NCBI RefSeq assembly: GCF_009360615.1
Contig: NZ_SPEY01000042.1
Location: 62,001 to 126,000, forward strand
Direction of reading: 5' to 3'
DNA length: 64,000 nucleotides
Origin: Comamonas sp.
GTDB taxonomy: Bacteria; Pseudomonadota; Gammaproteobacteria; Burkholderiales; Burkholderiaceae_C
Shown here: positions 1 through 64,000 of the stretch, in pieces
Numbering within the stretch: position 1 is the first letter of the stretch
How the letters are laid out: each line of letters begins with the position of its first letter
Notes under the pieces: model-generated
Told to the model about the DNA's origin: nothing
The model's database searches: none
The model's input: the letters and a program-made list of their open reading frames with translations, nothing else
Program-made: the position numbers and the translations under genes

Positions 1-1
1 C

Positions 2-1102
2 CAACTGGGTGCGACCGTGATTTCCGAGGCCCTGGCCCGTGCCAAGGTGGGCAAGGACCAGGTCGGTGAAGTCATCATGGGCCAGGTACTGACCGCTGCC
101 GCCGGTCAGAATCCTGCGCGCCAGGCCATGATGGCGGCCGGCATTGCCAAGGAGACGCCGGCACTGACGATCAATGCCGTCTGCGGCTCCGGCCTCAAGG
201 CCGTGATGCTGGCGGCCCAGGCCGTGGCAACCGGCGATAGCGAAATCGTGGTTGCCGGCGGTCAGGAGAACATGAGCCTGTCCCCCCATGCCGTTCCCAA
301 CTCTCGCGACGGCCAGCGCATGGGCGACTGGAAGATGGTGGACACCATGATCGTGGACGGTCTCTGGGACGTCTACAACCAATACCACATGGGCATCACT
401 GCCGAAAACGTGGCCAAGGAAAAAAACGTCAGCCGGGCACAGCAGGATGCGCTGGCGCTGGCCAGTCAGCAAAAGGCAGCAGCTGCGCAGGATGCCGGCA
501 AGTTCAAGGACGAAATCGTTCCGGTGAGCATTCCCCAGCGCAAGGGGGATCCCATCGTCTTCGACAGCGACGAATTCATCAACCGCAAGTCCAATGCCGA
601 GGTGCTGGCGACCCTCAAGCCCGCATTCGACAAGGCGGGTTCGGTGACTGCGGGCAATGCATCCGGACTGAACGACGGCGCTGCGGCCGTGGTGGTCATG
701 ACGGCGGCCAAGGCCAAGGCGCTGGGCCTCAAGCCTCTGGCCAAGATCGTGTCTTATGCCACCAGCGGCCTGGCTCCGGAGGTCATGGGTCTGGGCCCTG
801 TCTACGCCACGCGCAAGGCGCTGGATCGCGCCGGCTGGAAGGCTTCCGATGTGGACCTGTTCGAGCTCAATGAAGCCTTCGCCGCGCAGGCTTGCGCGGT
901 GAACCAGGATCTCGGTATCGACACTGCCAAGGTCAACGTCAACGGTGGAGCGATCGCCATCGGTCACCCCATCGGTGCATCGGGCTGCCGCATTCTGGTG
1001 ACACTGCTGCATGAAATGAAGCGCAGCGGTGCCAGGAAGGGTCTGGCAGGCCTGTGCATCGGCGGTGGCATGGGTGTTGCCATGGCTGTGGAAGCCTGCT
1101 GA
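2..1102 (+). CDS. phaA: acetyl-CoA C-acetyltransferase (beta-ketothiolase), 5' truncated by window edge
   Basis: Condenses two acetyl-CoA to acetoacetyl-CoA, the first step of polyhydroxybutyrate synthesis, in the cytoplasm. The reading frame is open from the first bases, and 366 residues are visible. Compared with Cupriavidus PhaA (about 393 residues) roughly 27 N-terminal residues lie outside the window, so the first visible ATG at 17 is not the start. Thiolase signatures are intact: the nucleophile cysteine in [11 protein letters not shown], the [16 protein letters not shown] histidine motif and the C-terminal CIGGGMG cysteine. The string [14 protein letters not shown] also matches PHB thiolases. 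phaB follows on the same strand after 260 bp, a gap large enough for its own promoter. A degradative thiolase role is possible, but the pairing with phaB favours biosynthesis. Confidence 0.95.
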
Positions 1103-1362
1103 GGCGTGAAGATTGCAGACCGCTCCGGTGCTCCTGAAGACCGGAGTGGTCTGGGAAGCCTGCTGAAGCCTGCCCTCCATCGACCCTAGGGAAGATCACG
1201 AGGTAAACCACGGTGAAAGCGGGCTCATTCGGACCTGCTCGATTGCATACTGGCAGGGCCAGCGTGCAGGGTGTGTGGCGTTCAAAGCGATAAGCCCTGA
1301 CCAAGAGTGCTTATCGTTGATAGTGTGATCGTGAAATAACCATTGATTGACAGGAGAGATGA

Positions 1363-2100
1363 ATGGGTCAGAAAGTAGCGTACGTCACGGGGGGCATGGG
1401 CGGTATCGGTACCGCGATCTGCCAGCGTTTGCACAAGGATGGCTTCAAGGTGATCGCGGGCTGCGGACCATCGCGCGACTACCGCAAGTGGCTGGACGAG
1501 CAGGCGCAATTGGGTTACACGTTTTATGCCTCGGTCGGCAATGTGGGGGATTGGGAATCCACCGTCGAAGCCTTCAATCAGACCAAGGCAGAGCACGGCA
1601 ACATCGACGTGCTGGTGAACAACGCGGGCATCACTCGCGACCGCATGTTCGTCAAGATGACGCCGGATGACTGGAAGTCGGTGATCGAAACCAATCTCAA
1701 CTCGATGTTCAACGTCACCAAGCAGGTGGTGGGAGACATGGTGGAAAAAGGCTGGGGCCGAATCATCAACATCAGCTCGGTCAACGGTGCAAAGGGCCAG
1801 GCCGGTCAGACCAATTACTCGGCTGCCAAGGCCGGCATGCATGGCTTCACCATGGCGCTGGCGCAAGAACTGGCCGCCAAGGGTGTGACCGTGAATACGG
1901 TCAGCCCTGGCTATATTGGCACCGATATGGTCAAGGCCATTCGTCCCGATGTGCTTGAGAAGATCGTTGCGGGCGTGCCCGTCAAGCGTCTGGGCGAGCC
2001 CTCGGAGATTGCCTCCATCATTGCCTGGCTGGCTTCGGAAGAGGGCAGCTATTCCACCGGCGCTGACTTTGCCGTCAACGGCGGCCTGCACATGCACTAG
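1363..2100 (+). CDS. phaB: acetoacetyl-CoA reductase (NADPH), PHB synthesis
   Basis: Reduces acetoacetyl-CoA to (R)-3-hydroxybutyryl-CoA for PHB polymerisation. It is a 245-residue short-chain dehydrogenase of the usual PhaB length. The dinucleotide-binding glycine motif GGMGGIG lies at residues 10-16, NNAGI near 86-90, the catalytic serine in NISSVNG (about 138-139), and Tyr152 and Lys156 in NYSAAKAG. Resemblance to Cupriavidus PhaB runs end to end, including the terminal GGLHM. The ATG at 1363 has a purine-rich CAGGAGAG ribosome site 5 to 12 bases upstream. No phaC is in the window. A strong terminator follows directly. Confidence 0.96.
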   Translation: MGQKVAYVTGGMGGIGTAICQRLHKDGFKVIAGCGPSRDYRKWLDEQAQLGYTFYASVGNVGDWESTVEAFNQTKAEHGNIDVLVNNAGITRDRMFVKMTPDDWKSVIETNLNSMFNVTKQVVGDMVEKGWGRIINISSVNGAKGQAGQTNYSAAKAGMHGFTMALAQELAAKGVTVNTVSPGYIGTDMVKAIRPDVLEKIVAGVPVKRLGEPSEIASIIAWLASEEGSYSTGADFAVNGGLHMH

Positions 2101-2119
2101 GCCTGTTCGGGCATTCAGC

Positions 2120-2144
2120 AAAAAGGAGCTCAGGCTCCTTTTTT
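2120..2144 (+). terminator. rho-independent terminator after phaB
   Basis: The stem AAAAAGGAGC pairs with GCTCCTTTTT around a TCAG loop and ends in a T run, 20 bases after the phaB stop. This is a classic intrinsic terminator. Confidence 0.9.
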
Positions 2145-2198
2145 CATGCCCATTGTCTTTTCGCGCACCGGTGGCGCTTGGGCTTGCCTGGAAATGAC

Positions 2199-2229
2199 AA
2201 AACCCGCAGAAATCGTTCATGCGGGTTTT
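2199..2229 (-). terminator. terminator-like hairpin at end of the minus-strand small-ORF transcript
   Basis: AAAACCCGC pairs with GCGGGTTTT around a 13-base loop. Read on the minus strand it ends in TTTTG and lies about 140 bases past the stop of the 19-codon ORF, so it fits the end of the yheS/small-ORF transcript. The symmetric A/T flanks could also back up phaB termination. Confidence 0.7.
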
Positions 2230-2371
2230 GAGGATGGTGGGCCACTTCAGGGGTGGCTGATTGAGCGCGGGCAGAAGGCTTGCGGTTTCTTTGGCCCAAC
2301 TCTGCCGACTGCCTGGGCACCTGGCTGCAACACACTGCGCTTTGGTCTGCACAGTGCTGCGCGGCGAGCGC

Positions 2372-2431
2372 TTAGCGCTTGCGATCGCGTTCGTCTTCGG
2401 GCCAGATGGACATGATGTTCGTGGTTTGCAT
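2372..2431 (-). CDS. 19-residue mini-protein with WPxDxRDRKR motif (paralogue A)
   Basis: Function unknown and no family recognised. The complete product is MQTTNIMSIWPEDERDRKR followed by TAA. Support for translation: an ATG with AGGAGAGA five bases upstream, and the same C-terminal motif (Trp-Pro, acidic patch, Arg-Asp-Arg-Lys-Arg) as a second small ORF 95 bases upstream. The two share the peptide motif and the DNA string CGCGATCGCAAGCG but differ elsewhere, which suggests selection on the peptide end. It is too short for standard gene callers. It lies downstream of yheS on the same strand and is followed by a terminator-like hairpin. It could be a peptide signal, a regulatory leader or a small-protein effector; the sequence does not decide. 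Confidence 0.6.
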   Translation of the reverse strand: MQTTNIMSIWPEDERDRKR

Positions 2432-2526
2432 GGGAATCTCTCCTGTATGTCTGTTTAACGCCTGATGGATTCAGCCCGTTGACAGCTTTTGGGAAAATTT
2501 TTAACTGTTCTTTTATCCAGTGGTCA

Positions 2527-2649
2527 TCAGGCAGCGAATGCGGGGGCACGCTTGCGATCGCGATCGTCCCAAGGCCAGGCCATCAGAGACATAGCGGCTG
2601 CCGCCTTTACGGGCTGGGCTTTGGCGGTGTCGGTAACAGTGGTGGTCAT
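2527..2649 (-). CDS. 40-residue mini-protein with WPxDxRDRKR motif (paralogue B)
   Basis: Function unknown. The predicted 40-residue product starts MTTTVTDTAKAQPVKAAAAM and carries AWPWDDRDRKR at residues 24-34, then a short Ala-rich tail. The ATG at 2649 has an AAGGAGTG-like ribosome site at good spacing. It matches the smaller ORF downstream at WP, D and RDRKR (8 of 10 positions, the other two being E/W and E/D). There is no signal peptide or membrane segment; the N-terminal half is probably unstructured and the C-terminal motif strongly basic. The tandem arrangement, a separate ribosome site for each and a terminator downstream argue for real genes rather than chance frames. Detection by proteomics or ribosome profiling would settle this. 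Confidence 0.62.
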   Translation of the reverse strand: MTTTVTDTAKAQPVKAAAAMSLMAWPWDDRDRKRAPAFAA

Positions 2650-2826
2650 TGCAGTTCACTCCTTTGCCTGTACAACGCCTGGCCTGAACTGCAGGTTGAC
2701 AAGAAGCTGAATCAACAGCGCAAGAAAATGCAACGCACGTTTGCTGATGTTGTCAGTTGCGGGGAGCGATTCGCTGTGAAGGGCGCCCTGCCAGGGCGGG
2801 TCAATGACAGGGCTCGCTTATCGCGC

Positions 2827-4872
2827 TCAGCAGGTTTCGATGCTCAGGGCTTCGATGTGCTCCGAAAGCTCCAGCCAGCGCTCCTCCAGCTGATCGATTT
2901 CAGCGTTGACGGCACTGAGTTGCTTGCCCGCTTCCACGATATCCCCACCGGACAGGCCGGGCGTGGCCAGCTTTTCTTCCAGCGCGCTGCGCTGGGCATT
3001 GAGCTGGGGCAGTGTCCTGTCGATCTGTTCCAGCTCTTTCCTGTAAGGCTTGGTCTTTTCGGCCAGTTGCTGGCGGGCTGCTGCAGCCAGGCGTCGGGCT
3101 TCCCGCGGGTCGGCTGCCTCAGTGAGGGTTTCTGTTTTCAGAGCATCAGGCGCTTTCTTGGCGGCGGGTTCCGGCGTATTTGGCTTGAAACCTTCCGGAG
3201 CCTGCACCGCTGGCGTGCTCGCGGCCTGCTGTTCGGCATTGCGCGCTTCTTCACGCAGCCGCTTGGACTCTTCCAGCAGATAGCGCTGGTAATCGTCCAG
3301 GTCGCCATCGAAGGGGCCGACAACGCCGCGGCCCACCATCCAGAAGTCCTCGCACACGGCGCGCAGCAGGTGGCGGTCGTGCGAGACCAGCATCACGGTG
3401 CCGTCAAAGTCATTGAGCGCCATGGCCAGTGCTTCGCGTGTCGCCAGGTCCAGGTGGTTGGTAGGCTCGTCCAGCAGCAGCAGATTGGGGCGTTGCCAGA
3501 CGATCATGGCCAGCACCAGGCGGGCTTTTTCGCCGCCGCTCATGCTGCCCACGGATTGCTTGACCATGTCGCCGCTGAAATTGAAGGTGCCCAGCCAGTT
3601 GCGCAAGTCCTGTTCGCGGCTGGCGGCGGGTGCGGCCGCACCCAGTTCCTTGGCCAGACGGATCATATGTTCCAGCGGGTTTTCGCCGGGGCGCAGCACA
3701 TCCAGTTCCTGCTGGGCAAAGTAGCCGATATTCAGGCCCTTGCCTTCGGTGACGGTTCCGGCCAATGTCTTCATCTCGCGGGCGATGGTCTTGACCAGGG
3801 TCGATTTACCCTGGCCGTTGGCGCCCAGAATGCCGATGCGTTGACCTGCCAGCACGGAGCGGTTCACGCCCCGCAGGATGGTGGTCTGGTGGCCGGCTTC
3901 GTCCTCATAGCCAAAGCTGGCATCGGTGATCGCCAGCATGGGATTGGGCAGGTTGGCCGGTTCCTTGAATTCGAAGGTGAACTCGGCCTCTGCCAGCACC
4001 GGACCGATCTTTTCCATGCGCTCAAGTTGCTTGACACGGCTTTGTGCCTGCTTGGCCTTGCTCGCCTTGGCCTTGAAGCGGTCAATGAACTTCTGCAGAT
4101 GCGCCATTTTTTCCTGCTGCTTGGCGAAGCTGGCTGCTTGAAGCTCCAGCTGCTGGGCGCGCAGCTCTTCAAAGCGCGAGTAATTGCCGCCGTAGCGATG
4201 GATCTGTCCGCCCTGAATCTGCAGGGTCACGTTGGTGATGGCGTCCAGAAACTCGCGGTCGTGGCTGATGACGATCATCGTGCCGCTGTAGCGCTTGAGC
4301 CAGGCTTCCAGCCAGACCAGGGCGTCCAGGTCCAGGTGGTTGGTGGGTTCGTCCAGGAGCAGGAGATCGCTGGGAGCCATCAATGCACGGGCCAGCTGCA
4401 GGCGCATGCGCCAGCCGCCCGAGAAGCTGTTGACGGGCTGATCCAGCTCGGAGACCTTGAATCCCAGACCGAGAATCAGGGCTTGTGCGCGCGATTCAGC
4501 ATCGTGCGCACCGGCATCTGCCAGATCCACGTGGGCCTGGGCGATTTCCATGCCATCGCCGGAAGCTTCGGCGGCCGCCAACCGGGCGTTCAGCTCGGCC
4601 AGGCGTGTGTCGCCATCCAGTACGAACCGGGTGGCAGATTCGTCGGTTTCCGGCATGTGCTGTGCCACCTGTGCCATGCGCCACTGGGGAGGGATGAAGA
4701 AATCACCGCCGTCTTCGCTGATGCTTCCATTGAGCAGGGCAAACAGGCTGGATTTGCCGGCACCGTTGCGGCCGACAAGGCCGACGGACTCTCCCGGGTT
4801 GATGGTGGTGCTGACTTGGTCGAGCAGGACTTTGGTGCCGCGGCGCAGCGTGATGTTCTTGAGACTGATCAT
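2827..4872 (-). CDS. yheS: ABC-F family ATPase, YheS type
   Basis: Soluble twin-ATPase of the ABC-F group, whose members act on the ribosome E site rather than in transport. At 681 residues it is a little longer than E. coli YheS (about 637). In order: first Walker A GRNGAGKSS near residue 35, signature FSGGWRMRLQ, LLLDEPTNHLDLDA with the linker RFKAKASKAKQAQSRVKQLE, second Walker A GANGQGKST near 345, signature SGGEKARLVLA and LLLDEPTNHLDL. The C-terminal 80 residues are a charged coiled coil like the Uup tail. The start in MISLKNITLRRG matches the YheS N-terminus. It is convergent with phaB, and the two mini-ORFs lie 180-500 bp downstream. The assignment to YheS over Uup rests on the N-terminal and linker resemblance. 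Confidence 0.92.
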   Translation of the reverse strand: MISLKNITLRRGTKVLLDQVSTTINPGESVGLVGRNGAGKSSLFALLNGSISEDGGDFFIPPQWRMAQVAQHMPETDESATRFVLDGDTRLAELNARLAAAEASGDGMEIAQAHVDLADAGAHDAESRAQALILGLGFKVSELDQPVNSFSGGWRMRLQLARALMAPSDLLLLDEPTNHLDLDALVWLEAWLKRYSGTMIVISHDREFLDAITNVTLQIQGGQIHRYGGNYSRFEELRAQQLELQAASFAKQQEKMAHLQKFIDRFKAKASKAKQAQSRVKQLERMEKIGPVLAEAEFTFEFKEPANLPNPMLAITDASFGYEDEAGHQTTILRGVNRSVLAGQRIGILGANGQGKSTLVKTIAREMKTLAGTVTEGKGLNIGYFAQQELDVLRPGENPLEHMIRLAKELGAAAPAASREQDLRNWLGTFNFSGDMVKQSVGSMSGGEKARLVLAMIVWQRPNLLLLDEPTNHLDLATREALAMALNDFDGTVMLVSHDRHLLRAVCEDFWMVGRGVVGPFDGDLDDYQRYLLEESKRLREEARNAEQQAASTPAVQAPEGFKPNTPEPAAKKAPDALKTETLTEAADPREARRLAAAARQQLAEKTKPYRKELEQIDRTLPQLNAQRSALEEKLATPGLSGGDIVEAGKQLSAVNAEIDQLEERWLELSEHIEALSIETC

Positions 4873-4971
4873 GACTGGAGCCGATTATCCGCGAATGCCC
4901 GCAGCCTCAGGAGCATGCGGGAATGAGCAGGCGGCAGCGGCGCCCCGGGTACGGCGGCTCAGTCGGAGTCG

Positions 4972-5985
4972 TCATACCGCTTGAAGGCCTATGCGCTTCA
5001 TCATGGTTTCGGTGAATTTCAGCTCGTGCTCGAATGCCTGCGTATAGGCTGCAGAGTCCAGAATCTGTACCTTGCCGCCATCCATCTCCAGCATCTGACG
5101 CACCTTGGGCTGGCTCAGCACCGCCTCCATGGCGTGGCGCAGCCTGGCGGTGACGGCTTGTGGCGTGTCCCTGGGCACGGACAGGCCGCCCCAGGAGCTC
5201 AGATGTACGTTCTTCACGCCGGTTTCCTCCAGCGTAGGGACCTGGGGCAGCTTGTCATTGCGCTGCTCGCCTGCGACTGCCAGGGGGGTCAGCCGGCCTG
5301 CCTGTACATGGGGGTAGGCGACGGAAAAGATGGGAGCCGCAAACACCACCTGCTGGCCCAGCACTGCGTTGACCAGATCGGATGCCCCCTTGTAGGGCAC
5401 GTGGGTGGCCTTGCTCTGCAGCGCCGACAGAAGCAGTTCCACCCCCAGGTGCGAGGGCGTACCCACGCCGCCAGAGGCGTAGTCGATATCGCGGGATTTG
5501 CTGGCGGCGACCAGGTCGGCCAGGCTGCGCAGTCCGGATGCGGGGTGGACGACCAGCAGAATGTCCGATCGGGATACACCCATGACGTGCCTGAAATCCC
5601 GGAATACCTCGAACCCCGGGTTCTTGTACATGCGCATGGCGGCAGCCATGGGTGAGCCAGAATACAGCAGCGTGTAGCCGTCTGCGCGCGCGCGCGCGAC
5701 CTGGCGCGCACCGATGTTGCCGCCTGCGCCGGGCCGGTTCTCGACCACCACAGGCTGGCCCAGTTGCTGGCTCAGCGCTTCGGAGACGATGCGTGCAGCA
5801 TTGTCCGGACCGGTCCCTGCCATATAGGGAACCACCCATTTGATGGGGCGGATGGGCCAGCTCTGGGCCTGGGCGTGCAGACCGACAGCGCCCAGGCCTG
5901 CGGCGCCCAGACGGGCGCCAGCCATGCGCAGCCAAGCGCGGCGCTCGCTGTTGCTGGCAGAGGGGTTCAAGGATTGCGTGCTCAT
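4972..5985 (-). CDS. Bug-family (tripartite tricarboxylate) substrate-binding protein
   Basis: Periplasmic solute-binding protein of the Bug/TctC family, 337 residues. The N-terminus carries a twin-arginine-like SERRAWLRMAG motif followed by a hydrophobic Ala/Gly/Leu stretch and an AQA-type cleavage site, so Tat export is possible. The family core is clear: PIKWVVPY near the start of the mature protein, VVVENRPGAGGNIGA and the later HVPYKGASDLVNAVLG. It is the last gene of a three-gene operon after an acyl-CoA ligase and an acyl-CoA dehydrogenase, with 39 bases after the latter. By context it captures a carboxylate that the ligase then activates. No membrane TctAB genes lie nearby, which is common for Bug orphans. 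The ligand cannot be read from sequence. Confidence 0.88.
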   Translation of the reverse strand: MSTQSLNPSASNSERRAWLRMAGARLGAAGLGAVGLHAQAQSWPIRPIKWVVPYMAGTGPDNAARIVSEALSQQLGQPVVVENRPGAGGNIGARQVARARADGYTLLYSGSPMAAAMRMYKNPGFEVFRDFRHVMGVSRSDILLVVHPASGLRSLADLVAASKSRDIDYASGGVGTPSHLGVELLLSALQSKATHVPYKGASDLVNAVLGQQVVFAAPIFSVAYPHVQAGRLTPLAVAGEQRNDKLPQVPTLEETGVKNVHLSSWGGLSVPRDTPQAVTARLRHAMEAVLSQPKVRQMLEMDGGKVQILDSAAYTQAFEHELKFTETMMKRIGLQAV

Positions 5986-6024
5986 TGTGTCTCCTGGTTT
6001 TTTTGGCTGCCTGGTGATGTCCCG

Positions 6025-7245
6025 TCAGGGCATGAGCAGTTCCTTGGCAATGGTGTTGCGCTGGATCTCGCTGGTGCCGGTGAGCACACGGTACATACGC
6101 AGCATGCGGAACAGAAACTCGACCCGGCGGCCCTGGACAATGCCTTCACCGCCGTGGATCTGCACAGCATGATCGGCGATGGCAAAGGCTTTTTCCGAGC
6201 AGAACAGCTTGCTCATCGAGGCCTGGGCGCGTGCATCAATGCCTGCATCCAGCGCGCGGGCGGTCTGGATCATCAGCGCGCGGGCGGCCGTCCAGTCGGT
6301 AGCCATATCGGCAAGCATGTGCTGTATGGACTGGAACTGGGCAATGCTGCGGCCAAACTGCTGACGGCTCAGCGCATAGTCGCGCGCATCGCGCAGCGCG
6401 CATTCGGCCAGGCCCAGCATGGCAGGGCAGTGCAGCAGCCGATTGACGCTAATGCGTCCCAGCGCCAGGCCGAGGCCGCGGCCTGGCTCGCCAATCAGCT
6501 GCGCCACGGGGACGCGCACGGCGTTCAGATGAATATCCCCGGTGTGGGACTGCCCGGCCATGGTCTTGTAGCCGCTGACCACTTCCACGCCGGGGGCAGT
6601 CAGGTCCACGAAGAAGGCGCTGATCTCCCGCTCGGTACTGCCCTCGGAGGCAGTGGACGCCATCAGCACTGCAAAGTCGGCAAACGGCGATCCGGAGATA
6701 AAGCGCTTGCGTCCGGTCAGCACATAGTGCGGGCCCTCGCGCACGGCCCTGGTTTGCAGAGCGCCAGCGTCTGATCCGGCCTGGGCTTCGGTCAGGGCGA
6801 AGCAGATGGCTTTCTCGGCGCGTGCCACGGGCAGGATGATCTGTTCCATCTGAGACGGCGTTGCCTTGCGCACCAGTGAGCCGATGCGCGGCGGGCCGCT
6901 GAGCTCGCCCAGCACATGGGGCGCAAACGGCGATCCGCTGGCATAGATGGCTTCCTTGATCAGCACCTGGTCGAGCACCGAGAGTTCCTCGCCGCCCAGG
7001 GCTCTGGGCAGCGTCATGCCGTAGAAGCCCAGCGCGCGCGAGCGCTTCCACACGTGTCGCAGCAGGTCCTTGTCGGCGCTGTTCTCATGGCTGATGTGGT
7101 GCTCGCGGGCCAGATCTGCCAGCTCGCCCTGCAGGAAATCCTGCAGGGCTGCGATCAGCTCGGCGGCACGTGGCGAGCCCTCGAACGGCATCGCCAGCAG
7201 GGCAGGGGTCTGGGATGCGGCGTGCATGGGGTCTTTGGCATTCAT
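6025..7245 (-). CDS. acyl-CoA dehydrogenase family flavoprotein lacking the usual catalytic Glu
   Basis: A 406-residue acyl-CoA dehydrogenase fold: N-terminal helical domain, the FAD/substrate segment CFALTEAQAGSDAGA, then RQQFGRSIAQFQSIQHMLADM and VQIHGGEGI of the C-terminal helical domain. These enzymes oxidise acyl-CoA to enoyl-CoA with FAD. At the place where most members read YEGTSEIQ, this protein reads VLTGTSEIQ, putting Thr where the catalytic Glu sits. The alternative helix-G position used by isovaleryl-CoA dehydrogenase also appears to be Asn (SVNRLLHC). It may therefore use another base or do different chemistry. Its start lies one base after the stop of the upstream ligase, so the two are translationally linked. 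The substrate is unknown. Confidence 0.88.
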   Translation of the reverse strand: MNAKDPMHAASQTPALLAMPFEGSPRAAELIAALQDFLQGELADLAREHHISHENSADKDLLRHVWKRSRALGFYGMTLPRALGGEELSVLDQVLIKEAIYASGSPFAPHVLGELSGPPRIGSLVRKATPSQMEQIILPVARAEKAICFALTEAQAGSDAGALQTRAVREGPHYVLTGRKRFISGSPFADFAVLMASTASEGSTEREISAFFVDLTAPGVEVVSGYKTMAGQSHTGDIHLNAVRVPVAQLIGEPGRGLGLALGRISVNRLLHCPAMLGLAECALRDARDYALSRQQFGRSIAQFQSIQHMLADMATDWTAARALMIQTARALDAGIDARAQASMSKLFCSEKAFAIADHAVQIHGGEGIVQGRRVEFLFRMLRMYRVLTGTSEIQRNTIAKELLMP

Positions 7246-7246
7246 C

Positions 7247-8884
7247 TCAGTTCACCTTTCGGCTGTGATTGATCCAGTAGGGTGCCTGTACGGTCTTGCG
7301 CATGACCTTGCCATTCGGGTTCTTGGGCAGTTGCTGCACAAACTCGAGATGGCGCGGTCGCTTGAAGCCGCCCAGGCGTTCTGCACAAAAGCGGCGGATG
7401 GCCTCTTGGAGGCCCTTGTCACCAGGCGTCTGCCCCTGCTTGAGCACGATGTGGGCCGCCACGGCTTCGCCCCATTTGTCGTCGGGGATGGCAAACACGC
7501 AGGCGTCCTGCACTGCTGCATGTTCGTTCAGCACGGCCTCCACTTCGGACGGGTAGACGTTGAAGCCGCCTGAGATGACCATGTCTTTCTTGCGGTCCAC
7601 GATGTACACAAAGCCCTGCTCGTCCACATGGGCCAGGTCGCCGGTGTGGTAGCGGCCGTGCTTCAGAACCTCTGCCGTCAGCTCTGGGGCGCGCCAGTAG
7701 CCTGCAAACACGTCGGCGCCGCTGACCACGATCTCGCCGACCTCGCCCGGGGGCATCGGCCGGCCTGCGTCATCGACCACTTCCACACACGATTCGAGAA
7801 AGGGCCGTCCGCAGGAGGACAGCAATTCGGGCCGGGCGGCGCGGGCGTAAAGATGGTCCTGCACGGTGAGCGCGCAGACGCCCGAGGTGGTCTCGCCCGC
7901 GCCATAGCCCTGGCTGAGCACGGGACCGAACACATCCATGGCCTGCAGGATGCGGGCCGGTGCCATGGGCGCGGCGCCATAGCCCAGGCGCATCAGGTCG
8001 GGCAGGGGGCGGTAGCGGCCTGCGGTTTCTGCCAGCAGCATACTGATCATGGTCGGCACCATGAAGGTATGTGTCACGCGCAGGCTGCGCATGTCCTGCA
8101 GAAAGCGAGCGGGCTCGAAACTGCTGAACAGATGCACGGTGGCGCCTGTGCACAGGGCCGGCATCAGCTGCATGCCCGACGCATGAGTGACTGGGCCGAC
8201 CAGGCCCAGGGTATGACCAGGCTGCATGCCCTCGCCGCGCATCAGGAACTTTCGCAGTTGGGCCAGGCGGTTGCCGAAGGTCTGCATGGCGGCCTTGAGC
8301 GTGCCCGAGGAGCCCGAGGTGTAATGCAGAACGGCCACCTCGTGCTCGTGAACGGAGACCGCTGAAAACTGGTCTGAAGCCTTTTCCAGTGACTGCTCAT
8401 AGCTATTAATTTCATTGTTGCCGAGTAGCATCAGCCGGACCTGCGGGTTGCGTAGCTGGGTGCGAAAGCTATCGGCACGTTCCGCTGTGGTGATGATGAC
8501 GGCTGCATCGCTGTTGTCGGCGATCTCGATCACTTCACGCGGCGAAAGACGGGCGTTGAACGGCGCCTTGACCAGAGCGGCCTTGTAGCAGGCCAGCTCG
8601 ATTTCTACGATTTCGGTGCAGTTGGGCAGGTAGATGCCGACGCGGTCGCCACGCTGCAGACCCTGAGCCAGCAAGGCATTGGCCAGGCGGTTGCTGCGCT
8701 GCTCCAGCGCGGCATAGCTGAGGTTCCTGCTGGCGCTGGTCACCGCAAGGTGGCCGGCATACAGTCGGCAGCAGCGCGCAACGAGCGCGCCGACATTGGA
8801 GACAGGGGTGCCAAGCGTTGGAGCACCCTCAATGATGTGAAGCGGGAGGCCGGGCAGGGAGGCTGCGGTCGAGGCAGTGATCAT
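7247..8884 (-). CDS. AMP-forming acyl-CoA synthetase
   Basis: Adenylate-forming ligase that activates a carboxylic acid with ATP and CoA. 545 residues from the ATG at 8884, chosen because CAGGA lies just upstream and the 22 extra residues of the longer frame do not look like the family. Motifs in order: P-loop-like YTSGSSGTLKAAM (ending AAM where the family usually has PKG), YGAGETTSG, YHTGDLAHVDEQGFVYIVDR, the hinge KKDMVISGGFNVYPSE, and the C-terminal catalytic lysine in PNGKVMRK. It is the first gene of the operon with the dehydrogenase and Bug protein, implying uptake, activation and beta-type oxidation of one acid. The LysR gene upstream on the same strand is a likely regulator. Confidence 0.9.
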   Translation of the reverse strand: MITASTAASLPGLPLHIIEGAPTLGTPVSNVGALVARCCRLYAGHLAVTSASRNLSYAALEQRSNRLANALLAQGLQRGDRVGIYLPNCTEIVEIELACYKAALVKAPFNARLSPREVIEIADNSDAAVIITTAERADSFRTQLRNPQVRLMLLGNNEINSYEQSLEKASDQFSAVSVHEHEVAVLHYTSGSSGTLKAAMQTFGNRLAQLRKFLMRGEGMQPGHTLGLVGPVTHASGMQLMPALCTGATVHLFSSFEPARFLQDMRSLRVTHTFMVPTMISMLLAETAGRYRPLPDLMRLGYGAAPMAPARILQAMDVFGPVLSQGYGAGETTSGVCALTVQDHLYARAARPELLSSCGRPFLESCVEVVDDAGRPMPPGEVGEIVVSGADVFAGYWRAPELTAEVLKHGRYHTGDLAHVDEQGFVYIVDRKKDMVISGGFNVYPSEVEAVLNEHAAVQDACVFAIPDDKWGEAVAAHIVLKQGQTPGDKGLQEAIRRFCAERLGGFKRPRHLEFVQQLPKNPNGKVMRKTVQAPYWINHSRKVN

Positions 8885-9126
8885 GGACAGGTCCTGGTTG
8901 AAGCAGTGCCGCACCGTTGTGCGACATCTGCCTGGACTGTCCCAAAACAATGGGGGTCAAGGAAATACCGTTTGCTGATCCATGGCCATCAATATATTTG
9001 ATGGCTACGGAAATCAAGGACTTGTGTCTGTCATCCCCGTCGGATGGAGTCCGTGTTGCGGGTTTGTCCCGGGCACCGTGCCACTGACCTTTGCATTCAT
9101 CGCGCCGCGGGGAGCCGGATTGCGCT

Positions 9127-10107
9127 CTACGTGGCCGTGTAGTCCCAGCGGGCTTGCCAGCGGCCTTCTCCGATCAGGGTCTGGACCTGCCGCAGCAGTG
9201 CGTCCTGCACCACCTGCACTGCTGCATCCTGGGTGCGGCCGGGCTGGCGCGCCAGATAGTATCGACGCTGCAGATCGGGGTTGCAGACTCTGGCCACGAT
9301 CCAGGCGCTGGACGCGTTTGGGGGCTGCGGGCTCTCGGCCACCGAGCAGGCGGGGCTGAACGTGAAGCCTCCCCCGCATTGATAGAGCGATCGAATGACC
9401 CGTGCCGAGTCGTGCTCGTGAACGATGTTCAGGCCGATTTGCAGGTCGCTGGCAGCCTGCTCCACCGTCTGGCGTATGGAAAAACGCCTGGACTGCAGCA
9501 CCAGGGGCTGTGCCGCGGCATGGGCAAAGTCGAGGCAGGGGGTATTTTCCTCTGCGCTGCCTCGATAGAGCAGGGGGCTGACCGCTGCCTGCGGGTCATG
9601 GCCACAGAAATAGATGGCCTCGGTGGCCATGGGGCGCACCTGCAGGCCCTGCAGACTGGCGGTGTCGACCAGCACGCCCAGATCGGCGCGACGCTCCAGC
9701 ATGGCTTTTTGCACCATCAGGCTGGAGTCGTCGAGCACAAACACGCGGATGCGCGGGTAACTCAGGCGCAAGCTGGCGATCACCGGACCCATGAGCAGGC
9801 CGGTCAGCAAAAACGGCATGGCAATGCTGACCGAGCCTTCCGGCCCCATGGGCAGGCGCTGAAGGCGTTCGCACATGGCATCGGCATCGGAGATCAGGCG
9901 GCGCGCATCTTCATAAAGTCGGCCTCCTGCGGGCGTGGCCGTGACTCCCGCATGGGTTCGCTCCAGCAACTGGACACCGAGTTCGGACTCGAGCTTCTTG
10001 ATCTGAGCCGTCAGTGCCGGCTGGGCCACATACAGAGAATGGGCCGCCCGTGAGATCGAGCCGGCCTCCAGCACGGTGATGAAATAGCGAAGCCCGCGAA
10101 GATCCAT
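9127..10107 (-). CDS. LysR-family transcriptional regulator
   Basis: 326 residues with an N-terminal winged helix (MDLRGLRYFITVLEAGSISR, then AAHSLYVAQPALTAQIKKLE) and the usual periplasmic-binding-like effector domain from about residue 90. It resembles Nac/Cbl-like LysR proteins of beta-proteobacteria. It lies upstream of and on the same strand as the ligase/dehydrogenase/Bug operon (242-base gap) and is divergent from the di-iron protein gene, so it may act on either. The spacer towards the di-iron gene has the dyad ATGTC-N10-GACAT, a plausible binding site. The effector is unknown. Confidence 0.9.
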   Translation of the reverse strand: MDLRGLRYFITVLEAGSISRAAHSLYVAQPALTAQIKKLESELGVQLLERTHAGVTATPAGGRLYEDARRLISDADAMCERLQRLPMGPEGSVSIAMPFLLTGLLMGPVIASLRLSYPRIRVFVLDDSSLMVQKAMLERRADLGVLVDTASLQGLQVRPMATEAIYFCGHDPQAAVSPLLYRGSAEENTPCLDFAHAAAQPLVLQSRRFSIRQTVEQAASDLQIGLNIVHEHDSARVIRSLYQCGGGFTFSPACSVAESPQPPNASSAWIVARVCNPDLQRRYYLARQPGRTQDAAVQVVQDALLRQVQTLIGEGRWQARWDYTAT

Positions 10108-10189
10108 GGTGGTGCTACTCGAAAAATCAGCTTGAAGGCTGGAGTGAAAGCCTGTAGAAGGCTATTTGAAGAAATGTTAGCCTCCTGTA

Positions 10190-10209
10190 ATGTCGGCGTA
10201 ATCTGACAT
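10190..10209. promoter_or_regulatory. dyad ATGTC-N10-GACAT in LysR / di-iron gene spacer
   Basis: ATGTCGGCGTAATCTGACAT has perfect five-base arms. Further TGTCGG/CCGACA half-sites follow, including CCGACA at 10259-10264 and TGTCGG at 10274-10279 flanking the start codon of the di-iron gene. Likely an operator for the divergent LysR protein; binding is inferred. Confidence 0.4.
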
Positions 10210-10272
10210 GGCACAAGGGCCAAATGTCGACAAGATGGCATATCTCTAAGTCTGAAGTCCGACAGATTCAGG

Positions 10273-11151
10273 ATGTCGGTCCTACAACTGATGCAGCACA
10301 ACGTGTCCCTCTCTTCACCTTCCACCATTCCGAGCAGAAATGGCTCTGCCCACTGGCGCATTGAAGACATTGACTTCTCTGCCATCGATCGCAGCGCCAT
10401 AGCGCACAACAAGGACCTGTTTTTTCTGCTGATGAGCGCTTCGTTCATCGAAACCGGCTCGGATACCTACGCGTCCAACCTCGCAGAGCATTACGCGGCC
10501 TGGCCCGAGATTGCGGCCTGGCTCAAGGAGCAATGGGAGTTCGAGGAACTCCAGCACGGACGCGCGCTGCGGGCCTATGTGGAGGCCGTATGGCCGGAGT
10601 TCCCCTGGCAGCAAGCCTACGACAGCTTCTTTGCCGAATACTCGCAGCTTTGCACCATGGAGGAGCTCTACCCCGATCCGCGCCTGGAGATGGTGGCCCG
10701 CTGCGTGGTGGAGACCGGCACCACGGCTTACTACCACACCCTGCGAGAGCTCTGTGACGAGCCGGTGCTGTGCGAATTGCTGGGCAATGTGCGCAACGAC
10801 GAGGTCAATCACTTCAAGCATTTCCTCAAATACTTCAAGGAGCTGCAGCAGCAGTCACCGGTGGGGCGCGCGCGCATTGCCAAAGCACTGTATGGCCGTC
10901 TCAAGGAGTTGCGCGAGAGCGATTCGGATATCGCGTTGCGCCATGTCTGGGCGCACAAGGGGCACTATTTCGCAGATGGCAGCACGCGTTTCGAGGATAT
11001 GGCACGACGTATCTATGAGCTGGTCAGCCGTCGTCTGCCTGCCGACCTGGCGGTGCGCATGCTGCTCAAGCCCATGCTTCTGCCGACCCGGGTCGAAGGG
11101 CTGATACGCACGCCGATCTCAAAACTGGCCACGCGCATCATGGCGTACTGA
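10273..11151 (+). CDS. ferritin-like di-iron protein (oxygenase/desaturase-like), function unknown
   Basis: 292 residues, predicted all-helical. Metal ligands of a di-iron carboxylate site stand out: Glu60, Glu92 with His95 (in EELQH), Glu147 (CVVETGT), and Glu177 with His180 (DEVNH). This two-fold E...ExxH pattern is that of ferritin-like oxidases, acyl-ACP desaturases and AurF-type N-oxygenases, so an O2-dependent oxidation is likely; the substrate cannot be told. No signal peptide. The start is uncertain because AGGA is only 1-2 bases from the ATG at 10273, and an initiation codon slightly downstream is possible. It is transcribed alone and divergent from a LysR gene, with a terminator after it. 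Confidence 0.75.
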   Translation: MSVLQLMQHNVSLSSPSTIPSRNGSAHWRIEDIDFSAIDRSAIAHNKDLFFLLMSASFIETGSDTYASNLAEHYAAWPEIAAWLKEQWEFEELQHGRALRAYVEAVWPEFPWQQAYDSFFAEYSQLCTMEELYPDPRLEMVARCVVETGTTAYYHTLRELCDEPVLCELLGNVRNDEVNHFKHFLKYFKELQQQSPVGRARIAKALYGRLKELRESDSDIALRHVWAHKGHYFADGSTRFEDMARRIYELVSRRLPADLAVRMLLKPMLLPTRVEGLIRTPISKLATRIMAY

Positions 11152-11183
11152 CAGCGCTTGCCGGGCGAACGGCAAATAGAAAA

Positions 11184-11206
11184 ATGGCCCGGTTCGACCG
11201 GGCCTT
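11184..11206. terminator. terminator hairpin between convergent di-iron gene and prmB
   Basis: GGCCCGG pairs with CCGGGCC around TTCGA, with an A run on the left side and TT on the right. It sits between the stops of two convergent genes and can serve prmB on the minus strand best, where the T run follows. Confidence 0.75.
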
Positions 11207-11227
11207 CGACTCTGACAGCGCCTGCCT

Positions 11228-12166
11228 TTACGAGGCCGGGTCGTTGTCTGACCAGTGGCGCAGCGCCTCTTCGGTTATCAGCAGCACCTGTTCGTCCCCC
11301 GAACTGGTGTCGAGCCAGAATACGGGCAGGTCGGGGAAGGCGGCCTCGAAATACGGTTTTTCATTGCCGATTTCCAGCACCACCACGGCATCCTTGTTCA
11401 GGCGGGCCGGCAGGTCCTGGAGCAGCTGGCGAATGAAGTCCATGCCGTCGGTGCCGCCGGCCAGGGCCAGTCGGGGTTCGGCCTGGTACTCGGCAGGCAG
11501 CTTGTCCATGCTGTCGGAGTTCACATACGGCGGGTTGCACAGCACCAGATCCCAGGGGCCGGGCACCTGGCTCATGCCGTTGCTCTCCCGCAGAGTCACG
11601 CGATCCTGCAGTCCATGCTTTTCCACATTGATGCGGGCGACGGCCAGTGCATCGGTCGAGATGTCGGCTCCTGTGACACGGACGTCGGGATAGGCCATGG
11701 CGGCCAGGCATGCCAGAGAGCCATTGCCGGTACAGAGATCCAGCACCTGTACGGTCTTGTCGGACAGCCAGTCGTCGATGCTGCCGTCGGCCAGCAACTC
11801 GGCGATGAAGCTGCGCGGCACGATGGAGCGTTCGTCGATGTAGAAGGGCACCCCTACCAGCCAGGCCTCGTTCGTCAGATAGGCGGCGGGCTTGCGGCTG
11901 CGGATGCGCTCCTCGAAAAGCGTCGCCGTCTGCGCTTGCATTTCAGGGGATACCGGCTGATCGGAGACTGACCCAGGAGCCCCTGGAGTGAGTTCGCTGT
12001 CGAGTGGCAGTCCCAGCTTCCAGAGCACCAGCCAGGCCGCTTCGTCTTCGGCGGTGGCCGTACCGTGGCCAAAAGCCACGCCGGCAGTGGCGAGGGCCTG
12101 GGTGCCGCTGGCAATCAGTGCGGCAACGGTCTTGCCGGAAATCGGGGGGGTACTCGTGGTGCTCAT
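11228..12166 (-). CDS. prmB: ribosomal protein L3 N5-glutamine methyltransferase
   Basis: Methylates a glutamine of ribosomal protein L3 using S-adenosylmethionine. 312 residues with the SAM-binding [12 protein letters not shown] loop, ADIS acidic end of strand 2 and the NPPY motif ([10 protein letters not shown]) that recognises the glutamine amide. The N-terminal substrate domain and the [11 protein letters not shown] stretch separate PrmB from PrmC. Its start overlaps the dapE stop by four bases (ATGA), so the two are translationally coupled. Confidence 0.9.
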
Positions 12167-13359
12167 GCGGTCAGGGCGGTCTGCTGGCGCTGGAGTTGCT
12201 CCAGCGTCCTGCGGTAAATGTTCTTCAGCGGCTCGATATCGGCCACGGCGATGTGCTCGTCGATCTTGTGGATGCTGGCATTGGGTGGACCCATTTCGAT
12301 GACCTGGGGACAGATCTGGGCGATGAAGCGGCCATCGCTGGTGCCGCCGGTGGTGGACAGCTCGGTCTCCAGTCCGGTTTCGTCCCGGATGGCGGCCTGA
12401 ACGGCCTGAACCAGGGTGCCTGGTGTGGTCAGAAAGGGCTGTCCGCCCACGGTCCAGACCAGCGAGTATTCGACACCGTGACGGTCGAGGATCTCATGCA
12501 CGCGCTTTTGCAGGGATTCGGAACTGGACTCGGTGCAGAAGCGGAAGTTGAAGTCGATCACCACATGGCCGGGAATCACGTTGCTGGCACCCGTGCCGCC
12601 ATGGATGTTGCTGATCTGCCAACTGGTCGGAGGGAAGAACGCATTGCCCTGGTCCCAGACCGTGGCGGCGAGCTCCGCGAGTGCGGGCAGGGCTTCGTGA
12701 ATGGGATTGCGAGCCAGTTGCGGATAAGCGATGTGGCCTTGCACGCCGTTGACCGTGAGCTTGCCGCTCATGGTGCCGCGACGGCCGTTCTTGATCATGT
12801 CTCCGGTCTGCTTGACCGAGGTGGGCTCGCCCACGATGCACCAGTCCAGACGTTCGCCGCGCTGGCGCAGCTGCTCGACCACGACCTTGGTTCCGTCAAC
12901 CGAAGGGCCTTCCTCGTCGCTGGTCAGCAAAAGCGCGATGTCAAAGGCGGGCTCGGGCGTGGTCTGCAGAAACTCTTCCAGCGCCACGACGAAGGCCGCT
13001 ATCGAGGTTTTCATATCGCTGGCTCCGCGGCCGTAAAGCTTGCCGTCGCGGTGCATGGGTACAAAGGGTGGGCTGGACCATTCCTTGAGCGGGCCGGGGG
13101 GCACCACGTCGGTATGGCCGGCAAAAACGAGCACGGCTCTCTCTGAACGGATAGCGCCTTGTGCAGCCAGTTGGCGCTCGGGAGAGCGTTTTGCCCACAG
13201 GTTTTGTACCCGAAAGTCTGCGGGGCCGCTGTCCAGCCGCTCGCAGGCAAAGCCCATGGGCGTCAGGGCGTCGGCGAGCAGCTCGAGGCAGCCAGCATCT
13301 TCGGGGGTGACGGAGGGCAGGCTGATGAGCTGCTCGGTCAGTTGCAGGGTCCGGGACAT
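12163..13359 (-). CDS. dapE: succinyl-diaminopimelate desuccinylase
   Basis: Di-zinc M20 hydrolase that removes succinate from N-succinyl-LL-diaminopimelate in lysine and peptidoglycan precursor synthesis. 398 residues. Metal-site motifs are present: [29 protein letters not shown] with the catalytic Glu, and the C-terminal [14 protein letters not shown]. An insertion-like stretch around residues 55-70 ([18 protein letters not shown]) makes it slightly longer than the usual 375-380. Together with dapC and dapD on the same strand, three steps of the succinylase branch are encoded here. Confidence 0.94.
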
Positions 13360-13408
13360 GGAGGGGCTTCAAACTAAAACAATGCCAAGGCCGCCGTGGC
13401 GGGCAGCC

Positions 13409-14578
13409 TCAGGCGGTTCTGACATCCAGGGTGATTTCCGTGAAAGACGGCATATCGTCATCGCCGGGCAGGATCACATCGGCGGTGGTCGGGGTGTTGA
13501 CAGCAGTGGCCGCATGACTGGCGTCATTATCCATGCGCCACATCAGATTCGTGGGCGAGTCGGCATAGGCCAGCGCTTCGCTGCGCTCAATTGTGCCACT
13601 GCGCACCAGTGCCGCCAGTGCTTCCTCAAAGGTCTGCGAGCCTTCGGCCATGGACTTCTCCATGGCATCCTTCACCCCGCCGAAATCGCCTTTGACGATC
13701 ATGTCGCTGATGAGCTTTGTATTGAGCATCACCTCCACGGCCGGCACGCGCGTGCCATTGACGGTGCGTACGAGGCGCTGGGAGATCACGGCCTTGAGAG
13801 AGGCCGCCAGCTCGCCCAACATGCTGGGGCGCACTTCCTCCGGAAAAAAGGAGAGGATGCGGTTGAGCGTGTGATAGCTGTTGTTGGCGTGCAGAGTGGC
13901 CAGGCACAGATGACCGGACTGGGCATAGGCCAGTGCGGCGGACATGGTTTCGCGATCGCGGATTTCGCCGATCAAGATGACGTCGGGAGCCTGGCGCAGC
14001 GCATTCTTGAGGGCGGTTGCCAAGGTGCTGGTATCGGTGCCGACCTCTCGCTGGTTGACGATCGACTTCTTGTTGCGAAACTGATACTCGACGGGGTCTT
14101 CCACCGTGAGGATGTGACCGCTGAGCTTTTCGTTGCGTTCGTCGATCATGGTCGCCAGCGTTGTGCTCTTGCCCGAGCCCGTTGCGCCAACCACCAGGAC
14201 CAGACCGCGCTTTTCCATGACCAGTTCGCTGACCACGGGCGGCAGGTTCAGGCTGTCGCGTGAAGGCACCTGCTGAGAGATGAAGCGCACGACGACTGCA
14301 TAGGAGCCACGCTGGCGCATGGCGCTGATACGAAAGCGACCGATGCCTTTCATGGGGATGGCCATGTTCAGCTCTCCCGTCTGCTTGAGCTCTTCGATGG
14401 CTTGCGGGCTGACGACTTCCGATAGCAAGGCCAGCGGGGCCTCCACCGGCAGTTCCTGATTATTGATGGGGATGCAGATGCCGTTGATCTTGATCAGCGC
14501 GGGCGCGCGGGCGGAGAGATACACATCCGATGCCTTTTTTTCGGACATCAGACGCAGAATTTTTTCCATGGTGCTCAT
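13409..14578 (-). CDS. pilU: type IV pilus retraction ATPase, PilU/PilT family
   Basis: Hexameric cytoplasmic ATPase of twitching motility. 389 residues from the ATG at 14578; this start is preferred because GAGGATGAAGAG precedes it and the product begins MSTMEKILRLM like PilU, while the frame reaches 57 residues further upstream with no family match. Walker A is GATGSGKST, the Asp box region is DPVEYQF, Walker B LIGEIRDRETM, and the His box ATLHANNSYHTL. MEKILRLMSEKKASDVYLS and FFPEEVRPSMLG favour PilU over PilT. It sits between dapD and dapE instead of beside pilT, separated from dapD by a terminator and from dapE by 49 bases. Confidence 0.88.
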   Translation of the reverse strand: MSTMEKILRLMSEKKASDVYLSARAPALIKINGICIPINNQELPVEAPLALLSEVVSPQAIEELKQTGELNMAIPMKGIGRFRISAMRQRGSYAVVVRFISQQVPSRDSLNLPPVVSELVMEKRGLVLVVGATGSGKSTTLATMIDERNEKLSGHILTVEDPVEYQFRNKKSIVNQREVGTDTSTLATALKNALRQAPDVILIGEIRDRETMSAALAYAQSGHLCLATLHANNSYHTLNRILSFFPEEVRPSMLGELAASLKAVISQRLVRTVNGTRVPAVEVMLNTKLISDMIVKGDFGGVKDAMEKSMAEGSQTFEEALAALVRSGTIERSEALAYADSPTNLMWRMDNDASHAATAVNTPTTADVILPGDDDMPSFTEITLDVRTA

Positions 14579-14681
14579 TTGCTCTTCATCCTCTCTTGCA
14601 CAGGCTCTCTGTGTGCGCATGTTAGCGCGTGTCAACTCGGTGCAGGCGGTGTCTGACAAGCAAAGCTGGTCCCTCGCATTG

Positions 14682-14714
14682 AAAAAGCCTGCCCGCTTGT
14701 CAGCGGGCAGGCTT
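14682..14714 (-). terminator. rho-independent terminator after dapD
   Basis: A 12-bp stem AAGCCTGCCCGC / GCGGGCAGGCTT with loop TTGTCA; on the minus strand it is followed by a T run. It lies 63 bases past the dapD stop and separates dapCD from pilU-dapE-prmB. Confidence 0.88.
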
Positions 14715-14776
14715 GCGTGAGGAGCAGGCCGGTGCAGTGTCCGCAGCACGGCGGAACGAGCATGGCCAGATGCCCA

Positions 14777-15610
14777 TCAGTCGCGCAGCAGGTCGTTGAT
14801 GCTGGTCTTGGAGCGGGTCTGGGCATCCACACGCTTGACGATGATGGCGGCATACATGGAGTAGTCCTTGCCATCCTTGGTCTGCTTGGGAATGTTGCCG
14901 CTGACCACCACCGAGCCACTGGGAACGCGGCCGTAGGTGATCTCGCCGGTTTCACGGTTGAACAGGGGAGTGGACTGGCCGATGTAGACGCCCATGCCCA
15001 GAACGGAGTTCTCCTCCACGATCACGCCTTCGACCACTTCGGAGCGGGCGCCGATGAAGCAGTTGTCTTCGATGATGGTGGGGTTGGCTTGCAGGGGCTC
15101 GAGCACGCCGCCCAGGCCCACGCCGCCGGACAGGTGCACGTTCTTGCCCACCTGGGCGCAGGAACCCACGGTAGCCCAGGTGTCGACCATGGTGCCTTCG
15201 TCCACATAGGCGCCGATGTTCACGTAGGAAGGCATCAGGATGGCACCCCGGGCGATGAAGGAGCCGCGACGGGCAACGGCAGGAGGAACGACGCGCACAC
15301 CGGTGGCGGCGATCTCGGCTTCGCTCATGCCTTCGAACTTGGTGGGCACCTTGTCGAAGAAGTTCAGCGCGCCGCCGTTGATCAGCGCATTATCCTTGAG
15401 GCGGAAGGACAGCAACACGGCCTTCTTGATCCACTGGTGCACCGTCCACTGGCCCACACCTTCGCGGGTGGCCACGCGCAGCTTGCCGTCATTGAGTTCG
15501 GCAATCACATGCTCCACGGCATCCACCACTTCCTTGGGGGCGGCGGAAGGCGAAATATTGGCACGGTTGTCCCAGGCGTTGTCGATGATGGATTGCAGTT
15601 GTTGCGTCAT
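14777..15610 (-). CDS. dapD: tetrahydrodipicolinate N-succinyltransferase
   Basis: Transfers succinyl from succinyl-CoA to tetrahydrodipicolinate in the lysine/DAP pathway. 277 residues from the ATG at 15610, close to the family length of about 274; 64 further in-frame upstream residues have no family match. The middle shows hexapeptide-repeat left-handed helix sequence ([20 protein letters not shown] onward). Typical motifs include [19 protein letters not shown] and [13 protein letters not shown]. The ribosome site is weak. It follows dapC by 79 bases, probably co-transcribed. Confidence 0.95.
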
Positions 15611-15689
15611 GATGTTTTCGGTCAAAGATCGAAAGTTGAGGTGAATCGTTGAGACATGAGGCCTGCGCAAGGCGGACCTCCGAGGGAAG

Positions 15690-16895
15690 TCAGCGTGCGC
15701 GGGACTCGATGAACCGGGCAATACGCTGAGCTGCTTCAAGGCATTCTGCCGTTTCGGCCACCAGAGCCATTCGAATACGCTGTGCTCCGGGGTTGAATCC
15801 ATGGGCCTCGCGTGCGAGGTAGCTTCCTGGTAAGACTGTCACGCCTGTATGAATATACAGCTCCTTGGCAAATTGTGCATCATCCATGCCCAATTCAGGC
15901 GGAATACCCGCCCAGAGATAGAAGCTGGCATCGGGTAGCTTGACATCCAGGACTCTGGACAGCACCGGTGTGACCTGGGCAAACTTCTCGCGGTACAAGC
16001 GGCGATTTTCCTTGACGTGGTCTTCGTCGCCCCAGGCCGCAATCGATGCGGTCTGAACCACCGGGCTCATGGCGCCGCCGTGATAGGTGCGGTAGAGCAG
16101 GAAGGACTTGAGCAGGGCGGCATCGCCCGCCACGAAACCGCTGCGCAATCCCGGCACATTGCTTCTCTTGGACAGGCTGGTGAACATCACCAGATTCTTG
16201 AAGTCATGGCGTCCCAGCTTTTTGGCGGCCTCAAGGCCGCCCAGCGGTGCTTCTTCCTGGAAGTAGATCTCGCTGTAGCACTCGTCACTGGCAATCACAA
16301 AGCCGTGCTTGTCGGACAGCGCAAACAGCTTTTCCCATTCGCTCAGCGGCATCACCGCGCCGGTGGGATTGCCGGGCGAGCAGACAAAGATCATCTGCGT
16401 GTCCTGCCATACCTCCTCGGGCACGGCATCCCAGTTCACGGCGAAGTTGCGCGAGGCATCGCTGGCTGCGTAATAGGGGGTGGCACCGGCCAGCAGCGTC
16501 GCACCTTCGTAGATTTGATAGAAGGGGTTGGGACAGATCACGCGCGCTCCGGCGCGGGTGCTGTCCACCACCACCTGCGTGAAGGCAAACAAGGCTTCAC
16601 GCGAGCCATTGACGGGCAGAACCTGGGTCGCCGCATCCAGCTCTATGCCGTATCGCCGGTTGGCCCATTGCGCAAAGGCCTGGCGCAGAGCGGGCAGGCC
16701 TGCGGTGGCAGGGTAGACGGACAGGCCCTCCAGTTCGCTGCTCAGCGCCTTTTCAATGAACGCTGGCGTGGCGTGACGCGGCTCTCCAATGCCGAGGCTG
16801 ATGGGACGCAGGCCCTCCGGGGGCTGAGCAGAGGCAAACAGTTGGCGAAGGCGTTCAAACGGATAAGGCTGTAAGCGCGAGAGCAGGGGGTTCAT
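15690..16895 (-). CDS. dapC: succinyldiaminopimelate aminotransferase
   Basis: Class I PLP aminotransferase making N-succinyl-LL-2,6-diaminopimelate. 401 residues; the PLP lysine is in [10 protein letters not shown], with PGNPTGAVM and [11 protein letters not shown] in the expected places and RIRMALV near the end. Genome context with dapD and dapE supports DapC over other alpha-family aminotransferases. First gene of the minus-strand lysine block, divergent from the chemoreceptor gene. Confidence 0.93.
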
Positions 16896-17084
16896 AGTGA
16901 CACATTATGGGCTGATGCCATTTTCGCATGAGAAAACAGTACTCATGGTTTTGATTTTGCGGGTTTGCAGGCTCCATGAATTGCAATTTGTTACGTAAGC
17001 TGGATGACAGAGCAAGTGGCTACCGTGAACAAGCTGCATGGACAGCGGACGAAGTCAACCACAAAAAAAGAATGGAGACAGGCA

Positions 17085-18578
17085 ATGCAAAACCGCATCT
17101 TGCCCGACAAAAAAAACCGCGTACGTATGAGGAATTCCGGATGGCTGTGGTTGGGGCTGCCATGGCTGCTGTCCGGGCCTGTTTTGCCGGTGCTCGGACT
17201 CAATGGGACATGGCAGCTGAGCTGGCTGTCGTTGTGGGCCCTGGGCGTGCTGTTATGGATCGGCGCCCTGCACAAGAGCTGGCAGCAGCAGTGGCATGAA
17301 ATGCAGTGGGCACTGGAAAAAGTCGCCCATGGCGATCTGAGCATCGACGCTGCCGAAGAGGCTCGCCATGAATCTGGCACATCGAACCTTACCCGATCGA
17401 TGGTGCATGCGCTGTCGGCGATGGTGGCTGATGTCCGCAGCAATGCGGCCCTGGTGGCCCAGGCCGGTCAGGGCATGGTCAAGGATCACCAGGCCTTGTC
17501 CGAGCGTACCGAGACACAGGCGAGCAATCTGGCGCAGACGGTCGTCAGTGTCGAGCAGCTCACCGCTGCGGTCCATCACAATGCGGAAGTGAGCCGGGTT
17601 GCCCACAGCCGCGCCAACGGGGTGCGCTCCGCTGCCGACCAGGGCGCGCAGGCCATGCAGCATGCGGCGCAGTCGGTGGAGCTGATTGAGCGCAACGCCG
17701 GGCGCATGCGGGAAATCATCGGGGTGATCGACGGTATTGCGTTTCAGACCAATATTCTGGCGCTCAACGCGGCGGTGGAGGCCGCAAGAGCCGGCGAACA
17801 GGGGCGCGGTTTTGCCGTGGTGGCCAGCGAGGTGCGCACGTTGGCCCAACGTAGCGCCGAGGCCGCCAAGGAGATTCGGCAACTGATTGGCGAAACCGTG
17901 CAGCAGGTTGGCCAGAGCACGCAGCTGCTGCGCAATGCCGTGGGAGAAATCCAGGGGGTGACGCGGGCCATCCACGATGTGGTGAGCCATATGGGGGAGC
18001 TCTCGGACTCGGCCAGCAGCCAGAGCACCGGGCTTCAGGAAATCAGCAATGCCGTGCACCAGATCGATGAGATCACCCAGCACAACGCCCAGATGGTGGG
18101 CCTGGCGCTGCAGCAGGCGAAGGAGCTGCAACTGCGTGCCCAGCACCTTTCGGATGCGGTGTCGCGTTTCAGGTTGCAGCAGGGTACGGCCGAAGAGGCC
18201 GTGGCGCTGGTGAATGCGACCATGCGTCAAGCCAGGAGCTCGTCCAGCACCGCCAGCCTGCTGCAGACCGTCACCGATCCTTCGCAGCCGTTTCACGACC
18301 GCGATATGTATGTGTTTGCTCTGTCCTCGGAAGGGGAGTACCGGGCCTTCGGCGGCAATCCGGCCAAAGTGGGAGTGCGGGTGCAGGATGTTCCAGGCAT
18401 TGACGGTGATCGCCTGATGGCGGACATCGTCGCGCAGGCCGAAATTGGCCCGGGCTGGGTGGAGTATGACTACATCAACCCCAGCAACCAGCAGGTTCAG
18501 ACCAAGATGTCCTATGTCTGCAAGCACGCAGGGCTGTATTGGGGCTGCGGGGTCTACAAGAGTCTGGTCAATACCTAG
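17085..18578 (+). CDS. methyl-accepting chemotaxis protein with C-terminal Cache-like sensor domain
   Basis: 497 residues from the ATG at 17085, chosen for the GGAG seven bases upstream. Two closely spaced hydrophobic segments (about residues 17-36 and 41-60) form an N-terminal membrane hairpin with almost no periplasmic loop. The signalling hairpin tip is intact ([20 protein letters not shown], then [15 protein letters not shown]). After the coiled coil a further domain of about 95 residues begins at [15 protein letters not shown] and ends GCGVYKSL. It has the VGVRVQD and GWVEYDY strings of single-Cache (sCache_2-type) domains, here on the cytoplasmic side. It probably senses an internal or membrane-permeant ligand. 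No CheB/CheR pentapeptide is seen at the end. Confidence 0.87.
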
Positions 18579-18666
18579 CCAAGCGACGACAGGCCAGCAA
18601 CTGCCGGGACGGCTATTGCATCGATGGCTTGCGCCATTTTGTGAGCAGGGCCTGGCGCCGTGGCCG

Positions 18667-19338
18667 TCAAACTCTGGCGCGCTGGGCTTTGGCCTTGGCG
18701 AGAATGGCTGCAATCGCCGCCTTTTTGTCGGTGGCCGACGCTGATGTCGTGACAGTCTGGGCGCCAGCTTCTTCGGGGGCTTGTGCCGTGGTGCGTACCG
18801 GCGCATCGGCCTTGCGGCCCGTGCGTTGCAGATGTGCGTCATAGCGGCCGCGGGCGTGCTCCGCCTGCGCAGCGCTCCAGGCAGACCAGCCGGTGGCATC
18901 GCCACTGGCGTTGGCCAGTTCTATGCAATCGACAGGGCAGACGGGAATGCACAGTTCGCAGCCCGTGCAATGCTCGGCAATCACGGTGTGCATGCGCTTG
19001 TTGGCGCCCAGAATCGCGTCCGTAGGGCAAGCCTTGATGCAGAGCGTGCAACCTATGCACCAGGCTTCATCGATCACCGCCAGGGCGCGAGGCGCTTCCA
19101 GGCCGTTTTCGGCATTGAGAGGCAGCTCGGGCCTGCCGGTGATGCTCGCCAGACGCCGCACGCCTTCCTGCCCGCCGGGGGGGCATTGGTTGATGGCGGC
19201 GTCTGCATAGGCAATGGCTTGGGCATAGGACGCGCAGTCGGGATAACCGCAGCGCGTGCACTGTGTCTGGGGCAGGGCTGCATCAATGTTCGCAGCCAGT
19301 GCCTTGAGCGAAGAGGCTGCGGACAGGGACGAGTTCAT
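18667..19338 (-). CDS. rsxB: RnfB/RsxB-like iron-sulfur protein
   Basis: 223 residues with three iron-sulfur clusters: an N-terminal four-cysteine Fe-S domain (C27, C30, C35, C52) and two ferredoxin-type 4Fe-4S motifs (C94/97/100/104 and C124/127/130/134). The family is the B subunit of the Rnf/Rsx electron-transfer complex. The hydrophobic membrane anchor found at the N-terminus of true RnfB is absent, and no other rnf genes are near, so it probably works as a stand-alone electron carrier. An Ala/Lys-rich tail follows residue 170. It lies just downstream of the PHB depolymerase gene on the same strand (17-base gap) and is likely co-transcribed. Confidence 0.85.
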
Positions 19339-19355
19339 GTTGGTCTGGTGAGCCT

Positions 19356-20789
19356 TTAAGCCCTGGCGCGGTGGAAGCCGCGTCCTTTCTGGGCGGGGGC
19401 GCTATTTTCACCTGTTTTCGCGGTCTTGGCAGGCTTGACGGCATGGGCCTCATGGCTTTCCAGCTCGGCTCCGTCATCGCTGACGCTGCTCAGATGGCCG
19501 GCGGCGCTGGCGGCTGTCGCGCTCGCCGGCTGGTGGGAGAGGATGAAGTCGCGCACCTGGGGGTAGACGGTCTTGCGCCAGCGGCTGCCGCTGAAGATGC
19601 CGTAGTGGCCTGCACCTTGCACTTCGATATGCTGCCGCGCCTCGGCAGCGATGCCGGCACACAGATCATGGGCGGCACGGGTCTGGCCGGCACCCGAAAT
19701 GTCGTCCAGCTCGCCTTCCACCGTCAGCAGGGCCGTGTTCTTGATGTCCTGCGGGCGCACGAGCTCGGGCTTGCCCTGTTCGTTGCGGACCTCCCAGGTG
19801 CCCTTGACCAGCTTGTATTCCTGAAACACGGTGGCGATGGTTTCCAGGTAGTAGTCGGCGTCCATGTCGAGCACCGCGTTGTACTCGTCATAGAACTTGC
19901 GGTGATGCTCGGCGCTGGCCTCGTCGCCCTTGATCAGATCCTTGAAATAGTCGTAATGGCTGTTGGCGTGGCGGTCGGGATTCATGGCCACGAAGCCCGA
20001 ATACTGCAAAAAGCCCGGGTAGACGCGGCGGCCGGCACCGGGATAATTGTTTGGCACCTCGTAAATGACGTTGTTCTCGAACCATTCGTAGCTGCGGGTT
20101 TCGGCCAGGTTGTTCACCGCCGTCGGAGAACGGCGTGCATCGATGGGGCCGCCCATCATGGTCATCGACAGCGGTGTGGCCTCGCCACGACTGGCCATCA
20201 GCGAGACCGCCGCCAGCACCGGCACCGTGGGCTGGCAGACGCTGACGACATGGCACTGACCATAGCGCCCTTGCAGATAGCGAATGAACTCCTGCACATA
20301 GTTCACATAGTCGTCCAGATGGAATTCGCCCTCGGACAGCGGCACGGTACGGGCATTTTTCCAGTCGGTGATATAGACCTTGTGGCCTCCCAGCATGCTT
20401 TGCACGGTGTCGCGCAGCAAGGTGGCGTAGTGGCCGGAGAGCGGAGCCACGATCAGCACCACTGGCTGGCTGAGCATCAGGTCCAGCGTGTCGGGGTCGT
20501 CGGAGAAGCGCTTGAAGCGGCGCAGTTCGCAAAACGGCTTGTCGATCTCCACACGTTCGCGGATGGTGACATCCACGCCGTTGACTTCGACGTTATGCAG
20601 ATCGAACTCGGGCTTCTCGTAGTCCTTGCCAAGCCGGTACATCAGGTTGAAACCCGCAGCCATGCGCTGGGCAAAGGGAGCCTGGCTGAACACCGAGTGG
20701 GGGTTGTTGTAGAACTTGGATGCGGCCTGGGCAAAGTCTGCAAAGGGCTCGACCATTGCGCGCTGCATTTCGTAGATCTGATAGAGCAT
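19356..20789 (-). CDS. phaZ: intracellular polyhydroxybutyrate depolymerase
   Basis: Mobilises stored PHB granules. 477 residues from the ATG at 20789, chosen because [12 protein letters not shown] matches the start of Cupriavidus PhaZ1; the frame extends 18 residues further upstream to 20843. The family nucleophile is a cysteine, seen here in [13 protein letters not shown]; other conserved stretches are [10 protein letters not shown] and [14 protein letters not shown] with the C-terminal histidine in [14 protein letters not shown] Lys/Ala-rich tail of about 50 residues ends the protein. There is no signal peptide, as expected for the intracellular type. With phaA and phaB at the left edge, both synthesis and breakdown genes of PHB are in this window. 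Confidence 0.93.
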
Positions 20790-20923
20790 CGGAGGCACTT
20801 CTGCGGTTATGTTGCGGTGCAATATAGCAGCAGAGTTTGACATGCGAAGTAGTGAATTCCCTTCAAACTCCGGATCTGCGGGGATTGCGCAACGAAGGTC
20901 GGACTTCGCGGCGTTTGAAAGTA

Positions 20924-20949
20924 AAAAAGCTGACCGAAGCCAGCTTTTT
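20924..20949 (-). terminator. terminator hairpin after dusA
   Basis: AAAAAGCTG pairs with CAGCTTTTT around an eight-base loop, ten bases past the dusA stop; T-rich on both strands. Confidence 0.8.
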
Positions 20950-20958
20950 CATGCATGC

Positions 20959-21993
20959 TCAAAGTATCTGCTCTGCGGGTTCCGGCTGGATCTCGTTCGG
21001 TTTGGTGCGGGCCAGCTTCATGACCTCGTGTGCGGGCAGGGTCTTGAGGCGGTGGTCGCTCCAGACCTGGCGCCAGCGGCGTGCACCGGCGAGACCGTTG
21101 CGCAGACCCAGCATATGCCGGGCAATCGAATACCAGTGCGTCCCATGCTCGCGCGCTTCGCGTTCCATATACAGCACCATCTGCTCTTCGATCTGTTCGC
21201 GCGTAAGCTCTCTGGTCTTATCCTGATAGTAAAGTGCATCCCAGGAGGCCAGCCACCAGGGGTTGTGATAGGCCTCGCGGCCTACCATGACGCCATCGAC
21301 CTGCTGCAATTGCTCCTGCACTGCAGCATCGGTCTTGATGCCGCCGTTGACGGCGATGACCAGGTCCGGAAAGTCACGCTTGAGCTGCGCCACGACCTCA
21401 TAGCGCAGCGGCGGGATCTCCCGGTTTTCCTTGGGGGAGAGGCCTTTGAGCCAGGCATTGCGGGCATGAACCACAAATACCCGGCAGCCTGCATCGGCAA
21501 CGGTGCCGACGAAGTCGCGCACAAAATCGTAGCTTTCGATCCTGTCGATGCCGATACGGTGCTTGACAGTGACAGGCACGGACACCACATCGGCCATGGC
21601 TTTGACGCAATCGGCCACCAGTGCGGCCTCGTTCATCAGACAGGCGCCGAAAGCCCCGCGCTGCACGCGCTCGCTCGGGCAGCCGCAATTGAGGTTGATC
21701 TCGTCATAGCCCCACTGCTCGCCCAGGCGTGCGCTGTGGGCGAGATCGGCCGGCTCGGAACCACCAAGCTGTAGCGCCACAGGGTGTTCCTCGGAATCGA
21801 ACCGCAGATGGCGGGCCACATCGCCATGTACCAGAGCACCGGTTGTCACCATTTCGGTGTAGAGCAAGGTGTGCTGGCTGAGCAGGCGATGGAAGTAACG
21901 GCAATGTTTGTCCGTCCAGTCCATCATAGGCGCCACCGACATGCGCCACATGCTGTGAACTTGTTGATCTGTGTGGATATTTTCTTTATTCAT
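20959..21993 (-). CDS. dusA: tRNA-dihydrouridine(20/20a) synthase
   Basis: FMN enzyme reducing uridine 20/20a in the D-loop of tRNA. From the ATG at 21993 it has 344 residues; a start 15 codons upstream (22038) is also open. Family motifs: MSVAPMMDWTDKHCRYFHRL, YTEMVTTGALVHGD, NLNCGCPSERVQRGAFGACL with the catalytic cysteine, TVKHRIGID, VHARNAWLKGLSPKENREIP and VNGGIKT. The match to E. coli DusA is close along the whole length. It is transcribed alone and followed by a terminator. Confidence 0.94.
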   Translation of the reverse strand: MNKENIHTDQQVHSMWRMSVAPMMDWTDKHCRYFHRLLSQHTLLYTEMVTTGALVHGDVARHLRFDSEEHPVALQLGGSEPADLAHSARLGEQWGYDEINLNCGCPSERVQRGAFGACLMNEAALVADCVKAMADVVSVPVTVKHRIGIDRIESYDFVRDFVGTVADAGCRVFVVHARNAWLKGLSPKENREIPPLRYEVVAQLKRDFPDLVIAVNGGIKTDAAVQEQLQQVDGVMVGREAYHNPWWLASWDALYYQDKTRELTREQIEEQMVLYMEREAREHGTHWYSIARHMLGLRNGLAGARRWRQVWSDHRLKTLPAHEVMKLARTKPNEIQPEPAEQIL

Positions 21994-22038
21994 CGATGAA
22001 ATTCGGGCGCTTGCGGCGGAGATTCGGCACTCCGACAA

Positions 22039-22349
22039 TCACCCGGTAACTCCCATGTTCGTCTCATGGTGCCAAGAGAGCTGTTGGTTGCGCCTTCAAT
22101 GGGAGCGCTTTGGCCTCTAAAACTGCAGACGGCTCAGCCGTATGAACGGCCCAGATTCGCCAGGGCAATAAGGGCATTATTGTGCACACAGAGGAGCAGG
22201 CTTTCACGGACAAGGCTTTAGTCCTGACAGGGTGTTGGGGACCATGTGGCCAGAGTGTCGAAGGCAAAGGATATCCGCTGGCTGGCGGTTGCTGGAATTG
22301 CAGGCATGGTGCAGTGGAGTGCCCGCTTCACTCAAAGCTTGCCGGACGG
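22039..22349. other. intergenic stretch with no gene seen
   Basis: About 310 bases between dusA (minus) and the end of the MocR-type gene (minus). Open frames here are short and have no family resemblance. A weak hairpin GACGGCT/GCCGT near 22126 is the only structure noticed. Confidence 0.5.
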
Positions 22350-23741
22350 CTAAACCACGGCAGTACTGAACGACTCGGGCCGCCGCGAAAGCAGATCAGA
22401 CAGCCGCTGAAGGCCTGCCTGCAAGCGTGCGCGGTCCTTGATGCTGCCCAAAGAGAGGCGAATGGCGTTTACAGCGCCGCCGCCAGTGGCGAATGCCTCA
22501 GCCGGCGTGACTGCTACGCCTTCGCTGTCGGCGACGCGCGCAAGCATCGAGGAGCTCCAGTAGCTTGGCAACTCGAGCCATGCATGAAGGCCTTCTCCCT
22601 CGCCTCGGTTGCGCCCCGCCAGAACATCTCTGGCCATCCCCTGGCGCAGGCGGGCCTCCTTGCGGACGCCTTCCATCAGTCCGGTCGCGGAACCATCGAA
22701 AATCCACTGCGTTGCCAGCGCAGCATTCAAAGGCGCGACCATCAGCGCAAATGATCTGAGCGCGATGAGAAAGCGCTCGCGTAGCTGCAGATCGGGGATG
22801 AGAACGAACGCGACACGCAAGCCGGGCGTCAGACATTTCGACAGGGTCGAGATGTAGCACACATGCTCCGGAGCGAAGGTTGCGACAGGTGGAGGCGGTG
22901 CTTCGGCCAGCAGCCAGTACGGGTCGTCTTCGGCGATCCGGACATTGCAGCGCCTTGCGATGCGTGCAAGGTCCTTGCGGCGGTGCTCAGGAACGGTGAG
23001 GGTTGTCGGATTCTGCAATGTCGGATTGAGGTAGACCAGCCCAGGTTGGTACTGTTGGCATGCTTGCTCAAGTATCTCAGGCAACATTCCATGCTGGTCC
23101 GAGTCCACGGCAACGATGCGTCTCCCGAACTGTGTCGCTGCGGTGCGCAGGCCCGGGTAAGCCATCGGTTCTGCCAGGATCACATCGCCAGGCTTCGTCA
23201 GCGCAAGGATCAATGCAGCGATGGCCGCCTGCGCGCCTGGGCAGACGGCAATCATCTCTGGGTCCAGGCGTCCCATCATGGGCTCAAGCCATCGGGCTCC
23301 AGCCTTGCGGTCGGAAACGCTGCCCCCGCCCAGGTGGTACGTCATCAGCAACGCTGCATCCGCTCGCATCAGCACTTGGGACAGGCCTTGTTTCAGCATG
23401 TCTTCAAAGTCCACGCCGTCTGGCGGCGGCGGCGTATTCATGCTGAGGTCGAGGACAGGGGCCAGTTCGACTTTTGGTGCCGCGACATAGGTGCCTCGGG
23501 CGCCACGGCCCTCCAGCAAATGGCGTCGTCTGGCTTCGTCGTATGCGCGAGTGACCGTCGTCAGGTCAATGCCCAGTTGTGCTGCCAAGTGGCGCTGTGG
23601 AGGCAGACGGTCGCCCGGATTCAAAGATCCGTCTGCCATCGCGGCCTGCAATGCATCCGCAATCTGCAGAAAACGTGGTCCGCCACGCGCGGTCAATCGC
23701 GGCAACCAAACGGGCAAACGGTCATCTTGTATGGTTTTCAT
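22350..23741 (-). CDS. MocR/PdxR-type GntR regulator with aminotransferase-like domain
   Basis: 463 residues. N-terminal GntR winged helix (about residues 20-85, with GDRLPPQRHLAAQLGIDLTT) linked to a class I aminotransferase fold; the PLP lysine lies in STLSKCLTPGLR, and LVYLNPTLQNPTT and AEDDPYW are in place. Proteins of this kind bind PLP and control vitamin B6, GABA or related genes. The divergent neighbour is a small membrane protein, the best candidate target; no pdxST, gabT or transporter lies beside it. Confidence 0.9.
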   Translation of the reverse strand: MKTIQDDRLPVWLPRLTARGGPRFLQIADALQAAMADGSLNPGDRLPPQRHLAAQLGIDLTTVTRAYDEARRRHLLEGRGARGTYVAAPKVELAPVLDLSMNTPPPPDGVDFEDMLKQGLSQVLMRADAALLMTYHLGGGSVSDRKAGARWLEPMMGRLDPEMIAVCPGAQAAIAALILALTKPGDVILAEPMAYPGLRTAATQFGRRIVAVDSDQHGMLPEILEQACQQYQPGLVYLNPTLQNPTTLTVPEHRRKDLARIARRCNVRIAEDDPYWLLAEAPPPPVATFAPEHVCYISTLSKCLTPGLRVAFVLIPDLQLRERFLIALRSFALMVAPLNAALATQWIFDGSATGLMEGVRKEARLRQGMARDVLAGRNRGEGEGLHAWLELPSYWSSSMLARVADSEGVAVTPAEAFATGGGAVNAIRLSLGSIKDRARLQAGLQRLSDLLSRRPESFSTAVV

Positions 23742-23906
23742 ATGAAGACATATTCTCTCAATGTATGGAAATTGCTTTTGATTAATATGCCTTCCAACGG
23801 CTGCGACACCACCCGCACATGGCGTTCGCCGACGTTGTCGCCCCCCTGGGGGAAGCGGTGCTCCTCACAATTGATGGTGTCAAGCCATAGGCCGGAAATT
23901 CTCAAA

Positions 23907-24140
23907 ATGATCGATTGGGTCCCTGTAGTCTTTGTCACGTTCAAGGCTCTCATCTTTGGCACGTGCATGTTCTTCGCCATCAAGTGGCACTATGACCAGG
24001 GGAAGAGGGGGGCGGATAGGCGGGCGCTGCTAAGAACGGGCGGCAAGGTGGCCGCACTCTTCATGCTCGCGCTGCTGGGCGTGCTGTTCTTTACCTTTGG
24101 TTTGGCGAGGATGCTGGGCATGGACTTGAGTCTTCCTTGA
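23907..24140 (+). CDS. 77-residue two-helix membrane protein, unknown
   Basis: Product starts MIDWVPVVFVTFKALIFG and has two hydrophobic segments (about residues 5-25 and 49-71) separated by a strongly basic loop (KRGADRRALLR), so both ends probably face the same side. The ATG at 23907 has GGAA about ten bases upstream. The frame is open far upstream but antisense to the MocR gene, so a start here is far more likely. It lies divergent from the MocR-type regulator and may be its target. No family recognised. Confidence 0.55.
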   Translation: MIDWVPVVFVTFKALIFGTCMFFAIKWHYDQGKRGADRRALLRTGGKVAALFMLALLGVLFFTFGLARMLGMDLSLP

Positions 24141-24489
24141 GCGCCCAGGCCTGTCGGCTCCCATCCGGCACTGTGATGAGTCCTGCACTCACCGGACTCC
24201 ACATCAGCGATGGCCTCTCGAGGGATGGCCACCTGGCTTGCGGTGCAGTGGCACACGGCACGGACATACGGATTCCGGGACACCACATGCATTTGATGGC
24301 GACGGTCGTTCCGGGCTGATACGCCGGGCGTGTTGCAAGGATCGGTAAATCCAGCCGAAGATCGGGCTTGACGGTCTGCGGGCAGACGATTGGCATGAAG
24401 TCCATGCGAGACTGGCCAGCCGGGCCAGCGCGCCGCTTCTGGAGGTCAATCCGTCGCGTTGGGCCGATGCCGGCATGCCGGTTTTGCGG
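24141..24489. other. 349-base stretch with a possible gene remnant
   Basis: No complete gene. On the plus strand, a frame from about 24343 to 24518 reads GLDGLRADDWHEVHARLAS and continues to VNPSRWADAGMPVLRL before a stop that falls inside the LysR gene. Its composition is like a protein C-terminus, but it has no start and no family I recognise, so it may be a decayed gene. Confidence 0.3.
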
Positions 24490-25383
24490 CTATGTCTTTC
24501 GGAAATATTTCATGAATAGCGCCGCCAGTGGCTTCGCTGCGCTGCTCAGCGGTACACCCCGCAAATGCAGCAAGCCAAGCGACATGGGTGGTGGCAGTGG
24601 CTCCACGCGCAGACGTTGTAGTCCAGTTCCATATATCTTGTCGTTCAACAGTATTTCGGGGCAGAAACCGAGAACGTCAGTGCGCTTCATGAGTTCGCTC
24701 ATCAGGGTGGACGACGTGCAGTTGACCATCTTGCGCGGCTCCGTCAAACCCTGCCCTCGAAGCCAGGCCACCAATGTTTCACTCTGGCTGCCCGCAGAGT
24801 AGTTCAGAACCCATGTTGCATCACGCAGTTCATCCCAGGTTTTCGCCATGGCCAGCGGATGCCCCTGTCGTCCGGCAGGCAGGGCGATCACGTCCATCAG
24901 CGGCTTGAAGACCAATTCATAAGGCAGGTCACTGGGGTCGGCAATGGCCAGTGCGAAATCCAGTCGTCCCTCGAGCAGTGCAGGAATCGAGCTGCTCAGA
25001 AAACCCTCACTGAGCGCCAGTTGCACTCCCGGAGCCATCTGTTCGAACGTTCTCCAGACTTCTGGCAGAGCCTTGATCGACACCAGGGGCGACATCGCCA
25101 CCGCTACTCGGGCCCCTGAACCGCCGCGGATCAGGCGGACTTCTTCTCGCGCCTTGTCCAGCATCGACAGTGCCAAGCGCGCATGGGAGAGCAGCACTTT
25201 TCCGGCCGGAGTGAACTCAATGCCTTTGTAGCTGCGTAGCAGCAGCTCTGCGCCCACATCTTCCTCGAGTTCGCGCAATGACTTGGTCAGGGCGCTCTGG
25301 CTCAGAAAGAGCGCACGCGCAGCAGCCCGGATGGATCCGCTCTCTGCAACCTGGGTAAATGCCCGAATCTGATGATTTTTCAT
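24490..25383 (-). CDS. LysR-family transcriptional regulator
   Basis: 297 residues, N-terminal winged helix (SGSIRAAARALFLSQSALTK, then SLRELEEDVGAELLLR) and an effector-binding domain from about residue 90 (GARVAVAMSPL). It is divergent from the M20 amidohydrolase/Bug operon with 94 bases between, the usual arrangement for a LysR activator of a catabolic operon. The spacer holds ATTTT-N14-AAAAT at 25411-25434, a weak candidate site. The inducer is presumably the N-acylated compound handled by the operon. Confidence 0.9.
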   Translation of the reverse strand: MKNHQIRAFTQVAESGSIRAAARALFLSQSALTKSLRELEEDVGAELLLRSYKGIEFTPAGKVLLSHARLALSMLDKAREEVRLIRGGSGARVAVAMSPLVSIKALPEVWRTFEQMAPGVQLALSEGFLSSSIPALLEGRLDFALAIADPSDLPYELVFKPLMDVIALPAGRQGHPLAMAKTWDELRDATWVLNYSAGSQSETLVAWLRGQGLTEPRKMVNCTSSTLMSELMKRTDVLGFCPEILLNDKIYGTGLQRLRVEPLPPPMSLGLLHLRGVPLSSAAKPLAALFMKYFRKT

Positions 25384-25477
25384 AAAGGCAGGGTTTTCAT
25401 CGGGTGAATCATTTTGGTTGTCTCCTCGGAAAATATACCGGCTTTTGATGCGATGACCGGGGAGCTACATTTTCTGC

Positions 25478-26692
25478 ATGCACTCGACATTCGACCCTCA
25501 CATAGATACCGATGCCATGCTGGAATGGCGGCACGCCATCCATCGCCAGCCCGAACTCGGTTTTGAAGAATTCCAGACCAGTGCGCTGGTGGAGCGCTGC
25601 CTGCGTCAGTGGGGCTATGAGGTCACCACCGGTCTGGCAGGAACAGGATTGGTGGGCTCGCTGAGGTTTGGCTCGGGCACCAGGCGCCTTGGCCTGCGTG
25701 CGGAAATGGACGCACTGCCCATTCAGGAGGCAACAGGCCTGCCCTGGGCCAGCGAAGTGCCCGGCAAAATGCACGGCTGCGGGCATGATGGTCACACCAC
25801 CATGCTGCTTGGTGCGGCACAGGCGCTAGCCAGGCTGAATCACGAAGGCGGGCATGGCATGGACGGCGTGCTGCATTTGATCTTTCAGCCCGCGGAAGAG
25901 CTGGGTGGTGCCGGTGGTGCGCAGCGGATGATGAAAGAGGGGCTGTTCTCGCGCTTTCCCTGTGACGCGGTCTTCGCCATGCACAACATGCCAGGCATGG
26001 AGCAGGGCAAGATCCTGTTTCGTGAGGGGGCATGCATGGCCTCTTCCGATAGGGCGATTCTGGTGTTCGAAGGATGCGGTGGCCACGGGGCCATGCCTCA
26101 TCTGACGACCGATCCTACGGTGGTTGCGGCCTCCACGGTAATGGCATTGCAAACTGTCGTCGCACGCAATATAGATCCGCTGGCATCGGCCGTCATCACC
26201 GTGGGGCGCCTTCAATCCGGTCAAACCTACAACGTCATCCCCGAGACCGCAGAGCTGGAGCTGAGCATTCGTGCCCTGAAGCCCGAGGTCCGCAACTTGC
26301 TGGAGGAACGCATTCGGTCAGTCGCCCAAGGGCAGGCCGCCAGCTTTGGCGCACGGTGTCACGTCACCTATGAGCGCGGATATCCGGTGCTGGTCAACTC
26401 GCCCGCTGAAACCCGGCTGGCGATGGGCGTTGCCCGTTCGCTGTTCGGCGATGCGCAGGTCATCGCCAATGCCGATCCGCTGTGCGCCAGTGAAGATTTC
26501 GCCTACATGCTGCAAGAGCGGCCCGGATGCTATCTGTTCATCGGCAATGGTGACAACGGCCACACGCAGGGCTGGGCATCGGGCCCTTGCAATGTCCACA
26601 ACCCCAGTTTCGACTTCAACGATCACAACCTCGAAACCGGCGCCAGGTTCTGGACAGCTCTGGCCCATTCCTTTCTTTCCACCCCCGCATGA
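25478..26692 (+). CDS. M20-family amidohydrolase (hippurate hydrolase-like)
   Basis: 404-residue metal-dependent amidohydrolase that probably splits an N-acyl amino acid or similar amide. Metal ligands: HGCGHDGHTTMLLG, FQPAEELGGAG with the catalytic Glu, MHNMPGM, and the C-terminal CASEDFAYMLQERPG. The YEVTTGLAGTGLVGSL and RAEMDALPIQE strings are typical of the HipO/AmaA group. No signal peptide, so cytoplasmic. Its stop overlaps the start of the next Bug gene by four bases (ATGA). The pair suggests uptake of an N-acylated acid followed by hydrolysis. Confidence 0.9.
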   Translation: MHSTFDPHIDTDAMLEWRHAIHRQPELGFEEFQTSALVERCLRQWGYEVTTGLAGTGLVGSLRFGSGTRRLGLRAEMDALPIQEATGLPWASEVPGKMHGCGHDGHTTMLLGAAQALARLNHEGGHGMDGVLHLIFQPAEELGGAGGAQRMMKEGLFSRFPCDAVFAMHNMPGMEQGKILFREGACMASSDRAILVFEGCGGHGAMPHLTTDPTVVAASTVMALQTVVARNIDPLASAVITVGRLQSGQTYNVIPETAELELSIRALKPEVRNLLEERIRSVAQGQAASFGARCHVTYERGYPVLVNSPAETRLAMGVARSLFGDAQVIANADPLCASEDFAYMLQERPGCYLFIGNGDNGHTQGWASGPCNVHNPSFDFNDHNLETGARFWTALAHSFLSTPA

Positions 26693-27699
26693 AGCTGATC
26701 ATGAAAAAACCGGTCTCTCCCTTACGTCGACGTGTCATCGTCCTGTCGCTGGGTACCCTGTGTGCCATCACATCGGCGATGAATGCTGCACAGGCGGCCG
26801 ATCAGCGTGTGGTGACCCTGCTCGTGCCGTATCCGGCCGGGGGGCTGTCAGACTCCATTGCGCGGGCGGTCAGTGTGGCACTGGGGCGGGCGCTGAACCA
26901 GCAGGTCATCGTGGACAATCTTGGCGGTGTCAGTGGCTCGCTGGCAGCGCAGAAGGTGCTGAACGCGCCGGCTGACGGGCACATGATCTTTCTCGGCTCA
27001 CCCAACGAGGTGATTCTCTCACCGATGGTCAACGCGGCCGTGAAGCTCAGGGCCGAAGACTTCCGCATGCTGGGACAGGTGGCCGTGAATCCGCTGGTGC
27101 TGCTGACACGCGCTACATTGCCAGTGCGTAACATCGATGAGTTCATCGCCTATGCCAAGGCTCAGGACAAAGGTTTGTCCTATGGCAGCGTCGGCATGGG
27201 GTCCATGTATCACCTGTTGGCTGAGAGCATGGCGCAGCAGACCCAGATTCACGTCACGCATGTGCCCTACAAGGGCATGGCACCCATGGTTCAGGATATC
27301 GGGGGTAACAGCATCGACTTTGCCATCCTGCCCTATGCAACAAGCTTCAAGGGAATGTCCGAGCAAGGACGTCTCAGGCTCATCGGATGGCTGGCTTCCA
27401 CACGCAGCGAGCTGGACCCCTCCGTGCCCGCACTTGGAGAAGGCAAGATTCTGAAGAGCTTCAGCCATTCCACCTGGGCCGGACTCATGGTGAGCCGAAA
27501 GACTTCCGAGGAGGTCGTGGTCCGTCTGAACAAGGCGCTGGCCGAAGTGCTGCGTGACCCCGAGGTGCGTCGCCAGATAGCGGCCACTGGATCGGAAGCG
27601 GCGCAACCGCAGACACTGGCTGAGGCAGAGCGGCAACTTCGGGAGGACAGTATCAAATTCCGCGCCATGGCCAGGAACATTCAACTTCAGGCCCCTTAA
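26689..27699 (+). CDS. Bug-family substrate-binding protein
   Basis: 336 residues from the ATG at 26689, which overlaps the preceding stop; ATG at 26701 is a close alternative. A Sec signal peptide runs to about residue 37 (basic KKPVSPLRRR, hydrophobic core, AQAAD cleavage region). The TctC fold signatures follow: VTLLVPYPAGGLSD, VIVDNLGG, HVTHVPYKGMAPMVQDIGG and the late PALGEG region. Translationally coupled to the M20 hydrolase, so it likely delivers that enzyme's substrate. No TctAB membrane genes nearby. Confidence 0.88.
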   Translation: MKLIMKKPVSPLRRRVIVLSLGTLCAITSAMNAAQAADQRVVTLLVPYPAGGLSDSIARAVSVALGRALNQQVIVDNLGGVSGSLAAQKVLNAPADGHMIFLGSPNEVILSPMVNAAVKLRAEDFRMLGQVAVNPLVLLTRATLPVRNIDEFIAYAKAQDKGLSYGSVGMGSMYHLLAESMAQQTQIHVTHVPYKGMAPMVQDIGGNSIDFAILPYATSFKGMSEQGRLRLIGWLASTRSELDPSVPALGEGKILKSFSHSTWAGLMVSRKTSEEVVVRLNKALAEVLRDPEVRRQIAATGSEAAQPQTLAEAERQLREDSIKFRAMARNIQLQAP

Positions 27700-27968
27700 G
27701 CACCTTTGTTTGCGCTTGATTTGCGCCCTGCGGGACCAGCATTCGCTCAAGCGCGCTGTCTTCCGCTTGAGGCCGCGTTTGCACCAGAGGTAAGGCCCTG
27801 GCCGTTCATGATGGATGGACGCCAGCCGCGTAGTTCGGCTCTCCCTTCAGGTCGCAGGACGAGGGGCAGGGTGTTGAAACATCTGGCCCCCACGCGCCTT
27901 CAGTGCGGGTCTGCTGCAGGGCTATCCTGGTGGGGTCTGCTCGTGGCCGGGCTGATGAAGCTGGACAA

Positions 27969-28415
27969 TTACGCCGGGCGATGTACCAGCACCGGAATGC
28001 TGCTGTTGACCAGTACACGTTGGGTTTCGCTGCCCAGCAAAATGCCGGCGATCCCCTTGCGTCCATGCGATGCCATGCAGATCAGGTCGCAATGGCTGTC
28101 CCCGGCCTGTTTGATGATGGCCTGGTTGATGGAGATATTGGTCACCCGCGCTGTTCTGCAGTCAACGCCCAGGGTTGCGGCGATGTCCGTCGCCATCCCG
28201 AGTACCTGATCGGCTTCCTTTTCGGCACTCTTTGCCATTTCTGCCGAGTTGTAGGCCATCATTGCTTCGGCACCATAAATCATGGCGGTGTAATCGGGCA
28301 TCACATACAGGGCTGTCACCAGTGCACCTTGCTCTTGGGCCAGCTGCATTCCCGCGCGCAGCGCTGCCTCCGAGAGCTTAGAGCCGTCCGTGGGAATCAA
28401 AATGTGCTTGAACAT
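27969..28415 (-). CDS. universal stress protein, UspA family
   Basis: 148 residues from the ATG at 28415, supported by AAGGAGG seven bases upstream. Single UspA domain with MFKHILIPTDGSKLSEAA at the start and the nucleotide-binding GRKGIAGILLGSETQRVLVN loop (G-2X-G-9X-G/S type) near the end, so it probably binds ATP. Stands alone between a Bug operon and a gene-poor stretch. Confidence 0.92.
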   Translation of the reverse strand: MFKHILIPTDGSKLSEAALRAGMQLAQEQGALVTALYVMPDYTAMIYGAEAMMAYNSAEMAKSAEKEADQVLGMATDIAATLGVDCRTARVTNISINQAIIKQAGDSHCDLICMASHGRKGIAGILLGSETQRVLVNSSIPVLVHRPA

Positions 28416-29616
28416 ATCCAGCCTCCTTGCGCGCCAGCGCACATATCGTTGCTAGGTGCATTCGATCAAATGCTGTATTCATCCTCACACTGCGGTGCTG
28501 TCAATGCAATACAGGGCCTCGGTATCGAGCTCTTTTCTTGATGAGGATCAAAATCCTGGCAATGGGCAAAGGCCCATTTCATCGCGCACCCAGAATGCGA
28601 TGGGTGCTTTCCACATCTGAGTGAATTCCAACCCCTTGCGCAATGCCGAGCACGGTCGCAGATTGCTGGCACATCCGGTGCCGGATGAGGTGCTTTGCGG
28701 GGTGCCGGGTACATGGCTTGGGACGCTTGTCGCAAGACGGGGACCGTGGCGCTTGTCTGCTGCTGTTGAGAACGCGTCCAATGTCGGCAAAGCGCGACCA
28801 TGATCGAGTCTGATGTCGGCGAAAGGACAAGAGTGAAGGGGCGCGCGGCCCTGGCGAGGGCAAACCAGCGTGCCGTACTGCGGCATGTGCAGGCAATGTC
28901 TTCTACGCGTGGGGCTGGCTCCGTGTTCCGCCGAGCGCCTCGTCGGCATATGTTGCCAGCGGGGCAGGCATCAGGGACGCGCACCACCGTCGTCTTGCTC
29001 TGGGTCGTGCGCAAGCGTCGGCTACGACAGCCCAACGCCCGGTGTTCGCCCCGACTGGATCGGAGCGGTTCTGTCATTGCGGGTCGTGGCGATGAGCTCT
29101 TTGAACGGTTTGGTGCCAGGCGATACGTCGCGTTCTCGTTGAACGGCAGTCAGGGGAGGGCTTGTGTGGATGCCGGCAGGTTTGCGGCGTAGAAAGACCG
29201 TCATTCCATCCTGCTTTGCGTCAGGAAACCTTGGACCCGGTCTGCCTGTTTGACCAGACGCTCAGGAGTCTATTCCGTCCGCTTGAAAGCGGTCTCATCA
29301 GCCCCGATCCTTTCGATGATGGCCGGGCATTCATCGGCATCGGCATTTGACGCGATTGCCTGTTTCGTGGCGAGAGCCAGCGCAGGGCAGAGCGGCCGCA
29401 CTGACTACTATCGCTAGGACTGGCTTCCAGTTGAATCTCCATGTTCCAAAGTTTGCAGGGCTGGACTCCACGCTGGATGCGCTGTGCCGTCCTCGCCAGG
29501 GTTGGGAAGGTCGGGCGCTGGTCAATCGGCGTCGCTGAAGCGTCAGCAGATAATCTCTTGAAGTCATTAATGTAACTTACATGCAAAATGCACGGAGTTC
29601 CAAACCCCGTATCGGC
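28416..29616. other. 1.2-kb gene-poor stretch
   Basis: No convincing gene. Frames of 60-200 codons exist on both strands but are Arg/Pro/Ala-rich and unlike known families. The best initiations seen are a GTG near 28832 after AAGGA (plus strand) and an ATG at 29204 after CAGGATGGA (minus strand). It probably holds the uspA promoter and the remains of a lost gene. No repeat or hairpin of note was found. Confidence 0.4.
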
Positions 29617-31569
29617 CTAAGAATGATCTTTTGTTTTCCAGCTTTCCGCAGGCTTGGCATACATCTGCCCGATGGCATCTTCATAACGAGCCATCAGGTT
29701 CCTGCGCTTGAGCTTGAGGGTAGGGGTCATCAAGCCGTTGTCGATGTTCCAGCTGTCCCTGACCAGGTGAATCGCTCTGGGAACGGCGTAACGGGCAAAG
29801 CTGCGTGTCTGCTTCTCGATTCTGGCAAGTGCTTCTCTCTCAGCTGCGGCATGGTGCAGGCTGGAGGCGTCATCCGGATTCAGGCCGACATTCCTGGCAA
29901 GCACTTCCCATTCCACTTGGTTGACGACGGCGACACAGGCGATGAAGGGGCGATCCTCACCAAGCACGAACACCTGCTCAAACAGGGGATCAACGAGGAT
30001 GGCCTGTTCCACATCATTGGGGGGCACTTTCTCACCCGTCGACGTCACGATGATTTCCTTGATGCGCCCCTTGATTCGAATGCGACCGTTCTCGATGGCA
30101 GCCTGGTCCCCCGTCCTGAGCCACCCGTCAGCAGTAAAGGCTTTGGCGGTGTCTTCGGGACGGTTCCAGTAACCACGCATCACCACGGGGCCGGAGACCT
30201 GCAATTCCTGATCGTCGCCAATGCGGACTTCAATCCCCGGCAGCACCCTGCCCACGGTATCGGGCCAGTTGTCGTCGAGGCCGTTGGCACTGACCACAGG
30301 GGCGGTTTCGGTCATTCCATAACCTTGCAGCATAGGAAGGCCCAGACCCAGAAAACAGCGCGCAATGGTCGGAGACAAAGGGGCACCGCCGCTCACGGCC
30401 ACGCGCAGCCGGCCTCCAAACTGTGCGAGCAGGGGCTGTGCGACCAGCCTGCGCAGCAGCCAGGCTGGCAAGACAGAAGCCCAGCTTGGCTTGCCGTCGG
30501 GCGGCTCGCTCAAGGGGATGCCTTGATGAGTGCAGAAGTTCTTCCAGCCCTTGTAGACTGCCGCCTCGAACAGCTTGCGCTTGAAGCTGCTGGAGGCAAG
30601 CGATTCCTGGACCTTGGCATATACGCGTTCATAGATGCGAGGCACTGATATCAGCACAGTCGGCTTGACCTGCTTCATGTCCTGCGCAAGTTGTGCGACA
30701 GAACGCGCGTAGGCCACACAGGAGCCGGTGGCAATGGCCAGGTAGTAGCCTGCAGTGCGCTCGAAAGTATGCGAAAGCGGCAAAAACGAGAGAAAAACGT
30801 CCTCGGGAAAAGCCTTCACACGTTGCATCACCGCGTGCAGATCGCTGACCACGTTGTCGTGGGTGAGCATGACCCCCTTGGGCTTTCCGGTCGTACCCGA
30901 GGTATAGACAATGCCTGCCAGCTGTGTTTTGTCTGGTGGCTTGGGCAGGGCAGAGGTATACCGTTGACCAGCCTGAAGCCAGACAGACAGGGCAATGACC
31001 GGCTTTCGCTGCAGCGTCTTGACGGACTCCTGGACCGCCGGTTCGGCAGGTATGGGAGAGGCGCTCGGCGACGCGTTGGTACGACCTTGCCGAGCGTGGA
31101 TCACGGCCTGAAGTTCGGGCAGGTCCTGACCTGTGGCACAAATTTTCTGCCAAGCCCTGGCATCGGCCACAAACAGCAACGACGCACCCGAGTCGGCAAG
31201 GATGTACGCAATGCTGCCGGCATTGTCGATGGCATGCAGGGGAACGGGTACGTAGCCGCAGCGCAAACAGGCCTGGTCGATGGTCATGGCATCGAAGCCG
31301 TTGGGCAGCAGGATCGCAACCCTTGCGCCGTCCGGAAGATTCGAGGCACACAAGGCACGGCTCCACAAGGCAACCGTCTCGGCTGTTTCGGCCCAGGTCA
31401 GGCTTTTCCAGCGATCGGTGCTTTCATCGAACTCTCGATAAGCCTGGGCCATTGGTGTGGCGCTGGCACGCATGGCCAGGAGTTCTGGCAGGGTTTGCAC
31501 CTGCTCGATAGTCAGAGGTGGTGCCTCTGACAGGAGTGCCAGTACATCGATTTCACTGTGTTGATTCAT
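29617..31569 (-). CDS. long-chain acyl-CoA synthetase (AMP-binding, FAA1 type)
   Basis: 650 residues. Activates fatty acids to acyl-CoA. Motifs: GIVYTSGTTGKPKGVMLTHD (P-loop), SFLPLSHTFERTAGYY, QGYGMTETAPVVSAN, GWLRTGDQAAIENGRIRIKG with the hinge, and a C-terminal LKLKRRNL lysine. The large size and the FLPLSHTFER region place it with the long-chain (FAA1/LACS) group rather than with FadD of E. coli. It lies 66 bases downstream of the MHYT sensor gene on the same strand. Confidence 0.92.
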   Translation of the reverse strand: MNQHSEIDVLALLSEAPPLTIEQVQTLPELLAMRASATPMAQAYREFDESTDRWKSLTWAETAETVALWSRALCASNLPDGARVAILLPNGFDAMTIDQACLRCGYVPVPLHAIDNAGSIAYILADSGASLLFVADARAWQKICATGQDLPELQAVIHARQGRTNASPSASPIPAEPAVQESVKTLQRKPVIALSVWLQAGQRYTSALPKPPDKTQLAGIVYTSGTTGKPKGVMLTHDNVVSDLHAVMQRVKAFPEDVFLSFLPLSHTFERTAGYYLAIATGSCVAYARSVAQLAQDMKQVKPTVLISVPRIYERVYAKVQESLASSSFKRKLFEAAVYKGWKNFCTHQGIPLSEPPDGKPSWASVLPAWLLRRLVAQPLLAQFGGRLRVAVSGGAPLSPTIARCFLGLGLPMLQGYGMTETAPVVSANGLDDNWPDTVGRVLPGIEVRIGDDQELQVSGPVVMRGYWNRPEDTAKAFTADGWLRTGDQAAIENGRIRIKGRIKEIIVTSTGEKVPPNDVEQAILVDPLFEQVFVLGEDRPFIACVAVVNQVEWEVLARNVGLNPDDASSLHHAAAEREALARIEKQTRSFARYAVPRAIHLVRDSWNIDNGLMTPTLKLKRRNLMARYEDAIGQMYAKPAESWKTKDHS

Positions 31570-31635
31570 GCGCTTACCTTCAGGAAGCAGGCAGTTTCCC
31601 GCTCCGTGAATGATAGCGTTGTAGAAATTCTGGAC

Positions 31636-33177
31636 TCAGAATGTGGCCCCGAGCGGGATATCGATGCTTTGGTAGCAGACGGCGATGTAATGGTGCAGGC
31701 GCTGCTGCTCGTCACGCACAGCTGTCAAGGAGATCTGATGCCGATTCATGTCGTGTTGCATGACGCATGGGCCTTGCCAATGTCCCTTATTGCCGATTTC
31801 CGTCCAGATTTGCGTCCATTGGACATCCGATTCGTCATCGACATGGAAAAGGCTGGCGAACTCCTTGTTCTTGGCTGCCTGGCGCTTCAAGCCGCAGATG
31901 CGAGCAAAGGCCGGATTGATGTCCACAATTTTGCGGTTCGCATCCAGCACCACCATGCCTTCGTGGGAATGGTCGAATACCGTGGCAGCGATATGCAGCT
32001 GACGCTCGGTTCGCTTGCGGTCCGAGAGATTGGTGAGAAGGCCCACGTACATGCGCTGGCCCCTTGCCTCCGCCTGACTCAGTGCCAGACGCATGGGAAC
32101 CAGGGTACCGTCCTTGTGCTGACCCAGCACCTCGGAGATTTTGTTCTGCAGAGGTGGCGCATTATTGCGCTGACCCGCTTCATGCTGCTCCAGATAAAAA
32201 TCATGCTGGGTGAACAATGCAGCGGGCATGAGCATTTTCACGTTCTGGCCCACTACTTCCTCCGCGCTCCAGCCAAATATCACTTCTGCTGCAGGGTTGT
32301 AGTCGGTGACCCGGCCCTGATTGTCGATGCAGATGATACCGTCCGCCGCCATATTGATTAAAGCTTGCAGCCTGGCTTCATTCATGTCCACTTTTTGCCA
32401 ACGGCTGCGGTAATGGATCAAGGCGTTGGCCTGCGCAATCAATCCGCCAAATAAAAGGGCGGTCAGCGCGATCGTCAGCGCCAGAATCAGACGGTCGTTC
32501 GAGGGTGTCGCATCATGGATCTCGTGATCGGACGTGACCCGCAGCGCCAGCATCGCAGCGTAATGCATGCCGGATATCGCAGCGCCCATGATGACAGCCG
32601 ACAGCGACTTGCGCCATGGGTCCTGGTTGAGCTTGAAGCGTGCGAGTCCGAAGCGAACCCAAAGCGCAAGCGTTGCCAGCGCTACACCAACCACCAGTGA
32701 AATGACGAACCAGACGGGGGAATACTGGTGGATTGCGGATGTACGCATTGCAGCCATGCCGCAATAATGCATGGCTGCAATACCGGTGCCCACCACCAGC
32801 CCCCCCAATACCAACTGTCTGATATTGAGCTCATTGTGAGCCAGCAAGGCGAGGGCAACGCCAGACGCTGCGATCCCTGGAATGATGGAGAGGATCGTGA
32901 CCGGCAAATCATACTGAACCGCCGCATGCAGCGAGTAGGCGAGCATTCCGATGAAATGCATGGCCCAGATGCCCGTACCCAAAGCCAGCGACCCGCTCAC
33001 AATGGACCAGTTGCGCAATTGTCGCGAAGTGGCGGATCGGGCAAAAGCCGCATGGCGCAGTGCTTGTCCCGAAGCAATCCAGCAAACGGCCAACGACAGG
33101 GTTACAAGCAAAGGGTCATATTCGCCCTTGATCAAGTGAACATCGTCAGAAGAGGCCCAGAAAAATTGCGCCAGCAT
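31636..33177 (-). CDS. MHYT-PAS-PAS membrane sensor without an output domain
   Basis: 513 residues. An N-terminal MHYT membrane domain of seven predicted helices carries the triple signature MHFIGM, MHYCGM and MHYAAM, thought to bind copper and sense O2, CO or NO. Two PAS domains follow: about residues 265-385 (GIICIDNQGRVTDYNPAAEV, RKRTERQ at the end) and 395-510 (HEGMVVLDANRKIVDINPAF). MHYT proteins normally continue into GGDEF, EAL or kinase domains, but here the protein ends after the second PAS. The next gene starts only 66 bases on, so no output domain follows. It may signal through a partner or be a truncated former cyclase. Confidence 0.88.
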   Translation of the reverse strand: MLAQFFWASSDDVHLIKGEYDPLLVTLSLAVCWIASGQALRHAAFARSATSRQLRNWSIVSGSLALGTGIWAMHFIGMLAYSLHAAVQYDLPVTILSIIPGIAASGVALALLAHNELNIRQLVLGGLVVGTGIAAMHYCGMAAMRTSAIHQYSPVWFVISLVVGVALATLALWVRFGLARFKLNQDPWRKSLSAVIMGAAISGMHYAAMLALRVTSDHEIHDATPSNDRLILALTIALTALLFGGLIAQANALIHYRSRWQKVDMNEARLQALINMAADGIICIDNQGRVTDYNPAAEVIFGWSAEEVVGQNVKMLMPAALFTQHDFYLEQHEAGQRNNAPPLQNKISEVLGQHKDGTLVPMRLALSQAEARGQRMYVGLLTNLSDRKRTERQLHIAATVFDHSHEGMVVLDANRKIVDINPAFARICGLKRQAAKNKEFASLFHVDDESDVQWTQIWTEIGNKGHWQGPCVMQHDMNRHQISLTAVRDEQQRLHHYIAVCYQSIDIPLGATF

Positions 33178-33313
33178 GAATCATGATCCTGTAACACCGA
33201 AAGCACATTCAGTTACTTCTCAAGCATCGCATGAATCAGGTAATCCAATATTTCAAATTTGTAGGATAAATACCGAAACGCATTTCCCCTGGGGGTCGAC
33301 AAAGTCAGAGCTT

Positions 33314-33958
33314 CTAGATCGCCGCGTCTAATCCATTTGTGAAATGCTGCTGCACTGCACTCATGGCGGTTTTCGGATCGCGCCGAAGCAGCGCCTGCAT
33401 GATGGCTTCGTGTTCTGCCAGAGAGTCTTCAATACGGCCCTGCTTGAACAGCGATTTGTGACGATTCAGTTTCATGACCTTGCGCAAATCCGCTACAAGC
33501 TGAATACGCCAGCGGTTATCGGCAATGTCGAGTATCTGCATATGAAAGCTCTCGTTGAGTGCGAAGAACCGCTCGGCGTCGGCCGTGTTCTGCTTGAGCT
33601 CCTCATGGGTCTGCCGCAAGCGCTGCAATTGCTCATCCGTGGCTTTGGCAGCCACCTCGGCCGCTGCGTCCGCCTCCAGAAGGCTGAGCAGTCGATAGAC
33701 GTCGGAGATGTCCTTGCGAGAGACTTCGGTGACATAGGCTCCCCTGCGCAGCTTCATGGTCACCAGGCCTTCGGCAGCCAGGACCTTCAGTGCCTCGCGC
33801 AGGGGCGTGCGGCTGATGCCGTATTCCTCGGCAATCTTCAGCTCGTCAATCCAGGCACCGGGCTCAAGCTCACGGCGAAAGATGCGCTGGCGCAACTGCT
33901 CGGCGACCTGCTCATATAGCGCCAGGGGAGTAAGTGTTTTGCTTGTCATTACGTGCAA
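33314..33958 (-). CDS. GntR-family (FCD) regulator, probable controller of the propionyl-CoA genes
   Basis: 214 residues: winged helix (YEQVAEQLRQRIFRRELEPG, then EEYGISRTPLREALKVL) and an FCD ligand domain with metal-site histidines in FHMQILD, RHKSL and EHEAIMQAL. Start is 33958 or, three codons later, MTSKTL. It is divergent from the methylmalonyl-CoA mutase gene, and the 16-bp palindrome in the shared spacer is its probable operator. An acyl-CoA or organic acid of propionate metabolism would be a logical effector, but this is inferred from position only. Confidence 0.9.
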   Translation of the reverse strand: MHVMTSKTLTPLALYEQVAEQLRQRIFRRELEPGAWIDELKIAEEYGISRTPLREALKVLAAEGLVTMKLRRGAYVTEVSRKDISDVYRLLSLLEADAAAEVAAKATDEQLQRLRQTHEELKQNTADAERFFALNESFHMQILDIADNRWRIQLVADLRKVMKLNRHKSLFKQGRIEDSLAEHEAIMQALLRRDPKTAMSAVQQHFTNGLDAAI

Positions 33959-33976
33959 TTATATGCTGCAAGTATT

Positions 33977-34006
33977 TTGAATTCATAATTATGAATCATG
34001 TACACT
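33977..34006 (+). promoter_or_regulatory. mutase promoter with embedded palindromic operator
   Basis: TTGAAT (33977-33982) and TACACT (34001-34006) are 18 bases apart and fit a sigma-70 promoter. The perfect 16-bp palindrome ATTCATAATTATGAAT (33981-33996) lies between the two boxes, and TGTACA (33999-34004) overlaps the -10. A repressor bound here would exclude polymerase. The GntR gene next door is the obvious candidate. Confidence 0.65.
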
Positions 34007-34071
34007 AGGTGCCTCTAGGTAGTTCACCGCAATTCCAAACTTCACTGCGCGCACCGCATACGAGAGACAAC

Positions 34072-36246
34072 ATGAGCCAAGAGAATCCGGCACAGGACCC
34101 CCAAGAATTTGCAACTGCTGATCTGCAAGCCTGGCTAAAAGCCGCCAACAAGGCGGCCCCCGGCGGCGATATCAACAATCTGAACTGGGTCACGCCGGAC
34201 GGCATCACCGTCAAGCCGCTGTACACGGCCGAAGACACCAAGGATCTGCCATTCACCAATACGCTTCCGGGATTCGCCCCCTATATCCGGGGCCCCCAGG
34301 CCACCATGTATGCAGGCCGCCCCTGGACCATCCGCCAGTACGCCGGGTTCTCCACTGCGGAAGAATCCAATGCCTTCTATCGCAAGGCGCTGGCGGCCGG
34401 TGGTCAAGGCGTTTCCGTTGCATTTGACCTGGCCACCCATCGCGGCTATGACTCCGATCATCCTCGCGTCACTGGGGACGTGGGCAAGGCCGGCGTCGCG
34501 ATCGACTCCGTCGAGGACATGAAGATTCTCTTCAACGAGATCCCCCTGGACAAGGTGTCGGTTTCCATGACCATGAACGGTGCCGTGCTGCCTGTGCTGG
34601 CCGGCTATGTCGTGGCGGCCGAAGAGCAGGGTGTTTCGCAGGACCAGCTTGCAGGAACGATTCAGAACGACATTCTGAAAGAGTTCATGGTGCGCAATAC
34701 CTATATCTATCCGCCCAAGCCCTCGATGCGCATCATCGGCGACATCATCGAGTACACGAGCCAGAACATGCCCAAGTTCAACTCGATCTCGATTTCGGGC
34801 TATCACATGCAGGAAGCCGGTGCCAACCAGGCGCTGGAGATGGCGTTTACGCTGGCCGATGGCAAGGAGTACGTGAAGACCGCCATTGCCAAGGGCATGG
34901 ACGTGGACGCATTTGCGGGCCGACTGTCCTTCTTCTGGGCCGTGGGCATGAATTTCTATCTGGAAGTGGCCAAGATGCGTGCCGCGCGCCTGCTGTGGTG
35001 CCGCATCATGAAGGGCTTCGATGCCAAGAACCCCAAGAGCCTGATGCTGCGTACCCACAGCCAGACTTCGGGTTGGTCGCTGACCGAGCAGGACCCCTAC
35101 AACAATGTGGTCCGAACCACCATCGAAGCCATGGCGGCCGTGTTCGGCGGCACCCAGTCGCTGCACACCAATGCGCTGGACGAAGCCATTGCCCTGCCGA
35201 CGGAGTTCTCGGCCCGCATTGCCCGCAACACACAACTGATCATTCAGGAAGAGACCCACATCACCAATGTGATCGACCCCTGGGCGGGTTCCTACATGAT
35301 GGAAAAACTGACCCAGGAAATGGCTGACAAGGCCTGGGCGATCATCGAGGAAGTTGATGCCATGGGCGGCATGACAGCCGCTGTGGACAGCGGCTGGGCC
35401 AAGCTCAAGATCGAAGCGGCCGCCGCCGAGAAACAGGCCCGCATCGACTCGGGCAAGGAGGTCATCGTCGGCGTCAACAAGTACAAGCTGGCCAAGGAAG
35501 ACCCGGTCGATATCCTGGAGGTGGACAACGTCAAGGTGCGCGACAGCCAGATTGCCCGGCTCAAGGAAATCAAGGCTTCGCGCGATGCAGCGAAGGTCGG
35601 AGCTGCACTGGCTGCCATCACGGCTGCGGCGGAGTCCGGGGAAGGCAATTTGCTGGATCTGTCCATCAAGGCCGTGCGTCTGCGCGCCACGGTCGGTGAA
35701 GTCTCCGACGCGATGGAAAAGGCGTTTGGCCGCCACCGCGCCGATACCCAGAAGGTGACCGGTGTGTATGCTGCCGCTTATGACTCTGCCGAAGGCTGGG
35801 ACAGGCTCAAGGAAGAAATCAACACCGCTTCGCAGGCCATGGGGCGCCGCCCTCGCGTGATGATCGCCAAGCTAGGCCAGGACGGGCACGACCGGGGGGC
35901 CAAGGTGGTCGCGACCGCTTTTGCCGATCTGGGTTTCGACGTGGACATGGGGCCGCTTTTCCAGACCCCCGAAGAATGCGCGCGCCAGGCGATCGAGAAC
36001 GACGTACACGCCGTGGGCGTATCGACGCTGGCCGCAGGGCACAAGACCTTGGTGCCGGCCATCATTGCCGAGCTCAAGAAGCAGGGCGCCGACGACATCA
36101 TCGTCTTCGTCGGTGGCGTGATTCCCGCCCAGGACTATGATTTTCTCTACAGCGCGGGCGTGAAGGGCGTATATGGCCCCGGCACTCCCATTCCTGCCAG
36201 CGCCAAGGATGTGCTGGAGCAGATCAAGAAGGCCAACGGTCTCTGA
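34072..36246 (+). CDS. scpA: methylmalonyl-CoA mutase (adenosylcobalamin-dependent)
   Basis: Isomerises (R)-methylmalonyl-CoA to succinyl-CoA with adenosyl-B12. 724 residues from the ATG at 34072, chosen for the GAGAG ribosome site just upstream. The N-terminal TIM-barrel carries [20 protein letters not shown] and [14 protein letters not shown]. The C-terminal cobalamin-binding domain shows [10 protein letters not shown] at 602-611, with His606 as the cobalt ligand, followed by STLAAGH. Single-polypeptide form as in E. coli Sbm/ScpA. First gene of the run mutase, meaB, pccB, pccA. Confidence 0.96.
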
Positions 36247-36283
36247 TCGGCCGGCAGACATCGATAGCAAAGGCGATCGCGAC

Positions 36284-37288
36284 GTGACTCCTGAGCAAAT
36301 GCAAGACGGCATTCTGCACGGCCCCTCCGCAGTGCAGCGCCGGGCCATGGCAAAGGCCATTACCTTGCTTGAATCTTCCCGGGCCGACCACCGTGAACAG
36401 GCCGACGGCCTGCTCACCGCTCTGCTGCCCCATACGGGCAAGGCGTTTCGCCTTGGCATCAGCGGCGTGCCTGGCGTCGGCAAATCCACCTTCATCGAAG
36501 CCCTGGGTCTGTACCTCATAGAAAAGGGTCTGCGTGTGGCGGTGCTGGCGATCGATCCGTCCAGCACCGTCTCAGGCGGCTCCATCCTTGGCGACAAGAC
36601 CCGCATGGAGCAATTGTCCATGCGGCTGGAAGCTTATATCCGGCCCAGTCCCAGCAGCGGAACACTGGGGGGCGTGGCCGAAAAGACGCGCGAGGCCATG
36701 CTGGTCTGTGAAGCCGCCGGTTACGACGTGGTGATTGTCGAGACGGTGGGGGTAGGGCAGAGCGAGATTGCCGTTCACGGCATGACCGACATGTTCTGCG
36801 TGCTGCAACTGCCCAATGCCGGCGATGACCTGCAGGCCATCAAGAAGGGTGTGATGGAACTGGCCGACCTGGTGGTCATCAACAAGGCCGACATCGACCC
36901 CCATGCCGCCACGCGCGCCCAGGCGCAGATCACATCGAGCCTGCGCCTGCTGGGCATGCACGGCAATCCCGACCATGCCAGCACCGGCGCGTTGTGGCAG
37001 CCGCGGGTGTTGCAGATCAGCGCCTTGCTGGGGCAGGGGGTGGATGGTTTCTGGAGTGCCGTCAGCAGCTTCAGAGAGCTGCAAACCGCCAATGGTCGCC
37101 TGGCCCTGCGCCGCGAGAAACAGGCCCTGGCCTGGATGTGGGAGCGCATCGACTTTGGTCTCAAGCAGGCGTTCCGCCAGCATCCGCGCGTCAGAGCCAT
37201 GCTTCCCGTCCTTCAGGACGATGTGGCAGCGGGTCGTATCGCTGCCAGCACTGCCGCGAGAAATCTGCTTCTAGCCCAAATGCAGTAG
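36284..37288 (+). CDS. meaB: MeaB/ArgK-type GTPase chaperone of methylmalonyl-CoA mutase
   Basis: G3E GTPase that protects and reloads the mutase with cobalamin. 334 residues from a GTG at 36284, preferred because AAAGGCG lies upstream and the product MTPEQMQDGILHG then has the family length; ATG-initiated longer frames would run into the mutase gene. Walker A GVPGVGKST, DPSSTVSGGSILGDKTRM, ETVGVGQSE and the NKAD guanine motif are present. It follows the mutase stop by 37 bases, consistent with an operon. Confidence 0.94.
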   Translation: MTPEQMQDGILHGPSAVQRRAMAKAITLLESSRADHREQADGLLTALLPHTGKAFRLGISGVPGVGKSTFIEALGLYLIEKGLRVAVLAIDPSSTVSGGSILGDKTRMEQLSMRLEAYIRPSPSSGTLGGVAEKTREAMLVCEAAGYDVVIVETVGVGQSEIAVHGMTDMFCVLQLPNAGDDLQAIKKGVMELADLVVINKADIDPHAATRAQAQITSSLRLLGMHGNPDHASTGALWQPRVLQISALLGQGVDGFWSAVSSFRELQTANGRLALRREKQALAWMWERIDFGLKQAFRQHPRVRAMLPVLQDDVAAGRIAASTAARNLLLAQMQ

Positions 37289-37368
37289 GCGCTAGTAGCT
37301 CTTATTACCATAGCATCGCAGCATCACTATTGCGAGACAAGCAACCCAAATCACGTTAGAGGACAAGC

Positions 37369-38904
<1,536 letters not shown>

Positions 38905-38931
38905 GAAAAAGAAGAACCAGGAGATATATCC

Positions 38932-40980
<2,049 letters not shown>

Positions 40981-41046
40981 TACGCGCTTTTCGGGGCCTG
41001 GGTTCGGCATCGGCATGCGGCCGGGCTGCACATCAGGTCGCGAAGC

Positions 41047-41080
41047 AAAAGCCCGCGCGGCTTCGGCTCGGCGGGCTTTG
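41047..41080 (+). terminator. rho-independent terminator after pccA
   Basis: AAAGCCCGC pairs with GCGGGCTTT around a GC-rich 14-base loop, 70 bases after the pccA stop. Confidence 0.8.
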
Positions 41081-41139
41081 CATTTCTCAATACGACAGGC
41101 CCGACCCGTTTCCAGCTTGAGCCACATGAGCCATCAGCG

Positions 41140-41952
41140 ATGACATTGCAAGCAGCTATCCAGATCTCCCGCCCTGCCACATGCGCGCGCATGCTGCTGT
41201 CTTTGATGGGGGCACTGTTGTTCGTCGATGCACTGGTGCTGATGGGAATGGGGCACTTCAATGTGGGTGTGGTGCTACCTGCCTTGCTGGGGGCAGCCGC
41301 TTTGTGGCTGAGCTGGCGATGGCGAGCGGTACAGCAGTGGCGTGCGGCCAGGCCCTTGAATCAAAGGCTGTGGTCGCTGGGTTGCGTCGCACTGGCCGTG
41401 TGGCTTGCAAGTCTTCTCTGGTTCTGGAGCCATTTGGCAGGGATGGGCCTTGCACCGCAGCAAGTACCGAGCGTACAAGCCATCGTGGTGCTGGGCAGCG
41501 GCACGCTGGACGGCAAGCCCAGGCCGGTTCTGGCCGCGCGGCTGGACACGGCTGCGGAGCTTGCCATGCTGCAGCCCCAGGCATTGATCGCCGTTTGCGG
41601 CGGTGTGGACTGGGGTGAGACAGAGTCCGAAGCCGAGGTCATGGCCCGCTATCTCCAGCAGCGCCACAGCATTGCGGCAGAGCGGCTGGTGCTGGAAAAG
41701 CTCAGCACCAGTACCGAACTGAACCTCAGGCTCAGCCGACCCTTGCTGGCCGGGCGCGGCGTGGCGACCGATGCACCCATGGCCATGGTCAGCAGCGACT
41801 TTCACCTGATGCGTGCCATGGACATCGCAAAGCGCCAGGGTCTGCACGACGTCTATCCCGTGGCGGCACCCACGCCTCTGGCCACACGCTTCAACGCCTG
41901 GCTGCGCGAATACTTTGCCATGGCCAGCAGCTGGGTGCTGGGCGAGGTCTGA
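41140..41952 (+). CDS. DUF218 (YdcF/ElyC-like) membrane protein
   Basis: 270 residues. Three hydrophobic N-terminal segments (about 18-37, 43-58 and 76-97) precede a soluble DUF218 domain with the AIVVLGSGTLDGKPRPVLAA motif, GGVDWGETESEAEVM and the late VSSDFHLMRAM. Relatives ElyC and SanA affect envelope and peptidoglycan precursor lipid metabolism, but the reaction is not known. The ribosome site at 41140 is weak, and a start at ATG 41191 is possible. It sits between pccA and the epimerase candidate without clear functional link. Confidence 0.8.
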   Translation: MTLQAAIQISRPATCARMLLSLMGALLFVDALVLMGMGHFNVGVVLPALLGAAALWLSWRWRAVQQWRAARPLNQRLWSLGCVALAVWLASLLWFWSHLAGMGLAPQQVPSVQAIVVLGSGTLDGKPRPVLAARLDTAAELAMLQPQALIAVCGGVDWGETESEAEVMARYLQQRHSIAAERLVLEKLSTSTELNLRLSRPLLAGRGVATDAPMAMVSSDFHLMRAMDIAKRQGLHDVYPVAAPTPLATRFNAWLREYFAMASSWVLGEV

Positions 41953-41969
41953 GGATTTACATTAAATCC
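41953..41969. promoter_or_regulatory. perfect inverted repeat upstream of VOC gene
   Basis: GGATTTA-CAT-TAAATCC lies 53 bases before the start of the VOC gene and directly after the DUF218 stop. No T run follows, so an operator is more likely than a terminator. Confidence 0.35.
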
Positions 41970-42022
41970 GGCTGAAACGCTTATTTTTATTGCGTTGTCA
42001 GCTATCCATAAAGGAGTCAATC

Positions 42023-42487
42023 ATGAGCAATCGTCCTTTCAAGGTTCTGGGCATTCAGCAGGTTGCGATAGGCGGCACTGACAAGAAGCGCATGAAAAAG
42101 CTGTGGGTGGACATGCTGGGCCTGGAGCAGACGGGGACCTTCCAGAGCGAGCGCGAAAATGTGGACGAAGACATCCTTGCCATGGGGCGCGGGGCGATGA
42201 AAGTCGAAGTGGACATCATGCAGCCCATGGACATCGAGAAAAAGCCGGCCGTGCACGCCACGCCGCTGAACCATATCGGCCTCTGGATCGACGACCTGCC
42301 CAAAGCCGTGGAATGGCTGACCGCCCAGGGCGTGCGCTTTGCCCCAGGCGGTATCCGCAAGGGGGCTGCGGGTTATGACATCACTTTTCTGCACCCCAAG
42401 AGCAACGAAGAGTTTCCGATTGCCGGCGAGGGTGTGCTGATCGAGCTGGTGCAGGCCCCGTCCGACGTGATTGCGGCACTGGGCTAA
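42023..42487 (+). CDS. VOC-family protein, probable methylmalonyl-CoA epimerase
   Basis: 154 residues; ATG at 42023 with AAAGGAG eight bases upstream. Paired beta-alpha-beta modules of the vicinal-oxygen-chelate fold. The stretches [18 protein letters not shown] and [10 protein letters not shown] followed by [12 protein letters not shown] resemble the FLHPKSTGGVLIEL end of methylmalonyl-CoA epimerases. The propionyl-CoA carboxylase product is the S-isomer and the mutase needs the R-isomer, so an epimerase is required in this pathway, and this is the only candidate here. A lactoylglutathione lyase-type label is the main alternative. Confidence 0.75.
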
Positions 42488-42514
42488 GGCCGCATACCGG
42501 CTGTCAGATTGCGC

Positions 42515-43612
42515 TCAGAACTGGTAGCCAAGCCTGATCCCGACCGCCGTGGCGGACTCGGCATCAAACGTCGCCAGCGTTGTGCCGCCGCTGGAGATAT
42601 CTGTCGAGCCCAGACGCTGGTAGCTCAGCCAGGGCGTGAGCTTGAAACGACCTTGCTGATAGCTCACCCCCACCGTGTAGCCAATCCGGCCATTGGTGGG
42701 GCGTAACGGCGACAGCGCAGCCTTGTCGCTGCGCTCGTCGTAAGCGACGGCGACGAAGCCCGACCAGTTTTCCGCCAGCCTTTGCCCAAGACCCAGCGTG
42801 TAGGTCATGGTGTCCTGCATGTCTGCCAGGCTGCGGCCTGGCAGAACTGCCTCCAAGGTCTGCGGACGCAGCCTGAATTGCGACCAGTCGGTCCAGCGTA
42901 TCTGTCCAAAGAGCACGGTGCCCGGCGTAATGCCGGTCTGTATATCCAGGTTGAGGCTTTGCGGGGCGGTCGATGCCGTCCTTGTCTCGCCCGGCCACAG
43001 GTTTTCGCGGGTCGCAATCCTGTGCTTGATCGCAGAGTAATAGGTCGCGGCAATGCGCAAAGTCATATCTGGCCGTTCATAGCTCATGCCCAGCAGGTAG
43101 CCGGGTTCGGTACTGGGTCTGAAATCAACCCGGTATCCATTCAGCGCCCCGAATACCAGCCCCCCTAGAGCGACATGTCCATCGGTGCGTTGCAGGCGCA
43201 GCCCGCCATGTACCGCCCAGTGCTCATCCCAGCGGTAGCGCAGGACCCCCAGGAGTTCATGGCTGTTCACGCGGGCCTGTGTGCCGCCAAATAGCGGTGA
43301 TTGCTGCGGGCTGTAAGCGATGTCGAGGCCAAAAGGCTTGCTCACCATGATCAGCAATGAGCTGCGTGAATTCAGATCCCGCCTGTATGCAAAGCCCCAC
43401 TGGCTGTAATCGTCGGCCACCTGCCCGGTGGACTTGCCCAGGGCATCCGTACCCCGGACTCGAGGCTGAACCGTATAGGTCTCCGTGGAAAGATGATGTC
43501 CCTTCTCAAACAACGGCCCCAGATCCTGACCCGTCCTGTCCAGTCCTCCTGCCTGGGCACCGAGCCCCCACACCATGGCTGCACAGCCTACCCCCGCTTT
43601 TGCTTTTCTCAA
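42515..43612 (-). CDS. FadL/OmpP1-family outer membrane porin
   Basis: About 365 residues; long-chain or hydrophobic compound channel of the outer membrane. There is no ATG at the expected place: the best start is TTG at 43612 with GTGGAG six bases upstream, giving a signal peptide with core VGCAAMVWGLGAQA; GTG at 43624 is the alternative. Beta-strand sequence runs through the rest (NRERMAQYLGY is not present; instead TYTLGLGQRLAENWSGFVAV and LGMSYERPDMTLR) and the protein ends in Phe (RLGYQF), the outer-membrane insertion signal. Its short spacing from the epimerase is tail to tail. Confidence 0.75.
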   Translation of the reverse strand: MRKAKAGVGCAAMVWGLGAQAGGLDRTGQDLGPLFEKGHHLSTETYTVQPRVRGTDALGKSTGQVADDYSQWGFAYRRDLNSRSSLLIMVSKPFGLDIAYSPQQSPLFGGTQARVNSHELLGVLRYRWDEHWAVHGGLRLQRTDGHVALGGLVFGALNGYRVDFRPSTEPGYLLGMSYERPDMTLRIAATYYSAIKHRIATRENLWPGETRTASTAPQSLNLDIQTGITPGTVLFGQIRWTDWSQFRLRPQTLEAVLPGRSLADMQDTMTYTLGLGQRLAENWSGFVAVAYDERSDKAALSPLRPTNGRIGYTVGVSYQQGRFKLTPWLSYQRLGSTDISSGGTTLATFDAESATAVGIRLGYQF

Positions 43613-43755
43613 CGTCTGCTCCACCGCTCTGATTTCAGTCGCATGAATGTAATTTAATGTGTCTGCAGACAGGCGCGCAGGTCTATTCGGAGGGTGCCGC
43701 GCTGGTGCCCAGCGCGGCTGCGGAACAGGCATGCAGGCAGGCTCCGGGGAGGCAT

Positions 43756-44040
43756 ATGCAGTCCGCTGCGATTGATCGCCGCCCGGAGTCCACCGTCGTG
43801 CAAGAAATGCCCTCTGTCTTGACCGACGACAATAAGTCGCGCGAGTATCTGGCCGCCTGGCGGGCACTCTGTCTGCTGCGGCAACGGGTGCAGGCGCTGG
43901 GAGTCAATCACTTCGATGTGCCGCTGCGGTTGGCGGACTTGCAATCGGCCGCTCACCAGACGGTGCTGCAGCTCATGGGACTGGCGCCCGGGACGGCCGA
44001 CATCAGTCCTCGTCAAGCATGCGCGCTGCCTGATTCCTGA
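43756..44040 (+). CDS. 94-residue hypothetical protein overlapping the recombinase 3' end
   Basis: Start ATG 43756 preceded by GGGGAGG. No family recognised. The region REYLAAWRALCLLRQRVQAL is predicted helical and basic, and NHFDVPLRLADL follows. Codon use looks like neighbouring genes. The last 38 bases overlap the end of the recombinase gene on the other strand. It may belong to the same small acquired segment. Confidence 0.5.
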   Translation: MQSAAIDRRPESTVVQEMPSVLTDDNKSREYLAAWRALCLLRQRVQALGVNHFDVPLRLADLQSAAHQTVLQLMGLAPGTADISPRQACALPDS

Positions 44041-45109
44041 GTGCCGAGTCGGCTCGGAAGTATCCGAGTACGGTGTTCACGCTGTGGTGCCCCGTCAATG
44101 CCATGGTATCGGCCAAAGGCAGATTGCGTCGTCCGGCCTCGGTCACAAAGCCCGAGCGCAGCGAGTGTGCGGAAAAATCCCCTTGCACACCTGCCAGCGC
44201 ACAACGTTCCTTGACAATATTGCGCACGGCAGCAGCAGTCAGTGGCTCTGCCACATGGCCACCTTTGCGAATGCGCCTGAAGAGGGGCCCTTCGGTAATC
44301 CTTGCTGCGTCCAACCATGCTTTCAAAGCGGCTGCGGCGCGACCGGTCACGGGCTTGTGATTCTCCGGGGTATCGGTGCCGCTCTGATTGGTCTTGCTAT
44401 GGCTGAGGGTGTAGATGAACTCCCCATCGGCCACGGCGCGCAGGAAACGCATATCGGCGCTTGCCACTTCGGAGCGCCTGCGCCCGCCGCTGGCCCAGGC
44501 GAACAGCAGCAGCGCCCGGTCGCGCAGGCCGCGCAAACTGTCGTCGCAGCTGGCCAGCAACGCCTCCAGCACGTCGCGTGTCAGCGCCTCTTTTTTCTGG
44601 GGTAGCTCGCCTCGTCTTGCATACGCCTTGCGCGTACGTGACATCAACTCCCTCACTGCCCCGTCCTGGCAGGGGTTGGGCATCGCGTGCACCTGATGCG
44701 CCTTGGACATCACGGCCATGCGATGCACCAGGGTGTTGTGCGAGGGGGCTCCCTTTTTGCCCTTGTAGCCGGCAGCAACCAGGGCCTCGTCGATCTCGGG
44801 CGGCATCTCATGGATCAGGCCGGCACTGCCTTGTCTCTGGGCATGGTCGATGATGAATTGCAGCACCGTGGAAACTGGCAGTGGCAGCTGCATGGGCTGA
44901 CCCTGGCGCAGCAGATGCCAGGCAGCCCAGTAACGCATGGCGCTTTGATAGCTGCTGCGCGTGTTGCTGGATTCGCCTTCGTGCATCAGCTCCCTGATGG
45001 CTTCATGCGCTTCGGGCGCCAGAGAGCATGACGGCATGTCCAGTGTCTGCAGACGGCTGCTATCAGGGACTGCCGGGGCAGGTAAGGGCAAAGGCTTGCG
45101 TGAATCCAT
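44003..45109 (-). CDS. tyrosine recombinase / phage-type integrase
   Basis: 368-residue site-specific recombinase. The N-terminal SAM-like DNA-binding domain spans about residues 30-140, the catalytic domain 170-365. Catalytic set intact: Arg in GGRRRSEVA (about 211), Lys239 (SHSKTNQ), His315 and Arg318 (HSLR), His341 (TGHHS) and nucleophile Tyr350 (LGYFR). It therefore looks active. No tRNA or clear att repeat was found beside it. It lies between a hypothetical gene and a KfrA-like protein, a combination typical of plasmid-derived or genomic-island DNA. Confidence 0.9.
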   Translation of the reverse strand: MDSRKPLPLPAPAVPDSSRLQTLDMPSCSLAPEAHEAIRELMHEGESSNTRSSYQSAMRYWAAWHLLRQGQPMQLPLPVSTVLQFIIDHAQRQGSAGLIHEMPPEIDEALVAAGYKGKKGAPSHNTLVHRMAVMSKAHQVHAMPNPCQDGAVRELMSRTRKAYARRGELPQKKEALTRDVLEALLASCDDSLRGLRDRALLLFAWASGGRRRSEVASADMRFLRAVADGEFIYTLSHSKTNQSGTDTPENHKPVTGRAAAALKAWLDAARITEGPLFRRIRKGGHVAEPLTAAAVRNIVKERCALAGVQGDFSAHSLRSGFVTEAGRRNLPLADTMALTGHHSVNTVLGYFRADSALRNQAARMLDED

Positions 45110-45439
45110 GACGCTATTTTCGCCCTGACTGGGGGGGGCAGCTTCAATCGATGTTCAGGTCGGTGGGCCAGCAGCCGTCGCTGCAGCACCAGAAAGACCG
45201 CAGTGCTCATGCTCCTGCAACTTTGCATGCCCGTCTGCGCGCCGAAGGCGGATATCGAGAACATGAATGCCTGCCATCCCGCCCCGGTTTGATCAAAGGT
45301 GCAGGACGATCCGTCCACAAGTACCAGCCGGCGATATTGCCGCAATTCAAACCCAGAGGCGGATTCATCCTCGGCCCGAGCATGAAAACGAGTTAATGTA
45401 TGTTGTCTTTCTGTATGAAAATTTCATATGTATTATTTG

Positions 45440-45454
45440 ATACATTAGATGTAT
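45440..45454. promoter_or_regulatory. palindrome ATACAT-TAG-ATGTAT upstream of kfrA-like gene
   Basis: Perfect six-base arms around a three-base centre, 14 bases before a TATAAT sequence at 45468-45473 that probably is the -10 box. KfrA proteins bind palindromes at their own promoter, so this is a likely operator. Confidence 0.5.
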
Positions 45455-45483
45455 TGTGTATTACGTATATAATTCATAGGTCA

Positions 45484-45502
45484 CGATAACAATCACTTAT
45501 CG
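45484..45502. promoter_or_regulatory. inverted repeat CGATAA-N7-TTATCG in the kfrA-like leader
   Basis: Perfect inverted repeat located between the TATAAT box and the start codon at 45524, in a position to block transcription when bound. Second candidate site for autoregulation. Confidence 0.5.
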
Positions 45503-45523
45503 TTAGTTATTTGAGAAGAAGAT

Positions 45524-46504
45524 ATGAATACCAGCAAAACCACCTCCAGAGGTGTACAGGAGTCCGACGTCTGGGCCGCTGCAGATGCGTTGATTGCCCA
45601 GGGACTGCGTCCCACCATCGAGCGGGTGCGCCAGCAGATCGGACGCGGCTCTCCCAATACGGTCAGTCCCATGCTGGAGACCTGGTTCGCCACGCTGGGA
45701 CGCCGCCTGGGAGTGGCGGGAGAGCAGGACCCTTCGGTGTTGCAGTCGGTACCGGATCCTGTGCAGCGCCTGGCCGAAGAGCTCTGGAATACGGCGCAGG
45801 AAGAGGCGAAGGTCGCCGCCAGCAAAGCCCTGGATCTTCGTGAACAGGCTTTGAGGGCGGAAGAGAAGGCGTTTGCGGCGCAGCAGGAGCAACTCGCGCA
45901 GCGCCAGGCCACCATGGAAGCGCAAAAAGATGCGCTGAATCAAGCCGTGCAGACCGCGCAGAACCACGCTCAGGATCTGGCGCGTCGTCTTGACGAGATG
46001 CAGCAGACGCTGCAAGAACGCGATCTGCGCCTGGAGGAGCTGCGTGACGAGCTGGGCCAAGCCGTGCGCCAGCGTGAGCTGCAGCAGCAAAAGCACAGCG
46101 AGGAAATTCAGTCGGCTGCCGCCGAGCGTCAGCGCATGGCAGAGCAGTACGCCGGCAACGAGCGCCATATGCTCAACGAAGTCGATCGTGCGCGGCAGGA
46201 GCTGGCAGCCGCGAGAAAAAGCCTGCAGGATCAGGAGCGCAAGGCAGAGACTCGCTACCAGGAGCTGCAGATCCGGTTTGAGCAATCCGAGCAGGAAATC
46301 CTGAACCTGCATGCCCAGTTGCAGACCGCCCAGAACACTGCGGCACTGGCACAGGAGCGGGCTGCGGATCTCAAGAACCTGCTGGAGGCACAGCAAAGAC
46401 TGGTGGCCGCCAATGCATCGGACTCCACTGGCGCTCAACCCCTGGTGCGTCGAAGCACTCTGGCAGCCACCCGGCGCTCCATCAACCGACGCACCTTGCG
46501 CTGA
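45524..46504 (+). CDS. KfrA-like DNA-binding coiled-coil protein
   Basis: 326 residues. N-terminal KfrA_N helix-turn-helix (about 10-75: SDVWAAADALIAQGLRPTIE, then RVRQQIGRGSPNTVSPMLE) followed by an uninterrupted Glu/Gln/Arg-rich coiled coil (about 80-300) and a basic tail. In IncP-type plasmids KfrA autoregulates, forms filaments and aids plasmid stability. AGAAGAAG precedes the ATG. On this chromosome-like segment it sits beside a tyrosine recombinase and has its own palindromic control region. Confidence 0.85.
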   Translation: MNTSKTTSRGVQESDVWAAADALIAQGLRPTIERVRQQIGRGSPNTVSPMLETWFATLGRRLGVAGEQDPSVLQSVPDPVQRLAEELWNTAQEEAKVAASKALDLREQALRAEEKAFAAQQEQLAQRQATMEAQKDALNQAVQTAQNHAQDLARRLDEMQQTLQERDLRLEELRDELGQAVRQRELQQQKHSEEIQSAAAERQRMAEQYAGNERHMLNEVDRARQELAAARKSLQDQERKAETRYQELQIRFEQSEQEILNLHAQLQTAQNTAALAQERAADLKNLLEAQQRLVAANASDSTGAQPLVRRSTLAATRRSINRRTLR

Positions 46505-46860
46505 GGGATCAGGCACCTGGGCGTCGGCAAAGCCCGCTCCGGATGCAAGCGGCGTGTGAAAGGACTGTCTCCGAAACCTCGGCCAGGCAGCCTCGCGTGC
46601 GCCATGTGTATCACAAAGTGAATCATCGGTAACGTCCTACATTTCGGTACGCTTTTGTCTTTAATAGTGGAAGCCCATAGAAGAAAACAAGAATCAAACC
46701 AGCCAATGGACGTGGCATCAATGTTGAGACCGGCGATCTCGATCCACGCATCCAGGTAGCGAACCGCTTTCTCCTGAGCCCAGGCAGCTCCATTCCCTCT
46801 CATCGGGGCTTGGTTGGACTTTCTGTTGCCTGGTCCTTTTATCTGGAAGTAGAGGTGGCC
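46505..46860. other. 356-base spacer before aspT, no gene seen
   Basis: A minus-strand frame (46435-46803) contains KAVRYLDAWIEIAGL but has no convincing ribosome site. No terminator hairpin after the kfrA-like gene was found. Presumably carries the aspT promoter. Confidence 0.4.
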
Positions 46861-48546
46861 GTGGATTTACTCAAAAGCATCTTTCACCAATCACCGGAGG
46901 CGGCACTTTTCGCATCTCTGGCTCTGGGGTACTGGGTCGGCAAGTTCCGCTTTGGATCATTCCAGTTGGGGGGGGTCGCGGGTTCGCTGCTGGCAGCGGT
47001 GTTGATCAGCCAGATCGGTATTCAGATTGATTCCGGCATCAAGGCCGTGCTTTTCGCCTTGTTCATCTATGCCGTGGGCTTCGAAAGTGGTCCGCAGTTC
47101 TTCAACTCGCTGGGACGCCATTCGGTCAAGGAAATCATGATGGCCGTCGTGGTGGCCGTATCAGGCTTGATCACGGTCGTGGTGATCGCCCGGGTATTCG
47201 GCTTGGACAAAGGCCTGGCCGCAGGACTGGCTGCAGGCGGCTTGACGCAGTCGGCCATCATTGGAACGGCAGGCTCTGCCATCGAGAAGCTGGGGCTCTC
47301 CGCCGACGAGGTCCAGCGCATGCAGGCCAACGTCGCCATCGGTTACGCGGTCACCTATATTTTCGGCTCTTTCGGCGCCATCATCATGTGCGTCAATGTT
47401 CTGCCATGGATTGCCGGACGCAATATCCGGGATGACGCCGTTCAGGCCGAGCAGGAGCAGCTCAAGGGCGTACGCGTCTATGCACAGGGCGAGTCGCCTG
47501 CGGCTCCCGATCTGGTGGGACGCATTTTTCGCGTCACTCAGTCCGGAAAAACCGTGGCGGAACTTGAAGCCAGCGCGATGCAGGGCAGGGTGACCGTGGA
47601 ACGCATTCAGCGCAGGAATGCACTGTTAGGCGTGGATCCGGGCCTGGTGCTCGAGGGCGGCGACGTTGTGCTGCTGGTGGGCCGCCGTGCGGCAGTGGTA
47701 TCACTGGGTGCTCAGGTCGGCGACGAGCTGCAGGCAGCCGAGGGCATGGATGTGGTGATGGTGCGCCGCGACGTTGCAATCACCAATCCTGTCTACCTCA
47801 ACCGCAGCGTGAAGGATATCTTGAGCAGCCTGTCACAGGATTTCATACACGGTGTGTATGTCGAAGGCATGATGCGCGCCGGCACGCCTGTGCCGATCAA
47901 GGCGGAGACCGTCGTGATGCCCGGTGATGTGGTGAGCCTGTTCGGTACGCCTCAGGACGTTCAGAAGGCCGCTCAATCTGCCGGGCCCATCATTGTTCCC
48001 AGCGACAAGACCGATTGGGTCTATCACGGCTGCGGCATCGTGGTCGGCTTGCTGATCGGTCTGCTGGTCCTGCGCATCGGCTCCATTCCCATCACCTTGG
48101 GCAGCGGTGGCGGTGCCTTGCTGTCGGGGTTGCTTTTTGGCTGGTGGCGTAGCCGCAAGCACACCATGGGCAATATGCCGACGGGGGCCTCCACACTGTT
48201 GCGCGACCTGGGTCTGGCGGGGTTCGTGGCCATGGTTGGCCTGCAGTCGGGCCAGCAGGCCGTCAGCACGGTCATGGATCAGGGGGTGACGCTGTTCATG
48301 CTCGGCGTTCTGGTCACCATCATTCCACTACTGATCGCCATCCTGTTTGGCAAATATGTGCTGCGCTACGACAACGTAGCCATATTCGCCGGCTCTCTGT
48401 CGGGTGCGCGCAGTGCCAACCCTGCGTTTGGCGAGGTGCTGGACAAAGCCGGCAATTCCATACCGACCACCCCTTTTGCAATCACCTATGCGTTGGCCAA
48501 TGTGTTCCTGACTTTGCTGGGGCCGCTGGTCATCGCCTTCGCGTGA
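46861..48546 (+). CDS. aspT: aspartate:alanine antiporter
   Basis: Inner-membrane exchanger that imports aspartate and exports alanine; decarboxylation inside consumes a proton, so the pair makes proton motive force. 561 residues from a GTG at 46861 with AGAGG six bases upstream; the longer ATG-less extension at 46810 is not family-like. N-terminal membrane half (about 1-190), two TrkA-C/RCK_C domains in the middle cytoplasmic loop (about 205-375), then a second membrane half (about 385-560), including SGARSANPAFGEVLDKAGNS typical of the AAEX family. It is followed by aspD after 44 bases. Confidence 0.92.
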   Translation: MDLLKSIFHQSPEAALFASLALGYWVGKFRFGSFQLGGVAGSLLAAVLISQIGIQIDSGIKAVLFALFIYAVGFESGPQFFNSLGRHSVKEIMMAVVVAVSGLITVVVIARVFGLDKGLAAGLAAGGLTQSAIIGTAGSAIEKLGLSADEVQRMQANVAIGYAVTYIFGSFGAIIMCVNVLPWIAGRNIRDDAVQAEQEQLKGVRVYAQGESPAAPDLVGRIFRVTQSGKTVAELEASAMQGRVTVERIQRRNALLGVDPGLVLEGGDVVLLVGRRAAVVSLGAQVGDELQAAEGMDVVMVRRDVAITNPVYLNRSVKDILSSLSQDFIHGVYVEGMMRAGTPVPIKAETVVMPGDVVSLFGTPQDVQKAAQSAGPIIVPSDKTDWVYHGCGIVVGLLIGLLVLRIGSIPITLGSGGGALLSGLLFGWWRSRKHTMGNMPTGASTLLRDLGLAGFVAMVGLQSGQQAVSTVMDQGVTLFMLGVLVTIIPLLIAILFGKYVLRYDNVAIFAGSLSGARSANPAFGEVLDKAGNSIPTTPFAITYALANVFLTLLGPLVIAFA

Positions 48547-48560
48547 AACCCTTGAATTGA

Positions 48561-50192
<1,632 letters not shown>

Positions 50193-50211
50193 ACGGCAGA
50201 TCCCTGAAAGA

Positions 50212-50241
50212 AAAAGCCATGAGCTGATCCTCATGGCTTTT
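50212..50241 (+). terminator. rho-independent terminator after aspD
   Basis: 12-bp stem AAAAGCCATGAG / CTCATGGCTTTT with loop CTGATC, ending in T run, 20 bases past the aspD stop. Confidence 0.9.
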
Positions 50242-50401
50242 CTACAGGGTAGTCCGCAGGTGTTGTTCCGTGCAAGGAGTTGGCGGTTTTCGGCAGGGCC
50301 TGCTCCGGCTCTGTGACATTGCGTATTGGTCGGCCGCCGATCACCAGGAAAGAGGATTGAGCCTGTAGTGACCCCAGCAAAGAGGGCCTATGGCTGCTTG
50401 G

Positions 50402-51973
50402 CTATTTGGGGGTTGCCAGCCGCGCAAAGTCGCGGTCAAGGTTCCTGATTGCCGCTTCGATCCGGTCATGTCGCTGCGCAGCCCACTGCTGATCTTGAGA
50501 CAGCAATTGCCCGGACCGCGCGATCATGCGCGCCATCTCCGATGGCTGGGGGCCTCCGGCGGTCGCACGGTTCTTCACAATGGCGACGGGATCCAGCGTC
50601 GTCCGGAACTCGCTTTCCGACAGAGGCAACCTGACATTCTCGATTGACATTTCGCGTTCGACGGTCGCTGCATAGAGGCGCTGGGCATCGGCGTAGGGGA
50701 AGTCACGCGGCGTGATATTGCGTTCTTTGGCGAAGCTGACGACCGCCGAAGCAAAATGGTGACCCACACGGAAAGGCAGTTTGTATTTGCGCATCAGGAC
50801 ATCCGCAACCTCCTGGGAGGCCGTCCAGTCGAGATTCAGCTCTTCAAGCGCACGTTCTGGATCAATCACCAGGCCGCTGAGGACTTTGTCAAAACCCTGC
50901 AGCGTTGAAATCGTCGACGCAATCAGCGCGGAGGTGTCATGCGACGACTTGTTGTCGCTCATCCCCGGTGGAATATTGTGCTGGCTGATGAGGCGTCCCA
51001 CACCCATTGCCAGCACGCGTGAAGCGTTGGCACGGGTGTCGTTGAGCAGCCCCGGATTTCGCTTTTGAGGCATTGCACTTGACACATAGGTGTTCCCTCC
51101 GCCCTCGCGAAGGAGGATCCAGGGTCTGGGCTGTGCATACTGCACCATGACGTCCTCGATAAAAGCTCCCACGTGCAGGGAAATGCTCGATGCCACCGCG
51201 CCGATCTCCACCGGCATCTCGGCAGCCAGAATCTGTGCGGCATCGTAGGCGTTGTCAACCGTGGCAGGGTAGCCCAGGTATTGGGCCATGCGCTCTCGAT
51301 TCAAGGGCCAACTGCTCCCATTGAGAACCGTGGTGCCCATCGCTGATTGGTCAATGCGTGTGAACGCCTCGTGAAGGCGCTGGGCGTCCCGGTCAAAACC
51401 GGCAAGGTGTCCCAGAAGGTAGTGCCCGTAGCTATTGGGCTGGGCGGCCACTCCGTTGGTGTAGTTCGGTACGACCGTGTCGGCATGAGTCTGTGCCAGC
51501 CGCAGCAGATGAGCACGGGTCTGCTCCAGCTGTTTGTTCAGGCGCAGCATGTCGTCCCGCTGTATGGCAGAGCGCACCGTCGCCAACATATCCTGGCTTG
51601 AACGCCCGGCATGAAGAAGTGTGGCCTGCACACCGGCTGCATCGATGAGCAGGGGCTCGAAGGTGATGACCAACCCTGGCCGTTTACCACCGGGAGCATC
51701 GCCTGCAGTCAAGACGCTCTGGAGACCTCGCGCAATTTGGGGTGCCATGGTCTTGTCGAGAAGGCCTTCATCGGTATTGATGACGGCCGATGCCTTATTG
51801 ATTTGCCCCAGCCAGAAGAAAGCGTCGCGCCTCGACTCCTGGGCAATCGCGACATGCCCCAGCGATGCCAGTGCAAACGCAGCAACAAGAAGCTTGCGCA
51901 GTGTCCCGTCGACAAGACCGTTGGGCAATTCAGGCAAGCTGGCAAAGCGCTTGCGGCGGGTTCTGTGTTTCAT
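50402..51973 (-). CDS. exported argininosuccinate-lyase-family protein
   Basis: 523 residues. The fumarase/ASL superfamily signature SSAMPQKRNPG is intact, with the loop serine; GRSSQDMLATVRSAI and SSWPLNRERMAQYLGY align with the ASL regions around GRSRNDQ and FPIDRE. Two oddities stand out. An N-terminal Sec-type signal peptide (about residues 26-45, RKLLVAAFALASLGHVAIAQ) predicts a periplasmic lyase, while known ASL enzymes are cytoplasmic. And the usual catalytic YTHLQRAQP region reads YTNGVAAQP, with Asn in place of His. It may cleave an N-substituted aspartate-like or other C-N compound outside the cell membrane. It lies next to a LysR/AtuA/Bug cluster, same strand as the LysR gene (228-base gap). 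Confidence 0.8.
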   Translation of the reverse strand: MKHRTRRKRFASLPELPNGLVDGTLRKLLVAAFALASLGHVAIAQESRRDAFFWLGQINKASAVINTDEGLLDKTMAPQIARGLQSVLTAGDAPGGKRPGLVITFEPLLIDAAGVQATLLHAGRSSQDMLATVRSAIQRDDMLRLNKQLEQTRAHLLRLAQTHADTVVPNYTNGVAAQPNSYGHYLLGHLAGFDRDAQRLHEAFTRIDQSAMGTTVLNGSSWPLNRERMAQYLGYPATVDNAYDAAQILAAEMPVEIGAVASSISLHVGAFIEDVMVQYAQPRPWILLREGGGNTYVSSAMPQKRNPGLLNDTRANASRVLAMGVGRLISQHNIPPGMSDNKSSHDTSALIASTISTLQGFDKVLSGLVIDPERALEELNLDWTASQEVADVLMRKYKLPFRVGHHFASAVVSFAKERNITPRDFPYADAQRLYAATVEREMSIENVRLPLSESEFRTTLDPVAIVKNRATAGGPQPSEMARMIARSGQLLSQDQQWAAQRHDRIEAAIRNLDRDFARLATPK

Positions 51974-52201
51974 ATGCGTCTCCTGGGTTCTCGGTATGTT
52001 GACCGAGGCAGTACCTTGTATTGACGGATAACTGTGTAATGGCAGCGAGGTGAGGGCGATCTGTTGCCCATGCTCAGATCAGGCGGCACAGATATGCAGC
52101 GCTGCGCACGCTGCGGATGTGTCGGCGCAATTAGAGTCTCTCGTCCGGGCGGCGGGGTGTCTCGGGCGAGATATCCGCTTTGCAGAAAAGCCCTGTTCAA
52201 A

Positions 52202-53092
52202 TCAGGCACTGGCAGGACGCATGTCCTGCATCAATTGATACAGCGCTTGAGCCGCCAATGAAAGGCTGCGCTCTCGCTTGCGAACCATGTAGATCTGGCG
52301 ATCCATGTCCGGTATCGGCAGCTGACGCGTCACCAATCCGGGCTTGTTGAAGTGAAACAAGCTCAACGCGGGAGCTACGGTGATGCCTAATCCGGCCTGC
52401 ACGAGCCCCATGGCCGTTGCCAGTTGCTCGACTTCAACGAAGGTCTGCATCGTTCGAGGAAATAACGCGGCATCCAGATACTGGCGAACGCTGCTGTGGC
52501 GTGCCAGGTGGATGAACGGCCACGGTGTCAGATCCTCCAGGGACAGCGCGGCTTTGTTCGCCAACGGATGAGCGCGAGGACACACCATATGGAAACTGTC
52601 ACTGCAAAACGGCTCGGCTCTCAGGTCGGGGGTGTCCGCGCGTATGGCGGCCAGGGCAAAGTCCGCATCGCCATTGGCCACCGATGCAATGCATGGCTCG
52701 GACAGCACATCCAGCACACCCAGTTGAATCCCGGGATGACGGGCCGTATAGGCTTTCAGCACCGCAGGAAGCCAGCCAGCAGCAAGGGAGGGCAGCAGTG
52801 CAACGGATACATGCCCCTGAGTCAGTTGTGCTGTATCGCGCATCGCTTTCTCACAGGCGGCGAACTCTGCACAGAGGCGCTCTGCCGACTGCAGAAATCG
52901 TTCTCCTTCAGTGGTAAGCACCACGTGTCTGGTGCTGCGGTCGAAAAGCTTGAGGCCTACCGTTTGCTCCAATGAACGGATAAGTGCACTGAAAGCCGGT
53001 TGGGACAGGTGGCACATGCTGGCGGCCTGGGTGAAGTTCTTTTGCCTGGCCAATACCAAGAATGCCTGCACATCGCGCGACGACAGATTCAT
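52202..53092 (-). CDS. LysR-family transcriptional regulator
   Basis: 296 residues; winged helix (MNLSSRDVQAFLVLARQKNF, then LSQPAFSALIRSLEQTVGLK) and effector domain from about residue 90. Divergent from the atuA-like gene, with a promoter and a GATTA-N11-TAATC box in the 80-base spacer; also upstream of the exported lyase. It probably controls both directions. Effector unknown. Confidence 0.92.
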   Translation of the reverse strand: MNLSSRDVQAFLVLARQKNFTQAASMCHLSQPAFSALIRSLEQTVGLKLFDRSTRHVVLTTEGERFLQSAERLCAEFAACEKAMRDTAQLTQGHVSVALLPSLAAGWLPAVLKAYTARHPGIQLGVLDVLSEPCIASVANGDADFALAAIRADTPDLRAEPFCSDSFHMVCPRAHPLANKAALSLEDLTPWPFIHLARHSSVRQYLDAALFPRTMQTFVEVEQLATAMGLVQAGLGITVAPALSLFHFNKPGLVTRQLPIPDMDRQIYMVRKRERSLSLAAQALYQLMQDMRPASA

Positions 53093-53102
53093 TTGAATTG
53101 CA

Positions 53103-53155
53103 GATTAATTTATCTTAATAATCGATTTCACAGCTTACAGGTGTTTTTCTATAGT
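53103..53155 (+). promoter_or_regulatory. atuA-like promoter with LysR-type T-N11-A box
   Basis: TTCACA (53127-53132) and TATAGT (53150-53155) are separated by 17 bases, a good sigma-70 promoter. Just upstream, GATTA-N11-TAATC (53103-53123) has the exact T-N11-A form of LysR recognition sites, placed where an activator would contact polymerase and where it would also overlap the divergent LysR promoter. Confidence 0.7.
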
Positions 53156-53172
53156 GGGCAACAGGAGGTTTC

Positions 53173-54552
53173 ATGACAAGAGCGCCAAACGAAAAAACGT
53201 CGTTGCTCATTGGATGCGCAGCAGGCTTTTCCGGTGATCGAACCGATGCGGCACAACCCATCGTGCAGGAGCTGGTTCGACAGAACAAGCCGGCCTTTCT
53301 GATCTTTGAGACGCTCGCAGAGCGGACGCTGGCATTGGCGCAACTCGCGCGCCGCCAGGATCCCGATGCAGGCTATGAGCCTCTCATGGTGGAGTTTCTC
53401 CAGCCGGTGCTCGCCGACTGCCTCGCACATGGGATTCGAATCGTCAGCAACTTCGGCGGGGCCAACCCGCAAGGCGCAGCTCGGGCCATCGCTGCATTGG
53501 CCGGTGAGCTTGGGACGCGTGTCCCCCGGATAGCGGTGGTTCATGGAGATGACCTGAGCGGTCACGAACATTGCCAGCTGCTCGAAACAGCTCTGGGCCA
53601 GGACATGCCAAACCAGCAACGGGTCAGCGCCAATGCCTATATCGGCGCACGCCCCATCGCCGAGGCGTTGCGGGCAGGTGCAGATATTGTTGTATGTGGT
53701 CGTGTCTCCGACCCTTCCTTGGTAGTGGGGCCTGCCATGGCCCACTTCGACTGGGCGTGGGATGACTGGGATCGTCTTGCCCGCGCCACGATGACCGGGC
53801 ATCTGCTGGAATGTGGAACCCAGGTCTCCGGCGGCTACTTTGCAGACCCTGGATACAAAGATGTACCGGACATGGAGCGCCTGGGGTATCCCATTGCTGA
53901 AATCGACAGCACGGGCAACAGCACTATCTTCAAGCCAAGTCTTACCGGGGGCTGTATCACTGCGGCCACGGTCAAGGAGCAACTGCTCTACGAAATCCAC
54001 GACCCTGCCTGCTACCTCACACCGGACGTTGTCGCCGACATCACTCAGGCTGAAGTGATTCCGGTCGGGCCGGACCGGGTTCGCCTGGAAGGGGTCATCG
54101 GTCACCCGCGGCCTGAGCAGCTCAAAGTCAATGTCTGCTTCGAGTCAGGGTGGTTTGCAGAAGGAGAGATCTCCTACGCAGGACCAAGAGCGGCAGAGCG
54201 CGCACGCTTGGCTGCGCGGACCATATCCAGGCGCCTGGCGGAGATTGCGCCTCTCCGGACCGATCTGATCGGCGTCACCAGTGTCTGGGGAAACGACAGC
54301 AGCGACTGGTTGACCGACGCCAGCACTTCCAATGCAGCCCGCGATGTCCGGCTTCGCATGGCCTGGCAGCACTCCGACCGTGCAGTTGCGGCGCGTCTGC
54401 CACGCGAAATAACCGCCTTGTATTGCTGCGGCCCGGCGGGAGGAGGGGGCGTTCGTACCCAGATGCGCCTGCGCCTGGGAATGGTGTCGTGCCTGGTGCC
54501 CCAGCAGCAGGTTAAGACGGGCTTCCGCTGGGCATCCCCGCATCAGGATTAG
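53173..54552 (+). CDS. AtuA-like protein (DUF1446)
   Basis: 459 residues with the DUF1446 fold first named from the acyclic terpene utilisation protein AtuA: GCAAGFSGDRTDAA at the N-terminus, ADIVVCGRVSDPSLVVGPAM, the HLLECGTQVSGGYFADPG region and TGNSTIFKP. The biochemical role of this family is not established; it accompanies acyl-CoA catabolic genes. GGAGG precedes the ATG. Followed after three bases by its usual small partner and then a Bug protein. Confidence 0.9.
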   Translation: MTRAPNEKTSLLIGCAAGFSGDRTDAAQPIVQELVRQNKPAFLIFETLAERTLALAQLARRQDPDAGYEPLMVEFLQPVLADCLAHGIRIVSNFGGANPQGAARAIAALAGELGTRVPRIAVVHGDDLSGHEHCQLLETALGQDMPNQQRVSANAYIGARPIAEALRAGADIVVCGRVSDPSLVVGPAMAHFDWAWDDWDRLARATMTGHLLECGTQVSGGYFADPGYKDVPDMERLGYPIAEIDSTGNSTIFKPSLTGGCITAATVKEQLLYEIHDPACYLTPDVVADITQAEVIPVGPDRVRLEGVIGHPRPEQLKVNVCFESGWFAEGEISYAGPRAAERARLAARTISRRLAEIAPLRTDLIGVTSVWGNDSSDWLTDASTSNAARDVRLRMAWQHSDRAVAARLPREITALYCCGPAGGGGVRTQMRLRLGMVSCLVPQQQVKTGFRWASPHQD

Positions 54553-54555
54553 GCC

Positions 54556-54918
54556 ATGAACTCAACCCTTACCGTTCCCCTGTACCGAGTTGCGCATGGG
54601 CGCACGGGTGACAAAGGCAACCGATCCAACATCAGCGTCATTGCATGGCATCCGGACCTGTGGCAAGTGGTGTGCGAACAAGTCACCGAACAAGTCGTGC
54701 TGCGTCTGTTTGCAGACCGCAAGCCAAGCCATGTCCGTCGATACCTGCTACCCAGACTGCACGCCATGAATCTGGTGCTCGACAACGTGCTGGATGGAGG
54801 AGTCAATGACTCGCTGAACCTGGACAGCCATGGCAAGACGCTGTGCTTCAGGATACTTGAAATGCCTGTCACGGTCCCGTGCCATCTCAAGTCGTTACTT
54901 GTCGGCCCGGCAACCTGA
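54556..54918 (+). CDS. AtuA-associated small protein
   Basis: 120 residues. YRVAHGRTGDKGNRSNISVI is the hallmark of the domain that follows or is fused to AtuA-type proteins, together with NLVLDNVLDGGVNDSLNLD. Likely forms a complex with the preceding protein, since the two are fused in some bacteria. Start lies three bases after the AtuA-like stop. Confidence 0.88.
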   Translation: MNSTLTVPLYRVAHGRTGDKGNRSNISVIAWHPDLWQVVCEQVTEQVVLRLFADRKPSHVRRYLLPRLHAMNLVLDNVLDGGVNDSLNLDSHGKTLCFRILEMPVTVPCHLKSLLVGPAT

Positions 54919-54949
54919 ATTTTCTACAACAACCTACAGGAGACAAACC

Positions 54950-55921
54950 ATGACATTTCATACGCGGCGCGGTGTTCTGGCGTTCAGCGCAAGCCTTGCG
55001 CTGAGCCCCTTTGCCCTTGCACAGGGCGAGTATCCAAACAAGCCCATCACCTTTGTCGTTCCATTTGCCGCCGGCAGTGCCACGGACCAGCTGGCACGCG
55101 CCTTGGGGCAAGCCGTTTCCGAGCAGTCCAAGCAGCCGGTCGTGGTGGAAAACAAAGGAGGGGCCAGTGGCATGCTTGCGGCTCAAGCAGTAGCCAAGGC
55201 CGCTCCTGATGGCTATACCGTTCTTATCACGACCAATACGACGCATGCCGCCAATGAGCATCTCTACAAAAAACTGTCGTATGACCCTGTCAAGGATTTC
55301 ACAGCCATCACAGGCCTAGGCAAAGGCGGGCAGGTTCTGGTCGTTCCTGCGACATCACCCTATCAGTCCGTAGGCGAGCTGCTGAGCTACGCAAAAGCCA
55401 ATCCTGGGAAACTGAGCTTTGGCAGTGGCAGCTCCTCAAGTCGAGTTGCCGGCGAAATGCTCAAACAACTCGCCGGCGTCGATATCCTTCATGTTCCCTA
55501 CAAGAGCAACCCACTTGCCATCACGGACCTACTCGGAGGACAGATCAACCTGATGATTACCGACGTTTCGACCGGCGTTCCTCAAATCAAGGCCGGCAAA
55601 CTGCGCGCGCTTGGCTACTCCACGCTGAAGCGCAGCTCACAGTTGCCTGAGGTTCCAACCATCGCTGAAGCTGGTGTCAAAGGCTACGACATGGGGTACT
55701 GGTTTGCTGCTTACGCGCCCGCCAATACACCAGCACCTGTCGCAGGCAGACTCAATCAGATGCTGGCCAAGGCGGTCAATAGTGCGGCGGCCAAGTCTTT
55801 CTTCGCTATGTCCGGCTCCGAAGCATGGAGCACGACGCCCTCAGAGTTGGTACAGTTTCAAGCTACCGAAACCATCAAATGGGGGCAGGTCATCAAGGCG
55901 GCAGGTATCACGCCTGAATGA
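54950..55921 (+). CDS. Bug-family substrate-binding protein
   Basis: 323 residues from the ATG at 54950 with CAGGAG upstream. Sec signal peptide to about residue 25 (RRGVLAFSASLALSPFALAQ). TctC-fold motifs ITFVVPFAAGSATDQLAR, VVVENKGGASGMLAA, LHVPYKSNPLAITDLLGG. Third gene of the atuA-like operon; it should capture the substrate whose breakdown involves the AtuA pair and perhaps the exported lyase. Ligand unknown. Confidence 0.9.
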   Translation: MTFHTRRGVLAFSASLALSPFALAQGEYPNKPITFVVPFAAGSATDQLARALGQAVSEQSKQPVVVENKGGASGMLAAQAVAKAAPDGYTVLITTNTTHAANEHLYKKLSYDPVKDFTAITGLGKGGQVLVVPATSPYQSVGELLSYAKANPGKLSFGSGSSSSRVAGEMLKQLAGVDILHVPYKSNPLAITDLLGGQINLMITDVSTGVPQIKAGKLRALGYSTLKRSSQLPEVPTIAEAGVKGYDMGYWFAAYAPANTPAPVAGRLNQMLAKAVNSAAAKSFFAMSGSEAWSTTPSELVQFQATETIKWGQVIKAAGITPE

Positions 55922-56465
55922 ATTTGCTCAGGGCTGCCAAGGCTGTAATGCAGTTGGCAGATGCCCTGGTTACCTGCAGGCCCGTGTGATGCTGGCGACG
56001 TCCCCCCGTTTTCAGTAGCACTGGGCTTTGGAGTCCGAGGTTAATTTAACGGCTTGTGCATCAGTCTTGGGCATAAGCTGCCGGGGTCAGTCCGCCGAGG
56101 GCCTTCTTCGGCCGCTCCTCGTTGTATTCCCGGTGCCAAGCCTCGACGAGCGCACGGGCACGTGCCAAGCTGGTGAGCCAATGTTCGTTCAGGCATTCCT
56201 CTCTGAAGCGGCCATTGTCAGTTCAGGTCGCCTCGGGTAGTCCCCTTGTATCTGTACCTTCCACAAGGGAAAAAGCAGGGCGTAGCAAGAGCGCAACTGC
56301 AGGACGAAATACCTGATTTCAGTGATTGCTGTCGTCATTTTTGCTAGGTAATATCGCTGACACATTTTTTGACAATTAAGACTTATGCATACTTTTTAAA
56401 GTTTTGCGCATCGGTTTGCCTGGGTCTTCTTGTCAAACCGTCTTTGCCATCACCTCCTTGCAGAT
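55922..56465. other. spacer with an IS3-family remnant
   Basis: No intact gene. Holds the transposase scrap listed separately; the right half (56240-56465) is AT-richer and probably contains the promoter for the TolC-like gene. No intact IS ends or target duplications were seen. Confidence 0.6.
56061..56222 (-). pseudogene. IS3-family transposase (OrfB) C-terminal fragment
   Basis: About 52 residues in one frame, NGRFREECLNEHWL through EAWHREYNEERPKKALGGLT and AAYAQD, then TGA. This is the C-terminal end of the rve-type DDE transposase of IS3/IS2-like elements. A stop codon precedes the fragment, and the rest of the gene and the IS ends are missing. It is a relic of an insertion. Confidence 0.85.
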
Positions 56466-58007
56466 ATGAACGCCCTTGCTCACCGCCGGCCCGAGAATCA
56501 TTTTCGTGGCCGTGTCCGGTTCACAGCCTTGCTAGGCTCGGCCATCTGGCTCACCGGCTGCGCCAATCTGACCGGCCAGGCACTTTCCACGGAAGAAATT
56601 CAGTTGCAGGTCCAGGCCGATCGACAAAGCCTCGGTAAAGACGTGGCTGCGCTGACCGGACCGGTAAGCCTTGAAGAGGCCATTGCGCGGGCCATCAAAT
56701 ACAACGCGGCCCAGCGCCTGCGCGGTATGGAAGAGGCTGTGGCCCAGGGCACGGCCAATGTTGCCAAGTTCGACATGCTGCCCAAGCTGGTGGCATCGGC
56801 TGGCTACCGCTACCGCGACAAGGACCTGATCAGCCGCAGCACGGACTCCGTCACGGGCGCGCCTTCCCTGGCGCACCCTTATATTTCGTCGGACCGTGAA
56901 TCGACACTGAGCTCGCTGAGCTTCTCCTGGAGCCTGCTGGACTTCGGTCAAAGCTACTACGCCGCACGCCAGCATGCCGATCGCGCCCAGATCGCCGCCG
57001 AGCGTCGCCGCAAGGCCATACACACGCTGATCCAGGATGTACGCATCGCCTACTGGCGTGTGGCTGCAGCCCAGGCCCTGGAATCCTCGCTGCAGACCGC
57101 AGGCCAGGATGCAGACAAGGCCCTGGAAGACTCGCGCAAGGTCGAAGCGGAGAAACTGCGCTCCCCCATGGAGCCGCTGCGTTATCAACGCCAGTTGCTG
57201 GAGAATATCCGCCTGCTGGAGGCCATTCAGCAGGAGCTGTCCTCCTCGCGCATCGAACTGGCCTCCTTGATGGGCGTCTCGCCTGCCGAGCTGAACCAGC
57301 CACTGCGCGTGATCGAACCTGCGACCTCGAATGCCCAGCGCTGGCTGGAGCAGCCTGTGGACAAGCTGGAAGACCGGGCCCTGCTGCTCAACCCGGACCT
57401 GCGCGAGAGCCTGTACAACGCCCGTATCGCCAACGAAGAGACCAAGCGCGTCATGCTGCGCATGTTCCCCGGCCTTTCCTTCAACTACGGCGTCAACAAG
57501 AGCAGCGACAGCTATCTGATCAACGACCGCTGGCAGGATGCGGGCCTGCAGATCTCCTTCAATCTGCTGGGACTGCTGTCCCTGCCTGCACAGCGTCAGC
57601 TGGCCGACGCGGGTGTCCAGCTGGCCGATCAGCGTCGTCTGGCTACCCAGATGGCGGTATTGACACAGCTGCATGTGGCCCGTCTGCAATTTGCGAACGC
57701 CGTGCGCCAATATGAAAGAGCGCAGACCATTGCCTCCGTGGACCAGCGCCTGTCCGAGCATGTGAACAACCAGGTGCAGGCCGACAAGCTCAATGCGCTG
57801 GAGCGCGTCTCCCAGCAGACCAGCACCATTCTTTCCGTGCTGCGCCGCTACCAGGCCCAATCCAATATGCAGGCTGCCAGCTCCCGCCTGCAGGCGACTC
57901 TGGGCATGGAGCCCGTGATCGAGGGCTCGGACAGCATGCCCTTGCCCGAACTCACGCAGGCCGTGGGCAAATCGCTGCAAAGCTGGGACGCGGGCCAATT
58001 CCAATGA
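56466..58007 (+). CDS. TolC-like outer membrane efflux lipoprotein
   Basis: About 513 residues from the ATG at 56466. Signal peptide ends in a lipobox (SAIWLTGC), so it is lipid-anchored like NodT/OprM proteins. Two OEP repeats form the helical barrel, with SLEEAIARAIKYNAAQRLRG and DLRESLYNARIANEETKRVM. It gives the outer-membrane exit duct of an efflux or type I secretion system. Its stop overlaps the start of the membrane-fusion protein by four bases. Location just before a giant surface protein suggests a secretion role, but no ABC transporter is in the window. Confidence 0.88.
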   Translation: MNALAHRRPENHFRGRVRFTALLGSAIWLTGCANLTGQALSTEEIQLQVQADRQSLGKDVAALTGPVSLEEAIARAIKYNAAQRLRGMEEAVAQGTANVAKFDMLPKLVASAGYRYRDKDLISRSTDSVTGAPSLAHPYISSDRESTLSSLSFSWSLLDFGQSYYAARQHADRAQIAAERRRKAIHTLIQDVRIAYWRVAAAQALESSLQTAGQDADKALEDSRKVEAEKLRSPMEPLRYQRQLLENIRLLEAIQQELSSSRIELASLMGVSPAELNQPLRVIEPATSNAQRWLEQPVDKLEDRALLLNPDLRESLYNARIANEETKRVMLRMFPGLSFNYGVNKSSDSYLINDRWQDAGLQISFNLLGLLSLPAQRQLADAGVQLADQRRLATQMAVLTQLHVARLQFANAVRQYERAQTIASVDQRLSEHVNNQVQADKLNALERVSQQTSTILSVLRRYQAQSNMQAASSRLQATLGMEPVIEGSDSMPLPELTQAVGKSLQSWDAGQFQ

Positions 58008-58807
58008 AGTCTTGCGTGTCTCCCTTGATTCTGGGCCTGGCATTGGGTTTGTCGCTCGCCGCTCTGGCCCAGACCGGCCCGGCAGCACAGAGTCTTGCCA
58101 GGACTCAGGCCTCCTTGCCCAGCGTGCTGGATCAGCGCGAGATCCGCGCCCAGCTCGCACCGCGCCGCTACACCACCTTGGCGGCCGAAATCGGCGCCAA
58201 GGTGCAGCGCCTGCCGGTGGTGGAGGGCGGGGCCTTTCGCCAGGGGCAGCTGCTGGTGCAGTTTGACTGCAGCCTGCCGCAAGCCCAGCTGAACAAGGCC
58301 CAGGCGGGCGTGGATGCCACCGAGAAGACCTGGAAGGCCAACCAGCGCCTGGCGGAGCTGAACTCCGTCGGCAAGGTGGAGCTGGATGTTTCTCAGGCCG
58401 AATGGAACAAGGCCAAGGCCGAAGTCGCCGCCAACCGAAGCCTGCTGAGCAAGTGCCAGATCACCGCGCCCTATGCCGGTCGTGTGGCCGAGCAGAAGAT
58501 CCGCGAGCAGCAATATGCGCAGCCGGGTCAGGCACTGCTGGACATTCTGGACGACTCTGCACTGGAGCTGGAGTTTCTGGTGCCTTCGCGCTGGCTCAGC
58601 TGGCTGCATTCGGGCTCGGAATTCCAGGTGCGTATTGACGAGACCGGCAAAACCTATCCCGCCAAGGTGCAGCGCCTGGCCGCGCGCGTCGACCCGGTGA
58701 GCCAGTCCGTGAAGGTCAATGCGGCCATACACGGAAAGTTTGGCGAACTGATCGCCGGCATGAGCGGGCAGGTGCTGCTGGCACCGCCCTCGACCGGTAA
58801 GCCCTAG
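58004..58807 (+). CDS. periplasmic adaptor (membrane-fusion) protein, short form
   Basis: 267 residues. Signal peptide (residues 1-22, ALGLSLAALAQ), biotinyl-lipoyl half (VQRLPVVEGGAFRQGQLLVQ), a short helical hairpin of about 70 residues (QAQLNKAQAGVDATEKTWKA onward), second lipoyl half (CQITAPYAGRVAEQKIREQQ) and a truncated beta-barrel. It lacks an N-terminal membrane helix and is shorter than RND or HlyD adaptors (350-450). Translationally coupled to the TolC-like gene. Confidence 0.85.
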   Translation: MKSCVSPLILGLALGLSLAALAQTGPAAQSLARTQASLPSVLDQREIRAQLAPRRYTTLAAEIGAKVQRLPVVEGGAFRQGQLLVQFDCSLPQAQLNKAQAGVDATEKTWKANQRLAELNSVGKVELDVSQAEWNKAKAEVAANRSLLSKCQITAPYAGRVAEQKIREQQYAQPGQALLDILDDSALELEFLVPSRWLSWLHSGSEFQVRIDETGKTYPAKVQRLAARVDPVSQSVKVNAAIHGKFGELIAGMSGQVLLAPPSTGKP

Positions 58808-58821
58808 GTATTCAAATACAA

Positions 58822-58899
58822 GAGCATGTTGCGCATGCCATTAAAAGGTTTCAGATCATTTTTATGCTGAAGTCTATATATGGAAGGCGCAACATGCTC
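58822..58899. repeat. 13-bp inverted repeat between adaptor gene and giant surface protein gene
   Basis: GAGCATGTTGCGC (58822-58834) and GCGCAACATGCTC (58887-58899) are perfect inverted copies 52 bases apart, followed by ATATTTTTATAG. The AT-rich middle contains TATATA-like sequence at 58875-58881. It could form a terminator or attenuator for the tolC transcript, or bracket the promoter of the surface protein gene as operator halves. Confidence 0.6.
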
Positions 58900-59016
58900 A
58901 TATTTTTATAGTCAGGTAGTCAGAGACCGACCGCTCCCAGGAAAAGGGCAAGCCGGCGGTCTGAACCTGCAAGGCAGGCAAGCGCCATGCCACCTTCATC
59001 CCGGAAGGACACTTTG

Positions 59017-62000
59017 ATGACCCGCAAATCTCGCCCATTCTGGAACCGTCTGACACAGGCCATGAAGGCGCAGGCAGTGAAGACCGATGCCCCCCAGCGC
59101 CTGCAGCCGGCCTCTGCCGTACGCCCGCTGGCATTGGAGCAGCGCTTTATGTTTGACGGTGCTGCTGCGGTGGATGTGGCGCATGCCGCCACCGACGCTG
59201 CAGCGGCGGAGCACGCGGTGGATGCGGCCGGCGCACTGCGGCATGCACTGACCGCAGAAGCGCAGAGAAGCACCGAGGCTTCGCCGTCCTCCGTCCAGCG
59301 CCAGGAGGTGGTGTTTGTGGACAGCCAGGTGTCCAACATCGGTGAATTGCTGGCAGGACTTGCCAGCAACGCCGAAGTGGTGATTCTGGACGCCAGCAAA
59401 GACGGCCTGCAGCAGATGGCCGACTACCTGCAGGGGCGCAGCGGGCTGGACGCTATTCACCTGCTGTCCCACGGCGCAGACGGCACGGTGCAGATGGGCA
59501 ATGTCTGGCTCAGCAGCGGCAACCTGGCCGAGCACAGCACTGCCTTGCAGAGCATTGGCGCGGCGCTGAAGGCCGATGGCGATCTGTTGCTGTACGGCTG
59601 CGATGTGGGCCAGGGCGACAAGGGCCAGTACTTCCTGGACCAACTGGCGGCCATCACCGGCGCCGATGTGGCGGCATCGGCAGACGATACCGGCGCTGCG
59701 GCTCTGGGCGGCAACTGGACGCTCGAGCGCAGCAGTGGTGCCATCGAGACCAGCGCCTTGAGCGTCGGTGGGTACGACAGCCTGATGGCTTCGATCTTTA
59801 CCGGCGGCGCGGTGGCCAGCGCGCCTGTGCTGGGTACCACCACCAACCAGATGAAGTACGTGGTCGGCGACTTTAACAGCGATGGGCGTGCCGACATCCT
59901 CTACCAGGCTGCAGGTGCTGGTGGTGCCTGGAGCTTTGCGCAGAGCAATTCAGACGGCACCTTCACCATCTTCAGCCAGGCCAACTCGATGTTCGCCGGC
60001 CTGACCCTTACCGACGCCGCCACTGGCGGTGCCAACTTCCACGCCGGGGACTTCAACGGCGATGGTCGCATCGATCTACTGGCTGCTCCCGTCAGTGGTC
60101 CGACCATGAAGCTCTACCTCAACACCGGCTCGGGCTTCACCAGTCAGGACGTCAGTGGTCCGAGCTTCGGCGTGCGTACGCTAGTGGGTGATTTCAACGG
60201 CGACGGTGCCCTCGACGTCCTCTACCAGACTGGCGGCACCGGCTCGTCCTGGGCACTGGCGGTGAACAGCGGCAGCGCCACGCCAAGCTTTACCACCCTG
60301 ACCAGTGCCAGCGGCGCCGCCTGGCCGTTCGCCGGTATCACCTTGCCCGACTTCAACGCCTACAACTACAAGGCCGCCGACGTCGATGGCGATGGCTACA
60401 CCGACCTGATCCATGTCGCGTCGGGCATGCAGATGCGCTATTTCCGCAACAACAACGGCGTCTTCGTCGATATGACCGCCACCGCGGCCCTGCCGACCGT
60501 GTCCGTGACCCGGGCGATCGTCGCCGACTTCGATGGCGACGGCGACGCCGATATCCTTTACCAGACCGGCAACAACGGTACGGTCTTCCGTTACGTGCGC
60601 AACGACAACGGCACCTTCGTCGACGTGGACCAGGCCAGTTCGCCGTTCGCCAACGTGACCCTGCCGGACATGAACGCCCAGCAGTTCCGTGTCGGCGACT
60701 TCGACGGCGACGGCGATCTCGACCTGATCTCCACCTCGTCCACGGCAGCCAGCACCGCCATCTTCTACCAAAGCGGCAGCCTGCCGAAGCTGGTCAGCTC
60801 CAGCCCGGCGGACGACAGCCTGACCGTCACCCCGAATGCCAATATCACCCTGACCTTCGACCAGTCGGTGGCCAAGGGCACGGGCAACATCTATATCGTG
60901 CGTACCAGCGACAACGCGATCATCCAGACCATCGCCGTGGGCAGCGGTGCGGTCACCGGCTCCGGCACCACCTGGACCATCGACCCGCCAGCGGACATGG
61001 TGGCGGGCGTGGCCTACGCCGTACGCATCGACAACAAGGCGTTCGCCAACGCCAACGGCCAGGTGTACAAGGGCATCCAGAACAATACCGCGCTGAACTT
61101 CACCGTGACCGCGGTGGCGGCGCCGGTGATCGGCAACCTCAACGGCGACCTTGTCAGCTACCGCGAGGACGCCGCCTACGTGCTGCTCGACCAGAACGGC
61201 GACGCCACCATCAGCGACGCCGACTCGGCCAACTTCAACGGCGGCAAGCTGACGGTGCAGATCGCCAGTGGCGGCACCAGCGCCGAAGACGTGCTGTTCA
61301 TTCGCGACCAGGGTGCCGGGGCCAACCAGATCGTGCTGTCCGGCGCCTCGATCCTGTACAACGGCCTGGTGATCGGTACCTTCACCGGCGGCAGCAACGG
61401 CAATCCGCTGGTGATCACCCTTACCAGCAACGCCACGGCGACCACCGTCGCTGCGCTGGTGCAGAACCTGGCCTACCGCAATTCCAATACCATCGAGCCG
61501 TCGGCGGCCACGCGCAGCGTCTCGATCAGCATGGACGACGGTGCCGGCGGCAGCAGCACGGTGTCGACGGTCACCCTCGACGTCCTTTCGGTCAACGATG
61601 CCCCGGTGGTCAATGTCAGCGGCACCAACCCCACCTACACCGAGAACGGTTCGGCGGTGCAGCTGTTCAGCGGCGCGACGATCAATACCGTCGAGACCGG
61701 GCAGAGCGTGATCCAGATGAGCTTCACCGTCACCAACGTCGCCAACGGTGCGGCAGAGAAACTGGTGATCGACGGCAGCGACGTGAACCTGGTCAACGGC
61801 ACCAACGTGGTGACCGCGATCAACGGCACGACGGTCTCGGTCTCGGTGGTCAGCGGTACCGCAACCATCACCCTGACCCACAGCGGCCTGTCCAGCTCGG
61901 CAGCGCAAGCCATCCTCAACGCCATGGCCTACCGCAACGACAGCGAAAGCCCGAACACCGCCAACCGGGTGGTGAGCGTGGACTCCGTGCGCGACAACGG

Positions 62001-64000
62001 TGGCACGTCCAACAGCGGGCTCAACACCGCCGCGGTAGGCATCCTCAGCACCGTGACCGTGGTCGCGGTCAACGACGCGCCGACGCTCAGTGGCGGCCCG
62101 TACACCTTCCCGAACACCAACGAAGACACCACGACGCCCGGCGTGCTGATCTCGACCCTGCTGGCCAGCACCTCCTATGTCGATCCCGACGTCAGCGCGC
62201 TGCGCGGTATCGCCGTTTACGTCACCACCGGTCGCGGCACCTGGCAGTACTCCACCGACAACAGCAACTGGACCGACTTCGGCAGCGTGGCGCCGACCAG
62301 CGCGCTGTTGCTCAGCTCCACGACCTATGTGCGCTATATCCCCGACGGTGCCAACAACGAGACCGTCGCCATGGGGTTCCGCGCTTGGGACCAGACCTCC
62401 GGCAGCGCTTCCGCCAATGGCAGCCGCGGCCTGGCCGATACCTCCGGCAACGGCGGCACCAGTGCCTTCTCCACCGGCACCGCCCAGGCCAACCTGACGG
62501 TCACCGCCGTCAACGATGCGCCGTTGGTGAACCCGGTGTCGCCGAGCCTGTCGCCGCTGACCGATACCTCCACCACCAACGCCGGTGACCTGGTCAGCTC
62601 GCTGACCGGCGGCATCACCGATGTCGATACGGGCGCCGTGAAGGGCATCGCCATCACCGGCCTGACCGCCACCTATGGCAAGTGGCAGTTCACCACCAAT
62701 GGCGGCACCACCTGGACCGATGTCGGTATCGTCTCCAACACGGCGGCGTTGATCCTGCGTCCGACGGACCGGGTCCGCTTCGTCCCGGACGGCATCCATG
62801 GCGAAACGGCGACCATCACCTACAAGGCCTGGGACCAGACCAACGGCACCGCCGGCTTCCAGGGTGCCAAGATCAATACCAGCACCTCCGGCGGCACCTC
62901 GGCCTATTCCACGGCGACCGATACCGCCTCGGTCACCGTGACTGCGGTCAACGACCGCCCGGTGCTGACCCCGAGCGGCGGCAGCGTGGTCTGGACCGAA
63001 GGCAACAACGTGGCCTCCACCCCGGTAGTGGTGGACTCCAACCTGACCCTGTCCGACCCGGATGGCCCGAACCCGGGCAGCGCCACCGTGCGCTTCTCCA
63101 GCTACAACAGTGCCCAGGACGTACTGGCGCTGGTCACCGACCCGGCGACCATGGGCAATATCCAGGCAAGCTGGGATTCCAGCACCGGCATCCTGACCCT
63201 GACTTCAGCCGGCAACCAGGCCACCCTGGCGCAATTCCAGGCGGCCCTGCGCGCGGTGACCTACAACAACGGCTCGGAAAGCCCGACCACCAGCAACCGT
63301 GTCGTGCAGTTCCAGGTGACCGACGGTGATGGCTTGGCCTCGGTGACGGTCTCGCGCAGCGTGACCATCACCGCCGTGGACGACGCCCCGATCATCAGTT
63401 TCCCTGCCACCATCCAGGTGACCGAGGACGTGCCCACTGCGATCACCGGCATCAGCGTCAGCGATGTCGATTCGCTCAACGCCACGGTCACCCTGACCGT
63501 GACCAGCGGCACCCTCAGTGCGGTGAGCGCCGGCGGCGTGCTGGTCAGTGGTACGTCGACCACGCTGATCCTTGATGGCAGCATCGCCAACATCAACACC
63601 TTCATCGCCAACAACCGGCTGACCTTCACCACGGCTGCCAACGCCACTGCGCCTGTGATCCTCGCAATGAGAGCCAACACGGGCAGTGTCAGCGACTACA
63701 CCAACCAGCTTTCCCTGGTGGTCACCGAGGTAAACGACGCACCGGTGGCCACCGTGCCGCCATCCATCACCGTGACCGAGGATGTTGCCAGCGTTATCAG
63801 CGGTATCAGCTTCACCGACGTCGATGCCGGCACCAATACCGTCACCGCGACCTTCTCGGTACCGACTGGCACCCTGACGGCCACCAGCGGCCTGGGTGTG
63901 ACCGTCGTCGGTTCCGGAACGGGTGAACTGACCCTGTCGGGCAGCCTGGCCGATATCAACTTCTTCCTTGCGGCCAACAGCCTTACCTTCAAGACCGCCC
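59017..64000 (+). CDS. giant surface/adhesin protein with DUF4347, FG-GAP and cadherin-like repeats (3' end outside window)
   Basis: Open frame of at least 1661 codons running off the right edge; GGAAGG precedes the ATG at 59017. In order: N-terminal LEQRFMFDGAA motif (40-50) seen in large RTX-type proteins; DUF4347 (about 97-250), a C25-peptidase-like domain with His152 (LLSHG) and Cys195 (YGCDVG) as an intact dyad; six FG-GAP repeats with calcium-type DFNGDGRxD loops (about 270-590); an SbsA-like Ig domain (about 588-690); then cadherin-like repeats marked by VNDAP or similar (six seen). No signal peptide, as in type I secretion substrates. A role in adhesion or biofilm is probable. The TolC-like and adaptor genes lie upstream. 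The C-terminal RTX/secretion signal is not visible. Confidence 0.9.
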   Translation, partial: MTRKSRPFWNRLTQAMKAQAVKTDAPQRLQPASAVRPLALEQRFMFDGAAAVDVAHAATDAAAAEHAVDAAGALRHALTAEAQRSTEASPSSVQRQEVVFVDSQVSNIGELLAGLASNAEVVILDASKDGLQQMADYLQGRSGLDAIHLLSHGADGTVQMGNVWLSSGNLAEHSTALQSIGAALKADGDLLLYGCDVGQGDKGQYFLDQLAAITGADVAASADDTGAAALGGNWTLERSSGAIETSALSVGGYDSLMASIFTGGAVASAPVLGTTTNQMKYVVGDFNSDGRADILYQAAGAGGAWSFAQSNSDGTFTIFSQANSMFAGLTLTDAATGGANFHAGDFNGDGRIDLLAAPVSGPTMKLYLNTGSGFTSQDVSGPSFGVRTLVGDFNGDGALDVLYQTGGTGSSWALAVNSGSATPSFTTLTSASGAAWPFAGITLPDFNAYNYKAADVDGDGYTDLIHVASGMQMRYFRNNNGVFVDMTATAALPTVSVTRAIVADFDGDGDADILYQTGNNGTVFRYVRNDNGTFVDVDQASSPFANVTLPDMNAQQFRVGDFDGDGDLDLISTSSTAASTAIFYQSGSLPKLVSSSPADDSLTVTPNANITLTFDQSVAKGTGNIYIVRTSDNAIIQTIAVGSGAVTGSGTTWTIDPPADMVAGVAYAVRIDNKAFANANGQVYKGIQNNTALNFTVTAVAAPVIGNLNGDLVSYREDAAYVLLDQNGDATISDADSANFNGGKLTVQIASGGTSAEDVLFIRDQGAGANQIVLSGASILYNGLVIGTFTGGSNGNPLVITLTSNATATTVAALVQNLAYRNSNTIEPSAATRSVSISMDDGAGGSSTVSTVTLDVLSVNDAPVVNVSGTNPTYTENGSAVQLFSGATINTVETGQSVIQMSFTVTNVANGAAEKLVIDGSDVNLVNGTNVVTAINGTTVSVSVVSGTATITLTHSGLSSSAAQAILNAMAYRNDSESPNTANRVVSVDSVRDNGGTSNSGLNTAAVGILSTVTVVAVNDAPTLSGGPYTFPNTNEDTTTPGVLISTLLASTSYVDPDVSALRGIAVYVTTGRGTWQYSTDNSNWTDFGSVAPTSALLLSSTTYVRYIPDGANNETVAMGFRAWDQTSGSASANGSRGLADTSGNGGTSAFSTGTAQANLTVTAVNDAPLVNPVSPSLSPLTDTSTTNAGDLVSSLTGGITDVDTGAVKGIAITGLTATYGKWQFTTNGGTTWTDVGIVSNTAALILRPTDRVRFVPDGIHGETATITYKAWDQTNGTAGFQGAKINTSTSGGTSAYSTATDTASVTVTAVNDRPVLTPSGGSVVWTEGNNVASTPVVVDSNLTLSDPDGPNPGSATVRFSSYNSAQDVLALVTDPATMGNIQASWDSSTGILTLTSAGNQATLAQFQAALRAVTYNNGSESPTTSNRVVQFQVTDGDGLASVTVSRSVTITAVDDAPIISFPATIQVTEDVPTAITGISVSDVDSLNATVTLTVTSGTLSAVSAGGVLVSGTSTTLILDGSIANINTFIANNRLTFTTAANATAPVILAMRANTGSVSDYTNQLSLVVTEVNDAPVATVPPSITVTEDVASVISGISFTDVDAGTNTVTATFSVPTGTLTATSGLGVTVVGSGTGELTLSGSLADINFFLAANSLTFKTA

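Follow-up and report, generated by a model that had tools for sequence, protein, structure and literature searches.

Downstream of a yheS-type gene in a 64,000-nucleotide stretch of Comamonas sp. DNA (the window) lie two minus-strand reading frames that share the sequence WPxDxRDRKR. The question raised by this locus is whether such short frames are genes at all and, if so, what switches them on and what their products might do. They had been annotated initially as frames of 19 and 40 codons with good ribosome sites, and both are present as described. Of the further statement that both peptides end in the motif, the part concerning the shorter peptide (B) stands, while the longer one (A) continues for six residues (APAFAA) beyond it. 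Mini-gene B falls under the length limit of the list of open reading frames (ORFs) and was read directly from the sequence. The parts of the locus are as follows.

2527..2649, minus strand: mini-gene A, first of the tandem pair; ORF from 2649 to 2527 with stop, 40 aa, MTTTVTDTAKAQPVKAAAAMSLMAWPWDDRDRKRAPAFAA
2372..2431, minus strand: mini-gene B; ORF from 2431 to 2372 with stop, 19 aa, MQTTNIMSIWPEDERDRKR
2672..2700, minus strand: promoter of A; −35 GTCAAC at 2695-2700, spacer of 17 bp, −10 CGTTGT at 2672-2677
2455..2483, minus strand: promoter of B; −35 GTCAAC at 2478-2483, spacer of 17 bp, −10 CGTTAA at 2455-2460
2719..2733, minus strand: A/T-rich stretch TTGCATTTTCTTGCG 5′ of promoter A, a possible UP element
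2491..2506, minus strand: A/T-rich stretch 5′ of promoter B, likewise a putative UP element
2659..2665, minus strand: Shine-Dalgarno sequence AAAGGAG of A, ahead of its ATG
2438..2444, minus strand: Shine-Dalgarno sequence AGGAGAG of B, ahead of its ATG
2199..2229, no strand assigned: inverted repeat AAAACCCGCA/TGCGGGTTTT, read by eye, resembling a terminator in either direction, some 140 nt past B
2827..4872, minus strand: upstream yheS-type ABC-F ATPase gene, recognised by sequence, not by family search
1363..2100, plus strand: acetoacetyl-CoA reductase-like gene (phbB, by inspection), convergent neighbour of the pair

Promoter and transcription unit

WPxDxRDRKR matches at two places in the 5.26-Mb window genome, which are the two mini-genes, and the reversed-pattern control gave 0. 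TGTCAAC-N17-CGTT also gave two matches, again at both mini-genes, with 2 in its reversed control as well. GTCAAC-N16-18-CGTT is not enriched genome-wide, because the reversed control (39) exceeds the matches (26).

At least 157 distinct promoter-plus-ORF sequences were collected, 62 of them via whole-genome searches and 95 via a scan in which each of 84,980 species was represented by one genome (at least 118 stretches matched); they encode peptides of 18-42 residues, mostly 24. Their anatomy is GTCAAC, 17 bp, CGTTG(T/A), about 5 nt, CA, AAGGAGT and ATG. GTCAAC stands in all 157, as it does in both window promoters, and the spacer between it and CGTT is 17 bp in 149 and 16 bp in 8, the members having been selected on a near promoter match with a spacer of 16-18. 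Outside this selection were 22 raw matches, of which 5 are unrelated and 17 are members (some fetched repeatedly). These 17, as judged from the 13 looked at, have a variant promoter, are the second ORF of a two-ORF unit or lie at a contig edge; GTCATC or GTAAAC is found as the −35 element in some of the matches outside the criterion.

The ECF sigma factor SigAb of Acinetobacter was found by mutagenesis to use −35 GTCAAC and −10 CGTT separated by 17 bp (PMC12153292; this and later statements refer to the accessible part of that article), and its promoter profits from an upstream A/T stretch (PMC12153292, Bacon et al. 2025). Elements, spacer and A/T stretch are the same here as in the SigAb regulon, A/T-rich stretches being present 5′ of GTCAAC in many of 32 aligned promoters. 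Each window copy would then form a unit that has a promoter to itself and is transcribed with an extracytoplasmic-function (ECF) sigma factor. One may ask whether GTCAAC...CGTTG is rather an inverted repeat for a dimeric transcription factor, since CAACG and CGTTG do form inverted repeats at a nearly fixed spacing. However, a longer palindrome needs A after CGTTG, and among 32 promoters the base there is T in 19 and A in 11. Furthermore, no other promoter was seen, the elements are identical to those of SigAb, and at the two positions expected for a CA start, counted separately, C occurs in 25/32 and A in 25/32. A dimeric factor as the reader of this site is thus quite improbable.

At the other end of the unit, a terminator-like hairpin lies within 197 nt downstream in 106 of the 153 members with enough sequence, against an average of 1.7 in mononucleotide shuffles, the control used for folds as well. 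At the window locus the hairpin script reported another hairpin, near 2120-2145, rather than the inverted repeat at 2199..2229. A cis-acting leader peptide was considered and rejected: the next gene downstream of the window pair is convergent, and there is no gene to be regulated downstream on the same strand. The convergent downstream gene, together with the occurrence of copies at several loci, implies that the microprotein should act in trans.

Spread of the family and selection on the peptide

Within the same family the motif pattern was present in 29 of 200 genomes, with 0 in the reversed control throughout. At six of the 38 pattern places in these 200 genomes the match is an unrelated variant that lies in a different and longer frame; five of the six were read (WPxDxRDRKRVRR) and set aside. 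The matches listed in the species scan, with genus names taken from 80 of the 118 stretches, comprise 14 genera: Acidovorax, Paracidovorax, Comamonas, Delftia, Simplicispira, Giesbergeria, Diaphorobacter, Curvibacter, Xylophilus, Lampropedia, Extensimonas, Corticibacter, Allofranklinella and Rhodoferax, besides bins whose names give no more than a family, an order or a phylum. An example of a short ORF from the relatives' loci is MNTTAILSAWPEDERDRKRAPARL.

A sequence profile (R1) was then built from 32 aligned members. In 299 genomes of the family it gave 64 matches with E up to 2.2e-6, in 54 genomes, and after a gap in score the promoter-only or chance matches start at 3e-5. When R1 was run on 389 genomes of the order, among which 14 belong to the same family, nine matched at E ≤ 0.001, all from that family. 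Seven of the nine hold microprotein matches (G000, G128, G324, G020, G088, G190 and G054), and the matches in G087 and G091 are promoter-only or due to chance. None of the 375 order genomes outside the family matched at E ≤ 0.001, under stricter filters that weak members may escape. A search of the order with promoter and Shine-Dalgarno sequence matched 18 of 399 genomes; among the 19 matches listed, 7 are microprotein genes and the remaining 12 are single genes or coding sequence. In the genomes searched, the microprotein family is confined to Comamonadaceae.

The place of the gene in the chromosome is only partly constant. For 67 members the neighbours are a yheS-type gene upstream, in the same orientation, and an acetoacetyl-CoA reductase-like gene downstream, in the opposite one. 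A motif test found one or both of these neighbours missing from 61 members with enough flank on both sides, and in 29 the flank was too short. Other copies adjoin metK-like, corC-like or fbp-like genes (named by inspection) or tRNA genes. The reading of the window pair as a tandem duplication is supported, the two ORFs being copies of one gene family. At four other loci (L194, L200, L244 and L253) two microprotein ORFs also stand in tandem and, unlike in the window pair, a promoter is seen only ahead of the first. In Comamonas aquatica NBRC 14918 (L211) three motif copies lie inside about 460 bases, and Comamonas testosteroni ATCC 11996 carries the pair.

It had been proposed that the pair fits no described family. 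This agrees with what we found: Pfam and NCBIfam gave no match for three representative microproteins, Rfam gave none at cut-off for the window (including 851 bases of the region) and nothing but two tRNAs for 20 relatives' loci, and no description of the string DERDRKR or of the family was found in the literature searched, a search to which subscription journals and small-protein databases were external. No membrane segment or signal was seen on inspection of the shorter microproteins. The predicted structure of the 40-mer (mean pLDDT 63.2, pTM 0.23) is too weak for use.

Is the peptide kept by selection, or are these frames chance ORFs or relics? They are indeed very short and below gene-calling limits. 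However, the pattern occurs at only two places in the window genome, with a control of 0, and frame, start, Shine-Dalgarno sequence, promoter and motif are kept in relatives, with 14 genus names among the matches listed. Lack of conservation of the reading frames in relatives, which would have spoken against genes here, did not occur. Chance ORFs or relics are refuted by this conservation and deserve hardly any further weight. At the loci found by the profile, 55 of 55 ORFs picked by promoter and Shine-Dalgarno sequence alone carry W..D.RDR.R, a count that is not wholly independent because the motif was part of the profile's training data.

A Ka/Ks comparison had been suggested as a check, and pN/pS is below 1 in the motif and outside it as well. 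Among pattern-found members the motif gave an earlier pN/pS of 0.186 in all and 0.044 in the 24-mers; these values, like the codon fractions at R6, R8 and K9, are biased because the patterns fix most motif residues. The species-scan pattern fixes several synonymous bases besides, and pN/pS was therefore repeated on the profile-found loci. The motif there gives 0.22 (36 distinct sequences); in the 24-mers, the N-terminal part gives 0.46 (24 sequences) and the tail 0.32 (26). The proposal of a functional peptide family is supported in that the frame is kept together with its signals, and the mini-genes are conserved, free-standing microprotein genes that are very probably translated.

Could the transcript be mainly a regulatory small RNA, with the ORF secondary or of dual function? 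SigAb drives the small RNA SabS from the same promoter type (PMC12153292), and the loci here are short free-standing units of which 106/153 have a terminator. Some synonymous sites of the motif also show less variation than would be predicted from codon usage in the yheS-type gene: glutamate in the motif of the profile-found loci is encoded by GAA in 28/28 and 36/44, against a GAA share of 0.478 in that neighbouring gene. The GAA preference may reflect high expression, shared descent or an RNA constraint. On the other hand, conservation tracks amino acids, as the three pN/pS values show. Moreover, folding was less stable in the first 40 of the 157 members than in mononucleotide shuffles of the same sequences (mean z +1.15), the consensus fold computed for 60 coding sequences is a weak one (−4.81 kcal/mol), and Rfam is without a match at the loci apart from the tRNAs. 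A mainly regulatory RNA is therefore unlikely, though less so than a dimeric factor at the promoter.

The sigma factor and the genes that share the promoter

The genome G092 (2.3 Mb, 99% complete, 40 contigs) carries the microprotein MTQDTLSCWPFDERDRKR behind GTCAAC-N17-CGTTGA (L012). Searches of this genome with Sigma70 region 2 and region 4_2 found RpoD, RpoH, FliA (by inspection) and one ECF sigma factor; the other seven region 4_2 matches are, by inspection, six response regulators and an IclR-type regulator. Over 187 residues the single ECF shares 73% identity with a sigma factor of the window genome (L055). Since G092 holds the microprotein and only one detectable ECF, elimination leads to this sigma factor, which is linked to DUF3619, with the reservation that family profiles can miss a divergent ECF. 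Counterparts are present in G120 (74% identical) and G652 (72%), and G190 has one too. RpoE is unlikely as the cognate sigma: it was not found in G092, and the promoter elements of E. coli RpoE, GGAACTT and TCAAA (PMC12153292), differ.

In the window genome the locus G000:C36:307397-307537 (L055, L400) shows an ECF sigma gene with an overlapping DUF3619 gene and a DUF3106 gene. DUF3619 (PF12279) and DUF3106 (PF11304) were called by Pfam on the window genome's proteins only. In 5 of 5 genomes there is an overlap between the sigma gene and the gene at the DUF3619 position, and a DUF3106-like ORF comes next after these two in 3 of 3 read. DUF3619 was found in 259 of the 299 family genomes. It is present in 53 of the 54 microprotein genomes and in 206 of the 245 others (84%), with a Fisher p of 0.0035 that ignores relatedness; the microprotein genome without it is G016, which is 94% complete.

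The DUF3619 protein, with its one hydrophobic segment, is likely to be a membrane anti-sigma factor. The sigAb-aabA-aabB operon has the same order of sigma factor, membrane anti-sigma factor and third protein, with overlapping sigma and anti-sigma genes, and the third protein is predicted to be periplasmic there (PMC12153292). The DUF3619 operon shares this layout, with a putative anti-sigma role and localisation. The operon of sigma factor, DUF3619 and DUF3106 is a candidate for a widespread sigma/anti-sigma pair, and no paper on DUF3619 or DUF3106 together with 'sigma factor' was found in the literature searched.

Two differences from SigAb should be noted. The window genome's sigma belongs to another lineage and is likened to SigAb by layout and promoter, not by sequence orthology. 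Secondly, sigAb is autoregulated (PMC12153292), whereas the 500 nt ahead of the window genome's sigma gene hold no GTCAAC/CGTT site among the best-scoring places, so autoregulation was not found in that stretch. A GTCAAC...CGTT match inside the sigma gene (L087, L335) is coding sequence and was not counted.

Fourteen weaker R1 matches were read, and 11 of them sit ahead of exported or envelope proteins at about the same distance. Among the 11 are glycine-zipper-like proteins (L132, L136, L138, L139, L140), lipoprotein-like ones with a glycine-zipper-like region (L134, L141, L149), an EF-hand protein (L135) and others (L137, L142). The −35 element is exactly GTCAAC in four of the 11 (L134, L135, L141, L142) and a variant such as TTCAAC, CGCAAC or GTCAGC in the other seven. 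The remaining three, L133, L150 and L151, are coding sequence, and none was taken as a promoter; L133 resembles the start of another anti-sigma protein, but its promoter-like part lies in coding sequence and the match is probably due to chance.

A promoter profile, R2, had as its training set 33 microprotein promoters and the 11 envelope-gene ones and was run on 14 genomes. Of its non-microprotein matches 10 were read: five precede glycine-zipper or alanine/lysine-rich exported proteins and five are chance. Among 20 weaker matches, exported proteins clearly follow L322 and L330 and possibly follow L334 and L336. Because both R1 and R2 include the Shine-Dalgarno site, matches ahead of genes are to be expected; the bias towards exported proteins is not. 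Pfam was run on five of the target proteins, and the other targets were named by inspection.

A glycine-zipper 2TM protein behind such a promoter, often with a variant −35, recurs in several genera (L132, L136, L138-L140, L310-L312) and is a candidate core target of the sigma factor. A small alanine/lysine-rich exported protein follows GTCAAC-N16/17-CGTTG at L318 and L322 and, in similar form, at L097 of the window genome, and it starts farther from the promoter than the microproteins do. At L330 the promoter of a WXXGXW lipoprotein (similar: L088 of the window genome) has an 18-bp spacer. The genes that share the promoter thus encode mainly exported or envelope proteins, unlike the SigAb regulon, whose targets are sigAb, relA and SabS (PMC12153292).

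Possible partners of the microprotein

Our preferred reading of the sequence evidence is that the mini-ORFs probably encode an ECF-controlled, trans-acting cytoplasmic microprotein of the envelope response. The sigma factor that reads the promoter would most likely be the one encoded together with the DUF3619 and DUF3106 proteins (G000:C36). Under envelope stress the DUF3619 protein would let go of the sigma factor, and the freed sigma would turn on the envelope genes and the microprotein together, the latter most likely being a regulatory peptide of the same response.

What might such a peptide bind? The motif WPxDxRDRKR resembles over 10 residues a conserved cytoplasmic segment of DUF3619, LPYDISERLRAAR, which in the form LP[YH]DI[ST]ERLRAAR was found in 30 of 30 DUF3619 proteins. 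The likeness was noticed by eye before any test. A motif profile run over the 30 proteins gave a mean best score of 3.80, and 3.75 at a fixed place in the segment; the seven best places shown all fall in it. When the columns were shuffled, with every third DUF3619 protein used, 2 of 2000 shuffles reached the observed mean, and in repeats of the same kind 1 of 1000 with 10 or 11 columns and 6 of 1000 with 12. Unrelated 130-residue chunks scored as well in 2.7% of 413 cases, out-of-frame ORFs possibly included, and window chunks scored as well as the segment in 3 of 158. PF12279 did not match the three microproteins tested. The chunk rate of 2.7% and the fact that the likeness was first seen by eye make mimicry a lead, not a result.

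With these reservations, it is possible, though doubtful, that the microprotein is a mimic of the anti-sigma factor's sigma-facing segment LPYDISERLRAAR and in this way dampens or tunes the switch. Equally tentative is the related suggestion that a sigma-transcribed mimic of the sigma's own anti-sigma factor would serve as a soluble feedback peptide, with the gene duplicated to set the dose. A soluble peptide imitating an anti-sigma factor was not apparent in the literature searched.

Alternatively, an ECF-controlled microprotein may act outside the sigma switch, on another partner such as RNA, the ribosome, RNA polymerase or a membrane complex. The motif is arginine-rich, stress regulons often include small effector proteins, and the likeness to DUF3619 is only suggestive. 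DUF1127 small proteins, e.g. CcaF1 of Rhodobacter, are stress-induced and arginine-rich; they are longer than the microprotein and have another motif. Against another partner it can be said that the sigma/anti-sigma pair is the only partner for which there is any hint in the sequence; nothing speaks directly against another partner. We give a partner outside the switch about an even chance.

Among known systems, the SigAb regulon likewise has a short free-standing transcript among its few targets, but that short target is an RNA, SabS, and here it is a peptide (PMC12153292). The RpoE-dependent small RNAs of E. coli are similar in that an envelope-stress ECF sigma has short regulatory outputs; they differ in being RNAs behind other promoter elements, and no such peptide is described for that system in the accessible part of the article (PMC12153292).

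Taken as a whole, the microprotein of the ECF-controlled envelope response adds an apparently undescribed family, under the gene-calling limit, to Acidovorax, Comamonas, Delftia and their relatives. For the ECF operon of sigma factor, DUF3619 and DUF3106, which is widespread in this bacterial family, the analysis also puts forward a promoter motif together with candidate targets, and it suggests that promoter elements of the SigAb type, as reported in the accessible part of PMC12153292, are used by another ECF sigma factor elsewhere. Were the peptide indeed to imitate the anti-sigma factor, it would serve as a soluble means of feedback on an envelope-stress switch.
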